From Alcaligenaceae bacterium (GTDB lineage: Bacteria > Pseudomonadota > Gammaproteobacteria > Burkholderiales > Burkholderiaceae_B), in contig JAKDMO010000002.1 of the NCBI GenBank assembly GCA_030452305.1, positions 1 to 44,079 on the forward strand: DNA of 44,079 nt, in the 5' to 3' direction. Within the stretch, counting starts at the first letter, position 1. Each line of letters starts with the position of its first letter. Shown piece by piece: positions 1 to 44,079 of the stretch. The notes below the pieces were generated by a model. The model was not told where the DNA came from and made no database searches. It was given only the letters and a program-made list of their open reading frames with translations. A program made the translations under genes and the position numbers.

Positions 1-449
1 TGCCCCGGCGTCAGGTTCGAGGTATCGATGACGTGTTCCTGATCCCTGAGCGAGGCCAGCAGTTCGCGTTCGATATCGATACATTCCTGCAGGGATGGGC
101 TGCGACCTTCGCGTTGCAGCCGGTTGGTCAGGGGGTGGCGGCGCCGGGATTCGGAATAGCGCTGCTGCAGGGTGTGGTCGTCGGCATCCAGGAAGATCAC
201 GCGCAGCGATGTGCCCATGGCGCGCAGACTGGTCAGTATGCCGGGCAGTTCATCCAGATCGCCTGGCGTGCGCACATCGATGGCTACCGCCACGCGCTCT
301 AGCCCGCCATCGCGCGCGTCCGCCAGGAATTCGTGCAGAAAACGCACGGGCAGGTTATCGACGCAGGTATAGCCCGTGTCTTCGAGCAGCCTGAGCCCGA
401 CCGATTTGCCTGAGCCCGAGATGCCTGTGATCAGTACGACATTCAGCAT
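1..449 (-). CDS. rapZ: RNase adapter protein RapZ, 3' end outside window
   Basis: This is the first 149 residues of a RapZ (YvcJ-family) nucleotide-binding protein; the C-terminal half runs off the left edge. A Walker A motif GISGSGKS sits at residues 9-16, directly after the start, followed by the family-typical stretch GLRLLEDTGYTCVDNLP. In Enterobacteria RapZ guides RNase E to the small RNA GlmZ and so controls glucosamine-6-phosphate synthase; that role is not established for Betaproteobacteria. The start is the ATG at 449-447. The gene lies 37 bp after hprK on the same strand, the usual end of the hpf-ptsN-hprK-rapZ cluster. Confidence 0.93.
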   Translation of the reverse strand, partial: MLNVVLITGISGSGKSVGLRLLEDTGYTCVDNLPVRFLHEFLADARDGGLERVAVAIDVRTPGDLDELPGILTSLRAMGTSLRVIFLDADDHTLQQRYSESRRRHPLTNRLQREGRSPSLQECIDIERELLASLRDQEHVIDTSNLTPG

Positions 450-486
450 GGTGGTTCGCGGTGTGCCGCAGTGGGGAATCGTTGGG

Positions 487-1425
487 TCATGGCTTGGGCT
501 CGCGGCTGTTTTCCATGATTGCCAGGGCCTGGCGTTCGATAAAGTCGCCCATGGTATCGATTCCGCGCAGGGTCAGGATCGTGTTGCGCACTGCAGCCTC
601 GACCAGCACGGCCAGGTTGCGGCCGGCCGCGACTTGTAGCATTACCCGGCGGATGGGGATGCCGAGCACGTCCTGGTATACGTCCTGGGTAGGCAAACGC
701 TCGAACGAGTCCGAGGTCATGCGTATCAGGTTCACGATCAGTTTGATCTTCATTTTTCGGCGTACCGAGGTTTCGCCGAAGATCGTGCGGATATCCAGTA
801 GGCCCAGGCCGCGTACTTCCAGCAGATTTTGCAGCAACGGCGGGCACTGCCCCTCGACAAAATTCGGTGCCGTGCGGGAAAGTTCCACCGCATCATCGGC
901 AACCAGTCCATGCCCGCGCGAGATCAGCTCCAGGGCCAGTTCGCTTTTGCCCAGTCCCGATTCGCCGGTGATCAGTACCCCCAGCCCGAGCACGTCCATG
1001 AATACGCCGTGTACGGTCGTTTTGGGGGCCAGGCGCTTGCCCAGATAGCCCCGCAGCAGGTCGATGACCTGTGAGGCGTCCAACGGGGTGCCGACCAGCG
1101 GCATACCGTATTCCAGGCAAAATTCACGCAGATCGTCGGGGGCGGCAATGCCGGCAGCCAGGACGATGGCGGGCACGCCGCCTGCGACCAGGTCTTCGAG
1201 ATGGTGGCGCCTGCGCTTGGCCTCGAAGCGGCAGTAGTAGGATAGCTCCTCATTGCCGAAAACCTGGATGCGCGAAGGGTGGATGAAGTTCAGGTGGCCG
1301 ATCAGGTCAGCCGCCGAAGTGGTCATTTCGGGGATCAGGCGCTGGCCTGCGGCGTCCTTTCCTGCAATCCAGGTAAAGGCAATCTTGTCGGTGTTGTCAC
1401 GAATCAGATCTAGAGTAGTCAGCAT
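487..1425 (-). CDS. hprK: HPr kinase/phosphorylase
   Basis: A 312-residue HprK, which phosphorylates and dephosphorylates HPr on a serine. The N-terminal domain is followed by the catalytic P-loop GESGLGKS (residues 154-161), a conserved histidine in TTVHGVF (about 139) and the C-terminal signature LLEVRGLGLLDI (201-212). Length and motifs fit the proteobacterial family. In Betaproteobacteria this enzyme acts with a regulatory PTS rather than a sugar-transporting one. Its first 29 bp overlap the end of ptsN, suggesting translational coupling. No HPr or EI gene is in the window, so its substrate must be encoded elsewhere. Confidence 0.96.
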   Translation of the reverse strand: MLTTLDLIRDNTDKIAFTWIAGKDAAGQRLIPEMTTSAADLIGHLNFIHPSRIQVFGNEELSYYCRFEAKRRRHHLEDLVAGGVPAIVLAAGIAAPDDLREFCLEYGMPLVGTPLDASQVIDLLRGYLGKRLAPKTTVHGVFMDVLGLGVLITGESGLGKSELALELISRGHGLVADDAVELSRTAPNFVEGQCPPLLQNLLEVRGLGLLDIRTIFGETSVRRKMKIKLIVNLIRMTSDSFERLPTQDVYQDVLGIPIRRVMLQVAAGRNLAVLVEAAVRNTILTLRGIDTMGDFIERQALAIMENSREPKP

Positions 1426-1894
1426 GGTCGGACGTCTGGGCAGTCTGCCCGGTCAGGAGCACGTGATGGACCTCTTCGATATCCTGGGATTGGGACAAGA
1501 CCTGGCGTACGGTCTGGTCGGACATCAGTCGTGCAATTTCCGCAAGCAGGTCCAGGTGCAGTTGGGTGGCTGTTTCGGGGATCAGCAGGCAGAATAGCAG
1601 ACTGGCCGACCGCCCGTCGCTGGCGTCAAAGCGCACTGGCTCGGCCAAGCGGATGAAGGCGGCGTGGGGTTCGCGCAAGTCCTTCAGGCGCCCGTGCGGA
1701 ATGGCGACGTCGTGGCCAAGCGCGGTCGAACCCAGGCGTTCACGGGCGATCAGGCTGTGGAATACCGCAGTGCGTGCCACGCCGTGGTTGTTTTCGAAAA
1801 GCAGGCCCGCTTGCTCGAATGCTCGCTTCTTGCTGGTGGCAGCCAGATCCAGAATGATATTCGTTTGCGGCAAAATGCGTGGCGTCAGATTCAT
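1397..1894 (-). CDS. ptsN: Nitrogen-regulatory PTS EIIA protein PtsN
   Basis: A 165-residue EIIA-Ntr domain protein, the terminal phosphate acceptor of the nitrogen-type PTS, which in other Proteobacteria regulates potassium uptake and stress responses by protein contacts. The phosphorylatable histidine is H67 in AIPHGRL. I start at the ATG at 1894, giving MNLTPRILPQ, which matches family N-termini. A longer reading from a TTG at 1924 would add ten unconserved residues. A perfect TATAAT (1906-1901) lies only six bases before this ATG. The gene sits between hpf and hprK and overlaps hprK by 29 bp. Confidence 0.94.
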   Translation of the reverse strand: MNLTPRILPQTNIILDLAATSKKRAFEQAGLLFENNHGVARTAVFHSLIARERLGSTALGHDVAIPHGRLKDLREPHAAFIRLAEPVRFDASDGRSASLLFCLLIPETATQLHLDLLAEIARLMSDQTVRQVLSQSQDIEEVHHVLLTGQTAQTSDHADYSRSDS

Positions 1895-1952
1895 GGCAAC
1901 ATTATAGGAGTCAACGATTCCCAAGTGTGGGCGGAGCAGGCACCGCTCATAA

Positions 1953-1985
1953 TTATGGCCTCAATACGTATGATTGAGGCCATAA
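1953..1985 (-). terminator. 13-bp perfect inverted repeat between hpf and ptsN
   Basis: TTATGGCCTCAAT (1953-1965) and ATTGAGGCCATAA (1973-1985) are exact reverse complements around a 7-base loop. The hairpin begins 35 bases after the hpf stop. No run of T follows on the minus strand, so it could be a weak terminator, an mRNA-processing stem or a palindromic protein-binding site. The fold is certain from sequence; the function is not. Confidence 0.5.
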
Positions 1986-2019
1986 CGCTCGTCGTGGCCG
2001 GAGGATCCGGCCCGCGGGA

Positions 2020-2346
2020 TTACTCGACGACGACTTCCTGCCGTTTTGGCGGCTCGTGTGAGTAGTCTTGTGCTTTGGTCTTGTATTTGATCACCTGGCG
2101 GTCGATCTTGTCGGAGAGAAGATCGATTGCAGAATATAAATTCTCGTCACTGGCTGCGCAGTGGATATCCTTTCCGGGTACCCGCATTGTGATTTCCGCA
2201 GTGTGCTTTAGGTGCTCTATCGAGAGCATGACCTGGGTGTCTATGACATTATCGAAATGTCGCGAGATCCTGGATAGTTTGTTCAGGGCATACTCGCGAA
2301 TGGCGGGTGTGATTTCCAAATGACGACCGCTGATGCTCAGGTTCAT
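2020..2346 (-). CDS. hpf: Ribosome hibernation-promoting factor (short HPF)
   Basis: A 108-residue protein of the S30AE/HPF family. It begins MNLSISGRHLEITPAIREYA and has the fold-typical run of basic residues (HFDNVIDTQVML, DLLSDKIDRQVIKYK). Its length fits the short HPF type that acts with RMF to form inactive 100S ribosomes, not the long type with a C-terminal dimerisation domain. A clear Shine-Dalgarno AAGGAG lies seven bases before the ATG. It precedes ptsN on the same strand, as in many Proteobacteria, but the sigma-54 gene rpoN usually found upstream is absent. Confidence 0.95.
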   Translation of the reverse strand: MNLSISGRHLEITPAIREYALNKLSRISRHFDNVIDTQVMLSIEHLKHTAEITMRVPGKDIHCAASDENLYSAIDLLSDKIDRQVIKYKTKAQDYSHEPPKRQEVVVE

Positions 2347-2443
2347 ATTCGAGGCTCCTTACAAGGAAAAGACCGCGTCCTGCGACGCAAATACACTTGG
2401 GTTCGTCCTCCTGAAAGTGGATGGTCAGTCCAGTGTACCGCGT

Positions 2444-2477
2444 GGGCCCGGTAAAGCAAATGCATCCCGCCGGGCCC
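2444..2477 (-). terminator. 8-bp GC-rich hairpin after lptB
   Basis: GGGCCCGG (2444-2451) and CCGGGCCC (2470-2477) are perfect reverse complements with an 18-base loop. The hairpin starts two bases after the lptB stop codon and ends about 97 bases before hpf. It lacks a downstream T run, so it is a possible rather than proven terminator separating the lpt operon from hpf. Confidence 0.45.
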
Positions 2478-2478
2478 G

Positions 2479-3282
2479 TCACATCTTGAAATTCTTGCCT
2501 AGGTAGACCTGCCTGACGGCCTCGTTGTCGATGATTTCACTGGGGTGGCCCTTGGTCAGGACGGTGCCTGCGCTGATGATGTAGGCGCGGTCGCAGATCC
2601 CCAGCGTTTCGCGCACGTTGTGATCGGTGATCAGCACACCGATGCCCCGGCCCCTGAGGAATTGCACGATACGCTGGATTTCGATCACGGCGATCGGGTC
2701 GACGCCGGCAAAGGGCTCATCCAGCAGGATGAAGCGCGGGTGTGTAGCCAGGGCCCGTGCAATTTCGACCCGGCGCCGCTCGCCTCCGGACAAGGACACC
2801 GCCATGTTTTTGCGGATGTGGTCGATCTGCAGTTCCTCGATCAGGGTTTCCAAGCGTTCCCTGATGTCGCGGCGCGAGAGCGCACGCCCGTCGTCGCCAA
2901 GTTGCAGTTCGAGCACGGCCTGGATGTTTTCCTCGACCGTCAGGCGCCGGAATACCGATGCATCCTGTGGCAGGTACGACAGGCCCAGGCGTGCACGCTT
3001 GTGCATCGGTATATAGGTGATGTCGTGGCCGTCGATTTCGATGCGGCCGGTATCGGTGGGAATCAGCCCGACAATCATGTAGAAACTGGTGGTCTTGCCC
3101 GCGCCATTGGGGCCGAGCAGCCCAACGACTTCGCCGCTTTCCACCGATAGCGAGACGTCCTTGACGACGGCCCGTTTGCCGTATGTCTTGCCCAGGCCCG
3201 TGGCTCGCAGGACGCCGTGGGTGGATGGTTTGACGGTGTCGGAAGGTTCAGCTGGATCCAGGTCTGGGGAGTGGGCCGCCAT
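2479..3282 (-). CDS. lptB: LPS export ABC transporter ATP-binding protein LptB
   Basis: The ATPase that powers extraction of lipopolysaccharide from the inner membrane as part of LptB2FGC. It has 267 residues from the ATG at 3282, with Walker [10 protein letters not shown] (57-65), signature LSGGERRR, Walker [14 protein letters not shown] and the switch histidine in LITDHNVRE. The first 25 residues are an acidic, proline-rich extension before the ABC domain. The open frame continues upstream, but this ATG overlaps the lptA stop as TGATG, typical of translational coupling. It ends the kdsD-kdsC-lptC-lptA-lptB run. Confidence 0.95.
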
Positions 3283-3869
3283 CAGGGTTTGGCCTTGCTT
3301 TTGGCGCATTCCGCCATTGCTTGGTCGGCCTTTGCGCGGGGCTGCGCCAGCGAGCGCACGCGCCCATCGGGTGCCGCCGATCCGGCACCGCCAAAGGCCT
3401 CGTACGTGCCGGTATTCTGGTGATAGATCACTCGCTCGCTGCGGATGTTGTCCAGCGCCTTGCCGCAAATATAGCGGGTGACAATGGCCTGGCCGATGAT
3501 TTCAATCTCGCCGGTCTTGCCGTTATATTCCGCGCGCAGGCCGCTGCCCTTGATGACTTCGAACTTTTCCGGGTTTTCCTGTCGTATGTGCACCAGCCCG
3601 GATTTGGCCGATGTGGCCGTGCCGTGCTGATTGCCATCGGCATCTTCGCGGGTGACCAGCTTGTCAGAGCGCAGTGTCATGGGCCCGCGCGTCAGGATCA
3701 CGTTGCCCGTAAAGACGCTTTCACGCTTGATGTCGTCATAGTGCAGGGTGTCCGACAGGATCAGGGTGTCAGGTTCCGGCGGCTGAGACCCGGATGTCTG
3801 TGCCTGAGCCGGCAGGGCGGCGATCAGGCCGGCGCAAAAGGCCAGGCAGTAAAGGATGGTCTTGTTCAT
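3282..3869 (-). CDS. lptA: LPS transport periplasmic protein LptA
   Basis: A periplasmic OstA-domain protein that bridges LptC and LptD, forming the lipid conduit across the periplasm. It has 195 residues with a signal peptide ending near ALPAQAQ (about residue 24). The beta-jellyroll repeats are visible as [28 protein letters not shown] and [12 protein letters not shown]. The C-terminus is extended by an Ala/Lys-rich tail. It overlaps lptC by 4 bp (ATGA) and lptB by 1 bp. Confidence 0.92.
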
Positions 3870-4486
3870 GGTTGAGCCTTGGGTGAAGGTCCTGTGTCTT
3901 GTGACGGCTGCCGGTCTTCGCCGGATATCTTGACATCGCTGGAAGAATAGACGATCAGTTGGCGGCTGCGGTTGTTATAGCGCATGCCGGTTCCGCGCAG
4001 GGTCGAGTGGCCGTTGATGACCACTGCGGGCTTGTCAGTGTAGACCAGATCCTCGTCGGGCTTGAGCGTCAGTTGGTCGCTGCGCACATCCAGAGCGTTG
4101 CGGTCCGGGCCGGCCGGCCGATGCAGGTGTGCGTGCCCGGTCATGACGATGCGCGTGCCGTTCTGGTCCAGTACGGCACGGTCTGAGGTGCCGACGGTGA
4201 TTGGGGTGTCGGGTTTCTGGCTCACGGCGCGTGCGTCGGTGATTTCGTATGAATCGGTATCCGGAAAATGATTCATGCTGGAGCCTTCGAGGCGGTCGGA
4301 CGCGATGCCCTCTGGGTTTGTGAGGACCATGACGAAGCTGTCGGACCAGGAATCGCGCTCGTGCGTGATCCGGCGCGGTGGATCGATCTGGATCGAGCGC
4401 AGCGTGTAGTCAGACGCCCACCATGTGCCTGCGACCAGCAGGATCAGCAGCAATACTGCTGTGATGCTTGGGATGCGGTCTTTCAT
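3866..4486 (-). CDS. lptC: LPS export system protein LptC
   Basis: A bitopic inner-membrane protein that receives LPS from LptBFG and passes it to LptA. From the ATG at 4486 it has 206 residues: MKDRIPS, then one transmembrane helix (ITAVLLLILLVAGTWWA, about 8-24), then a periplasmic domain including DVRSDQLTLKPDEDLVYTDK and STLRGTGMRYNNRSRQL, typical of LptC. The longer open frame upstream overlaps kdsC and is not family-like. The start lies 13 bp after the kdsC stop. Confidence 0.9.
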   Translation of the reverse strand: MKDRIPSITAVLLLILLVAGTWWASDYTLRSIQIDPPRRITHERDSWSDSFVMVLTNPEGIASDRLEGSSMNHFPDTDSYEITDARAVSQKPDTPITVGTSDRAVLDQNGTRIVMTGHAHLHRPAGPDRNALDVRSDQLTLKPDEDLVYTDKPAVVINGHSTLRGTGMRYNNRSRQLIVYSSSDVKISGEDRQPSQDTGPSPKAQP

Positions 4487-4499
4487 GGCCTGAGCACAC

Positions 4500-5102
4500 C
4501 TATTGGATGGCGCCGCCCAGGGGCGAGAGCCGGGCGCTGAAGCACGCACCCAGGCGGCCTTGTGCCGCAAGGATCAGGTCACAGCATTCCCGCACGGCCC
4601 CTGCGCCGCCTTCGCGCGTGGCCACCCAGTGCGCGGCCTGGCTGATATAGAAAGGGGCATTCGGAACCGTAGCGGCAAACCCCACGCGCTGCAGGACTGC
4701 CAGGTCGATGATGTCGTCGCCCATGAAGCCCAGATCGCCCATGGCCAGGCCTGATTCATGGGCCAGCGCCTCAAGCGATTCGACCTTGTCGCGTACGCCC
4801 TGCACCACCGGGGCAATGCCCAGCTCGGCGGCGCGTCGTGCGGTGATCGGGCTTTCGCGCCCGGTCACCCAGGCAATCTGGACCCCCTGCTCCCGCATCA
4901 GGCGCAGGCCGTGGCCATCAAGTGCATTGAACCGCTTCAGCGTCTCGCCATGTTCGCCATACCAGAGGCTGCCGTCGGTCAGGATGCCATCCACATCGAA
5001 AACCATCATGCGCACGGCGCGGGCACGATCGCGCACGGCCGGGGCGATGCGGGCCATGATTTGTGCTTCGACGGGATGCGAAAAACCGGCTTGTTCATCC
5101 AT
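4500..5102 (-). CDS. kdsC: 3-deoxy-D-manno-octulosonate 8-phosphate phosphatase
   Basis: A HAD-superfamily phosphatase that removes phosphate from Kdo-8-phosphate in Kdo synthesis. It has 200 residues. The nucleophile motif DVDGILTDG is at 36-44 (D36, with D38 as the acid/base), motif II threonine is in AWVTGRES, and the metal-binding MGDDIIDL follows. The absence of a large cap domain and the FNALDGHGL segment fit KdsC. The start codon overlaps the kdsD stop by one base (TGATG). A 15-residue N-terminal extension precedes the region aligned with E. coli KdsC. Confidence 0.94.
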   Translation of the reverse strand: MDEQAGFSHPVEAQIMARIAPAVRDRARAVRMMVFDVDGILTDGSLWYGEHGETLKRFNALDGHGLRLMREQGVQIAWVTGRESPITARRAAELGIAPVVQGVRDKVESLEALAHESGLAMGDLGFMGDDIIDLAVLQRVGFAATVPNAPFYISQAAHWVATREGGAGAVRECCDLILAAQGRLGACFSARLSPLGGAIQ

Positions 5103-6091
5103 CAGATCACCTTTGCGGCAAGGAGGTCGTGCATATGTAATGCTCCCAATAATAGCCCGTCATCGTCGAGCACCAGCATTTGGTTGAGCTTGTGGGCGTC
5201 CATCTGGCTGGCCGCTTCGATAGCCGGGGCGCCGGGGCTGACGGACTTCGGGTGGCGGCTCATGCCTTCGGTGACCGGCAGCTTGCGGATGTCGCCGTAC
5301 CGCGCGATGACCCGGCGCAGATCACCGTCGGTAAAGATCCCGATGGGGTGGCGCTGCGCATCGACCACGATCGTCATGCCCATGCCCTTTGAACTCATTT
5401 CGGCCAGCGCATCAGGGATCAGGGCCTGCTCGAGGACGATGGGCAGGGCGGCGCCGTGGCGCATGATGTCGCTGACCGAGGTCAGCAGGCGGCGGCCCAG
5501 TGCCCCACCCGGATGCGAGCGTGCAAAGTCGTCCTGATTAAAGCCGCGCGCCTCAAGGCAGGCCACGGCAATCGCATCGCCCAGCACCAGTGCCGCCGTT
5601 GTGCTGGCAGTGGGTGCCAGGTTCAGCGGGCAGGCTTCCTGGGCGACCGCAGCGTCCAGCGCCAGGTCGGCGTTCTGTGCCAGTTCCGATTCCGGGTTGC
5701 CTGTGATGGCGATGATGCGGGTGCCCATGCGTTTGGCTACGGACAGGATCGTAATGAGTTCCTGGGCCGATCCGGAGTACGAGATCGCCAGCAGAATATC
5801 CTGGCCGGTCAGCATACCCAGATCGCCATGGATGGCCTCGGCGGCATGCATGAAAAATGCAGGGGTGCCCGTCGAGGCCAGCGTGGCCGCGATCTTGCGG
5901 GCGATATGCCCCGATTTGCCAATACCCGTGACGACCACCCGTTCGCGACAGGTCAGAATCATCTGCACGGCTTCGACGAATCGGTCGTCGAGCCGGCCCC
6001 GCAAGGCCTGCAGCGCAGCGATCTCGATGTCGAAGCTGTGTTGGGCTGAGGCGCGGATGTCTTCGGCGCGAGCGTGTGGACGTGTATTCAT
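5102..6091 (-). CDS. kdsD: D-arabinose 5-phosphate isomerase
   Basis: Converts ribulose-5-phosphate to arabinose-5-phosphate, the first step towards Kdo. It has 329 residues: an SIS sugar-isomerase domain (about 45-180) with VVTGIGKSGHIARK and HAAEAIHGDLGM, the conserved segment PLNLAPTASTTAALVLGDA, then two CBS domains (about 205-329), including GIFTDGDLRR. It heads the lpt operon, with 152 bp separating it from the divergent apt gene. Confidence 0.95.
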   Translation of the reverse strand: MNTRPHARAEDIRASAQHSFDIEIAALQALRGRLDDRFVEAVQMILTCRERVVVTGIGKSGHIARKIAATLASTGTPAFFMHAAEAIHGDLGMLTGQDILLAISYSGSAQELITILSVAKRMGTRIIAITGNPESELAQNADLALDAAVAQEACPLNLAPTASTTAALVLGDAIAVACLEARGFNQDDFARSHPGGALGRRLLTSVSDIMRHGAALPIVLEQALIPDALAEMSSKGMGMTIVVDAQRHPIGIFTDGDLRRVIARYGDIRKLPVTEGMSRHPKSVSPGAPAIEAASQMDAHKLNQMLVLDDDGLLLGALHMHDLLAAKVI

Positions 6092-6243
6092 CCGGTGATT
6101 TTAAGCGCTTACGCCCGGCCCGGGTGGGGCATGGCGGGTGACTCTGCAGATGCGCCTTCAGAAATAAGCCCGATTCGATGCGCCGCTGGTGTCGCAGCTT
6201 GTTAAACTGAGGCCGCAACGACTTGTCTTTTTGGACTGATTCC

Positions 6244-6807
6244 ATGAATACCGATCCGGCCCAGTATATTCGCGACACGATACGTACCGTGCCCGATTGG
6301 CCCAAACCTGGGGTGATGTTTCGCGACATTACCCCGATTCTGCAGGACCCGCGCTCGTTCCGGGTACTGATTGACCTGTTTGTCTATCGCTATATGCGTC
6401 AGCGCCTGGACCTGGTGGCCGGGGTGGATGCGCGCGGCTTCATCGTCGGCTCGGTGCTGGCCTACGAGCTGAACCTGGGGTTTGTGCCTGTGCGGAAAAA
6501 AGGCAAGTTGCCGTATCGCACCGTTGCCGAGGAATATTCCCTGGAATATGGCAACGCATCGGTCGAGATGCATACCGATTCGGTGCGCCCCGGTCAGCGC
6601 GTGCTGCTGATTGACGATCTGATTGCTACGGGCGGCACCATGATGGCCGCCGCGCGCCTGCTGCAGCGTTTGGGGGCCAATGTGGCCGAGGCTGCTGCAA
6701 TTATCGAACTGCCCGAGCTGGGCGGCTCGAAGGCTGTGCGCGACACCGGTCTGCCCGTCTATACGGTGTGCGCGTTCACCGAGGACGATCGCGGCGCGGC
6801 CGCCTAA
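6244..6807 (+). CDS. apt: Adenine phosphoribosyltransferase
   Basis: Salvages adenine to AMP using PRPP. It has 187 residues from the ATG at 6244. The family signatures are [26 protein letters not shown], the basic loop RKKGKLPY and the PRPP-binding motif [14 protein letters not shown] (about 119-132). A TTG seven codons upstream is possible but would add nothing conserved. The last four bases overlap the convergent end of the large flavoprotein gene, so the two transcripts meet tail to tail with no spacer. Confidence 0.95.
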
Positions 6808-9800
6808 ACCAGAACCCGTTCGATGCCGCCTGCGTTCGCGTCGCGCACGTAGTCGGGCATCCAGTGTTCGCCCAGCAGGTGGCGGGCCATCTCGATCACG
6901 ATGTAGTCCGCCTTCATCCCTGTATCCGCCTCGTAGCGTACCAGGCCCTGCAGACACGATGGGCAGGATGTCACCAGCTTGACCTCGCCCTGAAAGCCGT
7001 CGGCGCGGATGGTTTCGGTGTTCCTGGCCAGTTCCTCTTGCTTGCGAAAGCGCACCTGGGTCGAGATATCCGGGCGCGAGACCGCAAGCGTGCCCGATTC
7101 GCCGCAGCAGTGCTCGGTCTTCAGGGCATTGTTCTCACCGAGCAGTGATTTCACCGTTTTCATCGGATCCTGCTGCTTCATCGGGGTGTGGCATGGGTCG
7201 TGATAGATATAGCGCACGCCTTCGACGCCCTGGATGTCCAGGCCTTTTTCCAGCAGATACTCGTGAATGTCGATCAGCCGGCAGCCCGGAAAGATCTTGT
7301 CGAATTCGTAGCTTTCCAGTTGGTCATAGCAGGTTCCACAGCTGACGACTACGGTCTTGATGTCCAGGTAGTTCAGCGTGGTCGCCATGCGGTGGAACAG
7401 CACGCGGTTGTCGGTCACGATCTTGTCGGCTTTTTCGGTCAGGCCGTTGCCGCGCTGCGGGTAGCCGCAGCACAGGTAGCCGGGCGGCAGCACGGTCTGC
7501 ACCCCGGCATGCCAAAGCATGGCCTGGGTGGCCAGCCCCACCTGCGAGAACAGGCGTTCGGACCCGCAGCCGGGAAAATAGAATACCGCCTCGGTGTCCG
7601 GGGAAGTCGTCGCCGGATTGCGGATGATGGGGACGTAATCGGCGTCCTCGATGTCCAGCAGCTTGCGCGCGGTCTGCTTGGGCAGGCCGCCGGGCATTTT
7701 CTTGTTTACAAAATGGATGACCTGCTCGCGTACCGGCGCCTTGCCGACCGTGGCGGGCGGGTGTGTGGTCTGCTTTCCGGCCGGCCGGGCGAGCAGATCG
7801 TGTGCGATGCGCTGGGCCTTGTAGCCCATGCCGATCATGGCCGTGCGCGTGGCCTTGATGACGCGCGGATCCTTGGCGTTCAGAAAGAACATGGATGCCG
7901 CCGTGCCCGGGTTGAACGATTTCTTGCCCATGTGGCGCAGCAGCGATCGCATCTCCATCGATACGTCGCCGAAATCGATGTCCACCGGACAGGGGTTATA
8001 GCATTTGTGGCACAGCGTGCAGTGATCGCCGACGTCCTCGAATTCCTCCCAGTGCCGCAGGCTGACGCCGCGCCGCGTCTGCTCTTCGTACAGGAAGGCC
8101 TCGATCAGCAGTGAGGTGGCCAGGATCTTGTTGCGCGGCGAGTACAGCAGGTTGGCGCGCGGGACGTGGGTGGCGCAGACCGGCTTGCATTTCCCGCAGC
8201 GCAGGCAGTCCTTGATCGCGTTCGAGATTGAACCGATTTCGCTGCGCTGCATGATCAGCGATTCGTAGCCCAGCAGGTTGAAGCTGGGTGTCCAGGCCTG
8301 GCTCAAGTCGGCGCCGGGCATCAATTTCCCGGCATTGAAGCGCCGGTCCGGATCGACGCGCTGTTTGTACGCCTGGAACGGGGCCAGTTCGTCTGCGGTC
8401 AGGAATTCGTATTTCGTCAGGCCAATGCCGTGTTCCCCCGAGATCACGCCATCCAGGCTGCGTGCGATGCCCATGATGCGGGCCACCGCAGCGTTGGCTT
8501 CGCGCAGCATCTCGTAGTCATCCGAGTTGACAGGGATATTAGTATGCACATTGCCGTCGCCTGCGTGCATGTGCAGCGCGACGAACACGCGGCTTTTCAG
8601 GATGCGGTCGTGGATGGCCTGCAGTTCGGCCAGCACGGCGGCGAAATCCGCTCCGGCGAAATAACGCTCCATGGGGGCGCGAATCTCGGTTTTCCATGAC
8701 ACGCGTAGCGTGTGATCCTGGACCACATCAATGACGCGGGCCTCGGGCTGTGCCACCAGGCGTTCCTGCAGGGCGGGCAACTGCTCTGTCAGGCCCGGCT
8801 TTTCGAGCATATCCAGGCTGTCGGCGACCCGGTCATCCAGATGGTCCAGCAACCAGGTCCAGCGTTCACGCACCGCACGCAGGGTGGCGAGTGCATCCGG
8901 AATGCGCTGGGCCAGGATCTCGGCGCGGGTGTGTTCCACATCGTCGTGGTCCTCGACCTTGCCCATGGGCAGGTCACCACTCAGGAAGGTTTCCAGCGCA
9001 TCGATCAGCCGCAGCTTGTTGCGCGTGGACAGTTCAATATTGATGCGTTCGATCGCATCGGTGTATTCGCCCATGCGATCCAGCGGAATCACCACGTCTT
9101 CATTGATCTTGAAGGCGTTGGTGTGGCGCGCGATGGCGGCCGTGCGTGCGCGGTCCAGCCAGAATTTTTTACGGGCCTCTACGCTGACCGCGATGAACCC
9201 CTCGCCGTGGCGTGAGTTGGCAATGCGCACAACCTCGCTGGCGGCATGGGCGACAGCTGCGTCATCATCACCCACGATGTCGCCGATCAGTACCATCTTG
9301 GGCAGGGCGCCGCGTTTGCTTTTGGTGGCATAGCCCACGGCGCGCAGATAGCGTTCGTCCAGGTGTTCCAGCCCCGCGAGGATGGCGCCGCTCGCGAGTC
9401 CCTTGGTGTCCAGATAGTGCTTGACCTCGACGATGGACGGCACGGCATCGCGTGCCTGGCCAAAGAACTCCATGCAGACCGTTCTGGTATGCCCGGGCAT
9501 GCGGTGCAGGATCCAGCGCGCGGCCGTGATCAGGCCGTCGCAGCCTTCCTTTTGCACGCCGGGCAGGCCGGACAGGAATTTGTCGGTGACGTCCTTGCCC
9601 AGGCCCGCCTTGCGAAAACGCCGCCCCTCGATACACAGAATTTCGGATTTCAGCAGGCTGCGGCCAGGTGGCTTGGCACCGTCGAACCATTTCAGTTCGA
9701 AGCGCGCCTCCGGAGCGTCGTGGATCTTGCCCAGATTGTGGTCCAGTCGCGTGACTTCCAGCCAGTTTCCCTGGGGATCGACCATGCGCCACCAGGCCAG

Positions 9801-10736
9801 GTTGTCGAGTGCGGTGCCCCACAGCACGGCTTTCTTGCCGCCGGCGTTCATCGATACATTGCCACCCACACAGGACGCATCGGCCGAGGTCGGGTCTACG
9901 GCGAACACTTGCCCCGCCGCCTCGGCTGCCTCGGCCACCCGGCGTGTGACCACGCCTGCTCCGGTCAGGATTGTGTGGGCGGGTTCGTCCACGCCCGGCA
10001 GCGCGACCGCCTCGACCGGACCGATGGCGTCGAGCTTTTCCGTGTTGATGACCGCCGAGCGCCAGGTCAGCGGAATCGCCCCGCCCGTATAGCCGGTGCC
10101 GCCCCCGCGCGGGATGATGGTCAGGTTTAGTTCGATACAGGCACGCACCAGCGCAGCCATTTCATTTTCGTCGTCGGGCATGAGCACAACGAAGGGATAT
10201 TCCACGCGCCAGTCGGTGGCATCGGTGACGTGCGATACCCGCGACAGGCCGTCGAACCGGATGTTGTCGCGCGCCGTCAGGCGCGAAAACGTGCGTAGAG
10301 CGGTTTTGCGCAGCGCCGCCGTTTGCACGAACGAGCCTTCGAAGGATGTGACGGCCTGTCGCGCTGAGGCCAGCAGGCGCAGCACCTGGGCGTCGCGCTC
10401 GCCGTGATCGTCATCGCGCCGCTGGTCGATCTCGCTGAGCCTGTGGTTCAGCGCTTCAATCAATTGGCGGCGACGTTTCGGATTGTCGAGCAGGTCGTCC
10501 TGCAGGTATGGATTGCGCTGCACTACCCAGATGTCGCCCAGCACCTCGAACAGCATGCGCGCCGAACGGCCCGTTCGCCGCTGGCTGCGCAGGGCCGACA
10601 GCAAGGTCCAGGCCTCGTCGCCCAGCAGGCGCAGGACGATTTCGCGGTCTGAGTACGAGGTGTAGTTGTAGGGGATTTCGCGCAGGCGGGGCGCAAGCGC
10701 TGTGGCGAGCAACTGGCTGGCAACAGGGGCGTTCAT
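6804..10736 (-). CDS. Giant FAD-linked oxidase fused to Fe-S/CCG subunit (DUF3683 family)
   Basis: A 1310-residue single-chain oxidoreductase. In order: an N-terminal helical DUF3683-type region (about 1-150); a PCMH-type FAD domain with [14 protein letters not shown] (207-220); an FAD-oxidase C-terminal domain with [12 protein letters not shown] and GEHGIGLTK; two 4Fe-4S clusters ([11 protein letters not shown] near 845, [11 protein letters not shown] near 905); and two cysteine-rich CCG domains (FPGCG near 1055, YHDPCHTP near 1180, HCCGESG). This fuses in one protein what GlcD/GlcF or Dld/LldE-type systems keep apart, so a 2-hydroxyacid dehydrogenase passing electrons to quinone is likely. 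The substrate is unknown. The architecture is widespread in Burkholderiales. Confidence 0.9.
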
Positions 10737-10875
10737 GGGGAATCTGTGATAGAGCCCTTCACCGAGGGCGGATATCGCTCAGTATAAGGGCAAATGGCGG
10801 TGGACCCAGCCGCCTTGTGCCTATTTCAGGACTTTTTCCAGGAAATCATCCGTTTCCGATTAGCACCGCAGCTGC

Positions 10876-11409
10876 CTATGCGCCTGTGGGCAGCATGCCG
10901 GGGAATGCATGTATCAGCAGGGCGGTCAGGATGGCGTAGCGCAGGCACTTGCCGATGGCCATATAGATCACGCTGGGCCAGAATGCCAGGCGCAGCCAAC
11001 CGGCAACCGCGCACAGCGGATCACCGACCACCGGCAGCCAGGACAGCAACAGGGCGGGCGGGCCCAGTCTGTTGATCCAGTGGCTCGACAGTTCGTGCCA
11101 ACGTCCGCCGGCCTTGTCGCGGTGTTTTCCGGGGTGGTTTGCGCGCCAGGTCTCGTAGGCGCGTTCGGCGCCGCGCCCCATGGCGTAGCTGATAATGCCG
11201 CCCAGGGTATTGCCCAGGGTCGCGACCAGAACAGCGGGCCAGAACATATGCGGCGCGATCTTGACGAAACCGAACACGGCGGGCTCGGATCCCAGGGGCA
11301 GCAGGGTGGCGGATACCAGACTGATCAAAAAGACCGCGCTCAGGCCGACCCGGGGCAAAGCCAGGGCCAGCAAGAGCGCGTGTATCGAATGTTCCAGCCA
11401 GGCTTCCAT
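10876..11409 (-). CDS. yqaA: YqaA/DedA-family inner membrane protein
   Basis: A 177-residue polytopic membrane protein of the DedA/VTT superfamily, YqaA branch. The visible segments are a first hydrophobic helix (SIHALLLALALPRVGLSAV), the conserved SATLLPLGSEPAV and a glycine motif GNTLGGIISYAMGRGAE, then LLSWLPVVGDPLCAVAGWLRL and a final helix. DedA-superfamily proteins are linked to lipid flipping and membrane homeostasis; the exact role of YqaA is not known. A perfect TATAAT (11423-11418) is eight bases before the ATG and no Shine-Dalgarno is evident. Confidence 0.88.
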   Translation of the reverse strand: MEAWLEHSIHALLLALALPRVGLSAVFLISLVSATLLPLGSEPAVFGFVKIAPHMFWPAVLVATLGNTLGGIISYAMGRGAERAYETWRANHPGKHRDKAGGRWHELSSHWINRLGPPALLLSWLPVVGDPLCAVAGWLRLAFWPSVIYMAIGKCLRYAILTALLIHAFPGMLPTGA

Positions 11410-11533
11410 GGGGGCCGATTATATGGCGCCCACGCAGTACGCGTATTCGTATCCTTTGCCGGGCGGGGCGCCGATGAAAGTTGGTGTATCGTGCAATATT
11501 CCACGTTCCCCGCTCTGAGTCCTTCGGAAAACC

Positions 11534-12145
11534 ATGTCCTGGCATGCCCTGATCCTCGTCCTGACCATCCACGCTGCGGCGCTGGTGTCGCCGGGCCCCG
11601 ATTTTGCGGTCATCACCCGGCTATCTATCGTGTTCGGCCGCCGTACTGGGCTGTGGGCGGCAGCAGGGGTGGCGACGGCGATTGGCGTCTACGTGCTGGT
11701 GTGCGTCCTGGGGCTGACCATCGTCATTGCCGCAATGCCGGAACTATCGCGGATCCTGGCGGTGGCCGGGGCCCTGTACCTGGCCTGGCTGGGCATCCAG
11801 TGCCTGCGTTCGCGCGGCACACTGCCTGATGCGGGATCGCCAGGCCCGTCGGGCAAGTCGTTTGTCACCGGGTTTTTGACCAATATCCTGAACCCCAAGG
11901 CCATGTTTTATTTCGGCGCCGTCCTGTCGCAGGCGGTGACGCCGCATCTGGGCGTGGCGGATACCGTATTGCTTTGGTGTCTTTTGGTGGCTGAGTCCCT
12001 GCTGTGGTTTGCCTTGGTCGCTGTCCTGTTTTCGTCGCGCCATGTGCTCGCCTGGCTGCGCGGGCATCTGGTCTGGTTCGATCGGACCATAGGGGTGGTG
12101 CTGTTAGGGCTGGCGGCCAAGGTCGCCTCGACCATATCGCGCTGA
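11534..12145 (+). CDS. LysE/RhtB-family amino acid exporter
   Basis: A 203-residue transporter of the LysE superfamily. It starts MSWHALILVLTIHAAALVSPGPDF, where the AAxxSPGPDF motif of the first helix is diagnostic. Six hydrophobic segments follow, and GFLTNILNPKAMFYFGAVL carries the family's NPKA motif. Members export amino acids such as threonine, homoserine, leucine or lysine. The substrate cannot be read from sequence. It lies just upstream of and parallel to ilvA (threonine dehydratase), so a threonine-related amino acid is a reasonable guess only. Confidence 0.88.
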   Translation: MSWHALILVLTIHAAALVSPGPDFAVITRLSIVFGRRTGLWAAAGVATAIGVYVLVCVLGLTIVIAAMPELSRILAVAGALYLAWLGIQCLRSRGTLPDAGSPGPSGKSFVTGFLTNILNPKAMFYFGAVLSQAVTPHLGVADTVLLWCLLVAESLLWFALVAVLFSSRHVLAWLRGHLVWFDRTIGVVLLGLAAKVASTISR

Positions 12146-12257
12146 TAGGGTCTGTGCCGGGCGCGATCACGCTGCAGGCGGGCCGCGCAGCCGTGGTGCT
12201 GTGATATTCTTTTCCCCTTGTTTCCTGACTTTACGTACACACCCATCCGGGACTTCC

Positions 12258-13766
12258 ATGTCTATCGATTACCTCAAGCGCATCCTGACGTCCAAGGTCT
12301 ATGACGTCGCTCATGAAACCTCTCTGGATGTCGCGCCCCGAATTTCGGCCCGGATCGGAAACACCGTTCTGCTCAAGCGTGAGGACACCCAGCCCGTGTT
12401 CAGCTTCAAGCTGCGCGGTGCCTACAACAAGATGGCCAATCTCAGTCCCGCCGAGCTCAAACGCGGTGTGATCGCGGCCTCGGCGGGCAATCACGCCCAA
12501 GGGGTTGCCCTGTCGGCCCGGAAATTGGGCTGCCGTGCGGTCATTGTGATGCCGGTGACCACGCCTGACGTCAAGATCGATGCCGTGCGCGCCCTGGGTG
12601 GCGAGGTCGTACTGTTTGGCGATAGCTTCACCGATGCGGCCGAGCACGCCAGTGAACTTCAGGCCAAGGAAAAACTGACCTTTGTACACCCCTTTGACGA
12701 TCCGGATGTGATCGCCGGGCAGGGGACAGTGGGCATGGAAATCCTGCGCCAGCATCCCGGCCCCATCGACGCGATTTTCGTCGCCATCGGCGGCGGCGGC
12801 CTGATTTCGGGCATCGCGGCCTATGTGAAGCAACTGCGCCCGGACATCAAGGTGATCGGCGTGCAGACCGAGGATTCGGACGCCATGGCGCGCAGCGTGA
12901 AGCTTGGGCGCCGCATCAAGCTATCCGATGTCGGGTTGTTCTCTGACGGTACGGCGGTCAAACAGGTGGGCCTGGAAACCTTCAGGCTCGCACGCGAATA
13001 TGTGGATGACTACGTTCTGGTCGATACGGACGCGGTCTGTGCCGGCATCAAGGATGTGTTCCAGGACACGCGCAGCGTACTGGAACCTGCCGGCGCTCTG
13101 GCCCTTGCGGGCGCCAAGCGCTACGCGGCCCAGAACAAATGGAAAGGCAAGACACTGGTTGCAGTGACCTGCGGCGCAAATATGAATTTTGACCGGCTGC
13201 GTTTTGTGGCTGAGCGCGCCGATGTGGGTGAGGCGCGCGAAGCCCTGCTGGCAGTCACGCTGCCGGAAAAGCGGGGCAGCTTCATGCGTTTGTGCGAGGC
13301 TGTGGGCAAGCGTGCCGTCACCGAATTCAATTACCGGATCTCTGACCCTGACACCGCGCACGTCTACGTGGGGCTGCAAATCCATTCCGAGCCTGAGATA
13401 GAAAAACTGGTCGCACATTTCCAGAAGAAGGATTTCCCGACTCTGGATCTGACTGGTAACGAAATGGCCAAGACCCATCTGCGCTATATGGTGGGGGGGC
13501 GCTCGGGCCTGGCCCAGAACGAGGTGCTGTACCGTTTCGAGTTTCCAGAGCGCCCAGGTGCGCTGATGAAGTTCCTGGGGGCGATGAACCCCACCTGGAA
13601 TATCAGCCTGTTTCATTACCGGAATCAGGGCGATGATTACGCCCGTGTGCTGGTGGGCCTGCAGGTGCCGCCCAAGGACAAGAAAGAGTTCCGCGAGTTC
13701 CTCTCTACCCTGGGCTACCCGTATTGGAACGAAAGCGACAATCCGGCCTTTGATTTGTTTCTATAA
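12258..13766 (+). CDS. ilvA: Threonine ammonia-lyase, biosynthetic
   Basis: Deaminates threonine to 2-oxobutanoate, the committed step of isoleucine synthesis. It has 502 residues from the ATG at 12258. PLP binds at K51 in the motif SFKLRGAYNKM, with the glycine loop AIGGGGLISG near 176-185. The C-terminal third carries two ACT-like regulatory domains (ERADVGEAREALLAVTLPEKRG and YRFEFPERPGALMKFL), as in the feedback-inhibited biosynthetic form and unlike short catabolic TdcB. It meets phoR tail to tail with one base between the stop codons. Confidence 0.96.
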   Translation: MSIDYLKRILTSKVYDVAHETSLDVAPRISARIGNTVLLKREDTQPVFSFKLRGAYNKMANLSPAELKRGVIAASAGNHAQGVALSARKLGCRAVIVMPVTTPDVKIDAVRALGGEVVLFGDSFTDAAEHASELQAKEKLTFVHPFDDPDVIAGQGTVGMEILRQHPGPIDAIFVAIGGGGLISGIAAYVKQLRPDIKVIGVQTEDSDAMARSVKLGRRIKLSDVGLFSDGTAVKQVGLETFRLAREYVDDYVLVDTDAVCAGIKDVFQDTRSVLEPAGALALAGAKRYAAQNKWKGKTLVAVTCGANMNFDRLRFVAERADVGEAREALLAVTLPEKRGSFMRLCEAVGKRAVTEFNYRISDPDTAHVYVGLQIHSEPEIEKLVAHFQKKDFPTLDLTGNEMAKTHLRYMVGGRSGLAQNEVLYRFEFPERPGALMKFLGAMNPTWNISLFHYRNQGDDYARVLVGLQVPPKDKKEFREFLSTLGYPYWNESDNPAFDLFL

Positions 13767-13767
13767 A

Positions 13768-15084
13768 TCAGGCGGCGCTGTTGTGCTGTGCGATTGCGTC
13801 GCACTGGCGCTCGGTGGGAAACTCGATGGCAAAGGTACTGCCCGCGCCCGGCGTGCTTTGGATGTCCAGTTCCGCCTGGTGGCGAATGGCAACGTGCTTG
13901 GCGATGGCCAGCCCCAGACCGGTGCCGCCTGTCTCGCGCGAGCGGCCGCGGTCCACCCGGAAAAAACGTTCGGTCAGCCTCGGAATATCAACCGCCGCGA
14001 TCCCGATTCCCGTATCCTGCACCCAGTAGCGTGGCCGACCTTCAGCATCGCGCTGCCAGCCGGCAGTGATCGTGCCGCCATCGGGGGTATAGCGGATGGC
14101 ATTGGTCAGCAGGTTGCTGACGGCCGAACTCAGCTCCTGTGTGCTGCCCAGCACATCCAGGTCCTCGTCGACCAGGACGACCAGGGCATGGCGCCCCGCC
14201 GAAAGCGCTTTCCCCTGATCCAGGGCCGCATGGATCAGGCCCGGCATGCCCACTGGCCGCCCATCCTGGCCGGGTGAGGATTCCAGGGCCGACAGGGTCA
14301 GCAGGTCGGATACCAGGGCCTGCATGTGGCCGGCCTGCCCCATCATCAGTGTCAGGTAGTGCTCGCGCTGCTCGGCCGTCAGGGCATCATCCGGCATATC
14401 GTGCAGGGTTTCCAGGAAACCGGTCAGGACGGTCAGCGGCGTACGCAGTTCATGCGAGACGTTGGCAACGAAGTCCTTACGCGTGTTCTCGAGCCGTTCG
14501 ATCTGCGTGACATCGCGCGTGACCATCAGGAAGTGGCCCCGGCCATAGGGTGCCAGATGCAGTTGCAGCAGTCGCTCCTGGTTTCGGATCGTCAGGTGCA
14601 GCAGCAGCGGCTTGTCCCAGGATTTCTGGCCTGCGTAGCGGGCAAAATCAGGTGCGCGCAGGATATGCAGGATGCTGTGACCTTTGTCCTGATCCAGGTT
14701 CAGCCCCAGGTGGCCGGCGGCCGTCTGGTTGCACCATTGCAGCGCCATGTCCCCATCCAGCGTCAGGGCGCCGTCGGGCAGGGCCTCGGCGGCCAGGATG
14801 GCGCGCTGGAAACTGCGGTGGCGTTCCTGCAGCTCCAGGCGGTTGCGCTTGAGCTTGCGATAAATCGGCGCGAGGATTTCGTCCCAGGGGCCGACCGAGG
14901 GCGGTGGGGGCTCATCGATGCTTTTGACCCACTTGGACACCCGAGAGAGCTGCTGTCCGCTGACCAGCACCATTGCGAGCAGCCCCAGCGCGAAAATCGC
15001 CCAGCCGATATCCGCGCCCAGCCAGGCACCCAGCAGCCACCCGATCAAGGCCCACAGTGCAACGGAAACCAGCGTCTTGCTCAT
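13768..15084 (-). CDS. phoR: Phosphate-regulon sensor histidine kinase PhoR
   Basis: A membrane sensor kinase that phosphorylates PhoB under phosphate limitation. It has 438 residues from the ATG at 15084. Two adjoining N-terminal helices (VSVALWALIGWLLGAWLG, IGWAIFALGLLAMVLV) lack a large periplasmic domain, as in PhoR. A PAS region follows (ALPDGALTLDGDMALQWCN), then the H box FVANVSHELRTPL (histidine near 212), N box NAIRYTPDGG, and G boxes DTGIGI and GTGLGLAI. It starts one base after phoB ends. No pst or phoU gene is in the window. Confidence 0.93.
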   Translation of the reverse strand: MSKTLVSVALWALIGWLLGAWLGADIGWAIFALGLLAMVLVSGQQLSRVSKWVKSIDEPPPPSVGPWDEILAPIYRKLKRNRLELQERHRSFQRAILAAEALPDGALTLDGDMALQWCNQTAAGHLGLNLDQDKGHSILHILRAPDFARYAGQKSWDKPLLLHLTIRNQERLLQLHLAPYGRGHFLMVTRDVTQIERLENTRKDFVANVSHELRTPLTVLTGFLETLHDMPDDALTAEQREHYLTLMMGQAGHMQALVSDLLTLSALESSPGQDGRPVGMPGLIHAALDQGKALSAGRHALVVLVDEDLDVLGSTQELSSAVSNLLTNAIRYTPDGGTITAGWQRDAEGRPRYWVQDTGIGIAAVDIPRLTERFFRVDRGRSRETGGTGLGLAIAKHVAIRHQAELDIQSTPGAGSTFAIEFPTERQCDAIAQHNSAA

Positions 15085-15085
15085 G

Positions 15086-15775
15086 TCATTTCGTTGGCGA
15101 AAAACGGTATCCCGCACCCCGTACGGTGTGGATGTAGCCGTCCAGACCGGCCGGTATCAGCGCTTTGCGCAGGCGGCGGATGTGGACGTCCACCGTGCGC
15201 TCCTCGACGAACACATGGTCGCCCCAGACCTGGTCCAGCAACTGTCCCCGGGAAAATACGCGCTCGGGATGAGTCATGAAAAAATGCAGCAGGCGGAACT
15301 CGGTGGGCCCCATTGCCAGGGTTTGACCGTGACCGGTGATGGTACGGCTGTTGGGGTCCAGATGCAGGTCTGCCGCCTCGATCGCGTCGCGCGTGTGCTG
15401 GGGCGCACGGCGGCGCAGCACGGCCTGGATACGCGCCAGCAGCTCGCGCGGCGAGAAGGGCTTGGTGACGTAGTCGTCGGCCCCGGCCTCCAGGCCGTCG
15501 ACCTTGTCCTGCTCAGCGCCTTTGGCCGTCAGCATGATCAGGGGGATGAGTCGCGTGCGCTCGTCGCCGCGCAGCTTGCGGGCCAACTGTAGCCCTGAGG
15601 TGCCAGGCAGCATCCAGTCGAGCAGGATCAGCTCGGGCAATTCGGCGCGGATCTGCTCGTCAGCCTGCGCAGCGTCGGCCGCACACAGTACCTCGTATCC
15701 GGCGTGTTTAAGGTTGACCGCGATCAGCTCGCGGATGGCTGGTTCGTCTTCGACAATCAGGATGGTTGGGCGCAT
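15086..15775 (-). CDS. phoB: Phosphate-regulon response regulator PhoB
   Basis: An OmpR-family regulator that binds Pho boxes when phosphorylated. It has 229 residues from the ATG at 15775, which gives the canonical [11 protein letters not shown]. The receiver phospho-acceptor is D53 in LLDWMLPG, with the conserved lysine in [10 protein letters not shown]. The C-terminal winged helix has [21 protein letters not shown] and [14 protein letters not shown]. The frame is open for another 179 codons upstream but that part runs antisense through ubiE. Its start is 45 bp from the divergent ubiE start. Confidence 0.95.
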
Positions 15776-15820
15776 GGGCGGCTGCCTGGCGTGTATGGAA
15801 TGCGGTACGATAAGCGAATC

Positions 15821-16600
15821 ATGCAAAACAATCCTCATGAAACCCCGGAACGTGCCGAGGCGGATGGCCAGACGCATTTCGGTTTTCAGACTGTACCCGA
15901 ATTGAATAAGGCTGGTCGAGTCGCCGAGGTCTTTCACTCGGTGGCATCCCGCTATGATGTCATGAATGATCTGATGTCGCTTGGACTGCATCGGGTCTGG
16001 AAGGCCTTCACGATCGGGCGCGCCCAGGTTCGCCCCGGAATGCGGGTGCTCGACATCGCCGGCGGCACAGGCGATCTGGCTGCGGCGTTCGCGCGTCGGG
16101 CGGGCCCGGACGGCGAGGTCTGGCTGACCGACATCAACGATTCCATGCTGCGCGTCGGGCGCGATCGCATGCTTGATCGTGGCTTGGTGCTGCCCGTGGC
16201 CGTATGCGATGCCGAACACCTGCCTTATCCCGACGGATACTTCGACCGTGTGTCGGTGGCCTTTGGCCTGCGCAATATGACGCACAAATCCGCAGCCCTG
16301 GCGGAAATGCACCGCGTCCTGAAGCCCGGCGGCAAGCTCCTGGTCCTCGAATTCTCCAGAGTGACTCCGGCCCTGAGCAAACCCTACGACTGGTATTCAT
16401 TCAATATCCTGCCGCGTCTGGGCAAATTCGTCGCACACGACGAATCCAGCTACCGCTACTTGGCCGAATCCATACGCATGCATCCCGACCAGCGGACCCT
16501 GGCCTCGATGATGGAGGCCGCCGGTTTGTCGCGTGTACAGTACTTCAATCTGGCAGCCGGCGTCGTGGCGCTGCACGAGGGCATCCGCCTGGATGCCTGA
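15821..16600 (+). CDS. ubiE: Ubiquinone/menaquinone biosynthesis C-methyltransferase
   Basis: SAM-dependent C-methylation of the demethylated quinone ring. It has 259 residues from the ATG at 15821. Family signatures are [28 protein letters not shown] motif [12 protein letters not shown] (about 76-87), [11 protein letters not shown] and LEFSRV, ending with [19 protein letters not shown], the typical UbiE terminus. It opens the ubiE-(Tim44)-ubiJ-ubiB run, a common arrangement in Betaproteobacteria and consistent with ubiquinone as the main quinone. Confidence 0.96.
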
Positions 16601-16711
16601 CGCTTGCAGGCTGCGGATTCGCCTTATTCTGTGGTAACGTTCAGCTTATCGTAAGGTCGAAAGTTCGCCTGTGCGGGGTGGGCTGCTGTGCGATACAACA
16701 GGAGTTTCAAT

Positions 16712-17650
16712 ATGAATATGCGACTTGGCCGGGGGCTGGGCCTGATGCTGCTTGTGCTCACTGCGCTGGTAATGTTTACTGTATCCAGCGATGCCGAGGC
16801 GCGCCGTTTCGGCGGCGGATTCCGTAGCTTCGGAAAACAATCCCCGAATGTGACCCAGAAACGCCAGGCGGTAAAACCGCCGGTCGCTGCCTCCCAGGGC
16901 GCGCAGCGCACCGGGACGACGGCAGCCGCTGGGGCGGCAGGCGCGACGGCTGCCAAAACCGGCATGTCCCGCTGGCTCGGACCGATCGCCGGCATCGCGG
17001 CCGGCCTGGGAATTGCGGCCCTGCTCTCCAGCTTTGGGCTTTCGGGGGCGTTCCTGGAAATGATGTCCAGTCTGGCGCTGATTGCGATAGTGATCTTTGC
17101 TGTGCTCTTTCTGGTTCGACGGCTGCGCGGCGGGGGGCGGTCGATGGCGCCGGCCGGGCATAGTTATCGGCAGGCGGCGCCACCAACCGCCATCCACCCG
17201 ACCCGCGATGTCCCTTCAGGCCCGGCTCCGGTCGTGATCGAGGGGGCGGCTACGCAGGCGCCGGACACCACATGGTTCATTCCAGAAGGCTTTGACGTGC
17301 CGGCCTTCCTGGATCAGGCTAAACAGCAATTCGTGCAGATCCAGGCGCTGTGGGACGCCGGCAATCACGACACGCTGCGCGAGTACCTGACCGATGATCT
17401 GCTGGCCGAGATCACGCCCCAGTTGCCACAACTCGCAGAGGGCAATCATACCGAGGTGGTTCTGCTGAATGCCGAACTGCTGGGGATCGAGGCGGTTGCC
17501 GGTGGCCATTTGGCCAGCGTGCGCTATTCGGGCATGCTGCGCGAAGCCCAGGGTGCAGAGGCCGTGCGCGTCGAGGAAGTCTGGAATCTGTACAAGGCCG
17601 ATGGCCAGGGATGGCTGCTTGCAGGCATCCAGCAGCTCGACCGGAACTGA
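16712..17650 (+). CDS. Tim44-like domain membrane protein
   Basis: A 312-residue protein from the ATG at 16712, which has an AGGAG Shine-Dalgarno eight bases upstream. It has an N-terminal signal or anchor (GLMLLVLTALVMFTVSS), a low-complexity Arg/Gly/Phe then Ala/Gly-rich linker, one or two central hydrophobic helices (IAGIAAGLGIAALLSSFG, SSLALIAIVIFAVLFLV) and a C-terminal Tim44/MRPL45-like domain (about 195-312) with GFDVPAFLDQAKQQFVQIQALWDAG. Such proteins recur beside ubiE/ubiJ/ubiB in Betaproteobacteria. I know no demonstrated function in bacteria; the mitochondrial homologue tethers the import motor. Confidence 0.85.
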   Translation: MNMRLGRGLGLMLLVLTALVMFTVSSDAEARRFGGGFRSFGKQSPNVTQKRQAVKPPVAASQGAQRTGTTAAAGAAGATAAKTGMSRWLGPIAGIAAGLGIAALLSSFGLSGAFLEMMSSLALIAIVIFAVLFLVRRLRGGGRSMAPAGHSYRQAAPPTAIHPTRDVPSGPAPVVIEGAATQAPDTTWFIPEGFDVPAFLDQAKQQFVQIQALWDAGNHDTLREYLTDDLLAEITPQLPQLAEGNHTEVVLLNAELLGIEAVAGGHLASVRYSGMLREAQGAEAVRVEEVWNLYKADGQGWLLAGIQQLDRN

Positions 17651-17685
17651 TCGGCCGTACGCGACGCATAAAACCGTTAAACTTC

Positions 17686-17709
17686 AAAGGTGCCAGTTTC
17701 GGCGCCTTT
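17686..17709 (+). terminator. 9-bp hairpin before ubiJ
   Basis: AAAGGTGCC (17686-17694) pairs with GGCGCCTTT (17701-17709) with one G-T wobble and a 6-base loop. It lies 36 bases after the stop of the Tim44-domain gene and 25 bases before ubiJ. The arms carry A and T tracts like bidirectional terminators, but the T run is only three long. It may attenuate read-through into ubiJ. Confidence 0.4.
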
Positions 17710-17734
17710 GTCGTGACGGTTTTTGCGCTTGTGT

Positions 17735-18373
17735 ATGACCATGCCTCCCTTTCCCTTTCCCTTTCCCAGTCTGCCGGCTGAGTTCGCGCTACGTGCGCTG
17801 AATGCCTTGTTGCGACGCGAAGACTGGGCACGTGCCCGGCTCAGCCCCTATGCGGGCAAGTCGCTGCGCCTGTCTCTGGGCGCTGTCTCCTTCAATGCTG
17901 CCATCACATCCGAAGGCATTTTGCAGGCCTCGGATCCGGCGGTGCTGCCTGATGTCACGATCACCCTGCCGGCGCACCGGCGCGCCGAGGTCCTGACGCT
18001 GTGGCGCGAAGGGCGCCTGGATCAGATCGGTTCAATCATGCATATCGAGGGTGACGCGGGTCTGGCACAACGTGTGTCCGACCTGACGCGTGACTTGCGC
18101 TGGGATATCGAGGATGAGCTTTCCGAACGGGTGGGCGACATTGCCGCCGTGCGCCTGATGGACGGGCTGCGCGCACTGCGTGGCGGTGTGCGCACCGCCG
18201 GGCGCCATATGCGTGAAAACATGTCTGAGTATCTGGGCGAAGAATCCGGGCTGCTCGTGCAGCGTCACAACTTTGACGATTGGCGTGCACAAGTCGATGG
18301 CCTGGCCGACCGTCTGGATGGCCTGAGCCGTCGTATGGATACCCTGGATCGCCAGGCGGGCCGGACATGCTGA
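17735..18373 (+). CDS. ubiJ: Ubiquinone biosynthesis accessory factor UbiJ (SCP2 domain)
   Basis: A soluble SCP2-like protein that in E. coli partners with UbiK and binds quinone intermediates in the Ubi complex. It has 212 residues from the ATG at 17735 (a second ATG at 17741 is equally plausible). The N-terminus is unusual: seven Phe/Pro alternations ([11 protein letters not shown]). An SCP2 domain follows (about 25-120), and the C-terminus ends in a predicted coiled coil ([22 protein letters not shown]). The end overlaps the ubiB start by 7 bp, supporting coupled translation. Confidence 0.88.
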
Positions 18374-19920
18374 CTTTCTTTCGTCTGATCTACATCATAT
18401 TGATTGCCCTGCGCTATCGCCTGGACGAGCTGATCCTGTCCAGCATCCGGCATCCGGTGGCGCACGGCCTGTTGTTCATCGTGTGCCTGGGGCATCGCCC
18501 GCGCCGCCCGCGCGGCGAGCGCCTGCGTCTGGCCCTGGAAGCCCTGGGCCCCATCTTTGTCAAGTTCGGCCAGGTGCTCTCGACGCGACGCGACCTGGTG
18601 CCCCTGGATCTGGCCGAGGAACTTGCGCACTTGCAGGATCGTGTACCGCCGTTTCCCTCTGATCAGGCGGCCGCCATTATCCAGAGCGCGCTGGGGGCTG
18701 CGCCATCGACCCTGTTCCGGCATTTCGAACGTGATCCGGTCGCCTCGGCGTCAATCGCCCAGGTTCATTTTGCCGTCCTGCACGACGGTCGCGAGGTCGC
18801 GGTCAAGGTTCTGAGGCCGGGCATGCGCGAGGCGATCGAAAAGGACCTGACCCTGATGCGCGTGCTGGCCGGTCTGGTCGAGCGGATCGCCCCCGATGGG
18901 CGGCGCCTCAAGCCCCGCGAGGTCGTCGGCGAATTCGATAAATACCTGCATGACGAGCTTGACCTGATTCGCGAGGCATCGAATTGCAGCCAGCTGCGCC
19001 GAAATTTTGGGCCGGGTAGCGGTCGCGAAGACCTGCTGCAGGTTCCCGAGGTCATCTGGGAATACTGCGCCAGCCCGGTGTTTACGATGGAGCGCATGTC
19101 GGGCATTCCGGTCAGTCATATCGATCGCCTGCGTGAGGCGGGTATCGACATTCCTCAGTTGGCCCGCACGGGGGTCGAGATTTTCTTCATGCAGGTGTTC
19201 ACCGACGGCTTTTTCCATGCCGACATGCACCCGGGCAATATTCTGGTCTCGGATTCACCTACCTCGCTGGGCCGCTACATTGCACTGGATTTCGGCATTG
19301 TTGGATCGTTGTCGGAATTCGACAAGAACTATCTGGCGCAGAATTTCCTGGCGTTCTTTAGGCGCGATTATCGTCGTGTGGCCCAGTTGCATATCGAATC
19401 GGGCTGGGTGCCGCCCGATACGCGCGAAGAGGAACTCGAAGGGGCGGTGCGTGCCGTCTGTGAACCTTACTTCGATAGGCCCCTGTCAGAGATCTCGCTT
19501 GGCCAGGTGCTGCTGCGTTTGTTCCAGACCTCGCGGCGCTTCAATGTCGAAATCCAGCCGCAACTGGTGCTGTTGCAAAAGACCTTGCTGAATGTCGAAG
19601 GCATGGGCCGCGATCTGGATCCCAGCCTGGACCTCTGGGAAACCGCTAAGCCCTACCTGGAAAAATGGATGGGTCGGCGTGTGGGTATCAGGGGGCTGAG
19701 CCAGCGCCTGGATCAGGAAGCCGGGCAGTGGGCGCAGATCCTGCCGCAACTGCCCAGGCTGGTGTACACACATCTGAACCACCCCGATTCACGCCCGGGC
19801 ATGCGCCAGGAAATTGAACGTCTGCGTCGTGCCCAGGAGCAGGGCAATCGGCTGTTGGCGGCCTTGTGCGGCGTGCTGGCGGCCGCGCTGGGCGTAGCGA
19901 TCTGGGCCCTGACGCGATGA
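18367..19920 (+). CDS. ubiB: Ubiquinone biosynthesis kinase-like protein UbiB
   Basis: An atypical kinase (ADCK/COQ8 family) needed for ubiquinone synthesis, probably acting as an ATPase that mobilises lipid intermediates. It has 517 residues from the ATG at 18367. Motifs are the KxGQ helix [16 protein letters not shown], the Ala-rich nucleotide loop [17 protein letters not shown], the catalytic [10 protein letters not shown] and the metal-binding LDFGIVG. A C-terminal membrane anchor is present ([20 protein letters not shown]). It overlaps ubiJ by 7 bp and precedes hldC by 24 bp. Confidence 0.96.
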
Positions 19921-19944
19921 CGATATTGATTTGCCGGAGACCCC

Positions 19945-20430
19945 ATGCCTGCCCCCAGATTTGAAGCCAAGATCCTCACGCGCGAGGCCTGCGAACGCGC
20001 AGTGCGCGTGGGCGAGTTGCCTCGGCCCTTGGTCTTTACCAACGGTGTATTCGATATTTTGCATCGGGGCCATGTCTCGTACCTGGACCGGGCGGCGCAA
20101 TTGGGCGCCAGCCTGATCGTTGCCGTCAATACCGATGATTCCGTGCGGCGTCTGGGCAAGGGCGATGATCGCCCACTGAACGCTCAGGATGACCGCGCGG
20201 CCCTGTTGGCTGCGCTGGCCAGCGTCACAGTGGTCACGATGTTCGACGAGGACACCCCCCAGGCTCTGATTGAGGCGCTGCGCCCCGACGTCATCGTCAA
20301 GGGCGGGGACTACGATATGCAGCGCTTGCCCGAAACCGCCAGCGTCCAGAGCTGGGGTGGGCGAGCCGTGGCCATTCCATTCGAGCATGAGCGCTCGACC
20401 ACAGCCCTGCTGAAAAAAATCAGAACTTGA
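19945..20430 (+). CDS. hldC: D-glycero-beta-D-manno-heptose 1-phosphate adenylyltransferase
   Basis: Makes ADP-heptose for the LPS inner core. It has 161 residues consisting only of the cytidylyltransferase-like domain: FTNGVFDILHRGHVSYL (31-47) with the HxGH motif H40-H43, then VNTDDSVRRLGKG and VKGGDY. This corresponds to the C-terminal half of E. coli HldE (RfaE domain II), so the heptose kinase must be a separate gene. A GGAG Shine-Dalgarno lies eight bases before the ATG. Its 3' end overlaps the convergent pcm-like gene by 11 bp. Confidence 0.94.
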   Translation: MPAPRFEAKILTREACERAVRVGELPRPLVFTNGVFDILHRGHVSYLDRAAQLGASLIVAVNTDDSVRRLGKGDDRPLNAQDDRAALLAALASVTVVTMFDEDTPQALIEALRPDVIVKGGDYDMQRLPETASVQSWGGRAVAIPFEHERSTTALLKKIRT

Positions 20431-21100
20431 AGTTGGATTTCAGCGTGCCGCGCAGCGGCTTGATCCAGGTGTCGAACAGCCCGACGGTCTCGAAACCTGC
20501 GGCGCTGGTGCGCGTGATCCGGCAGGCCGTCATGACCGGGTTCTGGCCCACGACGACGACCATGCGCCCACCGATGACCAACTGGTATTTCAGTGCGTCG
20601 GGCACGGCCGGTACCGAACCGGTGATCAGGATCGCGTCGTATTCCGTCGTGCCCCAGCCGGCATGGCCGTCGCCGGTCTCGACCTTGACGTTGCCGATCT
20701 GGTTGGCCCGCAGATTGTTCTGGGCAAATGCTGCCAGACGGCTGTCGATCTCGATGCTGGTGACCTGCTGCGCCAGTCGTGAAAGCAGGGCGGCCTGATA
20801 GCCCGAACCCGTACCGATTTCCAGTGCGCAGTCGCCGGGCTTGAGCAGGAGTTCCTGTGCGAACTTGGCCTCGACCTTTGGCGTCAGCATGTGTTCGTGG
20901 GTATCGACGCCATCAATGATCAGCGGCAAATCCGTGTCGGTGAAGGCCAGCGCGCTCAGGTGCGGGGGCGTGAAACGTTCGCGCGGTATATCAAACATCG
21001 CATGCAGGACAGCCTCGTCGTGGACACTCCACGGGCGGACTTGCTGCTCGACCATATTGAAACGTGCGCGTTCGGTTTCCGGAATCTCGTTGATATTCAT
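20420..21100 (-). CDS. Protein-L-isoaspartate O-methyltransferase family protein
   Basis: A 226-residue class I SAM methyltransferase of the PCMT family. It begins MNINEIPETERARFNMVEQQVRPW. The SAM motif ALEIGTGSGYQAALLSRLA and the RERFTP element are typical. The motif that in E. coli Pcm reads roughly TAAAP is here LITGSVP, so isoaspartate repair activity is less certain. Related proteins in Betaproteobacteria commonly sit beside tolC, which is not present here. A perfect TATAAT (21140-21135) lies about 35 bases upstream of the ATG. Confidence 0.85.
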   Translation of the reverse strand: MNINEIPETERARFNMVEQQVRPWSVHDEAVLHAMFDIPRERFTPPHLSALAFTDTDLPLIIDGVDTHEHMLTPKVEAKFAQELLLKPGDCALEIGTGSGYQAALLSRLAQQVTSIEIDSRLAAFAQNNLRANQIGNVKVETGDGHAGWGTTEYDAILITGSVPAVPDALKYQLVIGGRMVVVVGQNPVMTACRITRTSAAGFETVGLFDTWIKPLRGTLKSNFKF

Positions 21101-21218
21101 ATCTGATGGAAAACTAAGGGTTTTCAATGAGTTGATTATAGGCCAGACCGCTTGGTGTGCCGCGTAGCAATCTGGAGCATGCAAACCGGAAAATCGACCC
21201 CCTGTCGGCGGGCCCGAA

Positions 21219-22037
21219 TCAGGGCTCGGGCCACCATGCGTGGAAATGCTGTACGGGCCCGTGCCCGGAGCCCACATTCAGCTCGTCTGCGCGCGCAATG
21301 GACCGCAGCAGATAGTCCTTGGCCAGTCGGGCGGCCTCAGGGACGTCCGGATGGCGGGGCAGCAGGGCGGCCAGCGCGGCCGATAGTGTGCAGCCGGTTC
21401 CGTGGGTGTTTCGGGTATGGATGCGCCGCCCCGGCAGTTCGATCAGACGGTCGCCATTGTGCAGAACGTCGATGGCCTCCTCGCCGGGCAGATGGCCGCC
21501 TTTCAGGAATACCCAGCAATCGTCTTCGTCGCCGAGCAGGCGGCGCAGGCGCTCGGCCATGCGTCGCATGTCCTTCAGTGTTTCCGGCGCCGTGTGTCCG
21601 CTGAGTACGGCGGCCTCGGGCAGGTTCGGTGTGATCATCGTGGCGAGGGGCAGCAGTGCCTCACGCAGCGCGTGGATCGCCTTTTTTTCAAGCAGATGAT
21701 CGCCGCTCTTTGCGACCATGACCGGATCAAGCACGATATGAGGCGGTTTCCAGTGAGCGAGACGATCGGCGACCGCTAGGGTGACGGATTCTTGGCCCAG
21801 CATGCCGATCTTGACCGCGTCGACACGCACGTCGGCAAACAGCGTGTCGATCTGGGCCGCGACGAAATCGGAAGGCACCCCTGCGATACGCGTGACCGCC
21901 TGGGTGTTTTGGGCCGTCAGGGCGGCGATAACCGCCATGCCGTAGGCACCCAGGGCGCTCATGGCCTTGACATCGGCCAGCACCCCCGCGCCACCTGAGG
22001 GATCAACACCGGCAATCGTCAGGACGTTGGGGATCAT
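21219..22037 (-). CDS. thiD: Hydroxymethylpyrimidine/phosphomethylpyrimidine kinase
   Basis: Phosphorylates HMP and HMP-phosphate to HMP-PP for thiamin synthesis. It has 272 residues of the ribokinase fold: [20 protein letters not shown] near the N-terminus, [13 protein letters not shown] in the middle and the anion-hole [17 protein letters not shown] near the C-terminus with the catalytic Cys/Gly-rich loop. It overlaps thiG by 4 bp (ATGA). thiC, thiE and thiS are not in the window, so the pathway is completed elsewhere or by salvage. Confidence 0.95.
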
Positions 22038-22852
22038 GTCGCTTGCGAGGCGGTGGAATGGGAGGCCGGCAGCAGGCCTTCGGTGGGGGAACTGGGGTCG
22101 GCGTCGTAGTACTTGCGGCGCACCCGCCCGGCCAGGAATGCCTCGCGCCCGGCTTCAACCCCCAGGCGCATTGCGTGTGCCATGCGTATCGGGTCGCGAG
22201 CCCCCGCGATGGCCGTGTTCATCAGGATGGCATCGCAGCCCAGTTCCATGGCGATGGCCGCATCCGAGGCCGTGCCGACCCCGGCGTCCACCAATACGGG
22301 AACCTTGAGCTGATCGATGATCAGACGCAGGTTCCACGGGTTGATGATGCCCATGCCCGAGCCGATCAGTGAAGCCAATGGCATCACGGCTGCGACCCCG
22401 ATGTCCTCGAGCATGCGGCATTGAATTGGATCGTCGCTGCAATAGACCATCACGTCAAAGCCGTCCTTGACCAAGGTGCGTGCGGCATCCAGGGTCTCGG
22501 GCATATTGGGGAACAGGTTCCCCGCATCGCCCAGGACTTCGAGTTTGACCAGATTGTGGCCGTCCAGCAGTTCACGCGCCAAGCGCAGCGTACGCACGGC
22601 ATCGGTGGCTGTATAGCAGCCCGCCGTGTTGGGCAGAATGGTGTAGCGCGCCGGCGGCAGATAGTCCAGCAAATTGGGTTCGCCCGCATTCTGGCCGATG
22701 TTTGTGCGCCGGATGGCGACGGTGACGATCTGGGTGCCACTGGTTTCGATGGCCTCGCGGGTCTGGTCGAAATCCTTGTACTTGCCCGTGCCGACGAGCA
22801 GGCGCGAGTCGAAACTGCGGTTGGCGATGATTAGGGGGTCTGCAGAGCTCAT
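22034..22852 (-). CDS. thiG: Thiazole synthase ThiG
   Basis: Forms the thiazole phosphate of thiamin from deoxyxylulose phosphate, dehydroglycine and the ThiS thiocarboxylate. It has 272 residues from the ATG at 22852. Visible are [23 protein letters not shown], the Schiff-base lysine K103 in VKLEVLGD, and the phosphate loop [18 protein letters not shown]. The sulfur carrier gene thiS, usually directly upstream, is missing: only 91 bp separate thiG from btuF and no suitable small frame is there. No TPP riboswitch core is recognisable in that gap. Confidence 0.95.
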
Positions 22853-22887
22853 GATATTCGGGGTGGTGCCGGCGCTATGGAAATGGG

Positions 22888-22907
22888 CCGCCCGATGTAC
22901 GGGGCGG
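22888..22907 (-). other. Small GC hairpin between btuF and thiG
   Basis: CCGCCC (22888-22893) and GGGCGG (22902-22907) form a 6-bp stem in the 91-bp gap upstream of thiG. It could slow read-through from the btuB-btuF transcript into thiG-thiD, but it is short and has no T tract. Confidence 0.25.
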
Positions 22908-22943
22908 TAAACCAAAAGAATAGTTCATTTATCCGGAGTATGT

Positions 22944-23888
22944 TCAGTGTGCGGCGGCACGCCGGCGCGCCAGGTCTCGACACACCGCCTCGGCTGCGTC
23001 GATCATGCGTGGGCCGGGGCGGTGCAGCCAGTCGGGATCGATGGCGTAGACGTGACCCTGGACGGCGGCGGGCAGGCGTAGGCGGCGCCAGTATCCGGCC
23101 AGTTCGTCCAGGGTCTCCCAACCGTATGGCGAGACGATCACCACATCGGGTTGATCGCGCAGCACGCTTTCCGCATTGATCTGCGGCGCAGCCACCAGGC
23201 GGTCGCCGTACAGGTTCACTGCGCCGCAGCGCGCCAGCAAATCATTGATCAGCGGATCCCTGCCCAAGGTATAGAGCGGATCGGCGCTGACTTCGATGAA
23301 TACCGTCAGCGTGCGGTGGCCGGGATCGAGGGCATTGATGCGCGCCTGCAGGGCATCGGCTTTTGCCGAGGCAATCGGCGCGGTGCCGAGTTTTGCGCCC
23401 AGGCGCCGGATGGCCTTGGGGATATCCGGCAACGATTGTGGGGCCTCGTAGAGGATGGGTACGCCCAGCGGCGCCACCAGTGCGGCCAGCGCCCGGATGG
23501 CGTTCGAGGCTTGCCAAGCCACCAGCAGATCGGGGTTCAAAGCCAGGATCGACTCGACATTGAGCTGGATGCCGTCGCCCACGCGTGGAATGGCGCGTGC
23601 GGCGGCGGGATAATCGCTGGAAACCACTGTGCCCACAATATTGTCGCCCGCCCCGGCGGCAAAGACCAGTTCCGTGGCACTGGGGGCCAGGGTAATGATG
23701 CGCAGGGGATGGGTGGGCGTGGCGTTCACCAAGGCGTCGCCGGCCTGGGCAGGCAGGGCGGCGAGCCCGCACGAAGCAGCCAGGATGATCAGCCTGGCCC
23801 AGCGGCGGGCTGCCCTGGTCAGTGCTGCAATTGACCCGATCGTCCCTGCAGCCCGGCCACTGCCGCATCCCGTGATCCGCGTGCGCAT
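22944..23888 (-). CDS. btuF: Periplasmic cobalamin-binding protein BtuF-like
   Basis: A 314-residue class III periplasmic binding protein. A long basic N-region and a signal peptide end near ALPAQAGD (about residue 50). The mature part has IITLAPSATELVFAAGAGDNIVG, VESILALNPDLLVAW and the glutamate-bearing PQINAESVLRDQPDVVIV, matching BtuF and related corrinoid or siderophore binders. It starts four bases after btuB and is led by the cobalamin riboswitch, which argues for vitamin B12 as ligand. The permease and ATPase genes btuC and btuD are not adjacent. Confidence 0.87.
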   Translation of the reverse strand: MRTRITGCGSGRAAGTIGSIAALTRAARRWARLIILAASCGLAALPAQAGDALVNATPTHPLRIITLAPSATELVFAAGAGDNIVGTVVSSDYPAAARAIPRVGDGIQLNVESILALNPDLLVAWQASNAIRALAALVAPLGVPILYEAPQSLPDIPKAIRRLGAKLGTAPIASAKADALQARINALDPGHRTLTVFIEVSADPLYTLGRDPLINDLLARCGAVNLYGDRLVAAPQINAESVLRDQPDVVIVSPYGWETLDELAGYWRRLRLPAAVQGHVYAIDPDWLHRPGPRMIDAAEAVCRDLARRRAAAH

Positions 23889-23892
23889 GGGC

Positions 23893-25761
23893 CTACATCC
23901 GCCAGGACAGGTTCACGAAGACATTCGAACCTGGTGTGTTGTATCCGGTGTTCAGCACATAGTCCTTGTCCAGGATATTGTTCCAGCGCACCTGCACACC
24001 CAGGTTCTTGTTGAAATCGTACGCGGCGGTCAGGTTGACCAGCGAGAACCCGCCCAGTGAGACCTTGTTGGCTGCGTCCACGTAGCGGCTGCCGGTGTAC
24101 TGGTACTCGGCGCCCAGGGTCAGTGCCTGGATGCGGTGTTCCACGCTCAGATGGTAGACCTGTCGCGCCCGACGCACCAGTTGCGAGCCTTCACCCGGTT
24201 TTGGGTCGTCATTCCGGGGATCCAGAAAGTCGGCGCTGGCCCGCAGGCTGGTGTTGCCGAAATTGTGTTCGCCCGTCAGGGTCGCTCCCTGCAGCGTGGC
24301 GTGCCCGGTATTGCTGGTGGTGCATGGAAAGCTGCTGCAATCAAATATATTGATCAAGTCTTCGACGCGGTTCCTGTAGACCGTCAGGCCCAGGCGTGTC
24401 GTTCCTGACTGATATTTGGCGTGGGCTTCGATGTTTCGCGATTTTTCTGGTTTCAGGTCCGGGTTGCCCTGGAAGAAACCGTCGAACGGGTAGTACAGAT
24501 CATTGAAGGTGGGCGCGTGGAATCCGGTATTCGCACCGACGCCGATTTGCCATGCTCGATTCAGGTCGAGGTCCAACCCCACGCTGCCCGTGGTCTGGTT
24601 GCCGTAGCCTGTGATGTGATCGTTGCGCACGCTGGCCTGGGTATGCAGACGATCCACGCGGCCCTTGTACATCATCGCGACGGCATTGGTGTCGCGTGCA
24701 GTCTGGTCGTATTCAGTGGTGCTCTGGACGCGCTCTTCCAGGCGTTCAACCAGCAGCGATATGCGGTGGTCGGGATGAAGCTGCAGGTTGTTCTGCCAGC
24801 TGAAATTGCGCTTGATGGAATTCGTGGTGCTCTGGTAGGCCCGGTCGTCATAGGCGTCCTTGCTGAAACCGAAACGCAGCACACTTTCCCAGGAATTCGT
24901 GAATTGGTCTGTGCTGGTCAGACTATACGATTGCTGGCGGGTCAGGGCATAGGCATCCGGAATGGAATAGCCGGCATCAAAATCACCGTTGATATAGCCG
25001 TCGTACGCAGTCAGGCCAATATGGTGCCCGGTGGCCCATCGATAGCCCAGGGTGCCGGACCAGGCATGTTGGTGGTAACCATCCCGGTCAGGGTAATAGA
25101 TGAAGTTGCTCTGATTGTCCGAGGTGAAAGGCCGCGTTGCATTGAAGCCCTTGCTGCGGGCGGCGCTGGTTGACAGGCTGTAGTCCCACCCGGCACCGGC
25201 GCCCGACAGACCTGCGCTGGACTTGACGGTTTCGTCTGTGCCGTAGCCAAAATTTGCCCAGGCCGACAAAGGCCGGTCCTGTTCGCCTTTCCGCGTGATG
25301 ATGTTGATCACCCCGCCTATGGCGTCCGAACCGTACAGGCTGCTGGCCGCGCCACGCAGGATCTCGATCCGCTCGATCATCGCCGGGTCGATGGCCGGGA
25401 AATGTATGGTGCCATTGGTTGAGCCATTGGCGCGCATGCCGTCGATCAGTACCAGCGTGTGCTGGGAATTGGTGCCGCGCATGAAAATGGTGGTGGTGGT
25501 TTGCAGCCCGCCGCTGGGGACGAACTGGACACCTGGCTGGCGTGCCAGGATTTCCGCGAGGCTGTCCGCGCCGGCGGCCTGCAGTTCCTGCGGCCCGACG
25601 ACGGTAATATCGCCCACGACGTCGCTCAGGGCTTCGGGCGTGCGGCTGGCGGTGACGACAATGTCGCTCAGGGTCTGGACGGCGGGGTTCTGGGCGGTAG
25701 CGGCCAGGGGAAGGGTGAACAGGGTGGCGGCGAGCGTGCGCCGCATACAGATGGGGGGCAT
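23893..25761 (-). CDS. btuB: TonB-dependent vitamin B12 receptor BtuB
   Basis: An outer-membrane TonB-dependent transporter. It has 622 residues from the ATG at 25761, with an AGGA seven bases upstream. A signal peptide (LAATLFTLPLAATAQ) leads to a TonB-box region SDIVVTASRTPEAL, a plug with GVQFVPSGG, MRGTNSQHTLVLIDG and GSDAIGGVINIITR, and a beta-barrel ending NLSWRM. Total length is close to E. coli BtuB. The identity rests on the cobalamin riboswitch in its leader and on btuF four bases downstream. Without those, a siderophore receptor would be possible. Confidence 0.92.
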   Translation of the reverse strand: MPPICMRRTLAATLFTLPLAATAQNPAVQTLSDIVVTASRTPEALSDVVGDITVVGPQELQAAGADSLAEILARQPGVQFVPSGGLQTTTTIFMRGTNSQHTLVLIDGMRANGSTNGTIHFPAIDPAMIERIEILRGAASSLYGSDAIGGVINIITRKGEQDRPLSAWANFGYGTDETVKSSAGLSGAGAGWDYSLSTSAARSKGFNATRPFTSDNQSNFIYYPDRDGYHQHAWSGTLGYRWATGHHIGLTAYDGYINGDFDAGYSIPDAYALTRQQSYSLTSTDQFTNSWESVLRFGFSKDAYDDRAYQSTTNSIKRNFSWQNNLQLHPDHRISLLVERLEERVQSTTEYDQTARDTNAVAMMYKGRVDRLHTQASVRNDHITGYGNQTTGSVGLDLDLNRAWQIGVGANTGFHAPTFNDLYYPFDGFFQGNPDLKPEKSRNIEAHAKYQSGTTRLGLTVYRNRVEDLINIFDCSSFPCTTSNTGHATLQGATLTGEHNFGNTSLRASADFLDPRNDDPKPGEGSQLVRRARQVYHLSVEHRIQALTLGAEYQYTGSRYVDAANKVSLGGFSLVNLTAAYDFNKNLGVQVRWNNILDKDYVLNTGYNTPGSNVFVNLSWRM

Positions 25762-25775
25762 GATGGATCCTGTAG

Positions 25776-25795
25776 GGCGTGCGTCCCCGCACGCC
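25776..25795 (-). promoter_or_regulatory. 8-bp hairpin just upstream of the btuB ribosome binding site
   Basis: On the minus strand GGCGTGCG and CGCACGCC form a perfect stem with a GGGA loop, ending five bases before the AGGA of btuB and 15 bases before its ATG. It is well placed to be part of the riboswitch expression platform that controls ribosome access, though no alternative pairing partner was worked out. Confidence 0.45.
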
Positions 25796-25884
25796 GTAAA
25801 GCGAAAGTCATTCCTGTCGTGCGCGGCGGTACGCCAATGGTGCGCGCGATGTCGCGGCTCGCACCCAGGAATGGGCCAGGTTCG

Positions 25885-26040
25885 AAGCAGGCCGGTGTCG
25901 GGCTGACATGCGGGGCATGCGTACCGTTGCGGGGGCAGCACAGTTTGGGCGCAGGGCCTTGGAAATCGCCAAGGCATGCGTCACTGTTTCCCATTTGACT
26001 TTTGCGTCCGGGGCCTGTGTCAGACCCGGTCAAAAGCACC
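25885..26040 (-). ncRNA. Cobalamin (AdoCbl) riboswitch
   Basis: Reading the minus strand from 26040, the leader has the ordered conserved blocks of the cobalamin aptamer: GGTGCTTTTGACCGGG at the 5' side, AATGGGAAACAGTGA in the middle, GTGCTGCCCCCGCAACGGTA (about 25940-25921) as the core, and GTCAGCCCGACACCGGCCTGC (25907-25887) as the B12-box end. It lies about 125 bases before btuB. Known cobalamin riboswitches lower expression of uptake genes when B12 is plentiful. The boundaries are approximate. The 367-bp btuB-metH gap is otherwise leader and promoter sequence. Confidence 0.93.
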
Positions 26041-26092
26041 TGTTTCGTTGCGGAATATATCACAGGCCCACAGGACCATCCCCTATGGGCGA

Positions 26093-26098
26093 TACAAT
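26093..26098 (+). promoter_or_regulatory. metH: Likely -10 element of metH
   Basis: TACAAT lies 30 bases upstream of the GTG start of metH and matches the sigma-70 -10 consensus in five of six positions. No good -35 is seen at 16-18 bases. It is just upstream of the divergent riboswitch leader, so both transcripts start within about 90 bp. Confidence 0.35.
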
Positions 26099-26128
26099 GG
26101 CGGGGTCAATTTTCCCTGGGCTGCGTCC

Positions 26129-29100
26129 GTGTCTTATCCTGCTTTACCTTATCCGATCGAATCTTATTCTCGCGGGGCGGATTTCGTCCGCCTGCTGACG
26201 CAGCGTATTGTGGTGCTGGATGGGGCGATGGGCACCATGATCCAGCAGCACAAACTGAGCGAAGCGGATTTCCGGGGCGCGCGCTTTGCCGATCATCCCA
26301 AAGACCTGCGTGGCAACAACGAATTGCTCTCGCTGGTGCGCCCGGACATCATCCGCGACATCCATCGTGGCTACCTGGATGCGGGCGCCGATGTGATCGA
26401 GGCCAATACCTTTGGCGCGACACGCATCGCCCAGGGCGACTACGATTTGCAGGACCTGGCCTACGAGATGAATGTGGCCTCGGCGCGGCTGGCGCGCGAG
26501 GCCTGTGACGCGGTTTCAACGCCCGATCGCCCGCGCTTTGTGGCCGGGGCGCTGGGGCCGCAGCCCAAGACCGCCTCGCTGTCGCCCGACGTCAATGATC
26601 CGGGTGCACGCAATGTGACCTTTGAGGAACTGCGTGTGGCCTATACCGAGCAGCTCAATGGCCTGCTCGATGGTGGCATCGATATCGTGCTGATCGAGAC
26701 CATCTTTGACACCCTGAATGCCAAAGCCGCGATTTTTGCGGTGGAATCGGTCTTTGAGGAACGTGGCGTGCGCCTGCCGGTGATGGTATCGGGTACTGTG
26801 ACCGATGCGTCGGGGCGGATCCTGTCGGGTCAGACCGTCGAGGCCTTCTGGAATTCAGTGCGCCATGCCCGCCCGGTAACGATCGGGCTGAACTGCGCCC
26901 TGGGTGCCGCGCTGATGCGCCCTTATGTCGCGGAATTATCCAAGATCTGCGACACCTATATCAGCGTCTATCCGAATGCGGGCCTGCCCAACCCCATGGC
27001 CGAGACGGGATTTGACGAGACTCCATCGGACACATCGAGCATGCTTGAGGAGTTCGCACGTTCGGGGTTGATCAATGTGGTTGGCGGCTGCTGCGGCACC
27101 ACGCCCGATCACATCCGCGCCATCGTCCAGAAGGTCGCCGACCTGCCGATGCGCACGCCCCCGGTTATCCCGGTTAAAACCCGGCTGTCGGGGCTCGAGC
27201 CTCTGAATTTTGATCGCGAGACCCTGTTCATCAATGTGGGCGAGCGCACCAACGTCACGGGCAGCAAGAAGTTCCTGCGCCTGATCCGCGAGGAAAAGTT
27301 CGACGAAGCCCTGTCGGTCGCCCGCCAACAGGTCGAGAGCGGCGCCCAGATTATCGACGTGAACATGGACGAGGGCATGCTCGATGCGCTGGCCATCATG
27401 CCGCGCTTTTTGAACATGCTGGCCTCCGAGCCCGACATTTCGCGCGTGCCGGTGATGATCGACAGCTCGAAATGGCCTGTGATCGAGGCGGGGCTGCGCT
27501 GCGTGCAGGGTAAATGCGTGGTGAACTCGATCTCGATGAAGGAAGGCGAGGGGCCGTTCATCGAGCAGGCAAAGCTTTGCCGCAAGTACGGCGCAGCCGT
27601 GGTCGTCATGGCCTTCGATACCGAGGGCCAGGCCGATACGCTAGAGCGGCGCAAGACGATCTGTGCACGCGCCTACGACATCCTGGTGAATCAGGTCGGC
27701 TTTCCGCCCGAGGACATCATCTTTGACCCGAACGTGTTTGCGATCGCCACCGGCATCGACGACCACAATCACTATGCCGTCGATTTCATCGAGGCGACGG
27801 GCTGGATCACCGAAAATCTGCCCCATGCCCGCGTGTCGGGCGGAATTTCGAACGTCAGTTTCTCGTTTCGCGGCAACGAAGCCATGCGCGAGGCGATCCA
27901 CGCCGTATTTCTGTATTACGCGGTGCAAAAGGGCCTGACGATGGGCATCGTCAATGCCGGCCAGCTGGGGGTGTATTCCGATCTGGACCCCAAGGTGCGC
28001 GACATGGTCGAGGATGTGGTGCTGGACCGCCCCGAACCCCTGGGGCGTACGGATCCAAAAGACGAGAACACTTCGACCGAGCGTCTGGTCGAACTGGCTG
28101 AATCGATCAAGGGTTCTGGGGCGAAAAAGGAAGAAGACCTGACCTGGCGCGAGGGCACGGTGCGTGAACGCCTGACCCATTCGCTGGTGCACGGCATCAC
28201 CACATTTATCGTTGAGGATACCGAGGAAGTCCGCCAGGAAATCGCCACCGCCGGCGGGCGCCCCATCGAGGTCATCGAGGGGCCGCTGATGGACGGCATG
28301 AATGTCGTGGGCGATTTATTCGGTTCGGGCAAGATGTTCCTGCCGCAGGTCGTGAAGTCCGCGCGGGTCATGAAGCAGGCGGTCGGTCACCTGCTGCCCT
28401 TCATCGAAGAGGAAAAGCGCCTGATCGCCGATGCGGGTGGGGATGTACGCTCCAAGGGCCGGATCGTGATTGCGACCGTCAAGGGCGACGTGCACGACAT
28501 CGGCAAAAACATCGTGACGGTGGTGCTGCAGTGCAATAATTTTGAGGTCTTCAATATGGGGGTGATGGTGCCCTGCTCGAAGATCCTGGAAAAGGCCAAG
28601 GAAGTCAACGCCGACATGGTGGGGCTTTCGGGGCTGATCACACCCAGCCTTGAGGAAATGGCCTATGTCGCCTCAGAGATGCAGCGCGACGACTATTTCC
28701 TGAGCCGCCAATTGCCGTTACTGGTGGGCGGGGCCACGACCAGCCGGGTGCATACTGCCGTGAAGATCGCGCCCAATTATGAGGGTCCGGTGATCTACGT
28801 GCCCGACGCCAGCCGCTCGGTGGGCGTCGCCACCAGCCTGATGTCGGACCAGGCCGCCACCTATCTGAAAGGGGTGGCTGAGGAGTACGAACTGGTGCGC
28901 ACGCGCCATGCGAACCGCAAATCCACACCCATCATCCCGCTGGAGCAGGCCCGCGCCGAGCGGCCGGCCATAGACTGGAGCCAGTACACGCCGCCACGCC
29001 CGAAATTCATTGGCCGGCGCACGTTCAAGCACTATGACCTGAGCGAGATTCTGAAGTTTCTGGACTGGACCCCGTTTTTCCAGACCTGGAGCCTGTTCGG

Positions 29101-29902
29101 TCAGTATCCCGCCATCCTGGATGACAAAGTGGTGGGCGAACAAGCCCGCGAGCTGTTCAAGGAAGGCCAGGAAATGATGAAGCGCGTGATCGACGGGCGC
29201 TGGCTGACGGCCAATGGCGTGGTCGCCTTTTATCCTGCCAACACAGTCAATGGCGACGACATCGAGATCTATCGCGACGAGACGCGCAGCGAGGTGTTGC
29301 TGACCTGGCGCAATGTGCGCCAGCAGACGGCCAAACGCGAAGGCGTGGACAACAAGTGTCTGGCCGACTATATTGCGCCAAAATCCAGCGGCGTCATGGA
29401 CTATATCGGGATGTTTGCGGTCACAGGTGGCATCGGTATCGAAAAGCATGAGGCCATGTTCCAGGAAGCCGGCGACGATTACTCGGTCATTATGTTGAAA
29501 GCTGTGGCTGATCGCCTGGCCGAGGGCTTTGCCGAAACCTTGCATGCCCGCGTGCGACGGGACCTTTGGGGATACGTGCCCGATGAGGCCTTGAGCAATG
29601 AGGAGATCATCGCCGAGAAATACCAGGGCATCCGGCCCGCACCGGGCTATCCTGCCTGCCCGGAGCACGTGGTCAAGCGCGAAATGTTCCGGATTCTGGA
29701 ATGCGACGATATCCAGATGCAGTTGACCGAGGGTTATGCCATGTACCCGGCCTCCAGCGTCTGCGGCTTCTACCTCAGTCACCCGAAGTCCCAGTATTTC
29801 AATGTGGGCAATATCGGTCCCGATCAGGTGGCGGACTATGTGCAGCGCAGCGGGCGCGACGAGGAAGACGTGCGTCGCACACTGGCGAGCACCCTGCGTT
29901 AG
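26129..29902 (+). CDS. metH: Cobalamin-dependent methionine synthase
   Basis: Transfers a methyl group from methyltetrahydrofolate to homocysteine through methylcobalamin. It has 1257 residues from a GTG start at 26129 (VSYPALPYP); no in-frame ATG is suitably placed. Domains in order: homocysteine-binding (about 20-340) with zinc cysteines in IGLNCALGA and [11 protein letters not shown]; pterin-binding (365-640) with [13 protein letters not shown]; cobalamin cap and Rossmann domains with the axial histidine in [13 protein letters not shown] (about 784-796); and the SAM-activation domain with [12 protein letters not shown]. It is full-length and diverges from the riboswitch-led B12 uptake operon. 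Confidence 0.97.
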
Positions 29903-29909
29903 AACGGCC

Positions 29910-30737
29910 ATGACTGAAGCAGGCGCCAGGGATCCCGCCGCACGCCGCAAGGCACTGGGTGAATTCCTGCGCAGCGCCCGTGCGCGCGTCAAGCCGTCCG
30001 ATCATGGCCTGCCCAGCGGCATCCGGCGGCGCACCCCCGGCCTGCGCCGAGAGGAAGTGGCCCAGCTCTGTGGCATCAGCGTGACTTGGTACACCTGGAT
30101 CGAGCAGGGTAGGAAAGTTTCGGTTTCGACCGGCGTCTGGGAGCGTCTGGCTGATGTGCTGGGCCTGGCGCGCGCCGAGCGCCATTATCTGTTCGATCTG
30201 GCCGAATGCGCCGACCCGCAGGCGGGTCGTTACGACGCGGTTCCCTTGCCCGAAGGGCTGGCCGGCTGCGTGCGCAGCATACGCTGCCCCGCCTATATCC
30301 TGGATCGTTGCTGGAACGTCCTGGCGCGCAACGACGCCCTGCTGCATGTGTTCGACGGCTGGCCGGATCGGGCCGAACGGCCAAACCTGCTGAAATACAT
30401 TTTTCTGGATCCGGCGGCACGCACACTGGTCGTTGACTGGGAGCGCCGCGCCAGCCGCGTGGTGGCCGAGTTTCGTGCGGATGTCGGCGCCCATGCCGAT
30501 GAAGGCGACGTCCAGGCCCTGCTGGGTGATCTCTCCGAAGCCAGCCCGTTATTTGCCCATTGGTGGACGCGCCAAGCAGTCGTCGATCGCGAAGGGGGCC
30601 TGCGCGAATTCCAGCACCCGACCGACGGCGTGCTGAAATTCAGCCAATTCACCTTCCGTCTGGCCACGCGCCAAGACTGCAAGCTCGTCATGCTGCTCGA
30701 CGAAAACGCGGAACCGCCGGTCGAGCCCTCAGCCTGA
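29910..30737 (+). CDS. XRE-family regulator with MmyB-like ligand domain
   Basis: A 275-residue transcriptional regulator starting seven bases after metH. The N-terminal helix-turn-helix (about 12-80) has RRTPGLRREEVAQLCGISVTWYTWIEQGR, the signature of the MmyB/XRE group. The C-terminal PAS-like ligand domain (about 110-265) has YILDRCWNVLARNDALLHVF and FQHPTDGVLKFSQFTF. Such regulators often control a neighbouring dehydrogenase and may bind fatty-acid-like ligands. The target here is unknown. The close spacing with metH suggests cotranscription. Confidence 0.9.
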   Translation: MTEAGARDPAARRKALGEFLRSARARVKPSDHGLPSGIRRRTPGLRREEVAQLCGISVTWYTWIEQGRKVSVSTGVWERLADVLGLARAERHYLFDLAECADPQAGRYDAVPLPEGLAGCVRSIRCPAYILDRCWNVLARNDALLHVFDGWPDRAERPNLLKYIFLDPAARTLVVDWERRASRVVAEFRADVGAHADEGDVQALLGDLSEASPLFAHWWTRQAVVDREGGLREFQHPTDGVLKFSQFTFRLATRQDCKLVMLLDENAEPPVEPSA

Positions 30738-30761
30738 GTTCGGGTGCCTTGCATTCAGCGG

Positions 30762-30796
30762 CCGGCCCGCCCAATGGCTCCGGGCAGGTGGGCCGG
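30762..30796 (+). terminator. 10-bp hairpin after the XRE regulator
   Basis: CCGGCCCGCC (30762-30771) pairs with GGTGGGCCGG (30787-30796) with one G-T wobble and a 15-base loop. It starts 25 bases after the regulator stop. No T run follows. The rest of the 213-bp gap up to the PfpI gene holds no coding frame I would support. Confidence 0.4.
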
Positions 30797-30950
30797 AATT
30801 ACATCATGCGTCGTGCGACTGGATCGGTGTATGCTGTCTTTGACAAGCCAGTTGAGGTGTCGAATTTCACCTCGTTCCTGCGAGTGACGGTGCTCGGGGA
30901 TGGCTCGGCATCCATTGGGCTGTAGCCACAATCATTTTCAGGAGACAACG

Positions 30951-31529
30951 ATGGCCAAGAAATTGTTGATGTTGGTCGGCGATTACGCCGAGGACTATGA
31001 AACCATGGTGCCCTTCCAGACCCTTCAGGCGGTTGGGCATACCGTGCATGCCGTATGCCCGGGAAAGCAATCGGGCGACACGATCGCCACTGCCATCCAC
31101 GACTTCGAGGGCGCACAGACTTATAGCGAAAAACGTGGCCACAACTTCACCCTGAACTTCGATTTCGATCAGGTTGATGCGAATGCCTATGACGGCTTGG
31201 TGATTGCGGGCGGGCGTGCCCCGGAATATCTACGCTTGAACGATAAGGTTCTGGATATCATTCGACACTTTGACGGGGCAAAAAAGCCGATCGCCTCGGT
31301 GTGCCATGGTGCGCAGTTGCTCGCAGCCGCCGGCATCCTGAAGGGGCGCACCTGCTCGGCGTATCCGGCCTGCGCGCCCGAGGTGCGTCTGGCCGGCGGC
31401 ACCTATGCCGATATTGCGATCGACCAGGCCCACACGGATGGCAACCTGGTCACTGCGCCGGCCTGGCCTGCACACCCGGCCTGGCTGGCTCAGTTCCTGG
31501 CTGTGCTGGGCACCCGGATCACGCACTGA
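30951..31529 (+). CDS. DJ-1/PfpI-family protein
   Basis: A 192-residue protein of the DJ-1/PfpI superfamily with an AGGAG Shine-Dalgarno. The nucleophile elbow is SVCHGAQLL with C118, and an acidic partner lies in GDYAEDYE near the N-terminus. [17 protein letters not shown]-like sequence (here [16 protein letters not shown]) is typical of the PfpI and YhbO group. Members act as proteases, glyoxalases or deglycases, and the activity cannot be assigned. It converges on the fuconate dehydratase gene with 40 bp between. Confidence 0.9.
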
Positions 31530-31569
31530 GCCACCGCGCGAAATCCGGATAGTCCGGCGCCCACGAGGA

Positions 31570-32850
31570 TCAGCCTCGGAACTGATAGCGTTCCAGCGAT
31601 TCGCGTTTCATTTCGATCGAGTAGCCTGGCTGCGTGGGGGGCATGTACGCAGCATTTCGGATCTGGCACGGATCGACAAAGTGTTCGTGCAAGTGGTCGA
31701 CGTATTCAACCACCCGACCTTCTTTGGTGCCGGCAATGCACACGTAGTCGATCATCGACAGATGCTGGACGTACTCGCACAGGCCGACCCCGCCGGCATG
31801 CGGGCACACCTTCAGGCCATACTTGGCCGCCATCAGCATGACTGTCAGCACCTCGTTGACCCCCCCCAGGCGGCAGGCGTCGATCTGGACGATGTCTACT
31901 GCGGATTCCATGATCAGCTGCTTGAACATGATGCGGTTCTGGCACATTTCACCGGTAGCGACCTCCATGCGGCCCAACATCGCTTGCCGGATGTGGCGGT
32001 GGCCGGCGATATCGTCGGGGCTGGTGGGCTCTTCGATGAACCATGGCCGGGAAAAAGCCAGTTCTTCGAGCCATGGCACCGCCTGCTTGACCTCCCAGAC
32101 CTGATTCGCGTCGATCATCAGGTGGCGGTCCGGGCCGAGTGCTTCGCGTGCGATGCGTACCCGACGGATGTCGTCCTGCAAGTCGCGTCCGACCTTGAGC
32201 TTGATATGGGAAAAGCCGTCGGCCACCGCCTGTTTGGCCAATGTGCGCAGCTTGTCGTCGCTGTAGCCCAGCCAGCCTGCCGATGTGGTGTAGCAGGGGT
32301 AGCCGTGCTTTTCCAGATCCTCGATCCGCTGCCCCTTGTCGGGGGCTCGTTCCCGCAGCAGTTGCAAGGCTTCCTCGGGGGTGATGCAGTCGGTGATGTA
32401 GCGAAAGTCGATCAGTGCGACGATCTGTTCCGGGCTCATGTCTGCCACGAGACGCCACACTGGTTTGCCCTCGGCTTTGGCCCAGAGATCCCAGACCGCA
32501 TTGACCAGTGCCGCAGTAGCCAGGTGAATAGCGCCTTTGTCCGGCCCAATCCAGCGTAGTTGGCTGTCGGATGTGATGTGATGCCAGAACCTGCCCATGT
32601 CTTCGGTGATCCAGTCGAGATCCAGGCCGATCAGCAGGTGCTTCATGGCGTGGATGGCGGTACAGCAAATTTCAGTACCGCGCCCGATCGTGAAGGTCAG
32701 CCCGTGACCTTCCAGCGCCGGAGTATCCGTATGCAGGATGGCATAGGCCGCCGAGTAATCGGGGTCCGGATTCATGGCATCCGAACCATCCAGCATTTTG
32801 GATGTGGGAAAGCGCACATCTATGACTTCGATGGATTGGATAATAGTCAT
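31570..32850 (-). CDS. L-fuconate dehydratase (enolase superfamily)
   Basis: A 426-residue mandelate racemase/enolase-superfamily dehydratase. The N-terminal cap shows DVRFPTSKMLDGSDAMNPDP and QLRWIGPDKGAIH, almost identical to the Xanthomonas FucD I recall. The barrel carries the KxK acid/base motif HIKLKVG, metal ligands in MIDANQVW, FIEEPTSPDD and ATGEMCQNR, and the catalytic histidine in CPHAGGVGLCE. FucD enzymes dehydrate L-fuconate and also accept L-galactonate, D-arabinonate and D-altronate. It lies two bases after the FAH-fold hydrolase. One difference is GEM where I recall GEH in the third metal motif. Confidence 0.92.
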   Translation of the reverse strand: MTIIQSIEVIDVRFPTSKMLDGSDAMNPDPDYSAAYAILHTDTPALEGHGLTFTIGRGTEICCTAIHAMKHLLIGLDLDWITEDMGRFWHHITSDSQLRWIGPDKGAIHLATAALVNAVWDLWAKAEGKPVWRLVADMSPEQIVALIDFRYITDCITPEEALQLLRERAPDKGQRIEDLEKHGYPCYTTSAGWLGYSDDKLRTLAKQAVADGFSHIKLKVGRDLQDDIRRVRIAREALGPDRHLMIDANQVWEVKQAVPWLEELAFSRPWFIEEPTSPDDIAGHRHIRQAMLGRMEVATGEMCQNRIMFKQLIMESAVDIVQIDACRLGGVNEVLTVMLMAAKYGLKVCPHAGGVGLCEYVQHLSMIDYVCIAGTKEGRVVEYVDHLHEHFVDPCQIRNAAYMPPTQPGYSIEMKRESLERYQFRG

Positions 32851-32852
32851 GG

Positions 32853-33695
32853 TCAGGCTTGTATGGTTTTCTGGGTCTGTTCGCCCAGGCCCTCGATACC
32901 CAGGCGCATGGTCTGCCCTGCCCGCAGGTAGACGGGCGGTTTTTGGCCCAGGCCCACGCCCGGCGGGGTGCCGGTCGAAATGACGTCGCCAGGCTGCAGG
33001 CTCATGAAACGGCTGAGATAGCTGATGATTTGTGGCACGGAAAAAATCATGGTCTCGGTAGATCCGTTCTGATAGCGCTTGTCATCGACTTCCAGCCATA
33101 GGGCGAGCTTGCCGGGGTTCGGTACCTCGTCGGGTGTCACCAGCCAGGGGCCGATCGGGCCGAAGGTGTCGCAGCCCTTGCCCTTGTCCCAGCTGCCGCC
33201 CCGCTCCAGTTGATACTCCCGTTCAGATACATCATTGATCACGCAGTATCCAGCCACATGATCTAGTGCCTGAGCCTCGTCAATGTAGCGGCCGCCCTGG
33301 CCGATCACGACCCCGAGTTCGACCTCCCAGTCGGTTTTGACGGAGCCCCGGGGGATTTCGACATCGTCGTTAGGGCCAATAACGGCGCTGGTCCATTTAT
33401 TGAATATTATGGGTTCCTTTGGGATTTCGGCACCCGTTTCCGCAGCGTGATCGGCATAGTTCAAACCGATGCAGATGAATTTTCCGATCCCGCCCACACA
33501 CGCGCCGATGCGCGGATCACCCTCAACCAACGGCAGTGTGCCGGTGTCCAGCGCGCGCAGGGTAGACAGACCCTGCGGTGTCAGGACATCGCCGGCGATG
33601 TCGGCGATTTTTCCAGAGAGATCGCGGATGCGGCCTTCGGTATCCAATATTGCGGGCCGCTCCTGGCCCTTGGGTCCTACGCGTAGCAATTTCAT
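32853..33695 (-). CDS. FAH-family 2,4-diketo-3-deoxy-L-fuconate hydrolase (probable)
   Basis: A 280-residue fumarylacetoacetate-hydrolase-fold protein. Visible are the family core GKFICIGLNYADHAAETGAEIP, the metal-binding acids in KTDWEVELGVVIG, NDVSEREYQ and DVISTGTPPGVGLG. In the non-phosphorylated fucose/rhamnose pathways an enzyme of this family cleaves the 2,4-diketo-3-deoxy acid to pyruvate and lactate (or glycolate for other chains). The assignment rests on fold plus position between the dehydratase and the dehydrogenase. Automated annotation might call it ureidoglycolate lyase, which the context does not support. Confidence 0.82.
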   Translation of the reverse strand: MKLLRVGPKGQERPAILDTEGRIRDLSGKIADIAGDVLTPQGLSTLRALDTGTLPLVEGDPRIGACVGGIGKFICIGLNYADHAAETGAEIPKEPIIFNKWTSAVIGPNDDVEIPRGSVKTDWEVELGVVIGQGGRYIDEAQALDHVAGYCVINDVSEREYQLERGGSWDKGKGCDTFGPIGPWLVTPDEVPNPGKLALWLEVDDKRYQNGSTETMIFSVPQIISYLSRFMSLQPGDVISTGTPPGVGLGQKPPVYLRAGQTMRLGIEGLGEQTQKTIQA

Positions 33696-33736
33696 TTCTA
33701 TCCTTTGCGTTCAAAATGGCCGACGGCCGGTAACGG

Positions 33737-34525
<789 letters not shown>

Positions 34526-34565
34526 TCAGATTTGATGCCTTGCGCGGATAATGTCATGTATGAGT

Positions 34566-34596
34566 GGCGCCCGCGCCTTGTCGTGCTGCGGACGCC
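34566..34596 (-). terminator. 9-bp hairpin between transporter and catabolic genes
   Basis: On the minus strand GGCGTCCGC (34596-34588) pairs with GCGGGCGCC (34574-34566) with one G-U wobble and a 13-base loop. It begins 14 bases after the stop of the solute-binding protein gene. Such hairpins often protect or partly terminate the transcript so that the binding protein is made in excess. The remaining bases of the 100-bp gap show nothing else. Confidence 0.45.
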
Positions 34597-34610
34597 GGTT
34601 TCTCGATCAG

Positions 34611-35423
34611 TTACTTTCCTTCGGCCAGAACTTCTTGTGGCAAATCAGTGCCGTGGAATTTCTTGAAAATGGTGTTCAGTTTGCCATTGGCCAGGTTCTT
34701 GCGGACCAGCTCGTTGATTTTTTCCAATAGCTCCGGGTTGTTCTTGGCGACGCCCAGGCCCATCATGGCCGTGGCCATAACGACTTTGGTCTCCAGCGGA
34801 TTGTCACCGAGGTTTTTGTTCAGAGACGCGATGATCGACGGGGCGCCCGAGAATATGTGGGCTCGCCCACTGGTGACGGCCGTGATTGCGGTGGCATCAT
34901 TTTCGAAGCGCACGATATTCGTGCCGGCCGGCGCCAGGCGCGTCACGTTGGCGTCGTTGGTGGTGCCACGTGCCGTGACTACGGTCTTGCCTGCCAGATC
35001 TTCCATTGTCTTGATGTCCTCATCCTTGGGTGCGGCAATCACCGACTGGATGGCGGCATAGGGAATGGAGAAATCAACGACTTCCTGGCGCTTCGGGGTG
35101 ATCGACAGGCTGGAAATCACGACATCCGCCTTATTGGTCAGCAGGAACGGGATACGGTTGGCCTGCGTGGTGGGCACGATTTCGAGTTTGACACCCAGGT
35201 CTTTGGCGAAGAGCCGGGCCGTCTCGACGTCGGAACCCGTTTCGTGCAGATTGGCATCCTTCATGCCGTAGGGTGGGGCGTTCAGGTCGACGGCAACACG
35301 CAATGTTTTTGCCTGCTCGACCTGGGCGAGGGTATTTGCATATGCCGGTGCCTGTGCGGCGAAGATTGTTGCAGCTGTCATGGCCAAAATGGCCATGCCG
35401 CGGTTCAAACGCAAGTGTGTCAT
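34611..35423 (-). CDS. Family 3 solute-binding protein of ABC transporter
   Basis: A 270-residue periplasmic binding protein of the polar amino acid type. From the ATG at 35423 (AGGAG nine bases upstream) a signal peptide ends near AQAPAYANT. The core has LRVAVDLNAPPYG, VVISSLSITPKRQEVVDFS (R112 equals the carboxylate-binding Arg of HisJ) and RGTTND (153-158). The segment that in HisJ holds the ammonium-binding Asp aligns here with SGRAHIFSGAP, placing Ala194 at that site. So the ligand probably has a carboxylate but no alpha-amino group, consistent with a sugar acid. The alignment is from memory. Confidence 0.9.
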   Translation of the reverse strand: MTHLRLNRGMAILAMTAATIFAAQAPAYANTLAQVEQAKTLRVAVDLNAPPYGMKDANLHETGSDVETARLFAKDLGVKLEIVPTTQANRIPFLLTNKADVVISSLSITPKRQEVVDFSIPYAAIQSVIAAPKDEDIKTMEDLAGKTVVTARGTTNDANVTRLAPAGTNIVRFENDATAITAVTSGRAHIFSGAPSIIASLNKNLGDNPLETKVVMATAMMGLGVAKNNPELLEKINELVRKNLANGKLNTIFKKFHGTDLPQEVLAEGK

Positions 35424-35474
35424 GTCGTGTCTCCTGTCGAAATAGTGAGATTCGTGTCTCATTCGTCGGGTGGG

Positions 35475-36209
35475 TCAAAGTCCGTTGCTGACGAATTGCT
35501 CCAGCTCCGGGGTTTTCGGATTACGCAGGATGCCTGCGTCGCCCTGCTCGTGAATCCTGCCTTCGTGCATAAAGATGACGCGGTGTGCAAGTTTCATTGC
35601 GAAGCCCATTTCGTGGGTGACCAGCACCATGGTCATGCCGCCTGCGGCGAGTTTTTCGATGACGCGCAGGACCTCACCCGTCAACTGCGGGTCGAGGGCC
35701 GAGGTTATTTCGTCGAACAGCATGAGTTGGGGGTCCATGGCCAGAGAGCGCGCGATGGCCACGCGCTGTTGCTGTCCGCCGGACAACTGTTCGGGGTAGA
35801 AGCCGATTTTGTCGCTCAGGCCCACTTGTGCCAGGACATCAGCCGCGATGGTTTTTGCCTTCGGTGCTGCGAGTTTGCGCACCGACCGTGGCGCCAAAGT
35901 GATGTTCTGCTCGACAGTCAGGTGCGGAAACAGGTTGTAGCTCTGGAATACGATGCCCACATCCCGCCGCAACTGCTTGAGGGCCTGGCGCTCGATGTCT
36001 TTGCCGAAAGTCAGGCCACACACCGTGATCTCGCCCTCGTTGATGGTTTCCAGGTGGTCGATGCAGCGCAAGGCCGTGCTCTTGCCCGAGCCGCTTTGCC
36101 CGATTATGGCAACGATCTCGCCTTTTCGGACGTTTAGATCCACGCCCTTGAGGACATGGTTGTCACCGAACCACTTGTGTACATTATTCAGACGGACGAC
36201 TTCTGTCAT
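35475..36209 (-). CDS. ABC transporter ATP-binding protein, polar amino acid type
   Basis: A 244-residue ATPase of the GlnQ/HisP group: Walker A GQSGSGKSTALRC (about 37-49), Q-loop GIVFQSYNLFPHLT, signature LSGGQQQRVAIARSL, Walker B LMLFDEITSALDPQL and switch LVTHEMGFA. It sits between the permease genes and the binding protein in a four-gene transporter operon, 13 bp from the upstream permease. The specificity is set by the binding protein. Confidence 0.95.
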   Translation of the reverse strand: MTEVVRLNNVHKWFGDNHVLKGVDLNVRKGEIVAIIGQSGSGKSTALRCIDHLETINEGEITVCGLTFGKDIERQALKQLRRDVGIVFQSYNLFPHLTVEQNITLAPRSVRKLAAPKAKTIAADVLAQVGLSDKIGFYPEQLSGGQQQRVAIARSLAMDPQLMLFDEITSALDPQLTGEVLRVIEKLAAGGMTMVLVTHEMGFAMKLAHRVIFMHEGRIHEQGDAGILRNPKTPELEQFVSNGL

Positions 36210-36222
36210 GGGGTTCCTTGAT

Positions 36223-36870
36223 CTAGCCGCGTGCCAGCGCCAGCTTGCGTTCCAGCCTGAGGCTGAACCAGGATAGTGGGTAGCAGATGATGAAATAGAG
36301 CACCGCTGCGACGCCGAAATACAGGAAAGGCTTGAACGTGGAGTTGTTCAGGATCTTGGCGTTATAGGAAAGCTCTGCAAAACCAATCACCAGCGACGCG
36401 AATGAGGTGTTCTTGACGATCTGGACCATGAAACCCACGGTGGGCGGTGTAGCGATGCGCAGCGCCTGGGGCAGGATCACCTTGAACATGCGCTGCACGC
36501 GATTGAGGCCGAGGCATTCTGCGGCCTCCCACTGGTTTCTGGGCACAGATTCGATGCAACCGCGCCAGATTTCTCCGAGGAAGGCAGCCGCATGGATCGT
36601 AAGTGCCAGAACTGCAGCGAACAGTGCCGAGGTACCGGAAAACCCGAAGATTGAGGGCCCATAAAAGCAGATGCCCATGATCACCAGCAGGGGCGTGCCC
36701 TGGATGATGTTGATGTAACCGAAAGCACTGCCTCGCACGACGCGCTTGTCCGACACCCGCATCAATGCGACGGTCAGCCCCAGCATTGCCGAGAATACGA
36801 AGGTCAGCACTGATAACAGCAAGGTACCCCAGGCGCCTGCCAGCAGATAAAGGATTTGCTCGTGATTCAT
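36223..36870 (-). CDS. ABC transporter permease, HisM/GlnP family (second)
   Basis: A 215-residue inner-membrane permease from the ATG at 36870. It has about five hydrophobic helices and the EAA loop WEAAECLGLNRVQRMFKVILPQA that contacts the ATPase. IQGTPLLVIMGICFYG is the conserved motif of the HisM/GlnP group. The frame extends upstream into the other permease gene and this ATG is chosen because it follows that stop by 11 bp and gives a normal N-terminus (MNHEQILYLLAGAWGTLLLS). Confidence 0.93.
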   Translation of the reverse strand: MNHEQILYLLAGAWGTLLLSVLTFVFSAMLGLTVALMRVSDKRVVRGSAFGYINIIQGTPLLVIMGICFYGPSIFGFSGTSALFAAVLALTIHAAAFLGEIWRGCIESVPRNQWEAAECLGLNRVQRMFKVILPQALRIATPPTVGFMVQIVKNTSFASLVIGFAELSYNAKILNNSTFKPFLYFGVAAVLYFIICYPLSWFSLRLERKLALARG

Positions 36871-36881
36871 GGCCTTGTCTC

Positions 36882-37565
36882 CTACAGCAGGGTGCCGAGC
36901 CTGCGCTTGCGCACAAACAGCACTTTTCCAGCCATGGTGAATGCGCCGCGCACGAGCACGGACATCGCGAGGTAGATGACCCACAGCACGATGAAGACTT
37001 CAAAATTACGGAAGGTGAGCGCCTGGATATTGCCCGAAACCCCGAATAAATCCTCTGCGCCAACCGCCGACAGGAGGCTGGTGACCAGCATCAGTAATAC
37101 GAACTGGCTGGTCAGGGCGGGATAGACACGCTCGAGCGCCGGTACCAGGATGATGTGCCAGTAGACCTGCAAGGGCGACAGGCCCAGGCACTCGCCCGCC
37201 TCGCGCTGGCTGCGCGGCACGGACTCGATACCGGCCCGAACGATTTCGCAGGTGTAGGCCGTGACGTTGATGACCAAGGCCAGTATTGCCCCGGTGAAGA
37301 TCGACATTGTGAGGCCTACGCTGGACAGCCCAAAAATCAGGAAGTAACTCTGGATAATCAGGGGGGTGTTGCGGATAATTTCCACATACACGCCCACCGT
37401 GCGGCTGAGCAGCGGGCCACCCGAGCTACGGGCAATGGCGCAAGCCACGCCCATCCCAACCCCTGCCAGGGTGGACCAGAACGACATCAGCAGCGTGGTC
37501 TCGATGCCCTGCAGCAGCATGGGCCAGTATTCCAGCACTGAGCCAAAATCGAATTGGTACGTCAT
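36882..37565 (-). CDS. ABC transporter permease, HisM/GlnP family (first)
   Basis: A 227-residue permease, the first gene of the minus-strand sugar-acid operon. It begins MTYQFDFGSVLEYWPMLLQGIETTLLMS and contains IRNTPLIIQSYFLIFG and the EAA loop REAGECLGLSPLQVYWHIILVPA. I start at the ATG at 37565. An in-frame ATG 13 codons upstream lies about where the transcript should begin and has no Shine-Dalgarno. Two different permeases imply a heterodimeric channel as in HisQM. Confidence 0.93.
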   Translation of the reverse strand: MTYQFDFGSVLEYWPMLLQGIETTLLMSFWSTLAGVGMGVACAIARSSGGPLLSRTVGVYVEIIRNTPLIIQSYFLIFGLSSVGLTMSIFTGAILALVINVTAYTCEIVRAGIESVPRSQREAGECLGLSPLQVYWHIILVPALERVYPALTSQFVLLMLVTSLLSAVGAEDLFGVSGNIQALTFRNFEVFIVLWVIYLAMSVLVRGAFTMAGKVLFVRKRRLGTLL

Positions 37566-37604
37566 CTCTTGGAACCTGTCCTGTGATCGAAAGGTCGAGT
37601 GCAT

Positions 37605-37632
37605 AGATTAACTGGACAGACCGGTAAAACCA
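37605..37632 (-). promoter_or_regulatory. Promoter of the transporter-catabolic operon with operator copy 1
   Basis: On the minus strand TGGTTT (37632-37627) and TAATCT (37610-37605) are spaced by 16 bases as -35 and -10. The spacer is filled by an operator motif, read on the plus strand as TGGACAGACCGGTAAA (37613-37628), containing the near-palindrome GGACAGACC. The predicted transcript start, near 37598, leaves a leader of about 33 bases before the permease. Confidence 0.6.
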
Positions 37633-37653
37633 GTTATGGATTTCCCTATGTTT

Positions 37654-37682
37654 TTGCTTTACCGGTCAGACCAAATTAGAAT
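37654..37682 (+). promoter_or_regulatory. Promoter of gntR-uxaA with operator copy 2
   Basis: TTGCTT (37654-37659) and TAGAAT (37677-37682) are separated by exactly 17 bases, a good sigma-70 promoter. The spacer holds the perfect palindrome GGTCAGACC (37664-37672). On the minus strand this copy reads TGGTCTGACCGGTAAA (37673-37658), the same motif as copy 1 with two changes, in inverted orientation. The centres of the two copies are 50 bp apart. Confidence 0.65.
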
Positions 37683-37722
37683 GAAGCCTCTTTAGACTTT
37701 TGCACCGACGCGAGACCACGCC

Positions 37723-38484
37723 ATGGAAAAGACCAATGCTTCGCTGCAACAACTGGATCGTGCACGCGGATATATGCACATTGCGGATGCGCTGAGACAG
37801 GAAATCCGCAAGATGGACACCGCCACTGGTGCGCGCTTGCCTTCCGAGCGCGAGCTGGCACAACTGCTCAAGGTGTCCAGGCCCAGCTTGCGTGAAGCGT
37901 TGATCGTGCTGGAACTGCAGGGCGAGATCGAGATCCGTGTCGGCTCGGGTATCTACCTCAAGCATATCGCCCCCACAGGGGGGGCAAACGCCAAGACGCC
38001 GGCATCGACCGTAGATCCCGGGATCGAAGCTTCCCTGATGGGGCACAGCCCGAGGGATGTCAATCAGACACGCTTTTTCCTGGAGAGTGGGGTCGCCGCC
38101 TATGCGGCACGGTTCATCAACCGCGAGCAACTCAAGGCTCTGGCAGCCAGCGTTGCAGCTATGCGCAAGGCTCTTGGCATGCGCAGCCGTGCCGGTGATA
38201 AACCACTTGCTGAGGCCGACCGTCAATTTCACGTCACCCTGGCATCAACTGCGGATAACCGCTTGCTGACTCAAACGCTGGAAGAGTTGTTCGATCAGCG
38301 CTATACCCCGATTGGCGGATCCATGCATCGACTGTTTGATAATCAGGCGGTCTGGCAGGATGCCGTGCAGGAGCACCAGGATATCTACGAGGCGGTTGCT
38401 GATCGTGACCCTTTGCAGGCCCAGGCCGCCATGCAGCGCCACCTTACCCGGGCCCACATCCGCCTGATGGCCGTGATTGGCTAG
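37723..38484 (+). CDS. FadR-type GntR-family transcriptional regulator
   Basis: A 253-residue regulator. The N-terminal winged helix has LPSERELAQLLKVSRPSLREALIVLELQG (about 39-68) and the wing IEIRVGSGIYL. The C-terminal FCD all-helical ligand domain (about 110-245) has FHVTLASTADNRLL and EHQDIYEAVADRD, with the metal/ligand histidines expected of FCD. FCD regulators commonly sense sugar acids or other carboxylates. The gene is divergent from the transporter operon and cotranscribed with uxaA. The paired motif in its promoter fits the GGTCnGACC half-site pattern of the FadR group, so self-regulation and control of both operons are likely. Confidence 0.92.
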   Translation: MEKTNASLQQLDRARGYMHIADALRQEIRKMDTATGARLPSERELAQLLKVSRPSLREALIVLELQGEIEIRVGSGIYLKHIAPTGGANAKTPASTVDPGIEASLMGHSPRDVNQTRFFLESGVAAYAARFINREQLKALAASVAAMRKALGMRSRAGDKPLAEADRQFHVTLASTADNRLLTQTLEELFDQRYTPIGGSMHRLFDNQAVWQDAVQEHQDIYEAVADRDPLQAQAAMQRHLTRAHIRLMAVIG

Positions 38485-38526
38485 ACAACATATCCACTGT
38501 CATAACCGAAATACTTTGAGATTGAA

Positions 38527-40047
38527 ATGGAAAAGAATGCGATACGCCTGAACGAGCATGACAATGTCCTCATCGCCACCGAGCAGCTGATGCCCGGCGA
38601 CATGGTTTCCGGCCTGCCGGTTCGAGGCATGATTCCCGCGGGACACAAAATCGCTGTCCAAGAGATTTCTTCGGGCGATTCGGTGCGTCGCTATGGCCAG
38701 GTGATCGGCGTGGCGAGCCGGGACATCGGGGCAGGAGCACATGTGCACACCCACAATGTGCGCATGGCGGATCTGGCGCGCGACTACGATTTCTGCACCT
38801 CAAAGAAGGACATGTCGATTGAACCGGATCGAGATCAATTCATGGGCATACGGCGGCCGGACGGGCGGGTGGCAACGCGCAATTTCATCGGCATTCTGAC
38901 CACCGTGAATTGTTCGGCGACCGTCGCACGCGCGATCGCCGATCACTTCCGTCGGGACATCAACCCGGCCGCGTTAGAGGACTACCCAAACGTGGATGGC
39001 GTGGTGGCATTGACGCACACAACGGGCTGCGGGATGGCCTCTCACGGCGAGGCGATTGATGCCCTGCGCCGCACCCTGTCGGGTTATGCGCATCACGTCA
39101 ATTTTCATTCGATCCTGATGGTCGGCCTAGGGTGTGAAACCAATCAAATTTCAGGGGTCATGGCGGCCGGCGGCCTGCAGCAGGGCCCAAAGTTGCATGC
39201 TTATGCGATACAGGATGCAGGAGGCACGGGGAAGGCCGTTGCCCAGGGGATCGCCAGGGTCAAGGAGATGCTGCCCGAGGCCAATCAGACAGCGCGTGTT
39301 CCGGTATCGGCCGCCGGCCTGGTGGTTGGGCTGCAGTGCGGCGGCTCGGATGGGTACTCGGGCATTACCGCGAACCCGGCTCTGGGTGCGGCCATGGACC
39401 GGCTGGTTCGGGCGGGCGGTACTGCCATATTGTCCGAGACCCCAGAGATCTATGGTGCTGAGCATTTGCTGACCCAGCGCGCCACCAGCCGCGAGGTTGG
39501 GGAAAAGCTGCTGGCCCGTATAGAGTGGTGGAAGGATTACTGTGCGCGCAATCATGCCGAAATGAACAACAATCCGTCAGCGGGAAACAAGGCGGGTGGT
39601 TTGACTACGATTCTGGAGAAATCCCTCGGAGCGGTGTCCAAGGCCGGCACGACGAACCTCAATGATGTGCTGCGTTATGCCGAACCGGTGGGTGCGCGCG
39701 GCTTGGTATTCATGGACTCGCCGGGCTTCGATCCGGTATCGGCGACGGGGCAGGTGGCTTCGGGGGCCAATCTGATCTGTTTCACGACCGGACGAGGGTC
39801 AGCCTACGGTTGCATGCCGGCGCCCTCGATCAAGCTCAGCACTAATAACGCCTGCTGGGAGCGGCAGGGCGACGATATTGACCTGAACTGCGGCACCATC
39901 ATCACAGGGCAGGATACCGTGGATGGTCTGGGCGAGAAAATCTACCGCCTGATCCTCGAGATCGCCTCTGGGTCACGCAGCAAGAGCGAACTCTATGGCT
40001 ACGGGCAAAATGAGTTCGCCCCCTGGCAGATCGGGGCGACGGTCTGA
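38527..40047 (+). CDS. UxaA-family sugar-acid dehydratase
   Basis: A 506-residue protein of the altronate/galactarate dehydratase family: an N-terminal SAF domain (about 1-90, DNVLIATEQLMPGD) joined to the catalytic part with LTHTTGCGMASHGEAI, MVGLGCETNQISG, GLQCGGSDGYSGITANPALG, ETPEIYGAEHLL and TTGRGSAYGCMPAPSIKLSTN. These enzymes dehydrate D-altronate, galactarate or related acids and need iron. It lies 42 bp after the GntR gene without a promoter of its own. The classical fucose pathway does not need a second dehydratase, so the substrate is open. D-altronate, accepted by both dehydratase families, is one option. Confidence 0.88.
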   Translation: MEKNAIRLNEHDNVLIATEQLMPGDMVSGLPVRGMIPAGHKIAVQEISSGDSVRRYGQVIGVASRDIGAGAHVHTHNVRMADLARDYDFCTSKKDMSIEPDRDQFMGIRRPDGRVATRNFIGILTTVNCSATVARAIADHFRRDINPAALEDYPNVDGVVALTHTTGCGMASHGEAIDALRRTLSGYAHHVNFHSILMVGLGCETNQISGVMAAGGLQQGPKLHAYAIQDAGGTGKAVAQGIARVKEMLPEANQTARVPVSAAGLVVGLQCGGSDGYSGITANPALGAAMDRLVRAGGTAILSETPEIYGAEHLLTQRATSREVGEKLLARIEWWKDYCARNHAEMNNNPSAGNKAGGLTTILEKSLGAVSKAGTTNLNDVLRYAEPVGARGLVFMDSPGFDPVSATGQVASGANLICFTTGRGSAYGCMPAPSIKLSTNNACWERQGDDIDLNCGTIITGQDTVDGLGEKIYRLILEIASGSRSKSELYGYGQNEFAPWQIGATV

Positions 40048-40102
40048 TCGCGGGTGAAGTAAACTGCGTGCATCAACCGGATTGATCAGGCAGGACTTCA
40101 TC

Positions 40103-40294
40103 ATGGCAAAGAACTTTGAATCGGAACTGACACAGTTTCTGAACGGATACAAGACCGAACGCGCCGATACCGAGGCGCGTCAGCGGGCGGGGCGTGGCCG
40201 CCTCTGGGATAAATTCATCGACCCCGAACTACAGGACGGTTTCAAGACCGCCCGTGTCCCCCAGGACCCTTACGTGTACTATCAGAACGATTAA
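40103..40294 (+). CDS. DUF3460 family small protein
   Basis: A 63-residue acidic/basic mixed protein starting MAKNFESELTQFLNGYKTERADTE. It contains RQRAGRGRLWDKFIDPELQDGFK and ends PYVYYQND. I recognise this as DUF3460, a short family found in Burkholderiales and with no known function. There is no membrane segment or signal. The start is the ATG at 40103 (AGGA nine bases upstream). It precedes scpA by six bases, an arrangement conserved in relatives as far as I recall, suggesting cotranscription. Confidence 0.85.
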   Translation: MAKNFESELTQFLNGYKTERADTEARQRAGRGRLWDKFIDPELQDGFKTARVPQDPYVYYQND

Positions 40295-40300
40295 TTTCGC

Positions 40301-42053
<1,753 letters not shown>

Positions 42054-42152
42054 AGAAGGCTGTTTTTCGCACTGCTAGTTCTGGCAGATGTCTTGCCCGG
42101 ATCTACATGACAGAATCCGCCTGAGCTTTCTGCTTTGGGAGGAGGACCCAGC

Positions 42153-42491
42153 ATGTTCGACACCGACTATGTCATTCGCGATTTTTGCAATTCGCCGTTC
42201 AAGGTATTGACGGCCCGTGAGCACGATGTGTTCGTCTATTTGGTCCAGGGCAAGGCAAACAAGGTGATCGCAGCAGATCTCCAGGTCTCGCAACGCACCG
42301 TCGAGGCGCATCGCGCTCGTATCTTTGAAAAGGTCAAGGTTCGCAATGCGGTCGAGCTGACGCATCGCTATCTGGCCTGGCAATATGCCTCGGTGCCCGG
42401 GGCGACACGGGTGGTTTTGCGACCTGATTCCCTGTGCGTTCGTGGCAGTACCCACATGGGGCGGGTATCGGCATCGACGCCCGCCGCCTAG
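42153..42491 (+). CDS. Stand-alone LuxR/FixJ-type DNA-binding protein
   Basis: A 112-residue protein from the ATG at 42153, preceded by a strong Shine-Dalgarno GGAGGAGG. Almost all of it is a LuxR-type helix-turn-helix (about 18-80): LTAREHDVFVYLVQGKANKVIAADLQVSQRTVEAHRARIFEKV, closest in pattern to FixJ-type response regulators. There is no receiver or ligand domain, so regulation must be by expression level or a partner. The tail after residue 85 is unconserved. Its stop overlaps the convergent lipoprotein stop by 4 bp. Confidence 0.88.
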   Translation: MFDTDYVIRDFCNSPFKVLTAREHDVFVYLVQGKANKVIAADLQVSQRTVEAHRARIFEKVKVRNAVELTHRYLAWQYASVPGATRVVLRPDSLCVRGSTHMGRVSASTPAA

Positions 42492-43138
42492 GTGCCCGGT
42501 GCCGTGCAGTCCTGTGCCGGCTGCTTGGCCAGTTCCTTGATCGGGTCCGTATCGGGCTGTCGCGTCAGGCGGTAGTCCAGTCTGGTCTGGCGGCCATCGA
42601 AACTGCGAACCAGCAGCGTATTGCCATTCACGAATTCCAATAGCGCCTTGGTTTGCGCATTGTCTATGCGCAGAGCGATGCGTAGGGGATCCTGGCTGGT
42701 CAGCACCCAGCATCCCATCTGGGCAATAGTGGTCTGTGCGGCGTTCAGCGCCACGCTGCGCGCCCGCCACTGGCCATCCGGGGCCAGGGTCAGGGTGACA
42801 CGTGTGGCGGGGCAGGCATTCTGGTCCAGGCAGGGAACGGTGCCCAGGAAAGTGTGTGTTTCCGCAAGTGGTGGCGGAATCGCCGGTTTGACTGGGGCTG
42901 CCGGGCTGTCGGGCGCAGGTGTTTGGGCCTGGTCGCCGAATCCGAGCTGGAGCTGCGTCGGGGTGCGGTTGTTCGAGTCGCCTTTGGCGCGCGAAATGGC
43001 ATCGGATTGCGTGGATTCACGCGGCGCTTCGTAGTAGCCCGGCTGGCGTTGCTGTGCGCAACCCAGCAGGATCACGAGGGCTGCCGGGGCCGCGATCGCG
43101 CGGATCAGACGGCGGGGCACAGAAGAGGTCGGGAACAT
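42488..43138 (-). CDS. NlpE-like outer membrane lipoprotein (hypothetical)
   Basis: A 216-residue predicted lipoprotein: signal segment with lipobox VILLGC (C27), then a Gln/Ser/Pro-rich linker (30-85). The C-terminal domain begins HTFLGTVPCLDQNACPATRV and continues TLTLAPDGQW, resembling the N-terminal domain of the copper/surface sensor NlpE with a Cys pair (PCLDQNAC). The resemblance is by motif only. The ATG at 43138 overlaps the start codon of the divergent prepilin peptidase gene, so no ordinary promoter region lies between them. Confidence 0.75.
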   Translation of the reverse strand: MFPTSSVPRRLIRAIAAPAALVILLGCAQQRQPGYYEAPRESTQSDAISRAKGDSNNRTPTQLQLGFGDQAQTPAPDSPAAPVKPAIPPPLAETHTFLGTVPCLDQNACPATRVTLTLAPDGQWRARSVALNAAQTTIAQMGCWVLTSQDPLRIALRIDNAQTKALLEFVNGNTLLVRSFDGRQTRLDYRLTRQPDTDPIKELAKQPAQDCTAPGT

Positions 43139-43892
43139 GGCGGAAATCCATCAATTGGCGCAGTCAGCATTCTACGCACTTGCGGGCGCCTTGGCGACAG
43201 TTGATGTGTCGGCGCTGGGCGGTGGCATGATCGGCCTGCTGCTGGGGGCTGCGGGTGGCGCACTGGCATGGCGTCTGGCCCTGTCCTATCAGGCGGCCCT
43301 GTCGCAGGGGGCCGATCCGGACTTTGCTACGGCCGTGACGGCGTTACGGGGCAGCCTCGTGGGCGATAGATGGCTTGGGCGTGATGCTGTACTTGCCGCT
43401 CTGGGCGTAGCGCTTGCAGGTGTGTGTCTGGCGGTGCACGGTGCTCTTTACGGCTTGCCTCACGTTCTGCTATGCATGTGCCTGCTTTGGCTGGCCTGCA
43501 TCGACTTGCGCACGGGCCTGTTGCCTGATGCACTGACGGTCCCTGTGTTCGTGCTCGGCGTGTGCCTGGGCCCCCTGGCCGGATGGCCCGCGCTGCCGGC
43601 CGCAGGCCTGGTCTATGGCTGTACGACGGGCCTGAGTGCAGCGTACCGCCGCCTGCGGGGGTACGACGGCATGGGGGGTGGTGACATCAAGTTGATGGCG
43701 GCGCTGGCGGCGTGGGTCGGGCCGCTTGCGCTGTGCTGGATCGTCCTGGGTGCCTGTCTGGCGGGGCTGGCCTACGCAATGGTCGCCCAGCGCCGCATTC
43801 TGCCGCGTGGCGCGTATCCTTTCGGGCCGTTCCTGGCGGGTGCCGCCGTACCTGTTCTGTTGGCCGGCACTGCGGTACAGTCATGGTTTTGA
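43137..43892 (+). CDS. pilD: Type IV prepilin peptidase without methyltransferase domain
   Basis: A polytopic aspartic protease that cleaves prepilin leaders. It has 251 residues, or 221 if translation begins at the ATG at 43227. Both catalytic aspartates are present: [18 protein letters not shown] and the GxGD motif [20 protein letters not shown]. The N-terminal [16 protein letters not shown] resembles the first helix of PilD. The cytoplasmic domain with the four-cysteine zinc motif that methylates mature pilins is missing; about 70 residues without such cysteines replace it. It lies 22 bp before coaE, the usual pilD-coaE order. pilB and pilC are absent. Confidence 0.87.
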
Positions 43893-43914
43893 TACCGACT
43901 GTGGAATGCAAGGA

Positions 43915-44079
43915 ATGTTCTCGATTGGCCTGACCGGTGGTATCGGCTCAGGCAAAACGCAGGTAGCCGACTTGCTCGCGGACTGGGGGGCGAGTGTGAT
44001 CGATACCGATCGCATCGCCCACGAGCTCACCGCAGCAGGCGGCGATGCCCTGCCGGCCATCGCCGGGCAGTTCGGTGCG
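43915..44079 (+). CDS. coaE: Dephospho-CoA kinase, 5' part
   Basis: The first 55 residues of dephospho-CoA kinase, the last enzyme of coenzyme A synthesis; the rest is outside the window. The P-loop is [11 protein letters not shown] directly after the start, then [21 protein letters not shown], which contains the conserved DTD. An ATG at 43906 in the same frame is an alternative start; I prefer 43915 because a GGA element then lies nine bases upstream and the P-loop is at the usual distance. Confidence 0.93.

Follow-up and report, generated by a model that had tools for sequence, protein, structure and literature searches.

The protein encoded at 34611-35423 on the minus strand of the DNA analysed here (a stretch of 44,079 nucleotides, hereafter the window, from a draft genome of 2.79 Mb in 339 contigs) is probably the periplasmic receptor of an ABC importer for an aldonate, a sugar acid. 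Judged from sequence, its most likely ligand would be L-fuconate or a related acid that shares its C2-C4 configuration (L-galactonate, D-arabinonate or D-altronate), held in a rebuilt pocket, and we give L-fuconate itself about an even chance of being the main ligand. We favour an aldonate because L-fuconate-type enzymes are encoded next door and because the clade to which the receptor belongs is associated with sugar-acid genes. Many relatives that carry the label of amino-acid transporters may import sugar acids too. The features on which the argument draws are as follows.

31570-32850, minus strand: enolase-superfamily dehydratase, probable L-fuconate dehydratase (FucC/FucD type), from matches to 2hne and 4ip4
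32853-33695, minus strand: FAH-family hydrolase, probable L-2,4-diketo-3-deoxyfuconate/rhamnonate hydrolase (FucG), from NF053535 and 8gsr
33737-34510, minus strand: SDR dehydrogenase, probable L-2-keto-3-deoxyfuconate 4-dehydrogenase (FucF), 342 bits to 8y11/8xwk, L-KDFDH of Herbaspirillum huttiense
34611-35423, minus strand: family-3 solute-binding protein, 270 aa, or 283 aa with a start at 35462 (PF00497, HisJ-column mapping, AlphaFold2)
34842-34844, minus strand: codon of A207 of the receptor (283-aa numbering)
35088-35090, minus strand: codon of R125 of the receptor (283-aa numbering)
35475-36209, minus strand: ABC ATP-binding subunit of amino-acid type (GlnQ-like), PF00005; best NCBIfam model GlnQ, 287.1 bits, below its cut-off of 379
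36223-36870, minus strand: ABC permease 1, PF00528, TIGR01726 over cut-off; start set by eye, the mechanical reading frame extending to 36984
36882-37604, minus strand: ABC permease 2, PF00528, TIGR01726 over cut-off
37622-37632, no strand assigned: operator-like site 1, CGGTAAAACCA, in the divergent promoter
37663-37673, no strand assigned: operator-like site 2, CGGTCAGACCA, 41 bp from site 1
37723-38484, plus strand: GntR/FCD regulator, divergent from the transporter operon, PF07729 and PF00392
38527-40047, plus strand: UxaA/GarD-type dehydratase (altronate/galactarate dehydratase family), 506 aa, PF20629, PF04295 and PF08666

The genes for the SDR, the FAH hydrolase and the enolase-superfamily enzyme thus lie downstream of the receptor gene on the same strand, those for the ATPase and the permeases upstream, and the regulator and the UxaA/GarD-type dehydratase are divergent. 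Elsewhere in the window, 22944-29902 holds a Peripla_BP_2 protein (22944-23888), a TonB-dependent receptor (23893-25977) and a B12-dependent methionine synthase (25976-29902, 1308 aa), which together may form a set for cobalamin uptake.

The family assignment of the receptor is straightforward, with 120.7 bits to PF00497 (SBP_bac_3) over a Pfam gathering cut-off of 26.4. Its longest reading frame opens at ATG 35462 and gives 283 aa; the ATG at 35423, which gives 270 aa, looks the better start, because AGGAG stands just 5' of it and a signal-peptide-like stretch, recognised by eye, follows it. Residue numbers below are those of the 283-aa form and exceed those of the initial annotation by 13. 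That annotation had described a retained carboxylate arginine (R112, in ITPKR), a retained GTT loop and an alanine, Ala194, where the second binding site of HisJ-type proteins has aspartate, and all three descriptions are borne out when the protein is aligned by MAFFT with HisJ, ArgT, GlnH and TcyJ from the E. coli K-12 record: R125 falls in the column of HisJ R77, T167 and T168 form the GTT loop, and A207 falls in the column of HisJ D161, with GRAHIFSGAPS in the window protein against GRIDAAFQDEV. By the yardstick of HisJ and LAO, the arginine for the carboxylate is therefore present and the aspartate for the ammonium group is not. Pairwise alignment with AncQR likewise puts Ala at the Asp161 place, and alignment with AncCDT-1, shifted by one residue, puts Gly there, an acid appearing in neither. 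We can set aside an alignment slip or chance as the source of the alanine, which is fixed in the aligned orthologues (17 of 17 rows of at least 63% identity, 16 of them distinct, the window included), while the shifted AncCDT-1 pairing yields no acid either.

The AlphaFold2 model of the receptor (mean pLDDT 85.4) places residue 207 between strand 203-206 and helix 208-218, a break that we take to be set as in the HisJ structure. The model matches HisJ (1hsl) with Z 25.9 and 2.1 Å over 229 residues and LAO (1lst) with Z 26.9. SocA ranks close to the top with Z 28.1, and no single match stands out, adjacent Z values being tied. A D161A mutant structure of LAO (6mla) is also among the fold matches, and a literature search returned no paper naming D161A among the matches listed. 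Among the best 60 of 81 profile-search matches no solved relative inside the clade was recognised, the top match being AncCDT-1, described as an amino-acid-binding ancestor. Against the NCBIfam model for Lys/Arg/Orn receptors, TIGR01096, the window protein scores 131.4 bits, below the cut-off of 256.35. The accessible part of PMC5740067 tabulates 16 binding-site positions of LAO, 15 of which can be read in the window protein (191 being a gap). Seven are kept (Asp11, Ser69, Ser70, Ser72, Arg77, Ser92 and Thr121) and eight are replaced (Tyr14 by Ala, Phe17 by Tyr, Phe52 by Gln, Ala90 by Ile, Leu117 by Ala, Ser120 by Thr, Gln122 by Asn and Asp161 by Ala). In the 17 orthologue rows, 12 of the 15 readable columns are invariant; columns 72 (S/T), 90 (I/N) and 92 (S/A) vary.

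How much weight can be placed on the missing aspartate? In six related genomes we retrieved and aligned every family-3 match at E 1e-15 or better together with its surroundings, 101 places in all. The Arg77 equivalent is present in 101 of 101 proteins; column 161 is acidic in 50, non-acidic in 50 and unaligned in one. Since half of the 100 aligned proteins have no acid there, the loss of Asp161 says little when taken alone. Some of these proteins have ligands of the kind that the initial annotation predicted, a carboxylate without an amino group: two EhuB-type proteins that we scanned, one of them (L144) in the genome of the window, have Thr at column 161 and pass the ectoine equivalog TIGR02995, L144 with 284.8 bits, and the window receptor reaches 45.8 bits against a cut-off of 190.9. 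Ectoine carries a carboxylate and no free alpha-amino group. The same loss has been published for NocT and OccJ. According to the portions of PMC4192606 and PMC5740067 available to us, NocT, with Ser207 at the place of Asp161, shows no arginine binding; according to the corresponding portion of PMC5740067, OccJ, with Asn202 there, has micromolar affinity for arginine, lysine and ornithine, and its N202D variant is close to wild type.

A dehydratase or hydrolase marker was found near 12 of 50 non-acid receptors and 2 of 50 acid receptors in the six genomes (p ~0.008). We tried the missing Asp as a general sugar-acid marker on this basis and rejected it: all 12 cases fall within the clade of the window protein, and the 27 non-acid receptors outside that clade have none. 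The signal thus belongs to the clade and not to the missing residue. The prediction of a ligand with a carboxylate and without an amino group accordingly stands in part. The operon, the neighbours of the relatives and the parallel with EhuB speak for it; the rule by which it had been reached, no Asp and hence no amino group, is weak by itself, because half of the family-3 proteins in the six genomes and 27 non-clade proteins without sugar-acid markers also have no acid, and because OccJ binds basic amino acids with Asn in that position.

What sets the clade apart is a group of residues in lobe II. We aligned 97 proteins, of which 80 rows have at least 34% identity to the window protein; seven incomplete or weaker matches with less than 70% query coverage had been dropped earlier, among them the two incomplete orthologues L108 and L109, and the truncated receptor of L014 was also left unaligned. 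Asp or Glu at column 161 occurs in 0 of the 80 rows (34-100% identity, 79 distinct, the window included). Arg at column 118 (R165) and Arg at column 139 (R185) are each present in 80/80, Asp at column 123 (D170) in 79/80, and Asp or Glu at column 143 (D189) in 73/80. In the six genomes, the residues at columns 118, 139, 123 and 143 are found in 100%, 100%, 100% and 87% of 23 clade members against 4%, 5%, 4% and 3% of 78 others, the clade being delimited at 150 BLAST bits to the window protein, a limit chosen after the table was seen; two proteins just under it have Lys at column 118. A maximum-likelihood tree places the window protein within starred groups of 5, 17 and 21 rows, and a clade profile found a match at E 1e-60 or better in 13 of 150 sampled genomes of the order, the window's own included. 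We lean, by a modest measure, towards regarding the clade as a dedicated family of sugar-acid importers with GlnPQ-type ABC parts, whose members in Beta- and Alphaproteobacteria bear the annotation of amino-acid importers. The family would have originated from amino-acid receptors that retained the carboxylate site, lost the ammonium Asp and acquired the signature in fixed form. With the same modest confidence, and jointly with that reading, we propose as its diagnostic an Arg before the GTT loop, an Asp after it, an Arg at the strand before helix 189 and no Asp161.

The enzymes encoded around the receptor point to the route by which an imported acid might be used. The enolase-superfamily dehydratase scores 541 bits to L-fuconate dehydratase 2hne over residues 4-424 and 671 bits to 4ip4. 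The SDR matches 8y11/8xwk, which the available text of PMC11199699 identifies as L-2-keto-3-deoxyfuconate 4-dehydrogenase; when it is aligned to 8xwk, with the offset counted by hand, R151, R195 and R217 match the three substrate arginines of L-KDFDH, Arg148, Arg192 and Arg214, which according to the same source text read the carboxylate, the C2-OH and O5. By homology, then, the operon has the dehydratase and the three-arginine L-KDFDH of a putative L-fuconate (FucC-FucF-FucG) operon. The FAH hydrolase scores 318.2 bits to 8gsr, an L-2,4-diketo-3-deoxyrhamnonate hydrolase, and 424.6 bits to NF053535, below the cut-off of 500, a shortfall that is indecisive for a fuconate enzyme because the model describes the rhamnonate enzyme. 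The UxaA/GarD-type dehydratase scores 399.9 bits to TIGR03248, below its cut-off of 730.85, and 324.6 bits to GarD 6u7l. Among ten proteins put through a domain scan, none but the L-KDFDH-like SDR falls in a recognised sugar dehydrogenase or lactonase family, a result in keeping with import of the acid as such. A Halomonas locus with the late steps and without the first ones has been read in a similar way, as using L-fuconate itself (PMC5507952, in the part available).

The association with such enzymes extends over the clade. We looked within 6 kb of each receptor in the six genomes for homologues of the window's UxaA-type, enolase or FAH proteins; of the 23 receptors in the clade 12 had one, as did 2 of the 77 outside it (Fisher p ~9e-8, uncorrected for shared descent and with the one unaligned row left out), the two non-clade cases being weak matches of 28% and 32% identity. 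When four close orthologues and a further gene from the locus of an orthologue are left out, the counts become 7/18 and 2/77 (p ~8e-5, again uncorrected for shared descent). With seven markers they are 16/23 and 3/77, the four added ones (IlvD/EDD, DUF1537-type SBD kinase, RuBisCO-like protein and PfkB) having been chosen after the clade loci were seen. On the other side of the account, no window-type enzyme lies within 6 kb of 11 of the 23 clade members, and 7 of these have none of the seven markers; one clade member, L122, has an enoyl-CoA hydratase nearby that is not obviously a sugar-acid enzyme. For L112, L115 and several other loci the greedy gene calls were poor, and the neighbours there come from marker BLAST only.

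Several loci have layouts of their own. In L117 (5421-10374) the neighbours of a clade receptor are a RuBisCO-like protein and a kinase gene of the DUF1537 type (SBD_N/NBD_C), a combination reminiscent of pathways for four- and five-carbon acid sugars. L081 (7310-8131) and L082 (11735-12556) each have a second clade receptor (~40% identity) next to the FAH gene, within the locus that also encodes the orthologue of the window receptor. In L092-L094 the receptors are 63-66% identical to the window's, no permease match was found, which counts against an importer, and there are at most distant ATPase matches (~9.6 kb each); these receptors are possibly sensors or borrowers of another transporter. 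L092 also has a short second receptor-like piece. In L014 (9362-10369, Castellaniella sp. S9; L120 has the same layout) an apparent internal deletion joins permease 2 in frame to the C-terminal part of the receptor. The L014 cluster has thereby no ATPase, permease 1 or N-terminal receptor lobe, and no match to a UxaA-type gene was found in it; the enolase, FAH, SDR and GntR genes remain. The gap is either a real deletion or an assembly collapse.

The clade also reaches alphaproteobacterial plasmids, where its members are annotated under amino-acid transport. A tblastn search of plasmid records matched 651, all below 60% identity. From the 25 listed we examined 10, chosen to spread organisms, of which 9 are annotated, and read 11 receptor genes, leaving out a third gene of the Sinorhizobium record (L262) and a cut gene of L265. 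Arg stands at columns 118 and 139 in 11 of 11, and 10 of 11 have no acid at column 161, Bosea having Glu. Seven of the nine annotated loci have permeases named 'amino acid ABC transporter' right next to the receptor. Beside it are an altronate dehydratase and an FAH protein in Variovorax; an altronate dehydratase, a mannitol-dehydrogenase-family enzyme and a sugar kinase in Diaphorobacter; enolase-superfamily enzymes in Bradyrhizobium, Roseomonas and Bosea; and RpiB with an oxidoreductase in Pararhizobium, Microvirga and Paracoccus, two of these three also having a ribokinase/PfkB gene. Less plainly linked to sugar acids are a betaine transporter and a dipeptidase that the Pararhizobium receptor (L261) has nearby as well, and the aldehyde and Ldh-family dehydrogenases of the Sinorhizobium locus, which has no dehydratase.

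It is possible, if less probable, that the physiological ligand is another aldonate or aldarate (L-galactonate, D-arabinonate, D-altronate or galactarate) and not L-fuconate. In one genus (L084-L088 and L108) the UxaA-type enzyme is the only such enzyme nearby, and L084-L088 keep the receptor, the ABC genes, the GntR regulator and the UxaA-type gene with no enolase, FAH or L-KDFDH-like SDR close by. According to the part of PMC6336799 that we could consult, the UxaA/GarD-family enzyme of H. huttiense takes several acids with a common C2-C4 configuration, D-arabinonate best and also D-altronate, L-fuconate and L-galactonate. Against this, the enolase, SDR and FAH proteins of the window match enzymes for deoxy-sugar acids.

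We think it unlikely that the receptor still binds an amino acid or amine, with D189 or D59 as a displaced acid, or else serines and the main chain, gripping its ammonium group. Such a scenario could call on D189, kept in the clade (D/E in 73/80) and rare elsewhere, on S117, S118 and S120, all of them retained, and on the basic amino acids bound by OccJ. It has to contend with the loss of Tyr14 and Phe52, with the fact that the sole acid at the 15 readable LAO positions is D59, which is common to HisJ and LAO (position 143, that of D189, lies outside the table), and with the operon, where the domain scan showed no amino-acid enzyme family. Still more improbable is uptake of an opine-like or sugar-amino conjugate in the manner of NocT, OccJ and SocA: NocT and OccJ have also lost Asp161 and SocA is close in fold, but the window protein has Ala and Gln in place of the Tyr and Trp that clamp the arginine part, and the domain scan recognised no opine-catabolic gene in the operon. 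We give equally little credence to uptake of neutral L-fucose or its lactone, oxidised before the operon enzymes act; the enzymes do belong to a non-phosphorylating L-fucose route (PMC11199699, in the text available), ABC systems for L-fucose have been predicted in other fuc loci (PMC5507952, in the part available) and four amidohydrolase-2 proteins elsewhere in the genome (G000) would allow a distant lactonase, yet the carboxylate Arg and GTT loop are kept and the scanned operon proteins include no recognised fucose dehydrogenase or lactonase. RbsD/FucU was found in 0 of 6 genomes of the genus searched, a weak argument because the mutarotase of the route may belong to another family.

Let us assume, then, that the receptor binds an aldonate. 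The carboxylate would be held as in HisJ by R125 of lobe I, the GTT loop (T167 and T168) and S120, and A207, at the place of the Asp161 ammonium clamp, might leave room for the C2 hydroxyl. With the clamps for an amino-acid side chain exchanged (Tyr14 for A62, Phe52 for Q100, Leu117 for A164, Gln122 for N169), small and polar residues together with D59 and N102 would meet a chain of hydroxyls, and the clade-only R165, D170, R185 and D189 would rebuild lobe II. From the closed receptor the acid would move on to both permeases and their ATPase. Once in the cell, it would lose water through the enolase-type enzyme, the UxaA-type enzyme or both, the SDR would then oxidise the product, and cleavage by the FAH hydrolase would yield pyruvate and L-lactate.

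Both arms are probably under the control of the GntR/FCD regulator, acting at the two sites of the divergent promoter, a view that we draw from sequence patterns. Permease 2 and the GntR gene are separated by 118 bp, and both sites lie in this interval; they have the form [CT]GGTNNNACC[AG], which we take to resemble GntR/FadR-type operators. With the pattern widened after the window's sites were seen, site pairs occur in 13 of 15 promoter stretches examined and a single site in the other two loci; the pattern occurs four times in the whole window and at 0.07 per kb over all loci. Spacing within a pair is 40-41 bp in the window and in four further loci from its genus, against 50-51 bp in eight loci of other genera, a difference of about one helical turn.

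If the clade does import aldonates, many genes now called 'amino-acid ABC transporter' are mislabelled, transporter gaps in sugar-acid pathways gain candidates, and one residue signature would let annotators separate sugar-acid from amino-acid importers. The clade would also offer a natural case of a pocket that changes its ligand class with its carboxylate anchor retained.

Lastly, the proposed system can be set beside those already described. With HisJ and LAO (ArgT) the window receptor shares the fold, the carboxylate Arg77, Ser69, Ser70 and Ser72, a GTT-type loop and Asp11; unlike them it has Ala for Asp161, Ala for Tyr14, Gln for Phe52, Ala for Leu117 and Asn for Gln122, together with the clade-only R165, D170 and R185. 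NocT and OccJ resemble it in having lost Asp161 naturally within the same fold, with arginine binding lost or weakened (PMC4192606 and PMC5740067, in the parts available); they differ in that a Tyr and a Trp still serve as clamps for the arginine part, along with a Gln, and in their ligands, which are arginine conjugates. EhuB is likewise a family-3 receptor without the acid, but it has an equivalog of its own, TIGR02995, which the window receptor misses. Our search of the open-licence literature found no account of sugar acids or fuconate being imported by an ABC system of the family-3 or amino-acid type, and in the part of PMC5507952 available to us the reconstruction assigns sugar-acid uptake, that of L-fuconate and L-galactonate for example, to TRAP and TTT systems. 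One TRAP receptor, from Chromohalobacter salexigens, has dual specificity for L-fuconate and L-galactonate (PMC5507952, in the same part, citing Vetting et al. 2015); it has the ligands that we propose here and a locus with fuconate/galactonate enzymes, and belongs to a different transporter class and receptor family. The closest counterpart on the side of metabolism is the non-phosphorylating L-fucose pathway of H. huttiense. The window operon differs from it in having no recognised FucA or FucB gene and an importer of the amino-acid ABC type, and agrees with it in the dehydratase, the L-KDFDH-type SDR and the FAH hydrolase (FucC, FucF and FucG). Genes of the FucC/FucF/FucG type often cluster with genes for putative ABC-type sugar transporters (PMC6336799, in the part available).
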